From: a virus
Strand: one strand, 5' to 3'
DNA: 32,108 nucleotides
Virus record (IMG/VR): IMGVR_UViG_3300043466_003046
Location: 1 to 32,108 of that record
Shown in pieces: positions 1-32,108 of this stretch; position 1 is the first letter of the stretch, and every line of letters starts with the position of its first letter. The notes under the pieces are model-generated. The model saw nothing but the letters and a program-made list of their open reading frames with translations, made no database searches and had not been told where the DNA came from. The position numbers and the translations under genes were made by a program.

Positions 1-125
1 ACTCCTCCGTTCTCCTGCTCGGCGCAGTAGATCATGAGGTTGAGCCATGTGGCACGCTGGACAGGATCGCAGCCGACATACTCCGGCGAACGAATCACTG
101 ATGTTTGTAGGTTCAGCCAGTTCAT
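1..125 (-). CDS. Replication initiator, N-terminal part (duplicate of the right-end gene)
   Basis: This is the 5' end of the gene at 31216-32106, present a second time because of the terminal overlap. The ATG lies at 123-125 and the reading frame runs leftward off the window. It shows that on the circle the replication gene starts 7 nt after the stop of the SSB-like gene, with only TCCCCCA between them. The two are therefore co-transcribed neighbours. It is not a separate or truncated gene. Confidence 0.9.
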   Translation of the reverse strand, partial: MNWLNLQTSVIRSPEYVGCDPVQRATWLNLMIYCAEQENGG

Positions 126-127
126 TG
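1..127. repeat. Terminal direct repeat, left copy (circular contig overlap)
   Basis: Bases 1-127 are identical to 31982-32108. An exact terminal duplication of 127 bases is the overlap that a de Bruijn assembler using k=127 leaves on a circular molecule. The genome is therefore best read as a circle of about 31,981 bp. A true phage terminal repeat of this length cannot be excluded from sequence alone. Confidence 0.95.
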
Positions 128-132
128 GGGGA

Positions 133-471
133 TCAGAATGGGATATCGTCTTCTTCGTCGTCGAATGAGTTGGTGACCGGTGCTTGGGGCGTCGGCTGCG
201 GCTTGGGGTAGTCCCAGTCCATGATCTTGGCGTTGCCGAGGATCGGGCCTTTCTCCCCTGCTGCTTTGCGGTCGCGGGGTAGCTCTTGGGCGATGAATCC
301 GTGGTATCCGTATTGGTCGGTTTCTCCCACGATCTTACCGGCTCTCAACTCATCCTCGTCGATTCTGAGTTTAAGCATGAGCGGCAGATACTTTTCTCCG
401 TTCTTCCCGTGGTAAAAAGCGGTCTTGTCGATCTTGCTTAATTTAATGCTGATGCTGATGTCTTTTTTCAT
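133..471 (-). CDS. SSB-like single-stranded DNA-binding protein
   Basis: This 112-residue protein begins MKKDISISIKLSKIDK and ends in an acidic tail, DDEEDDIPF. The tail is the hallmark of single-stranded DNA-binding proteins, where it recruits partner enzymes; the tail itself is seen, the OB fold is inferred. The frame is open upstream, but I chose the ATG at 469-471 because the extra N-terminal residues look like untranslated leader. The leader (CACCCCAACCCCATAACAAC) is almost the same as that of the 62-residue gene at 675-863. It lies next to the replication initiator and in the same run as RusA, exonuclease and RecT, which fits a role in replication and recombination. Part of the reasoning rests on context, since the OB-fold region is divergent. 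Confidence 0.7.
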   Translation of the reverse strand: MKKDISISIKLSKIDKTAFYHGKNGEKYLPLMLKLRIDEDELRAGKIVGETDQYGYHGFIAQELPRDRKAAGEKGPILGNAKIMDWDYPKPQPTPQAPVTNSFDDEEDDIPF

Positions 472-500
472 GTTGTTATGGGGTTGGGGTGAATGTTGAA

Positions 501-667
501 TGGTGAATGGCGGGACGATGTGGCCACATCTTTTCGGCGTCCAGGTTTCCAAGGTTGCGGGGTGACTTCGTGCTTCTCCACCATCCCCTCCCGACCTCGA
601 TGTGCTGGCGGCTGGAAAATCCTACCCAAACCAGTCATCCGTGTCGCGACGCCGCCGCCATTCACCA
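501..667. other. Non-coding segment bounded by 13-bp inverted repeats
   Basis: The gap between the SSB-like gene and the next gene is the largest in the early region. It is bracketed by a perfect 13-bp inverted repeat (TGGTGAATGGCGG at 501-513 and its complement at 655-667). It also holds a perfect 14-bp palindrome, GATGTGGCCACATC (517-530). A 66-codon frame on the minus strand ends at 468 in an ATGA overlap with the SSB start, but its residue composition is not protein-like. The segment could be a structured leader, an operator region or a small inserted element. Confidence 0.45.
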
Positions 668-674
668 AAGGTTT

Positions 675-863
675 TTAGTGCAGCGTCGGGACATCATCCT
701 CGAAGTCGAAGTATTCGGAGATCTCCTGCATGATTGCATTGTGAACAGCGCCTTGGATCTGGATTTGATCCGGATCTTCGTCGTGCTTGTAGGCTCGATG
801 CCATCCGTATTTGATTCCGTTCTCGACGGCTTCGCTGAGGACTCGGTATGTTTTCGGTTTCAT
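675..863 (-). CDS. Small early protein, unknown function
   Basis: A 62-residue acidic protein beginning MKPKTYRVLSEAVENGIKYG and ending FDFEDDVPTLH. I do not recognise the family. It is predicted soluble, without membrane segments or Cys motifs. The ATG at 861-863 is preceded by CCCAACCCCATAACAC, with no Shine-Dalgarno. The same leader precedes the SSB-like gene, so the two may be tuned alike. It lies 3 nt downstream of rusA in the recombination block and is probably co-transcribed with it. Confidence 0.6.
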   Translation of the reverse strand: MKPKTYRVLSEAVENGIKYGWHRAYKHDEDPDQIQIQGAVHNAIMQEISEYFDFEDDVPTLH

Positions 864-866
864 GTG

Positions 867-1286
867 TTATGGGGTTGGGATTGCTGAGATGAGAATCTTG
901 ATACCGGGCTGATCGCCCCAGTATTTCGCGACTCGGAGGTCAGCGACCTGTCCGTCATCGGCGTAAAAGTTGGCCTTGGTGAGAACATCGCCGACGAGTT
1001 TGACGAGGTTGTCGGCATCGGGGCGCTTGTCGTTCGGGATCTTGCCCCATTCCTTCCGGCGTTTTCCTTCGGTCTTGCGCCAGGGGAATGTAAAATCGAC
1101 TTGCAGCAGGATCGGGCCGTCGAGAGGCTCGGTTGGTGCGTTCGGTTTGATGAGTGTCATGAGATCGGCCTCGGCCTTGGCGTGTTCCTTCTTCGGGAAA
1201 AACCTCGGCTTGCCTCCGACCATGACTAATCGCTTGGTCTGACTGGTCGCTGTCGGCGGAATCATTGGGAGGAAGAATTCGATCAT
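867..1286 (-). CDS. rusA: RusA-like Holliday junction resolvase
   Basis: The 139-residue protein matches the RusA family, which resolves four-way DNA junctions as a small homodimeric nuclease. RusA of E. coli (120 aa) is itself prophage-encoded. The diagnostic C-terminal half is visible: RPDADNLVKLVGDVL, followed by FYADDGQVADL. This gives the conserved Asp pattern D..N..K...D.L.......DD of the metal site. The N-terminus MIEFFLPMIPPTAT is a typical family start. It overlaps the stop of a 31-codon gene upstream (ATGA), so translation is probably coupled. It likely processes recombination or replication intermediates before packaging. Confidence 0.9.
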   Translation of the reverse strand: MIEFFLPMIPPTATSQTKRLVMVGGKPRFFPKKEHAKAEADLMTLIKPNAPTEPLDGPILLQVDFTFPWRKTEGKRRKEWGKIPNDKRPDADNLVKLVGDVLTKANFYADDGQVADLRVAKYWGDQPGIKILISAIPTP

Positions 1287-1378
1287 TTGTTGAGTTTGTT
1301 GCGTATCCAGTTCACGGCGGCGTAATACGCGATGATGAGGCCGAGGGTGATGCTCTTGGGTGTGCGTTTAGGTTTCAT
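1283..1378 (-). CDS. 31-residue single-pass membrane peptide
   Basis: A very short frame of 31 codons begins MKPKRTPKSITLGLIIAYYA and ends in WIRNKLNK. It has a basic N-terminus, one hydrophobic stretch (about residues 10-22) and a basic C-terminus, so it may be a single-pass inner membrane peptide. It overlaps the end of the upstream gene by 11 nt, and its TGA overlaps the rusA ATG (ATGA). It thus fills exactly what would otherwise be an 81-bp gap in a tightly packed operon. Function unknown; a superinfection or host-takeover peptide is only a guess. Confidence 0.5.
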   Translation of the reverse strand: MKPKRTPKSITLGLIIAYYAAVNWIRNKLNK

Positions 1379-1973
1379 CGTTGAGCATCTTGATGTGGGT
1401 GATTGCCTCGCTGATTTTTTGCAGGTCGAATGACCTGCAGGATCGGATGGTGTTCGGGGAGAATTGCCGTCCTTCGTCGGTCTCCTCGACGATCTCCAGC
1501 AGGGTGATGATCGTGTCGGTGTGTCGCCGGTATTGTTCGAGCTTGGCTTTTAGTTCCCGGCACACGCTCGACACCCGGCAGGCGTAGGTGATGCAGTTGT
1601 TGCGTTCCTCATAGACGCGCGAAACGGCCTCGTCATAGACCGATGAGTCGTTGTCGTGGTCCGGCGACTCGTAGGGATTGTCGTCGTGCGGCCACTTCGA
1701 CTTCCGGCGGTATAAACCGTTTCGCACATACTGCTCTTGAAAGTTGGCGAGGTAGATCGTCTCCCACTTGTCGTTTCCCACATAAACCTCGTCACCGTCT
1801 TGCAGGCGCTCGCCGCTACGCAGCATGCGGCCATACTCAGGCTTCCACTCAATGCCCTTCGGGTGCCATTCTTCCGGTTCGGTGGTTTCCTTTTTGCGAA
1901 ACGCTGCCTCATAGTTGTCGCGGTAGGCATCGCCGTCCACCGGCCTCGGGGTGTCTCCTTTACCTGCGCTCAC
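1368..1973 (-). CDS. Conserved phage protein of unknown function (KGDTPRP N-terminus)
   Basis: This 201-residue protein begins MSAGKGDTPRPVDGDAYRDN. The 'KGDxPRPxxxxxYxxNY' start is one I associate with small phage and prophage proteins of unknown function. A middle part is rich in W, Y and charged residues. The C-terminal 80 residues look helical and include a Cys-containing stretch. The start is GTG (1971-1973), preceded by the strong Shine-Dalgarno AAAGGAGG inside the end of the upstream gene, with a GTGA overlap. No enzymatic motif was seen. Confidence 0.7.
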   Translation of the reverse strand: MSAGKGDTPRPVDGDAYRDNYEAAFRKKETTEPEEWHPKGIEWKPEYGRMLRSGERLQDGDEVYVGNDKWETIYLANFQEQYVRNGLYRRKSKWPHDDNPYESPDHDNDSSVYDEAVSRVYEERNNCITYACRVSSVCRELKAKLEQYRRHTDTIITLLEIVEETDEGRQFSPNTIRSCRSFDLQKISEAITHIKMLNDET

Positions 1974-2242
1974 TGCGGGCCTCCTTTCACTTCCTCGACC
2001 GCTTTGCGTAGCGCGGCGATGTAAACTCCGGTGTGTTCCACCTGTTTCCAGAATGGCGTTTCCCAGCGATCGACCACGGCAAGCGCAGCGTCTGTTAGTC
2101 TCCCCAGCTTTTCCATGGCCTCAATCGCTTCGTCGATGGCTTCTCCTATTCCCCACGGATCGGGTTGTTCCATTGCGTCGTCACCCTTGCGCCATAAGTT
2201 GAAATCACGCAGGGTTTGGATGGTTTTTTGAATGTCACTCAT
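1970..2242 (-). CDS. Small helical early protein, unknown function
   Basis: A 90-residue, mostly helical, acidic protein beginning MSDIQKTIQTLRDFNLWRKG. Its centre (GEAIDEAIEAMEKLGRLTDA) looks amphipathic. No known family is recognised. A strong Shine-Dalgarno (GGAAGGAGGGAG) lies just before the ATG inside the upstream gene, and the genes overlap by 4 nt (ATGA). It belongs to a block of five overlapping genes (1970-3535) downstream of the recombination genes and is clearly expressed with them. Confidence 0.65.
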   Translation of the reverse strand: MSDIQKTIQTLRDFNLWRKGDDAMEQPDPWGIGEAIDEAIEAMEKLGRLTDAALAVVDRWETPFWKQVEHTGVYIAALRKAVEEVKGGPQ

Positions 2243-2592
2243 CGCTCCCTCCTTCCACGGCGGCGAGGTGGGGTACCTACTTTCGGAGAACCATCCTCAG
2301 TTTCGTCTTTAATGGGTTGCTTGTCATCGCTCCCTCCTTTCCATGCGGCGAGGGCTTCGAGTGCTTCATCACGCTCTTCTCTCGTCTTTCTCCAAGTTGC
2401 AATAGCTTCGTTTGCAAGTGCGCGCTCGCGTTCCACCTCTCGTTCCAGCTTGTTCAATAGCTCACATAATCCTTCAGCCTCGGCCTTGGTGTTGATGTGA
2501 AATCCATCATTCCATCCCCGCTCGGTTTTGAGGCGAAGTCTCCACATGTGATAGTATCCAACATCACAGAATGTTTCCCATTGGTCGCTCAT
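2239..2592 (-). CDS. Coiled-coil early protein, unknown function
   Basis: This 117-residue protein has a small N-terminal domain rich in W and Y (GYYHMWRLRLKTERGWND), then a long charged helix at about residues 38-85 likely to form a coiled coil. It ends in a very basic tail, RRRGRRER, which may bind nucleic acid or simply be disordered. It has a strong Shine-Dalgarno (GGGAGGGAG) and ATGA overlaps at both ends. I do not recognise the family. Confidence 0.65.
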   Translation of the reverse strand: MSDQWETFCDVGYYHMWRLRLKTERGWNDGFHINTKAEAEGLCELLNKLEREVERERALANEAIATWRKTREERDEALEALAAWKGGSDDKQPIKDETEDGSPKVGTPPRRRGRRER

Positions 2593-2900
2593 GGCTCCCT
2601 CCCATCTACCGCCAGCGCGAGGTCGTGTCTGGTTTCTGGTTCAATCTCGCCGCCTAGATCATACTGAGTAAGAGCCGCATCGATCAGTTTGAGCAGTTTG
2701 TTGGCTTTGACGATCAGCGACGACTCTCTGTCCTGTGATGCTCGCAGGAGCTTGCAGAGCGTAGTGACGCGCAGGTGCTCGGAGGCTTTCGCCTCGCAGG
2801 TGCCGCACTCGTAGTCGTGCTCCTCGGGCATCGGCCGCAGGCAGGTCGGGCATTCCCATGCCTCTTCGAGGTCTTCGGGGTCTGGGTAGTGCATGTTCAT
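2589..2900 (-). CDS. Zinc-ribbon early protein
   Basis: The 103-residue protein carries two Cys pairs near its N-terminus, CPTC and CGTC (about residues 17-35). They are separated by a short loop and form a probable zinc ribbon. The rest is helical, with no catalytic motif. Such small zinc proteins in phage early operons often bind nucleic acids or act as adaptors, which is family-level inference only. The first ATG (2898-2900) overlaps the exonuclease stop by 4 nt. A second ATG two codons later is an alternative start. Confidence 0.65.
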   Translation of the reverse strand: MNMHYPDPEDLEEAWECPTCLRPMPEEHDYECGTCEAKASEHLRVTTLCKLLRASQDRESSLIVKANKLLKLIDAALTQYDLGGEIEPETRHDLALAVDGREP

Positions 2901-3535
2901 GTTGATTTTTTCGTTAGCTTGTGCAAAACCTCCGAGCGGATCGGCGCGTACTTGGTGACAAACTCATCGAGCGCCTCAGCTACCTTGTCGGTGTACTCAT
3001 CCCACTTTTGGCAATGAACGAATGGCTCGGTGCCTTCGTTGAAACTGACGAACCACCACTCCCGCAGGCCGGTCACGACCATCGAGCCATGCACCTGGGC
3101 GCGGTACTGCTCAGGCACGCCGCCTTCGTAATGGTAAAGCGCGTGGTTTTCGATCAGCGGACACTTGATTTCGAGGCCGCAGACTGGTTTGTCTTTCTTG
3201 TAGATCAGTGCATCGGGCGAGCATCCAAGCACCGGGTTGTCGTCTTTGGTCACAAAGCCAACGGTTCGGACATCGAGGCCCGACCACTCGGCAAACCAAT
3301 CACGCGCGACCGGCTCCATCTCATGGCCGCGATCGGTGTGAATGTTGCCGAGGAAAGCTGGGATCTCATTGGGTTTCACGCATTCGCCAGCGAGGCGGAT
3401 GGCGAGCTTTTCCCATTGGCTTGAGAGCTTGCCGGTCGGAGTGATGACCTTGGCCATCTGTGATGCGGTGAGCCTGCCTTTGCGGGCGCGGAACCAGTCC
3501 TCGCTCCCCTGCTCCATTTCGGGCCAGATAGTCAT
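2897..3535 (-). CDS. YqaJ/lambda-exonuclease family recombination nuclease
   Basis: The 212-residue protein belongs to the YqaJ viral recombinase family (lambda Exo type, PD-(D/E)XK fold). These enzymes resect double-stranded DNA ends 5' to 3' for the partner annealing protein. Visible landmarks are EQGSEDWFRARKGRLTAS at the N-terminus, GHEMEPVARDWF, then the metal core with LGCSPDALI and LEIKCPL (the D and E-x-K of the motif), and an aromatic Y...QVHGSMVVTG stretch. The length matches lambda Exo (226 aa). It has a strong Shine-Dalgarno (GAAGGAGG) and lies three genes downstream of RecT. Together they would form a two-component annealing recombination system. Confidence 0.92.
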   Translation of the reverse strand: MTIWPEMEQGSEDWFRARKGRLTASQMAKVITPTGKLSSQWEKLAIRLAGECVKPNEIPAFLGNIHTDRGHEMEPVARDWFAEWSGLDVRTVGFVTKDDNPVLGCSPDALIYKKDKPVCGLEIKCPLIENHALYHYEGGVPEQYRAQVHGSMVVTGLREWWFVSFNEGTEPFVHCQKWDEYTDKVAEALDEFVTKYAPIRSEVLHKLTKKST

Positions 3536-3855
3536 CGTGAACCTCCTTCGTATGGTTTGATCAGTCCTGCTTCGATCGCGGCGTTGTAGACCGCGCGGAG
3601 CTGCTTCTCCGGCAGCGCCATCAAGTCGGTCAGAATGATGTCGGTCTCCCGCTCCCGCTTGATAAGGATAACGCCGGTGCCATCACGATGAGTCAAAGTC
3701 TCGGTGGTGTAGCCACGGTATTTCGCCGCTGAGACGGCGTTGTCGATCAAGTCGCATGAGAGCGAATAGACACCGCGCATGCCGCTGAGGTGAAAGAACC
3801 TATCCCAGTCGATGCCGGTGCGCGTGAGCGTCCGTTTCGATGTTGCGGCGTTCAC
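3532..3855 (-). CDS. Early protein between RecT and exonuclease, unknown function
   Basis: A protein of about 107 residues containing FFHLSGMRGVYSLSCDLID. I do not recognise a family; it is predicted soluble with alternating helices and strands. The preferred start is GTG at 3853-3855: a perfect GAAGGAGG sits a few bases upstream, and the GTGA overlaps the previous stop. An in-frame ATG at 3868-3870 would add five residues (MEGGH), but these simply read through the Shine-Dalgarno. Its place between RecT and Exo suggests a recombination accessory role, by context only. Confidence 0.6.
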   Translation of the reverse strand: MNAATSKRTLTRTGIDWDRFFHLSGMRGVYSLSCDLIDNAVSAAKYRGYTTETLTHRDGTGVILIKRERETDIILTDLMALPEKQLRAVYNAAIEAGLIKPYEGGSR

Positions 3856-4034
3856 ATGACCTCCTTCCATGCTTGGTTGATCGCGTTGGAAAGCACCTGT
3901 GCCTTTGCGATGTTCTGCTGGTAGAGCAGTGCCTCTTTCTTGGCCTTGAGTGATGCCAAGGCCATTTTGAATGCGTCCTTAAAGATCCGCCACTCGGCAT
4001 CGATCGCCTCGCGCTGTACGGGTTCGTGGCTCAT
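3852..4034 (-). CDS. Small helical early protein downstream of RecT
   Basis: A 60-residue all-helical protein (MSHEPVQREAIDAEWRIFKD...). It has no Cys, no membrane segment and no family I can name. It starts in the last codons of the RecT gene with a strong AAAGGAGG site and an ATGA overlap, so its expression is coupled to RecT. It could be a RecT or Exo modulator, but there is no motif evidence. Confidence 0.6.
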   Translation of the reverse strand: MSHEPVQREAIDAEWRIFKDAFKMALASLKAKKEALLYQQNIAKAQVLSNAINQAWKEVM

Positions 4035-4765
4035 GCTTCGCCTCCTTTCTCATCGCCCCAGTCGGCCTCGGGCATGTCGGCGAGATCGAGCGTCGGCTCA
4101 TCCGCCGGTTCAGCTTCGACCACCTCGGGCTTTGCTTTGGCTTCGGCCTTCTTCGCCGGTTCGGCCTTGGCGAACGGATCGATGATGCCGGTGATTGTTG
4201 CAGGCTTCGGGGTGACATTGCGGGTGCCAGCGATGTCGGTCGCCTCATCCTCGTCGAAGATCCCGCCGATGCCGAATGCCACGCGGATTGCTTGGATCAT
4301 GACCTTGTTGCGGATCATCCGGCGCGGCATCTGATTCCATGGATCGGTGTTGCGGCGGCATTCCTCAAAGTACTCGGTGACCTTCACCGGGTGAGCGCGG
4401 TTCTTGAGGTAGATTTCGCAGGTAGCATGGGTTGGTGTTTTGCCGTCACCGAAGACTTCGACGCTCATGCCGTCGTAATTGTCCTGGCGGTTGGCAATCT
4501 TCAGCCAGCCATCAACGCCGACCATCGGCACGATGCCTCCGCCCTTTTTCGGGAATGCGTACATTTCCTTGAGCAGCGGGTTGAGCTGATAGGTGTTTGC
4601 GGTGACGACAAGCGCGAGCATTTCTTCGTCGGTCGCGCCTTTGAAGACGGTGCTCTTGAGGGTCTGGTGCAGCTTTGCCGGGTCGACATTGCAGCGGGAG
4701 GCCATGAGTTGCATCGCCGATGGCTTCGGCGCGTGGGTGGTGGTGGTAGCAATTTCAGTTGTCAT
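4031..4765 (-). CDS. recT: RecT/Bet-family single-strand annealing protein
   Basis: The 244-residue protein matches the RecT/Bet superfamily of ATP-independent annealing proteins. These coat single-stranded DNA made by the partner exonuclease and anneal it to a target. Landmarks are VFKGATDEEMLALVVTAN, YQLNPLLKEMYAFPKKGG, the strongly conserved MVGVDGWLKIANRQDNYDG, and PRRMIRNKVMIQAIRVAFG. The C-terminal 70 residues are Ala/Pro/Glu-rich and probably disordered, where partner contacts usually lie. The start has no Shine-Dalgarno but an A/C leader, CTAACACCCCAAAAAT, directly before the ATG. It is followed at once by the coupled genes down to the exonuclease. Confidence 0.93.
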   Translation of the reverse strand: MTTEIATTTTHAPKPSAMQLMASRCNVDPAKLHQTLKSTVFKGATDEEMLALVVTANTYQLNPLLKEMYAFPKKGGGIVPMVGVDGWLKIANRQDNYDGMSVEVFGDGKTPTHATCEIYLKNRAHPVKVTEYFEECRRNTDPWNQMPRRMIRNKVMIQAIRVAFGIGGIFDEDEATDIAGTRNVTPKPATITGIIDPFAKAEPAKKAEAKAKPEVVEAEPADEPTLDLADMPEADWGDEKGGEA

Positions 4766-4777
4766 ATTTTTGGGGTG

Positions 4778-5077
4778 TTAGAGATTCGGCAGCTCCGGTT
4801 GATCGGGATCGGGCAGCTTGGATGTGATGGTGCTTTGATAGGTGGCGGAGAAGCGCACGGTCGTCTCGATCGTCGCGGCTTCGAGATCGACGGCGGCGGA
4901 AATCGCGAGCTTCAGCGGCGGGAATTTCTTCTCGTTCGCGTTGCTCTCTTCGATGTTCTCATGCCAGGCGCGGAGGATGTCGGCGGAGCGCTCCTGCATG
5001 GCTTCGCGGGCTTGGGTGACGATGGTCTCGATGAACGATTCCATCCGGTCATTGGATATAGTGTTGATTTCGGGCAT
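4778..5077 (-). CDS. Early protein upstream of RecT, unknown function
   Basis: A 99-residue acidic protein beginning MPEINTISNDRMESFIETIV. The first half is helical and the second looks like strands (LKLAISAAVDLEAATIETTV). It ends in a proline-rich tail, PDPDQPELPNL. No family is recognised. Its leader CTTAACACCCGAACAACC shares the TAACACCC block with the RecT leader 300 bp downstream, and neither has a Shine-Dalgarno. Its position directly before RecT is common for small phage recombination accessory genes, which is inference. Confidence 0.6.
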   Translation of the reverse strand: MPEINTISNDRMESFIETIVTQAREAMQERSADILRAWHENIEESNANEKKFPPLKLAISAAVDLEAATIETTVRFSATYQSTITSKLPDPDQPELPNL

Positions 5078-5090
5078 GGTTGTTCGGGTG

Positions 5091-5441
5091 TTAAGAAATA
5101 AGCCTGTGCGCCATTTGGCGGATTTGGATCGAGCGGCGCTTCATGGCATCGCATTGCGAATCGAGGCGCTGATAGACCTCGCGGCACTCGTCGAAGGTGC
5201 AGTGGTTGATGTGGCGGTAGCCGGGACAGCCGGGGCCGCTGATGATGATACCCTCCGAGTGCTGCGCCAGTGATCGGATCTTGCGCTCGTTGAAGCCGAG
5301 ACTCGCGGCGATCTGCTTGGCGTTCACCCAGCCTTTAGCCGAGGCCCAGAGCAGGAAGTCGATCAACTGATCAACCTCCGCCGCCGCCGGCGCTGGCATC
5401 CGCTTCGCTTCAAAATCAAAGTCACATTGGGTGGCGGTCAT
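5091..5441 (-). CDS. Predicted winged-helix DNA-binding protein
   Basis: The 116-residue protein has a helix-turn-helix segment in its centre (WVNAKQIAASLGFNERKIRSL), preceded by a helix and followed by a hairpin-like IIISGPGCPGYRHI, which fits a winged helix. It could regulate the early operon or assist replication. The start lacks a Shine-Dalgarno and is preceded by CCAACCCACCCCAAAAA. The gene overlaps the end of the upstream one by 20 nt. HTH assignment is by pattern only. Confidence 0.6.
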   Translation of the reverse strand: MTATQCDFDFEAKRMPAPAAAEVDQLIDFLLWASAKGWVNAKQIAASLGFNERKIRSLAQHSEGIIISGPGCPGYRHINHCTFDECREVYQRLDSQCDAMKRRSIQIRQMAHRLIS

Positions 5442-5610
5442 TTTTTGGGGTGGGTTGGATGTTCAGCTTCCGGCGGTTGGCCTCGTGTTCGAGCACGGCG
5501 AGGCGCTTCTTGCCCCAGCTGCCGAGGTAGTCAGAGCGGCTGTGGCGCAGGTTCTTGATTGCCTCGATGAGCGTGTGGTCGTCGTAGGTGGTAGGGTCGA
5601 ATCCGGTCAT
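5422..5610 (-). CDS. Small basic early protein, unknown function
   Basis: A 62-residue basic, helical protein beginning MTGFDPTTYDDHTLIEAIKN. It contains SRSDYLGSWGKKRLAVLEHE and ends in a polar tail. It has no known family and no membrane segment. The ATG at 5608-5610 has an A/C-rich leader without a Shine-Dalgarno. Its 3' end overlaps the start of the next gene. Confidence 0.55.
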   Translation of the reverse strand: MTGFDPTTYDDHTLIEAIKNLRHSRSDYLGSWGKKRLAVLEHEANRRKLNIQPTPKNDRHPM

Positions 5611-5614
5611 GGGG

Positions 5615-5806
5615 TTACTTGGTGATGGATACGCGCTTTGCCGTGGTGGCGGCCTCGTATGGGGTTTCCTCCAGTGCGAAAGCGGCCCTTGTGAGTTGGA
5701 ATATGCTCTTCGCTGTTTTCATCGCGGCCTCGCGTGATGCAGCGGAAACCACACAGAGAAAGTCGCGTCCGGGGGCGGTGAAGATTCTGTATCGTTGCGT
5801 CTTCAT
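5615..5806 (-). CDS. Small early protein, unknown function
   Basis: A 63-residue basic protein beginning MKTQRYRIFTAPGRDFLCVV. The strand-helix pattern, with Ala-rich helices and a basic end, suggests a small alpha/beta fold. I do not recognise it. It overlaps its upstream neighbour by 4 nt (ATGA), and the pair are probably translated together. Confidence 0.55.
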   Translation of the reverse strand: MKTQRYRIFTAPGRDFLCVVSAASREAAMKTAKSIFQLTRAAFALEETPYEAATTAKRVSITK

Positions 5807-6042
5807 GCGTTGAGCTTCTGGTGTGCGGCCTCGGTGATCAGCACGCCGTTGCCGGTTGCTGGGGCGAACTTCTCGACTTGGTGTTCGAGCATCTGGAGCG
5901 CGAGCACCTCACGCGCTGAATGCGGCATGACGAGGTGCATGGTCCCGGCGATTTGCCGTGTGGTGACGCTATCTGTGATTTGCGTCCGGCTCGCGACGAT
6001 GACCGTCGGGTTTTTGATGCGTTGGGTGATGTGGAAGATCAT
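5803..6042 (-). CDS. Small early protein, unknown function
   Basis: I chose the ATG at 6040-6042, giving a 79-residue protein that begins MIFHITQRIKNPTVIVASRT. The frame is open further upstream, but that part is low-complexity, Ser/Pro/Arg-rich and overlaps the next gene, so it is unlikely to be translated. The protein looks like a mixed alpha/beta domain with no family I can name. It shares an ATGA overlap with the gene downstream. Confidence 0.5.
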   Translation of the reverse strand: MIFHITQRIKNPTVIVASRTQITDSVTTRQIAGTMHLVMPHSAREVLALQMLEHQVEKFAPATGNGVLITEAAHQKLNA

Positions 6043-6064
6043 GGTTGTAGCTATGGTTTGAGAT

Positions 6065-6343
6065 TCACAGGCGCGGCCGGATCGCGCGGCGGGCTTCGAC
6101 GAACTCTTCTTCGACGCCGATGCGGTAGGAGCGCATGGCATTGGTCGCGGTTGCGAAGGCGGCGATGAGCCCTGCGCCGGTTGCGGCGATGAGGAGCAAG
6201 ATCCAGATCGAGCTCGCGCCTTGCTGGTTGCTGATGATGGCGCCGGGTATCCAGCAAGCGGCGGCAACGGCGGCCATGAACAAGGCGGCGGATTGGAAGG
6301 CGCATGATCGCGCTTGGTTGTAGTATCGTTCGGAGCGTTTCAT
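6065..6343 (-). CDS. Small two-helix membrane protein
   Basis: This 92-residue protein has two hydrophobic segments, around residues 17-37 (ALFMAAVAAACWIPGAII) and 46-66 (IWILLLIAATGAGLIAAFA). The termini are basic, which suggests a hairpin with both ends in the cytoplasm. Early membrane proteins of temperate phages are often superinfection-exclusion factors, but no family is recognised here. The leader CAACCCAATCCAAAA lacks a Shine-Dalgarno. Confidence 0.6.
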   Translation of the reverse strand: MKRSERYYNQARSCAFQSAALFMAAVAAACWIPGAIISNQQGASSIWILLLIAATGAGLIAAFATATNAMRSYRIGVEEEFVEARRAIRPRL

Positions 6344-6361
6344 TTTTGGATTGGGTTGTGG

Positions 6362-6571
6362 TTAGTAGGTGAGAGCAGTTGGAGATGGCGGCGCGGTGCG
6401 TGCGTCCTTGAGCTGAATGAGCACCTTCGCGAGGTCGTAGCGAACAAGGCTGTCGATGCGGAACTCGGGGCTGATGACTCCCTTGGATTCGAGATTGCGG
6501 ACAGTCGGTGCAGAGACACCGAGCTCCTTGGCCAAGGCAGCGGCAGTGATGAGGCGAGGCTTGGTTTTCAC
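6362..6571 (-). CDS. MerR-like/excisionase-type HTH protein
   Basis: The 69-residue protein contains a clear MerR-type helix-turn-helix, LITAAALAKELGVSAPTVRN, followed by the wing LESKGVISPEFRI. This is the architecture of excisionases and small phage DNA-binding regulators. As the second gene leftward from the control region, it could be the excisionase or a Cro-like or Cox-like regulator. The start is GTG (6569-6571), with AAGGAGGT upstream and a GTGA overlap with the first gene. The HTH is seen; the exact role is inferred. Confidence 0.75.
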   Translation of the reverse strand: MKTKPRLITAAALAKELGVSAPTVRNLESKGVISPEFRIDSLVRYDLAKVLIQLKDARTAPPSPTALTY

Positions 6572-6756
6572 GCCGCACCTCCTTCGAGTTGCGCCTTAGC
6601 GGCGGCGGTGAGGATTTCGCGGATGGACTGCTGAACGGTCAGCCCGGTGGCCGAATACGCGATGATGTAGTCCTTGGTTTGCTCTGGAAGATCCTTGAGC
6701 GCGATTTGCGGAAGAGTGCTTGTTTCAAGCGGTTTTGAAAGCGTGTCTGCGTTCAT
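6568..6756 (-). CDS. First early leftward gene, small unknown protein
   Basis: A 62-residue protein beginning MNADTLSKPLETSTLPQIAL. It has a short helical middle (DLPEQTKDYIIAYSATGLT) and an Ala-rich helix at the end. It is the first gene after the leftward early promoter/operator and is translationally coupled to the HTH gene that follows. Position would suit a Cro or anti-repressor function, but no HTH is obvious. GGGG lies just before the ATG. Confidence 0.6.
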   Translation of the reverse strand: MNADTLSKPLETSTLPQIALKDLPEQTKDYIIAYSATGLTVQQSIREILTAAAKAQLEGGAA

Positions 6757-6765
6757 GTCGGCCCC

Positions 6766-6793
6766 TTTTTATGGGAAATTCCCATAAGGTCAA
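6766..6793 (-). promoter_or_regulatory. Candidate early leftward promoter
   Basis: Reading leftward, TTGACC (6788-6793) is followed after 16 nt by TAAAAA (6766-6771). Operator 1 lies in the spacer, so a bound repressor would block it. The -10 is poor. A second weak pair, TTCCCA...TGTTAT, lies slightly upstream and overlaps operator 2. Confidence 0.45.
6771..6785. promoter_or_regulatory. Operator 1, perfect palindrome
   Basis: ATGGGAAATTCCCAT has 7-bp arms around a central base. The core ATGGGA...TCCCAT recurs at 6823-6837, 52 bp away (about five helical turns). The divergent position next to the HTH repressor gene marks it as a likely repressor site. Confidence 0.75.
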
Positions 6794-6822
6794 TAGGAAA
6801 ATAACATGATCGCGTAATTTTT

Positions 6823-6837
6823 ATGGGAAAGTCCCAT
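6823..6837. promoter_or_regulatory. Operator 2, near-perfect palindrome
   Basis: ATGGGAAAGTCCCAT has 6-bp perfect arms identical to operator 1. It lies 20 bp before the repressor ATG and would cover the -35 region of the repressor's own promoter, suggesting autoregulation. A short -10-like TACATT (6846-6851) ends 6 nt before the ATG, so the transcript may be leaderless. Confidence 0.7.
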
Positions 6838-6857
6838 TTTTAGGGTACATTCGCCCC

Positions 6858-7265
6858 ATGATTCCGTTCGACGAAATAGACCAGCGCCTTGAAAAACTAG
6901 GGCGAAACCGAAAGTGGCTTGTCGAAGCCACCGGTAGATCCGATCACGCTATCCGCTCGGCATTGGCTCCCAATGCTACCTCGAAGTCCCGCAGCGCCCT
7001 GCTGCAAAAGGCTTTGACCGACGCCATTGAGCGCGAGGAATCCGAGCAGGCAAAGAAGCCGGAACTCACAAAGTCGATCTCGCTTGAACCTTCGATTGAG
7101 GAATACCGGTTCTGGTCGGAGGCTTTCAAATCGAGCCCGTACTCGACCATTGAGGAATGGGCGGTCGCTGCGCTGAATGGATCATCCGGTGCGCTGCATG
7201 TCCTCCCGACATCCATGGTCGCCGAAGAGCCTGCCGAGTATGGAGCAAAGAGAAGGCCGAAGTGA
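6858..7265 (+). CDS. Short CI-like HTH repressor
   Basis: The 135-residue protein is the only rightward gene next to the operators. Its N-terminal 45 residues form a likely helix-turn-helix (LGRNRKWLVEATGRSDHAIR). The C-terminal half (YRFWSEAFKSSPYSTIEEW) is helical and could dimerise. It has no LexA/S24 self-cleavage domain, so induction would differ from lambda CI or need an antirepressor. No Shine-Dalgarno precedes the ATG, and the promoter elements lie so close that a leaderless mRNA is plausible, as for lambda cI made from PRM. It is followed by a strong terminator. Confidence 0.7.
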   Translation: MIPFDEIDQRLEKLGRNRKWLVEATGRSDHAIRSALAPNATSKSRSALLQKALTDAIEREESEQAKKPELTKSISLEPSIEEYRFWSEAFKSSPYSTIEEWAVAALNGSSGALHVLPTSMVAEEPAEYGAKRRPK

Positions 7266-7345
7266 TCGCCATGTATCCAGCGCGGAGGTATGCGAGCTGG
7301 GCGTCAATCGTCCACACTTTTACCGCATCGGTAATGCTCGCCGGA

Positions 7346-7377
7346 CCATTTTCCTGACGCTACGAAAATGGTTTTTT
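7346..7377 (+). terminator. Rho-independent terminator after the repressor
   Basis: An 8-bp perfect stem, CCATTTTC/GAAAATGG, with a 10-nt loop is followed directly by six T (7372-7377). It would end repressor transcripts before attP and the integrase. Confidence 0.8.
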
Positions 7378-7383
7378 GCGCGT

Positions 7384-7407
7384 ATGGTCCCTGAAGGGTC
7401 CATTTTT
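7384..7407 (+). terminator. Second hairpin with T-tract
   Basis: ATGGTCCCTGAAGGGTCCAT can fold with one internal mismatch around a TGAA loop and runs into TTTTT. It lies just behind the first terminator and is probably a backup; it may also be a protein site, since its arms resemble the operators. Confidence 0.5.
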
Positions 7408-7452
7408 AAGACAAGGCCCGCAATCCTAGATGAATAGCGGGTCCGCCTGTTC

Positions 7453-7497
7453 TTCGTAATGAGCAGGTCGTCGGTTCAAATCCGACCAGCGGCTCCA
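7453..7497 (+). other. attP core: 3' half of a tRNA-Thr (anticodon CGT)
   Basis: The 45 bases from TTCGTAA to CCA equal the anticodon loop, 3' anticodon strand (TGAGC), variable loop, T-arm (GTCGG TTCAAAT CCGAC), acceptor strand CAGCGGC, T and CCA of a tRNA-Thr. The 5' half of the tRNA is absent, so it is not a gene. Its position 80 bp upstream of the integrase makes it the likely attP core, which restores the host tRNA on integration. Confidence 0.85.
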
Positions 7498-7577
7498 TTT
7501 TACTAGGGTTTTTGAGGGTAAAAAGGGAAAAAGAAGAAACTTGAGAAAGCACGAAAGGGCCATAAGGTGCAGGCAAG

Positions 7578-8642
7578 ATGCCGCGCGTAGCTGAGATCAA
7601 ACCGTTCAAGACGCCTCAAGGATGGCGGGTAAATATCCCGAAGAGCATGGCCGCCGATGGAAAGCGGCATAAAAAATACTTCCGCACGGAATCCGAGGCG
7701 AATCGATACGCGGGCAAGCTGAGGTCGCAATACGCCTCGGGTGTCCGGGGATCGGCGCTACCTCTTGCGATCGCTTTGCAGGCGACTGAGGCCATCAGCA
7801 TCCTCGAAGGTACCGGCGTTGGACTGGTCGAGGCGGCGAAGATCGTGGCGAAGCAAATGGCGACCTCAGGCGCGCAGGAAACATTCAGCGAGCGGTACGA
7901 TCGCGCCATGCTCGATGGCGAAGGCAGGTGGTCGAAACGCTACCGGCAGGACATGGATCGTATGCTGCGGTGGTTACCAAAAGGTTTTTTGGCAAAGCCC
8001 TGCGGGGTGATCGACCGGGGTGTCATTGAAAAAGCCCTGGTCGAAGATCGGAAACTCTCCCGTGCGACGATCGACATGCGGACGACGCGCATCCTCGCCA
8101 TCCTTCACTACCGCGAGCGGCACCGGAAAAGCTCGGAGATCAAGATCCTCACGCTGGCTGAGGTGGAGAAGGTGCTCGGGCATTGCCAGACGGTCGAGGA
8201 GCGGCGTGTGGTGGCTCTCCTCGCCTTTGCGGGCATCCGACCGGATGCTGAGTCGGGAGAGATCGCGCGGCTCGACTGGGAGGCTGTGGGAGCGAAGGAA
8301 ATCTACATTGCGCCCACGACATCGAAGACCGGATCGGACCGGCATATTGAAATCACGCCGAGGCTGCGGGCGGAGATCGACGGCCACCCTGCCAGCGGGC
8401 CGGTGCTACCTGCGGGTTGGCGGCGAGCTTGGCAGCGGATCAGGAAGGCGGCGGGCATTGCCGGCGAGCAGGACATTCTCCGGCATTCGTTTGCCTCGCA
8501 TTATCTCGCGGCGAGCGATGAAGCGCGGGCAAAGGCAGCGATGGGTCACACGGCAGGCAGCTCGACGCTCTTCCGGCACTACCGGCGGGCGGTGACGCAG
8601 ACCGATGGGTTGGCTTACTTCGGCATGTGCCAGGATAAGTAG
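7578..8642 (+). CDS. int: Tyrosine integrase
   Basis: This 354-residue site-specific recombinase has an N-terminal arm-type region (KPFKTPQGWRVNIPKSM, then FRTESEANRYAGKLRSQYAS), a core-binding helical region and a C-terminal catalytic domain. Catalytic landmarks are AFAGIRPDAE (Arg I), TSKTGSDRHIEI (the beta-hairpin Lys), ILRHSFASHYL (Arg II), AAMGHTAG (His) and FRHYRRAV (Tyr nucleophile). The usual His three residues before Arg II is Asp, an unusual replacement. The C-terminal style LRHSF...MGH...FRHYR is one I associate with Verrucomicrobia-type integrases. It would integrate the circle at the tRNA-Thr site. Confidence 0.93.
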   Translation: MPRVAEIKPFKTPQGWRVNIPKSMAADGKRHKKYFRTESEANRYAGKLRSQYASGVRGSALPLAIALQATEAISILEGTGVGLVEAAKIVAKQMATSGAQETFSERYDRAMLDGEGRWSKRYRQDMDRMLRWLPKGFLAKPCGVIDRGVIEKALVEDRKLSRATIDMRTTRILAILHYRERHRKSSEIKILTLAEVEKVLGHCQTVEERRVVALLAFAGIRPDAESGEIARLDWEAVGAKEIYIAPTTSKTGSDRHIEITPRLRAEIDGHPASGPVLPAGWRRAWQRIRKAAGIAGEQDILRHSFASHYLAASDEARAKAAMGHTAGSSTLFRHYRRAVTQTDGLAYFGMCQDK

Positions 8643-8674
8643 CAACGGACGAAAAGCGGGTGAATCTGAGTAAT

Positions 8675-8695
8675 AGGTCAAGGACAGCTTGACCT
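8675..8695. terminator. Convergent hairpin between integrase and leftward late end
   Basis: AGGTCAAG and CTTGACCT form a perfect 8-bp stem around GACAG, between the converging ends of the integrase and the 80-residue gene. There is no T-tract on either side, so it may slow or protect transcript ends rather than act as a classical terminator. Confidence 0.45.
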
Positions 8696-8707
8696 GTGGC
8701 GCTTATC

Positions 8708-8950
8708 TCAACGCTTGGAGTAAAGGTTAGCGACCTTACCGTTAATGCGAGTTTTTCGCGCAATCAAGGCACCTTGACTGACCATTCTTTTGATCCGATA
8801 GGCTGCCGTTGCAAATGTGATGGTCGGCTCTTTTTTGAGCGCCTGCTCAAAGAACTCATTCGATGAGAACTCATCCGCGCGCTGCGGCTCATCGACGAGT
8901 TGCGAAAGCGCGAACTCCAATGAGTTAAGATTTCCGATCTTTTTTGCCAT
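8708..8950 (-). CDS. Small winged-helix-like protein
   Basis: The 80-residue protein beginning MAKKIGNLNSLEFALSQLVD has a C-terminal pattern (AAYRIKRMVSQGALIARKTR...LYSKR) like the recognition helix and wing of winged-helix regulators. It is the last leftward gene of the late direction and ends next to the integrase. It may regulate lysogeny or late genes, or be a separate moron. Its ATG has a leader with AACACATCAAAACGAC and no Shine-Dalgarno. Fold call is by pattern only. Confidence 0.55.
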   Translation of the reverse strand: MAKKIGNLNSLEFALSQLVDEPQRADEFSSNEFFEQALKKEPTITFATAAYRIKRMVSQGALIARKTRINGKVANLYSKR

Positions 8951-8978
8951 GTCGTTTTGATGTGTTACAATTTCCGGC

Positions 8979-9773
8979 TTATTTTGCCGTGTACACTCTG
9001 GGGTGGACGATCGGCAGCTCGCCCTTCTCGACCGATCGCCAATCGAGGATAATGGCGGATGGCTGCGGGATCGCGGCAGGGACGACCTTGCGCCCGAAGC
9101 GGGTGATCCCCTGCCATGCGCCGGTCACGATGCTCATCGAGTTGCCGTCAGACCACACGCCATGCCGATGGCGGTGCGCCCGGCAGATCACCTTCGGGAT
9201 CGGTCTACCCATCCGCGCCGCCTCATGGATCTCGACTCCGAGGTTGATGGAATGCTGTGCCGCTTCGAGGTAGGGGCGCGAGGTGGTGCCGATGTGGTGG
9301 GCGAAACTGCAAAGGCATCCATTCACATCGAGGTCGAGGCGATCCCAAGCGTATTGGCCGGTCTGCGGATCGCGGGTGCCGCCTAGTGCCGAGCCGATGC
9401 GGATCTCGTCATTGCGAGTATGGCATTCTGTGCCTTTCACCACATGCAGGCGGGCTGCTTTGTCTGCTAGCGGTGCAAGCACATCGAGCACGGCGGTTGT
9501 CTGGTCGCCGACATCAGCGCTCATGACCTGCAGGGATTTGTGGTGGATGCCTTCCACAAGATCGCCATTGAGCACGAGCTCGAAGTCGTCCTTGCCGATG
9601 GTGGTCTTTGCCCAGCCCAGCATGTCTTGCCAGCATGCCCAGAGCCATTCTTGGAATTTGTTCTGCCCGATCGGGAATCCTTCGTTGGCGACGAATCCCT
9701 CGGGCCAGAGTCCGACGGTGCTGCCGATGTGGAGGTCGGAAAGTAGAAGGATGACTTTGGACTTGGCTTTCAT
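8979..9773 (-). CDS. Calcineurin-like metallophosphoesterase
   Basis: The 264-residue protein has the ordered metal motifs of the metallophosphoesterase superfamily: SDLHIGS (D13, H15), LNGDLVEG (G70-D71), GTECH at 114-118 in place of the usual GNHE/D, AHH at 158-160, and RAHRHRH at 198-204 for the GHxH motif. Family members hydrolyse phosphomonoesters, phosphodiesters or nucleic acids with two metal ions. Similar genes occur in many phages without a proven role. It ends the late operon after the lysis genes and overlaps the HExxH gene by 4 nt. The altered motif III suggests a divergent subgroup. Confidence 0.85.
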   Translation of the reverse strand: MKAKSKVILLLSDLHIGSTVGLWPEGFVANEGFPIGQNKFQEWLWACWQDMLGWAKTTIGKDDFELVLNGDLVEGIHHKSLQVMSADVGDQTTAVLDVLAPLADKAARLHVVKGTECHTRNDEIRIGSALGGTRDPQTGQYAWDRLDLDVNGCLCSFAHHIGTTSRPYLEAAQHSINLGVEIHEAARMGRPIPKVICRAHRHRHGVWSDGNSMSIVTGAWQGITRFGRKVVPAAIPQPSAIILDWRSVEKGELPIVHPRVYTAK

Positions 9774-10057
9774 TTTTTGCGCTTGGTGGTGAGGGCGTCG
9801 TAGCTCGGCCAGAAGATGGTATCCATCGCCCTCACGATCGCTTCCTCGGGGAGCTTGTCGATGTAGGCGATGCCGGAGAGTGAGAGAGCGGCGTGAAGCA
9901 TTTCGTGGCGGAGGGTTTGTTGCATCACATGTGGTGGCCCTGGGCGGATCGCGATGCGTAAAAGGTCGGGGTCGTAGTGTCCGAAGTCTGGGATAGAGTC
10001 ATCGACTGCGACCTCGATCGTGTGTCCTGCCATGCGGATGCTTTTGGGCAGCGTCAT
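9770..10057 (-). CDS. Small HExxH metalloprotease-like protein
   Basis: This 95-residue protein has RHEMLHAALS, an HExxH zinc motif at H51-E52-x-x-H55. A possible third ligand lies in LPEEAIVRAM about 20 residues later, as in ImmA/IrrE- or SprT-type gluzincin-like domains. It is about half the usual family length and lacks an HTH partner domain. It could cleave a repressor, process a virion or lysis protein, or be a degraded domain. The start ATG overlaps a short frame ending in TGA, and a TTTGACG element lies 16 nt before it. Confidence 0.65.
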   Translation of the reverse strand: MTLPKSIRMAGHTIEVAVDDSIPDFGHYDPDLLRIAIRPGPPHVMQQTLRHEMLHAALSLSGIAYIDKLPEEAIVRAMDTIFWPSYDALTTKRKK

Positions 10058-10075
10058 TCGATGAAGGGTGGCGCG

Positions 10076-10639
10076 TCAAACAATCGGGCCGTCGCAGAGG
10101 ATGTACTCGAAACCCTTTTGGTTCGCCTTCTTCATCTCCGCGCGCGCGAGCAGATAGAACGCATTCCATTGCGCGGGCGGGATGGTCTGACATCCGAGAG
10201 AACTTGTCGTGGTGTGGCCGCCGCGATGGATGTTGATCGCGATGCCTTGCTTGATGCCGTCCATGCCGTCGCGCATGACCGGCAGGGCTTCGCCTTTGGT
10301 GTTCGGGCGAAACGCGGGATATCCTCCACCGGGGCGCGTGATGCCGTGGTTGCCGGGCTTGTACGGGTGGACGCCTGAGATCAGCGAGGCGATGCCAGGG
10401 CGATGACGGCTCGGGTCGGTGTTGGCATTGAAGGCGGCGAAGGTTTCGGGGCCGACGACGAAGATGGCATCGTCGTAGATGCCGCGGTCGTTCTTGCCTT
10501 TCGCGCCCATGGTTTCGCGGTAGTAGCCGCGAATGCCGACCACGAACATCGGCGGCAGCAGTTCGTCGGGGTAGGCTTTGCACCACACCTTCACTGCGGC
10601 TGCCATGACCGCAAACTGTTTGGCTCGCGGCTTGTTCAT
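10076..10639 (-). CDS. L,D-transpeptidase (YkuD)-like cell-wall enzyme, probable endolysin
   Basis: The 187-residue protein has a YkuD-like active site: INIHRGGHTTTSSLGCQTIP, giving His138, Gly140, then Ser147, Gly149 and Cys150. In the YkuD fold, Cys is the nucleophile and His its partner on meso-diaminopimelate-containing peptide stems. Downstream lies QWNAF...Y.L, common in small phage members. It has no signal peptide or membrane anchor (MNKPRAKQFAVMAAAVKV). Two small membrane proteins and a lipoprotein-like peptide lie just upstream, as in a lysis cassette. It therefore probably cleaves or remodels host peptidoglycan at lysis. No lysozyme, amidase or chitinase-type endolysin is seen elsewhere. 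Confidence 0.7.
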   Translation of the reverse strand: MNKPRAKQFAVMAAAVKVWCKAYPDELLPPMFVVGIRGYYRETMGAKGKNDRGIYDDAIFVVGPETFAAFNANTDPSRHRPGIASLISGVHPYKPGNHGITRPGGGYPAFRPNTKGEALPVMRDGMDGIKQGIAINIHRGGHTTTSSLGCQTIPPAQWNAFYLLARAEMKKANQKGFEYILCDGPIV

Positions 10640-10646
10640 GGGTCAG

Positions 10647-10832
10647 TTATTTTTCGGCGATGATCTCCAGCACGCGAAGAGCGGCTGGAGCGTCGATGGT
10701 CGCATCTTTGCTGCCATCCGGGTTGACCCGCAGGGTGCAGCTTGTCATCACGGCGACGGCTGCCCAGATGAGCAGCGAGGCGATCAAAGCCCAGATGAGG
10801 CCGACTCGGTCGGAATTGGTTTCAGAGTTCAT
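10647..10832 (-). CDS. Small membrane/lipoprotein-like peptide, spanin candidate
   Basis: This 61-residue protein has a hydrophobic N-terminal segment (GLIWALIASLLIWAAVAVM) followed at once by TSC, a near-lipobox. A hydrophilic domain follows (TLRVNPDGSKDATIDAPAAL). If Cys32 is lipidated, it would sit on the periplasmic side and could act as a spanin-like protein; otherwise it is a single-pass membrane protein. The -3 position of the lipobox is Met, which is atypical. It overlaps the two-helix membrane gene and sits between it and the endolysin. Confidence 0.55.
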   Translation of the reverse strand: MNSETNSDRVGLIWALIASLLIWAAVAVMTSCTLRVNPDGSKDATIDAPAALRVLEIIAEK

Positions 10833-11028
10833 CGCGGTAAGTTTGTTTTTCAGAGGTGTCGATGTAGCTGCGGGCGGTCGTCAGCGCGGTGCCGAGCAGG
10901 CCGAGGGCGAAGCCGATCACCTGCTTGGTGTCGGCGAAATTGATCGTCGCGAGCCCGGCAGATCCGGCGCTTACCACGGCGATCAGGACATAGAGGACGA
11001 GGCGGAGGGTGCTTTGTTCGGGTGTCAT
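10822..11028 (-). CDS. Two-helix membrane protein, holin candidate
   Basis: The 68-residue protein has two hydrophobic helices (LRLVLYVLIAVVSAGSAGLA and QVIGFALGLLGTALTTARSY) and a charged C-terminal tail. This is the usual size and topology of a class II phage holin, which forms membrane lesions that release or activate the endolysin. It lies directly upstream of the lipoprotein-like peptide and endolysin. The first ATG of the frame is used; it follows a G-poor leader and is 4 nt past the stop of the preceding gene. Confidence 0.65.
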   Translation of the reverse strand: MTPEQSTLRLVLYVLIAVVSAGSAGLATINFADTKQVIGFALGLLGTALTTARSYIDTSEKQTYRDEL

Positions 11029-11032
11029 GGTT

Positions 11033-11362
11033 TTATCGGGTCAGGTGTTCTTTCACTTCACGCAGGATGTCAGAATTTTGCTCGATCACGCGGTGGTTTT
11101 GCGAGGTGATCTCGACGAGTTGTTGAAACTGCTTATCGCGTTCGAGATCGCGTTGCTCGAACTTGGATTCGGACTTGTCGAGTCGAGCGACGAGCCAGCG
11201 CAGGGCGAACAAGGCGGCACCAAGCGCACCGAGCGGCCCGGTGAGGATCTGCATCCATTCGGGCATTTCGAGCGACTCAGCGGTGATCGAGGCCAGCTTG
11301 CCACCTGCCACGCCAGAGAGCATGACGGTTGCGGCGGAGAGGGTGTGGGTGGTGATGGTCAT
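11033..11362 (-). CDS. Membrane protein with C-terminal coiled coil, lysis-cassette associated
   Basis: A 109-residue protein with an N-terminal hydrophobic region (LSAATVMLSGVAGGKLA), a second segment (GPLGALGAALFALRWLVARL) and then a charged helix of about 50 residues (KSESKFEQRDLERDKQFQQL...) likely to be a coiled coil. This resembles holin-like or antiholin proteins found in phage lysis modules, but it could also be a tail-end protein. It overlaps the upstream gene by 4 nt (ATGA). Confidence 0.6.
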   Translation of the reverse strand: MTITTHTLSAATVMLSGVAGGKLASITAESLEMPEWMQILTGPLGALGAALFALRWLVARLDKSESKFEQRDLERDKQFQQLVEITSQNHRVIEQNSDILREVKEHLTR

Positions 11363-11649
11363 GCCCAGAAAATGTTAGGTGTGGATTCGTCGGTGGGGCG
11401 TTGCTCGCCGGAGGCAGATGACCACGCGATGAACTGCTCGCCGCCTGCGGGAATCGGGATGCCAACGAGATCACGGAAGAGAACCCACCAGTCCGAGCCT
11501 TGATGCTCACCGATGATGTGGAGTGCGTATTCATGGGACGCGAGGGCGATTTGCTCGTTGCCTTCGTCGTCGATTACAGCAAATCCGTTGGCTAGTCCGA
11601 ACTGGACTGCGGTGGCGCGTGATGGGAATTTTAAGAGGTAGTCGGTCAT
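11359..11649 (-). CDS. Small protein downstream of the tail fibre
   Basis: The 96-residue protein begins MTDYLLKFPSRATAVQFGLANG and contains GSDWWVLFRDLVGIPIP. A similar arrangement, a roughly 100-residue gene right behind a fibre, is common in phages and often encodes a fibre accessory or chaperone. I do not recognise a family. The start overlaps the fibre stop (ATGA), which supports coupling. Confidence 0.6.
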   Translation of the reverse strand: MTDYLLKFPSRATAVQFGLANGFAVIDDEGNEQIALASHEYALHIIGEHQGSDWWVLFRDLVGIPIPAGGEQFIAWSSASGEQRPTDESTPNIFWA

Positions 11650-14054
11650 ACTGTAAGGGCTTGGAGTTTTGCGTCTGGGAGGCGTTTGCGGTAGTAGCGC
11701 AGAGAGTTAATCGTGCCTGATGCCTGAGACATAATAGTTAGCGAAATAAGATTAGAATACGGAGTGAATGTAGTGTCCAAAACTCCAAGCGTTCCATTTT
11801 TCACTATTCTTGCGTTATTCAGTTTATACGCTCCAGCAGTTCTTGATATTCTCGACTGTTCTGAGGCAACGATTGAATGTAGAGTGCCATCATTGTTTTG
11901 TAGATAGCTGGATTCCTGCGTCGATGTCTGATTATACACGCTTACCCGCATATAATTGGGCGGGTTGAATACATTCCAGTAACTGGCGGAGTAATCATTG
12001 CCAATCGAGAATAATTGGGTGCTTGATAAAAATGTCCCCTCACTTTGATTATAGAAGTTATTAAAATTACCCCCCGTAATGTTGCACACATCCGTGCCGC
12101 GAGCCAATGTGCCAGTCGTCGTCGGGATGTAGGAGGTGGGGAATGAACCGGCTTCGATCTGCGGTGTGTCGAAGCTAGCGGTTTGACCTACTGCAGTGCC
12201 GAATATAAAAAATGCAATGTTTTTGCCTCCAGTTGCGCCTGTGGGTGTGTAAATTGCCGACACCAAAAACCAACCGTCAATGTTAGGTGTCACTGTATAA
12301 TTCGTAAACTCTGCTGCCCCACCACTTGCCGCCCACTGGTTTGTTGAAAGATTAAAGATTCTTGAGTATTTTGCGTCTACAAGGTCACCAAAACCACAAG
12401 ATGCCACGGTTCCAGCCTTCACTCGCACCGATATCGCATATGCCACGCCAGTCGTTAGTGTCGCGCCCCTAACAATGTAAGTGCTTCCCGTCTCAGATAT
12501 TGTAAGGGTAGTTGCTTGATTAGTTAGACCAATGCCAGTTATTGCAGTTTTGGTGACGCGAACGGCTGTCCAATCATTCAAATTAGTAGAGCTAAACAAA
12601 TTCGTCCTCGCCTCCTCGATCAGCAAGCCACGGCACGCGAATGGAGATGTGGTATTGTGGTCGAAGCGGGGTCCGCGATAGCCGATCCGCCATGATGTGA
12701 ATGTTCCCGTTCCGCTCGCGGTCGTCATGTTGCAAACCAGCGACTGCGCGGCTGCATTGTAACTGGTCACAGTCCCCGTCATGATGTTCGACCCATTCGA
12801 TGCCTCGACCGCATCGCCAACGCGCCAGAGTTGATCCTGTCCGGCGGTCGCATCTAGCACGAATGTTTTGCTCGCTGCGCTGATCGAGTTCGAGGTGGTC
12901 GAGGTATCGATACCGTGGATCAGACCATCGCTGCCGATGTAGGTTGCGCCACTTCCTCGCGTAAAAGTCGGTGTCGGCCCACGACGAGCGGTCAGAGTCT
13001 TGTCGGTGGCAAAGCGCAGATCGAGTGATGGCACGTTGTCAGGGTTGACGTAATCAACGCCGCCAGCGGTCTTTCGGTAGATGTCGCCAGCAGAAATCAA
13101 CGGATCGGCAATAGCCGCCTCCTCGTCGGTGTAGGTGAGCAGCTTGCCGCCGATGTATGGATACAGAGACGCTATTGGGGCTTTCAGCTCATCATTGCCG
13201 TTTAGCTTGCCGACCGCTTGAATCACTGTATCGGTTGCCGCGACCGTGCCAGCACCTGATACGTAGCCAGTCAGCAGGGCGGTAGCACCACTGCTGCCAG
13301 TCGGGCCTTGTGGGCCTTGGATACCTTGTGGGATGGTGAATGCAAGCGACTGGTTAGGCGCATCGCCGCTGATTGTAACAAATGCTTCTGATCCTGCCGC
13401 ACCCGTGGTGGTGCTGGCTACTGAGAGCTGTGTCGCAGGGCCAGTCGCGCCTGTGTTGCCACGCGGAATGGTGAATGCAAGCGACTGGTTAGGCGCAGTG
13501 CCGCTGATTGCAACAGACGCGTCTGATCCCGCCGCACCTGTGGTGGTGCCGGATACCGAAAGCTGTGTTGCAGGGCCAGTCGCGCCTGTGTTGCCACGCG
13601 GAATGGTGAAGTCAAAGACAGCTGCCGAACTTGTTCCGACATTAGTCACTGATGCGCTACTCTCAGCTGCGCCGGTTGTAGTCGTGCCAACAGCGATAGT
13701 AGCTGCTGTGCCTGTATTGCCTGTGTAGCCACGCGGGATGTCGAAGTTAAAAACAGCTGCCGAATTTGTTCCGACATTAGTCACTGATGCGTTACTTCCA
13801 GCTGCGCCAGTTGTAGTCGCGCCAACAGCGATAGTAGCTGCTGTGCCTGTATTGCCTTTAGGCAAGGTCAGATGCAGCAGCTGCGACGGACTCGAACCAG
13901 TAATATTAGCCGCTGCTGGCACGCCAGTTTCGGCAGTTGTGACGTTGCCGATCGCGAGCGTGTTCGCTGGACCCGGCAGGCCTTGCTGCAGCTCAATCTC
14001 GGTGACGAGCTGGCCGCTTGGAGTTTGGACGATGTCGATTTCGTTGATGGGCAT
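11646..14054 (-). CDS. Collagen-like tail fibre with lectin-like C-terminus
   Basis: This 802-residue protein is the probable host-recognition fibre. It has a short N-terminal attachment segment and then about five imperfect 45-residue repeats (residues ~60-250). The repeats are built on RGNTGATGPATQLSV...TTTGAAGS...NQSLAFTIP and end in the collagen-like GPQGPTGSSGATAL. Next come an intermediate domain (YPYIGGKLLTYTDEEAAIAD) and a large beta-rich C-terminal part (~450-760) with LNDWTAVRVTKTAITGIG and PQIEAGSFPTSYIPT, a pattern common in phage carbohydrate-binding fibres. The tail end LRYYRKRLPDAKLQALTV is also typical of fibres. The C-terminal third is AT-rich compared with the repeats, suggesting exchange of the receptor-binding end. 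Confidence 0.88.
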   Translation of the reverse strand: MPINEIDIVQTPSGQLVTEIELQQGLPGPANTLAIGNVTTAETGVPAAANITGSSPSQLLHLTLPKGNTGTAATIAVGATTTGAAGSNASVTNVGTNSAAVFNFDIPRGYTGNTGTAATIAVGTTTTGAAESSASVTNVGTSSAAVFDFTIPRGNTGATGPATQLSVSGTTTGAAGSDASVAISGTAPNQSLAFTIPRGNTGATGPATQLSVASTTTGAAGSEAFVTISGDAPNQSLAFTIPQGIQGPQGPTGSSGATALLTGYVSGAGTVAATDTVIQAVGKLNGNDELKAPIASLYPYIGGKLLTYTDEEAAIADPLISAGDIYRKTAGGVDYVNPDNVPSLDLRFATDKTLTARRGPTPTFTRGSGATYIGSDGLIHGIDTSTTSNSISAASKTFVLDATAGQDQLWRVGDAVEASNGSNIMTGTVTSYNAAAQSLVCNMTTASGTGTFTSWRIGYRGPRFDHNTTSPFACRGLLIEEARTNLFSSTNLNDWTAVRVTKTAITGIGLTNQATTLTISETGSTYIVRGATLTTGVAYAISVRVKAGTVASCGFGDLVDAKYSRIFNLSTNQWAASGGAAEFTNYTVTPNIDGWFLVSAIYTPTGATGGKNIAFFIFGTAVGQTASFDTPQIEAGSFPTSYIPTTTGTLARGTDVCNITGGNFNNFYNQSEGTFLSSTQLFSIGNDYSASYWNVFNPPNYMRVSVYNQTSTQESSYLQNNDGTLHSIVASEQSRISRTAGAYKLNNARIVKNGTLGVLDTTFTPYSNLISLTIMSQASGTINSLRYYRKRLPDAKLQALTV
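13333..13872 (-). repeat. 135-bp tandem repeats in the fibre gene
   Basis: Equivalent points recur at 13333, 13468, 13603 and 13738, exactly 135 bp (45 codons) apart, with a shorter final unit. The two middle copies are nearly identical over long stretches. These repeats encode the collagen-like modules and could expand or contract by recombination. Confidence 0.85.
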
Positions 14055-14060
14055 GGCTTG

Positions 14061-14393
14061 TCAGCGGGGGCTGTAAGGGGTGACGGTGCGATCGATTACG
14101 ACCTTGATCGTTTGACTCCATTGGTCGCGGCTCTCGGGATTCGTGAAGCGGATGTCCATGACATGCGTGCCGGGCTTGAGATCGGCGGTGTCGAAGTCGA
14201 TCGAGACTTTGCCCAGGACGATCGACGCGGCCATGTCGACCGGCGATGACTGACCATTGGGCATGATCGCAGCACCGACCAACCACGACGAATCGAGCGT
14301 GATCGCTGTGCCGTTTTGCTTGGCAGTCGCGAGCAAGGAAAGCCGCTCGCCTTGCGATAATGTGATGGTGCCGGGCATCAAGCCCGGCACCAT
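14061..14393 (-). CDS. Small tail-associated beta-rich protein
   Basis: A protein of about 105-110 residues with an Ig-like or jelly-roll feel: short strands (ITLDSSWLVGAAIMPNG, KVSIDFDTADLKPGTHVMD, KVVIDRTVTP). It probably sits on the tail tip or supports the fibre. The first ATG (14391-14393) lies inside a TTTGACAT element. The ATG at 14376-14378 (MPGTITLS) is 14 nt after that element, like the starts of seven other late genes, and may be the true start, giving 105 residues. Function is inferred from position only. Confidence 0.6.
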   Translation of the reverse strand: MVPGLMPGTITLSQGERLSLLATAKQNGTAITLDSSWLVGAAIMPNGQSSPVDMAASIVLGKVSIDFDTADLKPGTHVMDIRFTNPESRDQWSQTIKVVIDRTVTPYSPR

Positions 14394-14437
14394 GTCAAAT
14401 TTACCAGACGAACTGGCGACTATCCATCAATCGGCAC

Positions 14438-15301
14438 TTAGTCGACGCCGACGATTGTAATTTGCAAAGCCCCAGCAGCGCTTGATGTGAATGTGTAGCT
14501 CGCCTCGTTAAGACCTGGTGCAAAGAGATAGGAGCCATTTCCAAAGATGCTAAACAAGTCATCGCCGCTACCATCGACAACAAAGTTGGATTCGATTGTT
14601 TTGAACAACTGGGCGCTGATTGTCGTGAGTGTTGGGAGGGTGGTGCCTTCAAAGTCGCGGCCATCGCCATCATAGATGAGCACCCCACTCGAAAGAGTAC
14701 CGGCAATCGTGTTTGCGGAAGAGGCAGCCGCAGTAATGCCAGTTGTTCCAGCGTTGATCGCGATGTTCAATGTGGCATCCGATGTTGTATAAAGCGGAAC
14801 CGAAACGCCATCACTTTGCAGTATTTTGACTGGATTCCGGGTAAGAACTACCGATGTCCCCGTGCCGCTGACAGTAAACAAACCGGAAACAGCAGCATCA
14901 TTGGCCAAGGCCGCGCGGAATTTTTCAGCGCAGACGGAAGCGGTGTCGCCACTAAGGAGCGGAACCGAAATCGTTTTGGGTGAACCGGTCATCCCCGCCG
15001 CAGTCACAACAAGATTAGCGTTGGATGATGCGGTTGCGGTCCCGGCTGCGGTTGCGGTTTCAACCTGCGGAGCACCAGCGACCCAAGTCGTAGAGCCAGT
15101 GGTCGAGCCTGTGAAGGGATTCAGTGCAAGCACACCATTTGCTCCTGCGAAAAACGCTTGGAGCGTGTATGCTACATCAGCGGTTGGAAAGGACAGGGTT
15201 TCGTTATTCTGACCGATTTGAACTGACCCACTCGTGTTGGTCGAAGTTGGCGAGGCCTTGGAAGACAAGCCTACTGTAGCGCGTGCGTTGGTGATATTCA
15301 T
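14438..15301 (-). CDS. Tail structural protein, Thr/Ala/Ser-rich
   Basis: The 287-residue protein begins MNITNARATVGLSSKASPTS. It is rich in Thr, Ser, Ala and Gly and beta-like throughout, with few charges. It has no enzymatic motif and fits a virion tail tip or decoration component between the Cys-rich protein and the fibre. A TTTTGACA element lies 16 nt before the ATG, and a short frame ends in TGA overlapping the start (AATGAA). Confidence 0.6.
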   Translation of the reverse strand: MNITNARATVGLSSKASPTSTNTSGSVQIGQNNETLSFPTADVAYTLQAFFAGANGVLALNPFTGSTTGSTTWVAGAPQVETATAAGTATASSNANLVVTAAGMTGSPKTISVPLLSGDTASVCAEKFRAALANDAAVSGLFTVSGTGTSVVLTRNPVKILQSDGVSVPLYTTSDATLNIAINAGTTGITAAASSANTIAGTLSSGVLIYDGDGRDFEGTTLPTLTTISAQLFKTIESNFVVDGSGDDLFSIFGNGSYLFAPGLNEASYTFTSSAAGALQITIVGVD

Positions 15302-15327
15302 TGCAATGCTGGGTTTGTGTCAAAAAC

Positions 15328-15675
15328 TCACCACTTGCCCAGCGGGCATTTCTCCGAGGCCATGCGGAGCTTTGCCTGTGTCGAGCATCCGCACTTGCGG
15401 CAGCGTCCGGTGCCTGCCATGCCGGCAGCGTCCCAGAGATCACAAGCCTTGCAGGTATCCATGCGGCTGGCGAGCGTGTCGGGATCGGTGGAGGTGAAGC
15501 CAGATCGGGCAAATTTAACAATCGATGAGCCGAGGCTTGCCATCATTTGCCCGGTGCTCAGTTCCGGGTTGAGACAGGCAGCACATTGCCCCGGCCACGG
15601 CTTGCCGCCATGCTTGCCGATCGCGCAGGTGTATTGCCCTCGGTCTGCGGATCGGGACTGATGGGGGCAGATCAT
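15328..15675 (-). CDS. Cysteine-rich zinc-ribbon tail-region protein
   Basis: This protein of about 115 residues is dense in Cys: CPHQ, CAIGKHGGKPWPGQCAAC, then CKACDLW...CRKCGCS...KCPLGKW. The final pattern C..C......C..CGC....K....CP.GKW is one I recognise from many phage proteins of unknown role and would bind two zinc ions. The ATG at 15673-15675 overlaps the previous stop (ATGA). An upstream ATG at 15694-15696 (MECCYHF) is an alternative that adds seven residues, with a weak AGGAA before it. It lies among tail-tip genes, so it may be a virion or assembly zinc protein. Confidence 0.65.
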   Translation of the reverse strand: MICPHQSRSADRGQYTCAIGKHGGKPWPGQCAACLNPELSTGQMMASLGSSIVKFARSGFTSTDPDTLASRMDTCKACDLWDAAGMAGTGRCRKCGCSTQAKLRMASEKCPLGKW

Positions 15676-16307
15676 GAAATGGTAACAGCATTCCATGTTC
15701 CTGTTGGTTCGTTTTGCGGGTAGTCTGGGTATTTTCCATCTCCATATGCATAACATGGGCCGCCACCTGAGGTTAGCGAGATAGCAGAAAAACTCCATCC
15801 AATATCGCTGATTTCTAATTCAGCACCACCAGCACCGCACCCATCCGCAATGAATGGAGCACTCCAAGTGCAGCCAGTGCGAATTAAGGTGACGGTATAG
15901 TTTTCGGTTTCGTCGAGTTTCGGCCAAGTCGCGGTATACTGATCCAAAAACAAATCTTTGATTCCGCCCGAAATCAAATGGTCTTTTTCGGTTCTTACTC
16001 CGTTGCGGTAAACCGCCCACTTTTCACCCTCAAGAAAAACGCCATTGCTTGTGTCGCCGTAACTTGTGCCGCTCTTAGATAGCGTAGTGCCAAAGAAATT
16101 GATTGAGTCAGGAAGGTTCGCTGAATCGGCAGTCCATTGGTCAAATGTCGGATTGCCATTCTCATCGATTCCAACCTCGACCGGGTAAGCAGGGTAGGCA
16201 AGACATGAGGAACAGCATTCGCAACTAACCTTGGTTTCGCTGCCGACAACCGAAATGATCACCTTCTTGTTCCCCTGCTCGTCCTCGTTGTATTTGATCG
16301 TAGCCAT
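15672..16307 (-). CDS. Tail-tip region protein with CECCSSC motif
   Basis: A 211-residue protein beginning MATIKYNEDEQGNKKVIISV. It contains a tight Cys cluster, CECCSSC (about residues 29-35), then a beta-rich region with YTATWPKLDETENYTVTLIR and SGGGPCYAYGDGKY. No family is recognised. The spaced strands and Gly turns suggest an extended tail or host-contact protein. It is AT-richer than the head genes. The Cys cluster could bind a metal or form disulphides in the particle. Confidence 0.55.
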   Translation of the reverse strand: MATIKYNEDEQGNKKVIISVVGSETKVSCECCSSCLAYPAYPVEVGIDENGNPTFDQWTADSANLPDSINFFGTTLSKSGTSYGDTSNGVFLEGEKWAVYRNGVRTEKDHLISGGIKDLFLDQYTATWPKLDETENYTVTLIRTGCTWSAPFIADGCGAGGAELEISDIGWSFSAISLTSGGGPCYAYGDGKYPDYPQNEPTGTWNAVTIS

Positions 16308-16310
16308 GGA

Positions 16311-16577
16311 TTAACAGGATTCCGTTCCGATCCATTGGATTTCACCGTCGATGCAGCCGAGCACATGCGTGCCGGATGTTGGGATTTCTGGAAGCTTCAA
16401 TTTCCTTCCTTCATACATTCCTTCGGTTTTGTCCTCGATCCAACCCTCATTCGCATCCAATGCTGCATATGAGAAATTCCTCATCAAATCAAATGCAGAA
16501 ATTCGGTATGGGTAACCTTTGCCATTTGGGCTTGGCGGATTTGTTACCTTTTCTTTGAAATCAATTGGAAGTTTCAT
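16311..16577 (-). CDS. Small tail-region protein, unknown function
   Basis: An 88-residue protein beginning MKLPIDFKEKVTNPPSPNGK and ending in HVLGCIDGEIQWIGTESC. Beta-like elements at the C-terminus (EIPTSGTHVLGCIDGEIQWIG) look like a small tail or fibre attachment domain. No family is recognised. It is separated from its neighbours by only 1 to 3 nt and is probably translated with them. Confidence 0.55.
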   Translation of the reverse strand: MKLPIDFKEKVTNPPSPNGKGYPYRISAFDLMRNFSYAALDANEGWIEDKTEGMYEGRKLKLPEIPTSGTHVLGCIDGEIQWIGTESC

Positions 16578-16578
16578 T

Positions 16579-17304
16579 TTAACTAACTGAAATTTCTAAT
16601 TCTTTAAATACTCCGAAATTTTGGCTATTGATTACTTTTATGACAGGACTTGCCCAAAGAAAACTGTATGAAATTCCTGATCCCCATCGCGTGTTGTAAA
16701 AATTAATTTTGCTGTAATATCTAGTCCTTAAATCACCATTCCAATCAATGTAATTTAGGCTTTTGTAATTAAATTCAATGGATGTGATAACTATTTCATA
16801 ATTATTATCTGTGTTAATAAGATTAAACGGAACAAATAATTGATCATCTAAACCAAGATCTTCGACACTTAATGAGTCCCCATCTTTTATTGCAATAAAT
16901 CCATTTATTATGTTTCGACTATAAAATAAGTTCGTTACATTGAACAGAATATCACCAATAGTCCCCCCGGACGCCATTTGTACCGTCCCAGTAAATACCT
17001 GCTTTCGTATGTTTTGCAAAGTATCCGCAGTTCTACCATAACCCGATGCAATCAATTCACTAAATCCATCACCCCTTCTGTTTTCTTGAACTTCCGGGTA
17101 AATATATAACCCATCAATTGCCGGTTCAAACCCACCGGGAAAATCTTCTTTAATTTTTAAATTAGCCCGATGTGTTGCAATGTTAGGTGTAGAGCATATA
17201 AATGTTTGATCAACGCGAATGAGGCCGCTTGGAAATGTTGAAACTGACCGACCACCTTGCGGGATCAATTCGCCTGCGTTTTTTTCATAAATGATTTGTG
17301 GCAT
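16579..17304 (-). CDS. Tail-tip protein in an AT-rich island
   Basis: This 241-residue beta-rich protein has many Asn, Ile, Tyr and Phe residues (VTNLFYSRNIINGFIAIKDG, YYSKINFYNTRWGSGISYSF). Its position directly after the tape measure is that of distal tail or tip proteins. Codon use and base composition are strongly AT-biased compared with the capsid and tape-measure genes, which suggests transfer from a different pool. The start has an A/C leader (AATCACCACATCACCAA) and no Shine-Dalgarno. Function rests on position. Confidence 0.55.
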   Translation of the reverse strand: MPQIIYEKNAGELIPQGGRSVSTFPSGLIRVDQTFICSTPNIATHRANLKIKEDFPGGFEPAIDGLYIYPEVQENRRGDGFSELIASGYGRTADTLQNIRKQVFTGTVQMASGGTIGDILFNVTNLFYSRNIINGFIAIKDGDSLSVEDLGLDDQLFVPFNLINTDNNYEIVITSIEFNYKSLNYIDWNGDLRTRYYSKINFYNTRWGSGISYSFLWASPVIKVINSQNFGVFKELEISVS

Positions 17305-17322
17305 TTGGTGATGTGGTGATTG

Positions 17323-19464
17323 TTAGTATCCGAGGGCTGACTGCGGGAGTTTGTTGCTGATGGCTTGAACGGTGTTCGCAATCGATTGCACCGCGCTTGC
17401 AAGTGACGCAATCGAATCCTTGCCTTGATCCTTCGGCGTGTCCTTTTTGCCTTCATTTCCCGGCTTCATTTCGTCGTTGCGTTTTTTTCCTTCATCGGCG
17501 GCCTTCTTTTCGGCCTCCTTTCTTTTCTCGTCCTCGCGCTTCTTCATGATCTCATCGCGGAGTTCTTTGTTGTTTTTGCGGAAGGTGTCGATGCCTTCGT
17601 CCTTGGCAATGTCTTTGACCGAGCGGTTGTCTTTGTCTTTGCCGACGCCGCGCATTTCTTGATCGCGCTCCTTGTTGGCGATTTTCTCGTTTTCTCGACG
17701 GGCTGCATCAAACTTTCCTTGATCGACTAGGTCGTCGATTTTCTCCTTCTTCTTCCCGCCCTTGTCGATGTCGTTCTCCTTCTCGGCCTTGTTGATGTCC
17801 TCGGTGATCTGCTGGGACATGGTGAGGGCTTCTTTGACTTTGGCTGCGGCTTGAGTCATTGCACCGGCGCCGTCTTCGAGATCGCCCTTGATGCCGGTCG
17901 TGTCGCTCTTAGCTCCACCGGTTGCTCCGGTGAGTTGCTCACGGAAGTTTTGCCCGGTCTTCTCGAGCTCGCCGAGCTTGTCTTTGACCCGTTGTGATGC
18001 TCCCTCGGCACCGAAAAAGTCGCGGGCTGAAAATTCAATATTGCCGGTGATCTTCTTCCATTCTTCGTCGATCCTGCCAGTGCCATCCTTGAGCTTTTGT
18101 CCGTACTCGTCGGAGACTGCGCCGAGGCCTTTGGACATGCGGTCAATGACGCTGCCGCTGGCGCTGTCGTAGGCATCCTTGAAGGTAAAGCTGCCGTCCT
18201 TGGTTGCAGCCGAAAGGGCGGACCCGAGCTTGCCACGGATGAAGTCGACCGGGTTCTCCATTGCGTTCTTGAAGTCGGTCGCGAAGAAATTGACGATCTT
18301 GTTGAAGGTGTTGCTGAAGAATGTGGCGATCGACTCGATGGCGCGCCCGAAGAACTCTTTGAAGTTGATGATGACCTGGCCGATGTTATCGACAAAGAAC
18401 TTGAGGCCATCGGCAAAGCCTTTGATCAGCGCGCTGCCGAGTTGGCCGATGAGTAATTTCGGGAGGTCGGATGACCAAAATTCCTTTAGAAAGTTTGCGC
18501 CGTTGATGAGTGAGTTGATGTAAAGATTCCCCATCGTGGCGATGTGAGCATACAGCGCTGAGCCAAGCGCATCGACCGCCGTCATCGGTGCTTTGAATGC
18601 GCCGATCAGTAAGTCTGAAATCTTGATGATCTGCTGCCCGAGTTGAGCACCCCAGCTTGCAGCGTCCACGCCGACGAGCATGTTGGTGAACTTTTCGAGC
18701 GCAGGGGTTAGTTTTTCCGAAAGCCCAACGGCGAACTCAAGTGACTTGTTTTTGATGGCCGCGAAATTGTCGCCTATCGCGTCGAAGGCGGCGGCGCTGC
18801 GGTCCATGATGCCTGGCAAGCTGCCGAGCTGACCTTTGGCGCCGTTGATCTCAGACGAAAAGTTGGACAGCATCGGCAGCAACTGGCCGCCGGACTTGCC
18901 GAAAATCTCCATCGCTGTCGCGGCCCGAACCGTGGGATCTTGAATGCCAGCAATCTTGGTGGCAAAGACCTGCATTTGCTCAGTCGGCGTCTTGCCTTGC
19001 AAATCTTGCATCGAGATTCCAAGGCGAGCCATGACCTCTGCCTGCTTGCTCGATTCATCGCCCGCCGTGGTGATGAACTTCTGCAAGCGGTTGATGGTCG
19101 ATCCGACCTTGTCGGCTCCGACGCCTGTGTTGTCGAATGCGCGCTCGAGCACCAGCAACTTGCCTGCGGTCTCGCCGGTGCGGCTGCTTAAATCATTGAG
19201 CCTGCCACCGAGCTCGAGAGCATCGCCGAAGCGATTGACCACCGCCCTCGCTGCATCCGTGGCAGCACCAATGACTTTCATGCCTGCGCCGATTGCAAGA
19301 CCCGCTGCACCTCCGGCGATAGCCATTTTCTTGAATCCGCCATCGAAGCTGCCGCTGGCTTGCTGGGTGCTTTTTTCGAGATTGTTGAGACTGCCTTTGA
19401 TTTTGACGATCGTCGATTCGACGCCATTGTCCTTTGCCCCGAATGTTACGGTCACATCACTCAT
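17323..19464 (-). CDS. Tail tape measure protein
   Basis: The 713-residue protein is the longest in the tail module after the fibre. It has the tape-measure layout: an N-terminal helical head with a glycine-rich segment (AIAGGAAGLAIGAGMKVIGA, residues ~48-70), then conserved KLLVLERAFDNTGVGADKVGS and MQDLQGKTPTEQMQVFATKI. Hydrophobic stretches lie near 320-350, with a long charged coiled-coil tail (KEKIDDLVDQGKFDAARREN...KKRNDEMKPGNEGKKDTPKD). It sets tail length and is ejected with the DNA. It starts by ATGA overlap with the preceding gene, which supports tail-operon order. At about 0.15 nm per residue this implies a tail near 100 nm (rule-of-thumb inference). Confidence 0.88.
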   Translation of the reverse strand: MSDVTVTFGAKDNGVESTIVKIKGSLNNLEKSTQQASGSFDGGFKKMAIAGGAAGLAIGAGMKVIGAATDAARAVVNRFGDALELGGRLNDLSSRTGETAGKLLVLERAFDNTGVGADKVGSTINRLQKFITTAGDESSKQAEVMARLGISMQDLQGKTPTEQMQVFATKIAGIQDPTVRAATAMEIFGKSGGQLLPMLSNFSSEINGAKGQLGSLPGIMDRSAAAFDAIGDNFAAIKNKSLEFAVGLSEKLTPALEKFTNMLVGVDAASWGAQLGQQIIKISDLLIGAFKAPMTAVDALGSALYAHIATMGNLYINSLINGANFLKEFWSSDLPKLLIGQLGSALIKGFADGLKFFVDNIGQVIINFKEFFGRAIESIATFFSNTFNKIVNFFATDFKNAMENPVDFIRGKLGSALSAATKDGSFTFKDAYDSASGSVIDRMSKGLGAVSDEYGQKLKDGTGRIDEEWKKITGNIEFSARDFFGAEGASQRVKDKLGELEKTGQNFREQLTGATGGAKSDTTGIKGDLEDGAGAMTQAAAKVKEALTMSQQITEDINKAEKENDIDKGGKKKEKIDDLVDQGKFDAARRENEKIANKERDQEMRGVGKDKDNRSVKDIAKDEGIDTFRKNNKELRDEIMKKREDEKRKEAEKKAADEGKKRNDEMKPGNEGKKDTPKDQGKDSIASLASAVQSIANTVQAISNKLPQSALGY

Positions 19465-20309
19465 TGCGCGTCTGCCACCTCCTTGGCGATTGATTTTTTG
19501 GCGGCAGATTCACCGCGCTTTGCTTCTTTGATTGCTCGTTGCATGGATTTGATCATCTTGTCCCGTGCGATGCGCATGGCGTCTTTTTCATCATTGGCAC
19601 TCAGCAGTCGGCGAATCCACGGGGTGGTGTTAGTCATGACGAAATTGGGGTTGTCGATGTTTGCCCCGTTGTCATCGACATTCCAGTTGTTGCCACGCTG
19701 GCGTTTAGCGAAAGACGGAATGCCGCGTGCGCCGTCACCACTGAGGCCACCTATCCTGCGCGCGCATTCGGCCCAGCCGCTTTTGGTGTAGCCAATGCGC
19801 TTGATGACTTGCTGAATGTATGTAGAAAGACCGTTTTGGCTGATGTACTTTGCCCCGCGCGGCATGTATGTTCGACCCTTGTTGTCGCGATGCTTGATGT
19901 GCGTCTCCTTGTGTTGACTGTTTCCAGTGATTTGCTGGAGTTTGTCCTCGCTGGTGATCAGGCCGCAGTTGAACATGATCTTGGAGAGAATGTCGTATCT
20001 GTTATCCTTAGCGACTTTCAATAGGCGCTGTTTGATCTTGTCATCTTGAATAGCTCCGTGAATGTAGCTTTCAAAATCATCCTTAGCCTTGACCACCTTT
20101 TTCACATCTTTGGTGACGGTCTTTGAGACCTTAGCAAGCACATCTGGGCCTTTGCTGTTTTTGCTGGTCCAAGGTTGGGTTCGGTTAGCTAGTTCGACAG
20201 CACAAAGCCGAGCGTGAGCCCTTGTGATTTGAGCAAGACCTTTGCCAGTCAAAGCGCTGTACGCCTTGAGTATATCCTCAAGATTGGTGGCCTCGATGGT
20301 CATTGGCAT
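19461..20309 (-). CDS. Tail-module protein between GT and tape measure
   Basis: The 282-residue protein is Lys-rich and helical (VSKTVTKDVKKVVKAKDDFE, then IKQRLLKVAKDN). It has a possible Gly/Arg-rich segment (RRIGGLSGDGARGIPSFAKR) and a basic end. I cannot name a family; position suggests a tail completion or minor tail protein. Two starts are possible: ATG at 20307-20309 or ATG at 20301-20303. The second overlaps the stop of the frameshift product as ATGA and may be preferred. The tape-measure gene overlaps its 3' end. Confidence 0.6.
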   Translation of the reverse strand: MPMTIEATNLEDILKAYSALTGKGLAQITRAHARLCAVELANRTQPWTSKNSKGPDVLAKVSKTVTKDVKKVVKAKDDFESYIHGAIQDDKIKQRLLKVAKDNRYDILSKIMFNCGLITSEDKLQQITGNSQHKETHIKHRDNKGRTYMPRGAKYISQNGLSTYIQQVIKRIGYTKSGWAECARRIGGLSGDGARGIPSFAKRQRGNNWNVDDNGANIDNPNFVMTNTTPWIRRLLSANDEKDAMRIARDKMIKSMQRAIKEAKRGESAAKKSIAKEVADAQ

Positions 20310-20940
20310 GGCTTCAATTTGTCGAATGCTTCGTCTATTAGGGACAGCGCGTCAAAATCTGGACGATTGTTCACATAGACTCGTTCGATGCCTTTCGAGT
20401 TTAGGTCGGCGTCGATGAGCTGAAGGCCTGCGGAAAATGGCAGTTCTTCCATGATTTCTCGGAAGGCCCAGCCGGTCATGCCAGCGATGTGCTGGACATA
20501 GCTGGCAATCCAACTGGGCGAAGCTAGTTTTTTGAGCCGCTCGATCCTGTGCCGGTGCTCGGGTGCGCTGCGGTGGTCGTGGCTGCCATGTAGGTCTCGA
20601 GCGCCGCGTTCATCTCCAGGGCGATCGGCTCGAGTTGAGAATGGTGCGAGATGTTCTCATCGATCCACTCGTCGACGGCATCGAGGAACTCGCGGGGGTC
20701 ATTGACCACGCTGCGGATCGTCGCTTTGTCCTCGCAGTGCAGGTAGGCGTAGGCGGCAGTCTTCTGCATCATGTCGGAGAACTCACCGTCGAAAACCTTG
20801 TTTCGTTGCAGCCATGACAGCGAAAGCGCTGTGACTGGTCGCATGGTGAATTTTGATACCTGCTTTGGGCCTTCGGTGAAGCCGATTTCGCGCAGGACTT
20901 CGTCGTCTTTTACTAATTCGTTTTTCGTATTTTTTGGCAT
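20300..20940 (-). CDS. Tail assembly chaperone GT, -1 frameshift fusion
   Basis: The stretch 20300-20523 is an open frame with no start of its own, in the -1 frame of the 138-residue G protein. At the end of G the sequence reads TCA AAA AAC TAG, which holds the classic heptamer A AAA AAC right before the stop. Shifting back by one base continues as CTA GCT TCG ... and gives a fusion of 213 residues that includes LASPSWIASYVQHIAGMTG and ends in LKPCQ. In lambda the analogous G/GT pair, made by -1 frameshifting upstream of the tape measure, guides tail assembly. Location and sizes fit. Frame and heptamer are seen; frameshifting itself is inferred. Confidence 0.85.
20524..20940 (-). CDS. Tail assembly chaperone G (unshifted product)
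   Basis: The 138-residue protein begins MPKNTKNELVKDDEVLREIG and ends TGSSGSKN at a TAG stop. It has the typical size and position of phage tail chaperone G proteins, just upstream of the tape-measure gene. Helices around RPVTALSLSWLQRN and a conserved-looking acidic helix (FLDAVDEWIDENIS) are visible. It bears a Ser/Gly/Thr linker before the slippery site. The leader CACACCCCAAAAAAT has no Shine-Dalgarno. Most ribosomes would make this form, with a minority making GT. Confidence 0.8.
   Translation of the reverse strand: MPKNTKNELVKDDEVLREIGFTEGPKQVSKFTMRPVTALSLSWLQRNKVFDGEFSDMMQKTAAYAYLHCEDKATIRSVVNDPREFLDAVDEWIDENISHHSQLEPIALEMNAALETYMAATTTAAHPSTGTGSSGSKN
20527..20533 (-). promoter_or_regulatory. 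Slippery heptamer A AAA AAC for -1 frameshifting
   Basis: On the minus strand the sequence is AAAAAAC in the frame ..TCA AAA AAC TAG. Both A-site and P-site tRNAs can re-pair after slipping back one base, and the stop codon follows directly. Confidence 0.85.
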
Positions 20941-20957
20941 ATTTTTTGGGGTGTGGT

Positions 20958-21353
20958 TCAGAGAAGGGCTGCGAACTTCTTCTTCGTCTCTTCCGAGGCG
21001 GTTTCGCGGATCGCTATGCGGCGGCCATTGCGCTCGATGACGACATCGCGCGGCGTGTTGCGGATCAGATCGATGAACTCGTCGCGGTTCTGAAGGGCCG
21101 CGCGCATGTAGTTGATCGGGTGCTCGGGATCGCTCTCGGCGAAAAACTCGGCACGCTTGGTGAAGTTCTGGAAAACATCGAAGGCGCTCTCTCCGTTGTG
21201 CGGGTGTGAAGCCTTGAACCAGAAGATGGTGGTCTCGTTGCCGTCGCTGCGGACTTGTCGCGTGACGGGTGCTTCATGCGGATCAAAGCCAAGGGTGGCG
21301 AGCGTCGCAGCGAGCTTGAGGTTGCTAGTGTGGAATAGTTCTGTGTGGTCCAT
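20958..21353 (-). CDS. Tail-module protein between tail tube and chaperone
   Basis: A 131-residue protein beginning MDHTELFHTSNLKLAATLAT. It has an N-terminal LAATLATLGF pattern and a strand with IFWFKAS, then a helix with DEFIDLIRNTPRDVV and a charged C-terminus. The start was set at the ATG 21351-21353, just after the terminator-like hairpin, because frames further upstream are antisense-like. I do not recognise the family with confidence; similar small proteins occur in cyanophage and tailed-phage tail modules. Confidence 0.55.
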   Translation of the reverse strand: MDHTELFHTSNLKLAATLATLGFDPHEAPVTRQVRSDGNETTIFWFKASHPHNGESAFDVFQNFTKRAEFFAESDPEHPINYMRAALQNRDEFIDLIRNTPRDVVIERNGRRIAIRETASEETKKKFAALL

Positions 21354-21360
21354 AATCTGT

Positions 21361-21392
21361 AAAAAAAATTGGCTCCCATTAGCCGGGGAGCC
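21361..21392 (-). terminator. Rho-independent terminator after the tail tube gene
   Basis: GGCTCCC pairs with GGGAGCC around CGGCTAAT, and AATTTTTTTT follows on the minus strand. It lies in the gap between the tail tube stop (21418) and the next start (21353). It may be a partial stop that lowers transcription of downstream chaperone and tape-measure genes. Confidence 0.85.
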
Positions 21393-21417
21393 GTCGGCGG
21401 GTAGAGGCGCGGGGCGC

Positions 21418-21789
21418 TTAGTCGTCCATGGTTGCGCCGTACTGAGTGGCGCTGACCGAGATGGTCTTGAACTCACCGGCGGCAGACTTCTCCTGCACCG
21501 AGTTGACGATCACGGTGCCGTCTGCGAGGCCGTACTTGTCGATGTCGTTGGACAGCGTGAGGAGGTTGCCGACTTGCATCGAGGCGCTGCCGTTCAAGGT
21601 TCCTTCGAGGGTGATCTCGGCTTGCTTACCGGTGATGGCGACGGCGACAACTTCACCTTCCGCGTCGCGAAGCTCCGACTTGTTGGCGGTGACATTGCGC
21701 GAAAACGAGCTGAGCAAGATGCCAGTCTCGTTGGTGATGCCGAACTCCACGGAAGAGACGGACGATGCTTTGTAGATGGTGGCGGGCAT
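21418..21789 (-). CDS. Putative tail tube (major tail) protein
   Basis: The 123-residue protein begins MPATIYKASSVSSVEFGITN and is beta-rich with Ser/Thr/Gly strands (AVAITGKQAEITLEGTLNGS; GTVIVNSVQEKSAAGEFKTI). It lacks Cys and enzymatic motifs. It lies after the tail completion genes and before the chaperones, where siphophages encode the tail tube. A strong terminator after it fits high expression. Start: ATG at 21787-21789; a TTTGACA element is 29 nt upstream and an in-frame GTG is 8 nt from it. Confidence 0.7.
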   Translation of the reverse strand: MPATIYKASSVSSVEFGITNETGILLSSFSRNVTANKSELRDAEGEVVAVAITGKQAEITLEGTLNGSASMQVGNLLTLSNDIDKYGLADGTVIVNSVQEKSAAGEFKTISVSATQYGATMDD

Positions 21790-21838
21790 AGGATTGTGGG
21801 GGTCTCCCACTGCCTGCGTGTCAAATCGCGTTGCGCGC

Positions 21839-22240
21839 TTAGCTCTCCACCATGCCAAGTGTGAGGTTCACTTGCGACATCCAGCGGTCATTGCTCTGCG
21901 ACTCATTCCATGTGTTGATGGATGCGCCGGCGCAGTTGATGCCTTCGGGAAAAAAGCCTGCCATGGCCTCGGCGTCGTTGAGGGTGCCTCGCAGGCTCGC
22001 GACAAGGTTGCGGTGATCGGCGAGCGCATCGGCCATGACGGAGGGCGTGCTGACGATCAGCCGCACGGTGGCGATGTAGAGCGTGGGTGCCGGTGCGTTG
22101 ATGTCCTCGCAGGCGACCATGATGAGCGGCGCATCGTTGGGGATTTCTTCGTCACTCTGGCCGCAATGAATGGCGATGCCTTCGAAGGCCTCGAGGTCGG
22201 CGAGCCAGTCGCGCACGGATTGCTCAATCAAAAGGTTCAT
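21839..22240 (-). CDS. Tail completion / neck protein
   Basis: This 133-residue protein begins MNLLIEQSVRDWLADLEAFE and has a small alpha/beta look with APLIMVACEDINAPAPTLYI. It lies between the head-tail joining protein and the tail tube, the position of lambda gpZ/gpU-type tail completion proteins. It has an ATGA overlap with the upstream gene. Homology not proven from motif; position-based call. Confidence 0.6.
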   Translation of the reverse strand: MNLLIEQSVRDWLADLEAFEGIAIHCGQSDEEIPNDAPLIMVACEDINAPAPTLYIATVRLIVSTPSVMADALADHRNLVASLRGTLNDAEAMAGFFPEGINCAGASINTWNESQSNDRWMSQVNLTLGMVES

Positions 22241-22566
22241 AGGTTGGAAATTGAGCCAGGGTGAATCGTCACGACATGCTCGCCCGGCGTGCTGATGGCA
22301 TCGCGGACCTCGGTGATGGTGTACTTGCGACCACCAAAGGTGAGTTGCTCGCCGCGTGTGGGTGCGGTGGTGAGGGTGGAACCGAGAAAACGCACGGTGT
22401 ACTCACCGCCCTGGGCATTGCCGCCAAGCTCGAGCGAGAGCGATAGGCGCACGGTGGAAATCACCACCTTGATGTCGGCATTTCGGAAACGAACCGTGAC
22501 GCCGTGTGCCTCGTTTTGTACTGCCGCCGATTTGAGGCGGAAGGCGTTGATCGCGGCAGGGGTCAT
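22237..22566 (-). CDS. Head-tail joining protein
   Basis: The 109-residue beta-rich protein begins MTPAAINAFRLKSAAVQNEA and contains repeated strand-turn segments (VRFLGSTLTTAPTRGEQLTF; ITEVRDAISTPGEHVVTIHP). It follows the capsid gene, so it is the likely head-tail adaptor or stopper (lambda FII position). A TTTTGACA element lies 16 nt before the ATG, behind a terminator, and a short frame ends in TGA overlapping the start. Family uncertain. Confidence 0.6.
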   Translation of the reverse strand: MTPAAINAFRLKSAAVQNEAHGVTVRFRNADIKVVISTVRLSLSLELGGNAQGGEYTVRFLGSTLTTAPTRGEQLTFGGRKYTITEVRDAISTPGEHVVTIHPGSISNL

Positions 22567-22586
22567 TCTGAATGCGCGTGCATGTC

Positions 22587-22627
22587 AAAAGAAGAACTCC
22601 CCACCGACGCTTGGCCGATGGGGAGTT
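22587..22627 (-). terminator. Strong hairpin terminator after the capsid gene
   Basis: AACTCCCCATCGGC pairs with its complement (14 bp with two G-T pairs) around CAAGC, followed by CTTCTTTT on the minus strand. It lies 27 bp after the capsid stop. It probably ends or attenuates most capsid transcripts, with downstream neck genes read by escape. The TTTTGACA element begins inside the T-rich end. Confidence 0.8.
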
Positions 22628-22653
22628 GAACGCTACCGATGAGAATCCGAACC

Positions 22654-23511
22654 TTAGGCGGACTTGATGATCGCCATGGTGCCGTCGGTGAGGCCTTTGG
22701 CTGCGCCGAACATAAGCTCGAGCGAAGCGTTGACCTGACGGTTGGCGGTCGAGCCCCAGACATTGTACTGCACCGAGAGACCGAGTTGGTCGAGGGTGAC
22801 AACATCGCTGACTGCGAACTGAGCGCGCACTGCGTCGTCGATCGCGGGAGCGCCAGCGGCCATCACAAGGGCTTCTGGCGAGCAGCCGAAACCGATCATG
22901 TTGGTTTCACCACCGAACGAGCTGGCGTAGTGGACACCGTTGTCGAAGCCGTAAGCACCGGCGCCGAGGTTGATGGCGGTCGTGCTGGTCGGGATCAGCT
23001 GCGAGTAGATCGTCGGGGAAACGACGAGGCCTTTGCGGGCGCTCTTGCTGATCGCGGCCCAGACCTTTGGCAGATCGCCGGAGGTGGCGGTGATGCCGGT
23101 GGCAGCCTTGGTCACAGCAGCGGCACCGAAGTTGGCAACAGTCACCGGAGTGGTGGCGAGCGCCCAGATCTTATCGGCGAGTGCGTCGAGCGAGATTTGG
23201 ATCAAGCGCTCAAGGCGGTGGCCGTTTGCCAACTCAGCCGCGGTGATCGCGAAAGGTTGGAAGATGTGGTCGAGAGTGACGGTGCCTTTGCCCACGGTGG
23301 CGCTGCCGCCGGGCTCAAAGTTGGTCGGGTTGACAACAGTCGCGCCGGTCGCGGAAACGATCGGGACTTGGATGGTGTCCTTGGCCTTCTTGGCATCCGA
23401 CGAGAAGTCGGTGGCGAAAAGGTTAAGGGCGGCGAGACGGTTGCTGAGAACCGTCTGTGCTTGTTGCGCGATGGAATCGGCAACGAGGGAGGAGTCGAAT
23501 GTGTTAGGCAT
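22654..23511 (-). CDS. Major capsid protein
   Basis: The 285-residue protein starts MPNTFDSSLVADSIAQQAQT. It has the layout of HK97-fold coat proteins: N-terminal helix, E-loop and P-domain-like strands (DTIQVPIVSATGATVVNPTN; DALADKIWALATTPVTV), and a C-terminal beta segment with QVNASLELMFGAAKGLTDGT. It directly follows the protease/scaffold gene and precedes the neck genes, the canonical capsid position. The gene has a leader (AACCCCAAACACACCCCCGC) and a strong terminator behind it. There is no N-terminal delta domain to cleave, so the scaffold function probably lies in the long tail of the protease. Confidence 0.82.
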   Translation of the reverse strand: MPNTFDSSLVADSIAQQAQTVLSNRLAALNLFATDFSSDAKKAKDTIQVPIVSATGATVVNPTNFEPGGSATVGKGTVTLDHIFQPFAITAAELANGHRLERLIQISLDALADKIWALATTPVTVANFGAAAVTKAATGITATSGDLPKVWAAISKSARKGLVVSPTIYSQLIPTSTTAINLGAGAYGFDNGVHYASSFGGETNMIGFGCSPEALVMAAGAPAIDDAVRAQFAVSDVVTLDQLGLSVQYNVWGSTANRQVNASLELMFGAAKGLTDGTMAIIKSA

Positions 23512-23553
23512 TGCGGGGGTGTGTTTGGGGTTGGTTTCGTGGTTCTCTCCGGC

Positions 23554-24675
23554 TCACGCCTTCGAAAGGGATGCGCGGTGTTTCCAGATCGCGGCCTTGT
23601 GCGACTCGAAGAGCGCGGATGCGGCTTTGCGGTCGCCTGCCTCAACGGCGGCGAGGTACTCGGCGACTGGGTCGCTCACTTCTGGCGCGGAATTTTCGAT
23701 CACCGGCACGACGCGTGCGGCGGCGAGGCCAAGCGAACGCTCGAGGCTCGCGAGTGCGCTGCGCTCTGCATCGAGCTCGGCTTTGACTGCGGTCAGATCG
23801 CTCTCGGCTTTTTCAGCGCGGGCGAGCACGGCGTTGTACTTGGCGAAGATCGCGTCGGCGTGTGGCACGGATGCGACCGGCACGGCAGGTGCAGGTGCTT
23901 CTTCTTCTTGAACTTCTTCTTCGCTGCCTTCGCTTTCGATGACTGCGTCTTCGGTGATGGCGACGGGTGCTTCTTCGGCAGCGGCAGGCTCGACGATGGC
24001 CTCATCGGCGGGGGCGATGACGACTTCCTCTTCGGAGGGTTTGACTTCTTGGTCCATATCCACGGACCGGGCTGTCAAATCGGATGGCGCGTTGCGGAAC
24101 TTTCCGAGGCGCGAAAACTTGTTGGCGCTGGCAGCGAGCGCGAGTGAATCGGTGACTTCATCGACGAAGCCAGCGGCCTGCGCTTCTTCGGCAGAGAACC
24201 ATGTCTCGGCATCCATCCACGCGGCGATCTGCTCTGGCTCTTGACCGCTCTTCGATGCGTAGGCGGCGATCATGCCTTCGCGGATCTTCTCGAGGAGTGC
24301 GGCTTGATCGCGCATCTCGTCGGCATCGCCCATCGCGACTCCCCACGGGTTGTGGATCATGTAGAATCCATTCGCCGCCATCTTCACCGGAGCACCGGCA
24401 AGGCTGATGACGGTGGCCATCGAGGCTGCTAGGCCTTCGATCTGGACGGTGACGCCGCCGGGGTGACGCTTGAGCGCATTGAAGATCGCGTTGCCATCGA
24501 ACACTTCGCCGCCGGGGCTGTGGATCTTGAGGACGATCTCGTGATCGGCAGGGACGCGCTTGAGGTCGCCGATGAACTGCTTGGCGCTGACGCCGTAATA
24601 ACCGATCTCATCAAAGATGGAGATTTCGGTTTGGCGAACTTCAGCGCGGGCAGATAGGGCATACCAGGTCTTCAC
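23554..24675 (-). CDS. ClpP-like head maturation protease with scaffold tail
   Basis: The 373-residue protein has a serine protease domain of the ClpP (S14) fold in its first 180 residues. The triad is visible: GLAASMAT (Ser85), FYMIHNPWG (His108) and MDAETWF (Asp155), with HSPGGEVFDG at 52-61 forming the oxyanion loop. The rest is an acidic, Ala/Pro/Glu-rich linker (EVKPSEEEVVIAPADE...) and a coiled-coil C-terminus (AEKAESDLTAVKAELDAERS), typical of a scaffold. As in lambda gpC/Nu3, it would drive capsid assembly and then digest the scaffold. Start is GTG (24673-24675), 13 nt after a TTTTGACA element. Confidence 0.92.
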   Translation of the reverse strand: MKTWYALSARAEVRQTEISIFDEIGYYGVSAKQFIGDLKRVPADHEIVLKIHSPGGEVFDGNAIFNALKRHPGGVTVQIEGLAASMATVISLAGAPVKMAANGFYMIHNPWGVAMGDADEMRDQAALLEKIREGMIAAYASKSGQEPEQIAAWMDAETWFSAEEAQAAGFVDEVTDSLALAASANKFSRLGKFRNAPSDLTARSVDMDQEVKPSEEEVVIAPADEAIVEPAAAEEAPVAITEDAVIESEGSEEEVQEEEAPAPAVPVASVPHADAIFAKYNAVLARAEKAESDLTAVKAELDAERSALASLERSLGLAAARVVPVIENSAPEVSDPVAEYLAAVEAGDRKAASALFESHKAAIWKHRASLSKA

Positions 24676-24698
24676 GCCGCAGCGGGCGTGTCAAAATT

Positions 24699-26123
24699 TC
24701 AGACGGTGCCTTGGCTTGGGAAAACCTCGCCAACCTCGAGGCCGAGTTGATCGCACTTCGCTTTTCGGCGCAGGTAGGTTTGCAGGATGTCGTCCTCCTC
24801 GGCTTCGGCATCGAGGCCGTGGAGGTTGCAGTAGCGCTCCCACGACATGTAGCCCTTATCCATCAAGTCGCTGTACAGGCGGCCATCGCGTCCGTTGTCG
24901 ACAGTGATTTTCTTCGGCGGGATGAACTCACACCTCCACCAATCGTCGCCGGGGTATGGTAGGCGACCGGCTTGGATTTCCTGATAGATCCAGAATTTCC
25001 AAAACGGACGGCAGAATTGGTCGACCAGCATTTGTTGCAGACGCTCGAGGAAGTTTTGCGCGACTTCGAGCAGACCGCGGAACTCGGTGCCGGATGCGCC
25101 GACAAAAATCATGAGCGCTTCGGGTGGCAGGCCGATGCCGCGCGCGACTTCTGAAATCACATAACGCACGAATGGTTCGAAGCTCTGGCCGGGATGTTCG
25201 TTTTTGAAACTCTGGATCGACTCGCCCGGCTTGAGCTTGGGGATCAAGGTGCCGTTATACAGGCGCTCGGTGCTGAGGTCTTCTCCTTCGCTGGTGGTGA
25301 TTTTTGCGCCGAGGCCGATCTTGGCTGCTTCGTTGCTGGTGATCGAAAAGCCGATCTGCGCGCCTGCTTTGAATGCGCCCTTGGTGTAGGAGAGAATCTC
25401 CGAAAGGTCTTGCAGGTTGATCGCTGCGTTGTGCAGCCATGACGCGCCGCGTGGGTAGCCTGCCCGGCGGATGTGGCGAAAGTGGAGCATGTCCTGCGCT
25501 GGAACATCGGTGTACTTGCCATTCGCGCGGTCGGTAATAACGCGGTAGGATATGGGTGCGCCAAACTGATCAAGCAGCACGCCGTCGAATGAGCGGTCGG
25601 ATGAGTCGGCGGTTGATCCGACTGCCTCGCCGCCGATGAAGCGGACGCGTGCGCCGCCGGTCTGGGTGGTGAGGAACTGCGCAAAGAAGTCACCATCGCA
25701 GGCGACTTGGCGGAGGATCAGCGATTGCGCGCCGTAGAAGTTGACCTGTGACGATGCGTCGAATGCCCATGCCTCAGCGCAGGCGCGATCCTCGAAAGCG
25801 CGCTCGGCAAGGCGGTTCCATTCGGCATTCGCGGTGCGGGCCTTCGGGACGATGCCGGTGCCGACGGCACGCTGGGCAAGGTGTTCGATGAGGTAGGCGG
25901 CGACGCCGACATTATTGTAAAGCCAGCGGGCTTTCTTGAGTAGCTCGAGGCGAGTCTGCGCGGGGAGCTCGCGGCGGGGTTCGACGGTGTTGAGGATGAC
26001 GAGACCGCGGTTAATTGAATGCTCGGCTGCTTCAAAGGCAGCTGCCTTGGGCGTGGCGTTTTTCTTCGGGCGTCCGGCTCCGGCGCGCTTGCCGCCACGA
26101 TTTGATTTTTTGATTTCGCTCAC
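24699..26123 (-). CDS. Portal protein, lambda family
   Basis: The protein of about 474 residues (start GTG 26121-26123, VSEIKKSNRGGKRAG) matches the lambda-type portal (PF05136 family). It has conserved RAVGTGIVPKARTANAEWNR, the DG/SDRSFDGVLLDQFGAP region, EILSYTKGAFKAGAQIGFSI, and GLPPEALMIFVGASGTEFRG. As a dodecamer it forms the DNA entry channel and docks the terminase. A basic N-terminal segment may bind scaffold. An upstream TTG at 26187 is open in frame but unlikely. The TTTTGACA element 14 nt before the GTG is in frame and encodes FDT. Confidence 0.93.
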   Translation of the reverse strand: MSEIKKSNRGGKRAGAGRPKKNATPKAAAFEAAEHSINRGLVILNTVEPRRELPAQTRLELLKKARWLYNNVGVAAYLIEHLAQRAVGTGIVPKARTANAEWNRLAERAFEDRACAEAWAFDASSQVNFYGAQSLILRQVACDGDFFAQFLTTQTGGARVRFIGGEAVGSTADSSDRSFDGVLLDQFGAPISYRVITDRANGKYTDVPAQDMLHFRHIRRAGYPRGASWLHNAAINLQDLSEILSYTKGAFKAGAQIGFSITSNEAAKIGLGAKITTSEGEDLSTERLYNGTLIPKLKPGESIQSFKNEHPGQSFEPFVRYVISEVARGIGLPPEALMIFVGASGTEFRGLLEVAQNFLERLQQMLVDQFCRPFWKFWIYQEIQAGRLPYPGDDWWRCEFIPPKKITVDNGRDGRLYSDLMDKGYMSWERYCNLHGLDAEAEEDDILQTYLRRKAKCDQLGLEVGEVFPSQGTV

Positions 26124-26145
26124 GATTGATTTCGGGGTGTCAAAA

Positions 26146-26421
26146 TCAAAGCGGTGACGAGTAGCGCGAGCGGTCGATGATCGCGGCAAGCTGACGCTCG
26201 CGGCCTCCGTCGGTGAGTAGTTCTTCGATCGCTTGGAGTAGTAGCCACTTGGGGAAACTCACCTGCCCGGACGAGCTTGAGCCCTCGGTGCCGATGCTGG
26301 TGATGACGACTTCCTCGGTGGCGCTGGAAAAAACAGTGTCGGCCAAGGCCTCGAGCTCTTCGTTGGTCTTGGTCCGGCGGAGATAGCACTTCACGCCGCT
26401 GATTTTCATGGATTCGCTCAC
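26146..26421 (-). CDS. gpW-like head protein
   Basis: The 91-residue protein (start GTG, MSESMKISGVKCYLRRTKTN) lies between the large terminase and the portal, exactly where lambda has gpW, a small head-completion protein. Helices at NEELEALADTVFSS and PKWLLLQAIEELLTDGG are compatible with a small alpha/beta fold. Homology is not evident by motif, so the call is positional. It starts 13 nt after a TTTTGACA element, and its GTG overlaps the stop of a 34-codon frame (GTGA). Confidence 0.6.
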   Translation of the reverse strand: MSESMKISGVKCYLRRTKTNEELEALADTVFSSATEEVVITSIGTEGSSSSGQVSFPKWLLLQAIEELLTDGGRERQLAAIIDRSRYSSPL

Positions 26422-26481
26422 GCCGACGGGCGGGTGTCAAAATGGCGGGCTTGGAGGTTAGTTGGAAAAAGAGATGATTTC

Positions 26482-26538
26482 TTCCGCCACATTTTCCATT
26501 TTTGGCGGAACTTTTGGAAAATGGGTTTGGACCTCCTT
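26482..26538. promoter_or_regulatory. Interlocked inverted repeats with a strong Shine-Dalgarno (pseudoknot-like)
   Basis: Two perfect inverted repeats are interleaved: TTCCGCC (26482-26488) with GGCGGAA (26504-26510), and CATTTTCCA (26490-26498) with TGGAAAATG (26515-26523). The order arm1-arm2-arm1'-arm2' is that of an H-type pseudoknot. On the minus strand a perfect AAGGAGGT (26531-26538) lies 8 nt before an ATT in a 34-codon frame that ends at the gpW-like start. Function unknown; it sits in the only divergent late gap. Confidence 0.5.
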
Positions 26539-26604
26539 ATTTCCACCCTTGTTTTCTAGGGTTTTGACCCCTCAAAAAAACTTCATCTTTCTTTGATTTC
26601 CCTG

Positions 26605-26633
26605 TTGACGGAATCAAAGTGCGGATTTAGTGT
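26605..26633 (+). promoter_or_regulatory. Candidate ligase promoter
   Basis: TTGACG, a 17-nt spacer and TAGTGT lie just upstream of the ligase ATG. The predicted start point coincides with the ATG, so the mRNA may be leaderless. There is no Shine-Dalgarno. The -10 is weak. Confidence 0.4.
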
Positions 26634-26639
26634 CTTCCC

Positions 26640-27623
26640 ATGCAAGTCACCATCAGCGCCGAGGATCTGTTCTCAATCGTCGAGAGCATGAGGGCAGAGC
26701 TCAGCGCCCGTCCCGCGAAAGCGCCGGTCGTGTATCCTGCCGAGATCACCAAGCCGATGCTTGCCAGTCGCTGCGATGAACATGAGGAGTTGGCGTTTCC
26801 CGTGCTCGCCACGCCGAAGCTCGACGGCATCCGCTGCTTGAAGGTTGGCGGTCGCGCTCTGACCCGTTCATTCCTCCCTATTCCCAATCGCTTTGTGCGC
26901 GAATGGATCGAGGCCAATCTGCCTGATGGCGTGGACGGCGAGTTGATGCTGCGCGGCGGCACATTCAGCGAGACGACCAGCGCGATCGGTTCCAGCGATG
27001 GCGAGCCCGATTTCGTTTTCCATGTCTTCGACTATGTGCAGACCTCGACCGGCACGCCGTACAGCGAGCGCATCAAGGCGCTGGCGGCGCTTCCAGATTC
27101 CGATCGGGTCGTGAAGGTGCTGCCTGTGGAAGTCCAAGGCACCGACGATCTCGCTGCCTATGTACAGACCTGCTTGGCCGAAGGCTATGAGGGCGTGATG
27201 GTTCGCACGCCTGATTCACCTTACAAGTGCGGGCGCTCGACCGTGAAGCAAGGATACCTTCTCAAGATCAAGCGCTTTGAGGATGCCGAGGCGGTGGTGG
27301 TCTCCACTTACGAAGGCATGACCAACCAAAACGCGGCAGTCCAAGACGCCTTTGGAAATACCAAGCGCGGACTTTCCAAGGCTGGCATGGTCGGACGCGG
27401 CGAGCTCGGTGGCTTCGTGGTTCGTAACCTCTCGACCGGCGTGAAGTTCCGGTTGGCGTACAATCACAACGCAGGCGGCATTGACCGCGTGAACCTGTGG
27501 GAAAACCGCGACAGCCTTGTCGGCAAGATCGTGAAGTTCAGCCATCAACCGAGCGGGGCAAAACAAGCTCCACGTTTTCCGGTGTTCATCGGATTCCGCG
27601 AGACCTGGGATATGAGCGCATGA
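26640..27623 (+). CDS. ATP-dependent DNA ligase, T7-like
   Basis: The 327-residue enzyme has all motifs of ATP-dependent ligases in order: ATPKLDGIRCL (adenylated Lys60), DGELML at 99-104, FHVFDYV near 127, EGVMVR at 184-189, and YLLKIKRF near 206. A C-terminal OB fold follows, with GKIVKFSHQPSG and RFPVFIGFRE. It is slightly shorter than T7 ligase (359 aa). It would seal nicks in replicating or recombining phage DNA or in the circle after infection. It is encoded on the strand opposite to the structural genes, between the large terminase and the head genes. That location, with its own promoter, marks a moron-type insertion. Confidence 0.93.
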   Translation: MQVTISAEDLFSIVESMRAELSARPAKAPVVYPAEITKPMLASRCDEHEELAFPVLATPKLDGIRCLKVGGRALTRSFLPIPNRFVREWIEANLPDGVDGELMLRGGTFSETTSAIGSSDGEPDFVFHVFDYVQTSTGTPYSERIKALAALPDSDRVVKVLPVEVQGTDDLAAYVQTCLAEGYEGVMVRTPDSPYKCGRSTVKQGYLLKIKRFEDAEAVVVSTYEGMTNQNAAVQDAFGNTKRGLSKAGMVGRGELGGFVVRNLSTGVKFRLAYNHNAGGIDRVNLWENRDSLVGKIVKFSHQPSGAKQAPRFPVFIGFRETWDMSA

Positions 27624-27808
27624 AATCTATGAAAAAGAAAGAAACCAGAGGCGGCGCTCGCGAAGGTGCAGGACGACCGGCAGGAAAAACGCGCGTGACG
27701 ATCGCGCTGTCGATCTCGCATGAGGCGAACGCAAAGCTTCGCAGCGTGGCCAAAAAAAAATCCGCCAGCATTTCCAGCGTGGCGGATGAGTTGTTTCGGG
27801 ACTTGTAA
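27620..27808 (+). CDS. Small RHH-like DNA-binding protein coupled to ligase
   Basis: The 62-residue protein starts MKSMKKKETRGGAREGAGRP, a strong basic N-terminal signature (GGAREGAGRP) common in small ribbon-helix-helix and antitoxin-like proteins. Then comes TRVTIALSISHEANAKLRSV, which fits the strand and helix of RHH proteins. Its ATG overlaps the ligase stop as ATGA, so it is coupled. It could autoregulate the ligase or bind DNA alongside it. No toxin partner is visible. Confidence 0.7.
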   Translation: MKSMKKKETRGGAREGAGRPAGKTRVTIALSISHEANAKLRSVAKKKSASISSVADELFRDL

Positions 27809-27823
27809 GCGCTGCTTACCAGT

Positions 27824-29533
27824 TCAAGCGTTTTTCAAAATGTGCCATGCGATGTGGCAGAGTTTGAGTGCGTCCATGAAGTGATCGTCTCGGACATCTT
27901 TCCAAACATAGACTTGGCCGCTCGGAGTCTTGCGCGGGACGAGCTTTTGCCCGCTCAGTCCGGAGATAAACTCGGTGGTGACTTTCTTCGGGATCTTGAG
28001 CTCGGGCTTTTGGTCCTTGATCCGGTCGATGAAAAGCTCGGTCTTGATCGCGTGGTCAACATAGGTGTAGAGCACGACGCCGGGAAAGTTATCGATCGTA
28101 GTGCGGCTGATCCGCGTGCCGAAGGTGACATTCGCGCCTTTTGCCGGGTGGAAGAATCCGCCCGACTCTTGGCAGGTGGCATAGACGCGGAAGGTCGCAA
28201 AGCCGGAGTCGATCAGACCGCACTCGGGTTTCACGATACCGCCGCTCGGTGTAGCATAGGACCGCAGTGGTGGATCGCGGAGAAGGTCTTCGACTGATAG
28301 AGTGGTGCCGTAGTCGAGGACATAGGATGATCCATCGGCAGCGAAGGCGGTGGTGACCCAGTGCTGTTTCTCTTGCCCGACATCAGCGCAGGTGACGACA
28401 TGTGCGGGTTCGTCGATCGGGCAGGTGCCGACTTCGTAGCTGCCGGCAAGGCCGAGGATCTTGGCATCGCCGATGCTGGTCTCGACCTGCTCCCACGGCA
28501 GGGCCATGGTGGAGTTCGTAAAATCTTGCAGGCCGTTGAGGGTTTCCGAGTCGCGGAGGAACTTGACCGCCAGCGCGCCGAAGGTGCAGGACCGCCATGG
28601 GGCGTAAAGTGAATTGAGGTGAAATGAGCGAAAGCCCTTTTGCGCGGATTCATTGGTGCATTGCCATTTCCCCTGCTGGATCATTTCCATTTTCTGCCCG
28701 TCGTTGATCGAGCCTTTGCAGTGCTGGCATTCGTAGCGCGCGGATTCTTCGACCTGCGACATGTTCCACTTGCCGTCGGCCTTAGCCTCGCGGTCCCACT
28801 TCACTTGCTCCCAGAGTAGCTCGATGCGTTCCGCGCAATGCGGGCATGGCAGCATGAATTTTTCCTGCGTGCCTTTGAGGTATTCCTTCCAGATCGGTCC
28901 CTCGGGCGTGGTCGGTGTCGAGGTCTTGACGCGGAGGGCGCCGACGAAACTCTTCGTTCGGTTTTCGGCAAGGTGCAGCGCGCTGGTTTCCTTGTCGGTC
29001 TCGGTGGCGAACTTGTCGACCTCATCGAGCAAGAGCAGACCGGCGGGGCGGCTGGCAAGGTTGGCCGGTGAGTTGGACCCGACGAAGACAAGCGAGGATC
29101 GGCTGAAGTGTTGCTCGAGGGTTTTGAACCGGTGGCGATCGGCAGGCTTTTGAGCTGAGAGGGTGGCGCTGTCATCGAACAGCGGCATCCATCGCGTTTC
29201 GGAAAATGATCGGGCAAGGCCTTCTGTCGGCATGACCCACACCATCGGCTGCGGCTTGTTGCAAATCCGCCACGCGGTCCCTGCTTGGATCATGGTGGTC
29301 TTGCCGGTTTGCGTTCCAAAGACGAGCACGACATCCGTCACATCGATGTCACCGAAGCACTCGAGCGGCTCGCGCAGGTAAGGCGTCATCGAGACGGAAA
29401 AAGCGCCAGGCATTTGCGTCTGACGCTCGGAGAGAATCACTTCGTCACTGCACCAATCCACCACCGACCGGCGATCGATCGGCGCATAGATCGAGCGGAT
29501 GTGCTCGCGCAGGGCTTCGGCGGCGGGAGTCAT
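27824..29533 (-). CDS. terL: Terminase large subunit, GpA family
   Basis: The 569-residue protein matches lambda GpA-type large terminases (PF05876). The ATPase has VFGTQTGKTTMIQ (Walker A, residues 71-83) and LLLLDEVDKF (Walker B, 166-175). A zinc-binding insert has two Cys pairs, CPHC (230-233) and CQHC (269-272). The C-terminal nuclease shows CADVGQEKQHW (Asp384), GLIDSGFAT (Asp442) and a late DDHFMDALKL acid pair. It pumps and cuts DNA with the small subunit, portal and gpW-like protein. It is slightly shorter than lambda GpA (641 aa). It overlaps TerS by 4 nt. Confidence 0.95.
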   Translation of the reverse strand: MTPAAEALREHIRSIYAPIDRRSVVDWCSDEVILSERQTQMPGAFSVSMTPYLREPLECFGDIDVTDVVLVFGTQTGKTTMIQAGTAWRICNKPQPMVWVMPTEGLARSFSETRWMPLFDDSATLSAQKPADRHRFKTLEQHFSRSSLVFVGSNSPANLASRPAGLLLLDEVDKFATETDKETSALHLAENRTKSFVGALRVKTSTPTTPEGPIWKEYLKGTQEKFMLPCPHCAERIELLWEQVKWDREAKADGKWNMSQVEESARYECQHCKGSINDGQKMEMIQQGKWQCTNESAQKGFRSFHLNSLYAPWRSCTFGALAVKFLRDSETLNGLQDFTNSTMALPWEQVETSIGDAKILGLAGSYEVGTCPIDEPAHVVTCADVGQEKQHWVTTAFAADGSSYVLDYGTTLSVEDLLRDPPLRSYATPSGGIVKPECGLIDSGFATFRVYATCQESGGFFHPAKGANVTFGTRISRTTIDNFPGVVLYTYVDHAIKTELFIDRIKDQKPELKIPKKVTTEFISGLSGQKLVPRKTPSGQVYVWKDVRDDHFMDALKLCHIAWHILKNA

Positions 29534-30138
29534 AGGGTTTTGCGAATGACTTCAGTCAGAGAATCACACCACTCGGAAAGCGCGGCCTCGATGGCCTTTT
29601 GCGGTTGGCCGAACAAGCGAGGCGCGAGGCTTTTCGGCATCACTTCCAACATTTGTTTGGCGGCCACATGCGGTCGACCGGCGATCTCCTTGGCCTCGTC
29701 GAAGTAGAGCAGAATCCCCTCCGCGCGTTGCCATTCCTTGAAGTCGCGTTCGGCTTTGTGGCGGTTGTTCCTGGCGGCGATGTAAATCGAGTTCGCCTTG
29801 CGAATGTCCTCGATCGATCCGCCGTTCCGTTTGCAGAGCACAAGCTCGTTGTAGCCGACCTTCTCCGCCAACCTCGCCCGGCGAAGCGACTGGCGCGGGG
29901 TGTTGTCATCGTCGTCAGGCTCGGGTGCGTCATGCGCTTGGGCTGTGACCGGCTGGGGCTTGGCGACCGGCGGCGGGGCGTCCATCACCTTTTTGTTCTT
30001 CCGGGGCTTTGGCTTCGCGTTCACCTCACGCCACGCCTGCGCCGCATCCACCGAAGTGGTCGGCATCCCCTTCTTCACGAGCCGCGAAACGAGACCTTTG
30101 TCGATCTCGAGGGCTTTGCTCAGTTCAGTGATCCCCAT
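29530..30138 (-). CDS. terS: Terminase small subunit, Nu1-like
   Basis: The 202-residue protein starts with a winged-helix/HTH domain (MGITELSKALEIDKGLVSRL), followed by a Pro-rich linker (PPPVAKPQPVTAQAHDAPEP). The C-terminal helical domain (ARNNRHKAERDFKEWQRAEG) would oligomerise and bind TerL. This matches the lambda gpNu1 design of specific cos binding by an N-terminal wHTH. It lies directly upstream of terL with an ATGA overlap. Assignment by domain order and position. Confidence 0.82.
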   Translation of the reverse strand: MGITELSKALEIDKGLVSRLVKKGMPTTSVDAAQAWREVNAKPKPRKNKKVMDAPPPVAKPQPVTAQAHDAPEPDDDDNTPRQSLRRARLAEKVGYNELVLCKRNGGSIEDIRKANSIYIAARNNRHKAERDFKEWQRAEGILLYFDEAKEIAGRPHVAAKQMLEVMPKSLAPRLFGQPQKAIEAALSEWCDSLTEVIRKTL

Positions 30139-30142
30139 GGCG

Positions 30143-30168
30143 AAGTCAACAAAGGCTCAAAAGTCAAC
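30143..30168 (-). repeat. Short direct repeats upstream of the small terminase
   Basis: GTTGACTT occurs twice, 18 bp apart (30161-30168 and 30143-30150 on the minus strand), just before the terS ATG in a 114-bp gap. They may bind a late regulator or lie in the packaging/cos region, as cos sits beside the small-terminase gene in lambda. A 10-bp palindrome AACGATCGTT is also in this gap. No clear -10 box was found. Confidence 0.35.
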
Positions 30169-30252
30169 ACTCAGACAACTGACGAGAGTGGCCCAACACC
30201 AAATGAGCGCTCGCGCGTAGGAGACTCCCTAAATTTTTTCGAACGATCGTTT

Positions 30253-30681
30253 TCATTTCCCGAGAAGTTCGCGGATGCGTTTCGCTTGTTGCTCCATCGG
30301 CTCGAGAAGATCCAACGCTCGTTTGAGTCGGTCGTCATCCCATGTCTCGACCTCGCCGCTCATCTTGCGCTGCCAGAGCACGAAGGACTGATGGACGCCT
30401 TCGATGGTGACGATCGCCCTCGACTTGTCGGCAGGGTTTAGCGGCTCGGGCTTCACCGGTTCGGGTAGGCCGAGGCCAAGCTCGAGCTGCACCTCGGTCT
30501 CTGCCACATAGTCGACGCCCCATCGATCGGAGGCGAACGAGCGGGACTGGCTGAGCCACTTGGCTGCGGACTTCTTGCAGACCAGTAGGCTGCGGTGGAT
30601 CTCCTCCCATTGTGACTGGGTGGTGTCGGTTGGGATGCTCAGCTCCTTGAGGCCGAGCATGTTGGTGTCGATGATGTTCAT
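30253..30681 (-). CDS. Protein of unknown function upstream of terminase
   Basis: A 142-residue protein beginning MNIIDTNMLGLKELSIPTDT. It has helical segments (QWEEIHRSLLVCKKSAAKWL and RLKRALDLLEPMEQQAKRIR) around a Pro-rich middle (LPEPVKPEPLNPADKSRAIV). No HTH or enzyme motif is recognised. It lies between the HTH gene and the small terminase, so it may join late control or replication. The ATG comes 6 nt after the upstream stop. Confidence 0.6.
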   Translation of the reverse strand: MNIIDTNMLGLKELSIPTDTTQSQWEEIHRSLLVCKKSAAKWLSQSRSFASDRWGVDYVAETEVQLELGLGLPEPVKPEPLNPADKSRAIVTIEGVHQSFVLWQRKMSGEVETWDDDRLKRALDLLEPMEQQAKRIRELLGK

Positions 30682-30687
30682 TGGTTT

Positions 30688-31167
30688 CTACTTTGTGGAT
30701 GTGAGCCGGGCGCGGGCTGCGGCCTTGGCTTTGGTAAATGGGTCGGTTGCTTTCGCTTTGTAGGTCTCGCGGGTTGAGTTCGCTTTGCGGTACTTGGTGC
30801 AGTCGAAGTTGGAATCATTGCCGCTCAGGATGTCACGGATGCCGACGACATAGTGTGAGATCAGCGCGCGTGTGACGCCAAGCTCTCGGGCGATCTCTGC
30901 CTGGGATTTCTTGCCGTTGAGCTGATCAAGGCCGGATGCCAGGGCGAGGGCGTGAATGGTGGCTGGGAGGTTGTTGGACTGAAGTAGCAAACCGATGACT
31001 CGAGCGAGGATGAGCGACTGGTTTCGGATGACAGCATCCTCCCGCATCTTGATGATCTTGCGGGCGGTGAATAGGCTGACGCCGAGGTCATCCGCGATGA
31101 TCTCCTCCTCCGTGTCGATGAGGGCGGCCATGTCGGGCGTGTAGCTCGCTTGGTTGTCGTGCAGCAT
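30688..31167 (-). CDS. HTH protein, possible late-gene regulator
   Basis: The 159-residue protein has a helix-turn-helix near residue 90-115: KSQAEIARELGVTRALISHY. An N-terminal helical segment also looks DNA-binding (ADDLGVSLFTARKIIKMRE). The C-terminus is basic (KATDPFTKAKAAARARL). It is the last regulatory-looking gene before the small terminase and follows the replication initiator, as late activators (for example Q-type) often do. The role as a late regulator is inference; HTH is the visible part. Confidence 0.65.
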   Translation of the reverse strand: MLHDNQASYTPDMAALIDTEEEIIADDLGVSLFTARKIIKMREDAVIRNQSLILARVIGLLLQSNNLPATIHALALASGLDQLNGKKSQAEIARELGVTRALISHYVVGIRDILSGNDSNFDCTKYRKANSTRETYKAKATDPFTKAKAAARARLTSTK

Positions 31168-31215
31168 TCACATCCCATTTGTGGGGTTTGTTTGTAATCC
31201 GCAAAAGGTTTCATC

Positions 31216-32106
31216 CTAGGATTGCATTTTCTTCTTTTTGATAGGATCGAAGAACTCGGCGAGTTCCTCCCGGCTGATGGTTGGTCTCGATGAGACCGGC
31301 ATCGGGATCGTGTTCGGCGGTGGGCGTGATGCCTCTTGTTTCTTCCTCCAAGCGGAGGCGTGAGTCCAAACATCGGATGGGTTTTCGAGAAACTTTGTCC
31401 GGCTTCGAGGTTGCCATGCTGGGACACCATTCGGGATCTTGGCGTAAAGGTAATCCTTCATCGTTTGCCATTGGGCCGCTGTTAGCTCAGAAAGGCACCG
31501 TGACGCCTCCGAAAGAAGTTTTTGCTCTGTGTATGCCAAAGGCAACTCCCAGCCGCTCCTGAGCGATCTGACGCGCTTTTCAAGATCGAGCATCGATTGG
31601 GCATTTGCGGTGGGCATGTTCTCGGCATAAAAATCCTCCGCGCTCTCGCTCGCTTCGCTTTGGGGGGTAGGGGGGAGTATTCCTTTCTCTTCCTTTCCTT
31701 TCCTTTCCGTTGAAGGGGGGCTTGAAGGGAGGGTTGAAGGGGGGCTTGAACTGTCCTGTTTTTCCTTGGATTTTGCAGCGTTTTCCGCGCGCTTCTTTCC
31801 TCCCCTCGCACCGCTCTCGCGCATCTTTTGAATCTCCTCCTGCTTCTCTGCCGGGTAGGCCCAGATGGTTAGATTCTCTCCGTCGAATGACCAGAGATCA
31901 CATTGGTCGTCCACCTCGGGCTTGGTGACGCCGCAGGTTTGTTGCCAGCGGCGATCCTTCCAGCTTGCGCAGTCCGGTATCACTCCTCCGTTCTCCTGCT
32001 CGGCGCAGTAGATCATGAGGTTGAGCCATGTGGCACGCTGGACAGGATCGCAGCCGACATACTCCGGCGAACGAATCACTGATGTTTGTAGGTTCAGCCA
32101 GTTCAT
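31216..32106 (-). CDS. Replication initiator protein with embedded origin
   Basis: The 296-residue protein begins MNWLNLQTSVIRSPEYVGCD...RATWLNLMIYCAEQENGG, the winged-helix start common to phage replication initiator proteins (DnaD/lambda O-like in architecture). A charged low-complexity linker holds SSPPSTLPSSPPSTERKGKE and contains DNA repeats that look like an origin. The C-terminal part (LPLAYTEQKLLSEASRCLSE...) is helical and could contact the host helicase. No helicase or primase gene is present, so the phage must rely on host replication enzymes. The ATG lies in the 127-base overlap, showing that the gene is intact on the circle. Confidence 0.8.
   Translation of the reverse strand: MNWLNLQTSVIRSPEYVGCDPVQRATWLNLMIYCAEQENGGVIPDCASWKDRRWQQTCGVTKPEVDDQCDLWSFDGENLTIWAYPAEKQEEIQKMRESGARGGKKRAENAAKSKEKQDSSSPPSTLPSSPPSTERKGKEEKGILPPTPQSEASESAEDFYAENMPTANAQSMLDLEKRVRSLRSGWELPLAYTEQKLLSEASRCLSELTAAQWQTMKDYLYAKIPNGVPAWQPRSRTKFLENPSDVWTHASAWRKKQEASRPPPNTIPMPVSSRPTISREELAEFFDPIKKKKMQS
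31661..31757. other. Candidate replication origin: 12-bp iterons beside a pyrimidine tract
   Basis: Units of 12 bp start with TTGAA at 31710, 31722, 31734 and 31746 (TTGAAGGGGGGC, TTGAAGGGAGGG, TTGAAGGGGGGC, TTGAACTGTCCT). The flank 31678-31709 is a pure pyrimidine run on the plus strand with repeated TCCTT units, and G-runs lie at 31662-31675. Like lambda ori, it lies inside the initiator gene. The 12-bp period also equals four codons, so part of it could be protein-driven. Confidence 0.6.
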
Positions 32107-32108
32107 TG
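31982..32108. repeat. Terminal direct repeat, right copy
   Basis: Identical to 1-127. See the left copy; it indicates a circular molecule and holds the 5' end of the replication initiator gene. Confidence 0.95.

Follow-up and report, generated by a model that had tools for sequence, protein, structure and literature searches.

Half of a tRNA gene lies a short distance upstream of an integrase gene in the viral DNA analysed here (32,108 bp, hereafter the window). Such an arrangement raises the question of what the fragment is for and, if it serves integration, whose tRNA it copies. We suggest that the site is, very probably, the attP of a temperate tailed phage of Verrucomicrobiales, and that the phage inserts through it, by means of its integrase, into the tRNA-Thr(CGT) gene of the host. 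The features discussed are collected in Table 1.

Table 1. Features of the phage and of its putative integration region (window positions unless another contig is named)
Feature	Position	Strand	Remarks
Direct terminal repeat, left copy	1..127		identical to 31982-32108
Small MerR/HTH protein, 69 aa	6362..6571	-	candidate excisionase; profile match below Pfam cut-off
135-aa protein	6858..7265	+	between candidate Xis and attP; kept in nearest relatives
Candidate arm-type sites, left (P)	7386..7402	+	GGTCCC 7386-7391, GGTCCA 7397-7402, 11 bp spacing
attP core	7453..7497	+	45 bases = positions 31-75 of Verrucomicrobiales tRNA-Thr(CGT)
Predicted crossover interval TTCGTAATG	7453..7461	+	7-nt anticodon loop plus two bases
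Candidate arm-type sites, right (P')	7557..7571	+	GGGCCA 7557-7562, GGTGCA 7566-7571, 9 bp spacing
Tyrosine integrase, 354 aa	7578..8642	+	PHROG and Pfam integrase matches
Direct terminal repeat, right copy	31982..32108		identical to 1-127
Core in contig L055 (alternative T-stem group)	11320-11364	-

Identity of the core and of the host

The core, TTCGTAATGAGCAGGTCGTCGGTTCAAATCCGACCAGCGGCTCCA, equals the last 45 bases of a host tRNA-Thr(CGT) gene at all 45 positions, from the anticodon loop to CCA. The identity stops at exactly 45 bases; just before them the window has C where the host tRNA has A. Read as the 3' part of a tRNA, the core consists of anticodon loop TT-CGT-AA, the 3' strand of the anticodon stem (TGAGC), variable loop AGGTC, T arm GTCGG-TTCAAAT-CCGAC, acceptor CAGCGGC, discriminator T and CCA. 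The second-best spot in the window matches only 26 of the 45 bases, and the tRNA 5' half, looked for across the window, is absent (best 18/30). The initial annotation had described just this, a tRNA-Thr from anticodon loop to CCA lacking its 5' half. Because the core is half a tRNA, the absence of any tRNA (ARAGORN) or Rfam match in the whole window is an expected result. The typical host gene is GCCGCTGTAGCTCAGGGGTAGAGCAGCTCA followed by the core, and the host 5' half joined to the phage 3' half scores as tRNA-Thr(CGT).

We scanned GTDB representative genomes of 84,980 species for the exact 45-mer. It occurs in 23 places, all of them in Verrucomicrobiota (Verrucomicrobiaceae/Akkermansiaceae), in records titled Verrucomicrobia, Verrucomicrobiaceae, Akkermansiaceae, Akkermansia, Luteolibacter, Haloferula or Prosthecobacter. 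At 22 of them ARAGORN finds a complete tRNA-Thr(cgt) that ends exactly with the 45-mer, T discriminator and encoded CCA included; the remaining copy is a displaced fragment, located where an integrated element with its own tyrosine integrase ends. The search proposed by the initial annotation has thus located the 45-mer where it was expected, at the 3' end of tRNA-Thr(CGT) genes, and the predicted ending (CAGCGGC, T, encoded CCA) is borne out in 22 genomes of one order. More broadly, 215 of 387 sampled genomes of this order carry a tRNA-Thr(CGT) with at most three mismatches from the degenerate pattern used. Judged on the sequences compared, an exact 45-base match to the tRNA genes of one bacterial order cannot be due to chance.

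The host order named in this way is Verrucomicrobiales; the tRNA gives the order, not the species. It is very unlikely that the host belongs to some other, unsampled group that shares the tRNA-Thr 3' half. Halves of tRNAs may generally be common to related groups and the set of genomes is incomplete, but among the 84,980 species the exact 45-mer is confined to Verrucomicrobiota, and two further lines of evidence lead to the same hosts. Firstly, a related circular phage (94-bp terminal repeat; integrase 67% and RecT 88% identical) is binned with the Verrucomicrobia MAG REEB478, whose own tRNA matches the window core exactly. Secondly, when 50,697 named phages are ranked by integrase match, three Akkermansia prophages (Chambord, Chantilly and Moulinsart) come first, and Moulinsart is again the closest named phage by terminase.

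A complete phage genome with a single attP

The exact direct terminal repeat of 127 bp shows the window to be a complete genome, circular or circularised, of about 31,981 bp; its GC content is 56.5%. Its genes include terminase (GpA), lambda-type portal, tape measure, tail proteins, RecT and YqaJ. An ATP-dependent DNA ligase gene (26640-27623) lies on the opposite strand between the portal and terminase genes, and a 502-aa open frame (22639-24147), antisense to head-region frames and with no PHROG match, is probably not a gene.

The core is present in a single copy, with phage genes on both sides. In a closed genome, and next to int, such a core is attP, not attL or attR. If the window were instead an integrated prophage or the end of a scaffold, the fragment would be an attR scar, and the integration model would likewise place the same 3' fragment beside phage DNA; no tool result favors this. 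The terminal repeat that closes the genome, the phage genes on both sides of the core and the conservation of the core flanks among independent phage contigs make this reading extremely improbable.

The int gene begins 80 bp downstream of the core and is directed away from it. In the integrase the conserved R, K, R, H and Y are present, with R221, K250, R302, H324 and Y335 as candidate catalytic residues and D299 where His is usual. Upstream of the core, the MerR/HTH protein is a candidate excisionase by its size, fold family and position. The 135-aa protein has no family match and is possibly a lysogeny regulator.

The core is flanked on either side by two direct repeats, at set distances of about -68/-57 and +59/+68, which may represent arm-type integrase sites. 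Their motif varies between phages, yet it is common to all four copies inside one phage: GTGGCA in L007 and L014, GGCAAT in L015, AGGTCC in L012, and TTGGGC(AG) at -70/-60 and +80/+91 in L016 and the REEB478 phage. The right-arm sites are weak in the window phage and clear in its relatives. A first test with spacings of 10-12 in both arms missed the clade of the window; when repeated with 11 (left) and 9 (right), it gave matching sites at the conserved positions. Equally good repeats arose in 0-1 of 200 shuffles for the relatives and in 2 of 200 for the degenerate copies of the window, counts that are somewhat flattering because the spacings were chosen after inspection of the sequences. The recurrence at the same positions with concerted changes of motif is a stronger argument for arm sites than the shuffle counts.

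Related viral contigs and the second T stem

The degenerate core was found in 13 viral contigs with the arrangement kept. All integrase relatives in IMG/VR that have upstream DNA (about 57-97% identity) possess the core just upstream of int, at about the same place. Among phages with diverged flanks, identity begins at TTCGTAATG or one base before it and continues to CCA. Compared by blastn with some 50,000 named phage records, the att-int region has no DNA match.

In several relatives (L014-L017, L021 and the REEB478 phage) the T stem of the 3' half is a different one, GAGAG/CTCTC instead of GTCGG/CCGAC. This stem is still fully paired, three compensatory pair changes away, and the alternative halves joined to the common host 5' half still score as tRNA-Thr, although versions with TGTGC have one mismatch in the anticodon stem. 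A tRNA-Thr(CGT) gene with this second allele would end AGGCCGAGAGTTCRAATCTCTCCAGCGGCTCCA. In samples of the order and of the phylum, no host tRNA has the GAGAG/CTCTC stem; the sole match is the phage contig itself. An unsampled host is the likeliest cause. It is conceivable, though rather doubtful, that selection maintains the tRNA half of attP as an RNA, whether or not it matches the host, and that lysogeny swaps part of the host tRNA-Thr for the phage version.

Junctions in bacterial genomes

In genome G246, a full tRNA-Thr(CGT) is followed, 76 bp further on, by an integrase 48% identical to that of the window, cut by the contig end; this junction is an attL. MAG REEB478 contains an element of 5.8 kb (L064 4111-10040, JAGWXY010000017.1) whose two ends are a full tRNA-Thr(CGT) and 49 nt of the tRNA 3' part; its integrase, 26% identical, is on the attR side. 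An element of 8.3 kb in JAIXWR010000033.1 (L058 9734-18119), with a 40%-identical integrase, has reversed polarity: the native locus retains a 39-nt 5' fragment, and the DNA upstream of this locus matches what flanks the same tRNA gene in Haloferula and Luteolibacter; at the far end of the element the tRNA is whole again. A rebuilt whole tRNA and a displaced fragment are observed for relatives of the integrase at 48% and 40% identity. Further, integrases 42% and 37% identical follow tRNA-Thr(TGT) and tRNA-Asn(GTT) in the same geometry (L057, L060, L061), which indicates that the family changed its target tRNA while the geometry was kept.

Carriers of the 3' half (positions 31-75) and the carrier of the 5' half (1-39) overlap only at positions 31-39, TTCGTAATG. 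If both types use one crossover point, the crossover would fall into the anticodon loop, within the interval given in Table 1.

The genomes searched, the sample of 387 of the order included, yielded no prophage of this phage or of any near relative, and the phage's own attL and attR are thus predicted from the model. The closest integrase in those 387 genomes (67%) sits in a circular contig that bears attP and is not integrated. The expectation that the core predicts the integration site is nevertheless supported by the neighboring integrase and by related integrases beside the same tRNA in integrated elements; of the anticipated prophages flanked by the 45-mer, related elements at tRNA-Thr(CGT) were recovered, those of the phage or its near relatives were not. 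At L033 2340-2390, the DNA that follows a tRNA-Thr(CGT) of a host is similar to the L014 attP in its right arm (AGGATT.CTAGCGGA) with no integrase after it, possibly the scar of a lost prophage.

It is hardly credible that the fragment has nothing to do with integration and is a relic, or else a functional piece of tRNA that serves translation or acts as a decoy: the tRNA secondary structure is kept, with compensatory T-stem changes in relatives, but the 5' half is missing, the piece alone is not recognised as a tRNA, it always lies beside an integrase, and in relatives it is rebuilt into a whole tRNA after integration.

Comparison with known systems

The attP of P22, SfI, SfV and ES18 in thrW of enterobacteria uses the same tRNA-Thr(CGT) and the same stretch (ATTCGTAATG... 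to CCA); for SfI, a 46-nt core was proved by junction PCR (PMC3636060). Most of the P22-type core is covered in 106 phage records, and 36 of its 46 bases equal the Verrucomicrobiales version. The two systems differ in host phylum and in the orientation of int, which in P22 ends beside attP and points towards it, whereas in the window it starts beside attP and points away. A common origin with the P22 integration system was considered but found no support, as the two integrases (BLASTP E 0.22; hhalign probability 64, catalytic domain only) fall short of family-level homology. By this comparison P22 integrase would be at most a very distant homologue.

Nearest by integrase are Chambord, Chantilly and Moulinsart, induced prophages of Akkermansia muciniphila (PMC10197239) and hence of a verrucomicrobial host. 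Their integrases belong to the same family (26-29% identity), and each of their records opens with the 3' half of a tRNA, anticodon loop onwards; as in the window, int comes right after it. The terminase of Moulinsart is 35% identical. They differ from the window phage in their low protein identity and in the tRNA, which by our own reading of the anticodon loops is Leu TAA, Asn GTT and Met CAT, not Thr.

Exact tRNA fragments of 39-46 bp beside an integrase have been used to tie metagenomic phages to hosts, one marine Verrucomicrobia phage among them (PMC3861242). The latter was linked to a marine single-cell genome with a GC content of 42.3%, as against 56.5% of the window, a comparison of base composition. 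In the Islander collection (PMC4383910), class A comprises islands with crossover in the anticodon loop and a displaced 3' fragment, and 3,760 islands have 3' fragments versus 159 with 5' fragments. The window phage would not differ in kind from class A.

Model of integration and its meaning

In the model we propose, the integrase would recombine attP with attB, the host tRNA-Thr(CGT) gene, by strand exchange in the 7-bp anticodon loop. The 5' half would remain that of the host and the identical 3' half would come from the phage, so that the whole tRNA gene would be rebuilt at one prophage end (attL), with the displaced 3' half of the host left at the other (attR). The expected attL would consist of host 5' half and phage 3' half, then TTTTACTAGGG; attR would consist of phage ...CCTGTTC and host 3' half.

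This is an ordinary and well-known mode of integration; new is the phage group that uses it. A host order can be assigned to an uncultured group of phages whose attP-integrase region has no DNA counterpart in named phage records. An integrase only distantly related, if at all, to that of P22 would share its target stretch of tRNA-Thr(CGT), in a phylum far from that of the P22 hosts. Finally, attP and attB are now defined, and the proposed reaction can be tested in culturable Haloferula or Luteolibacter.
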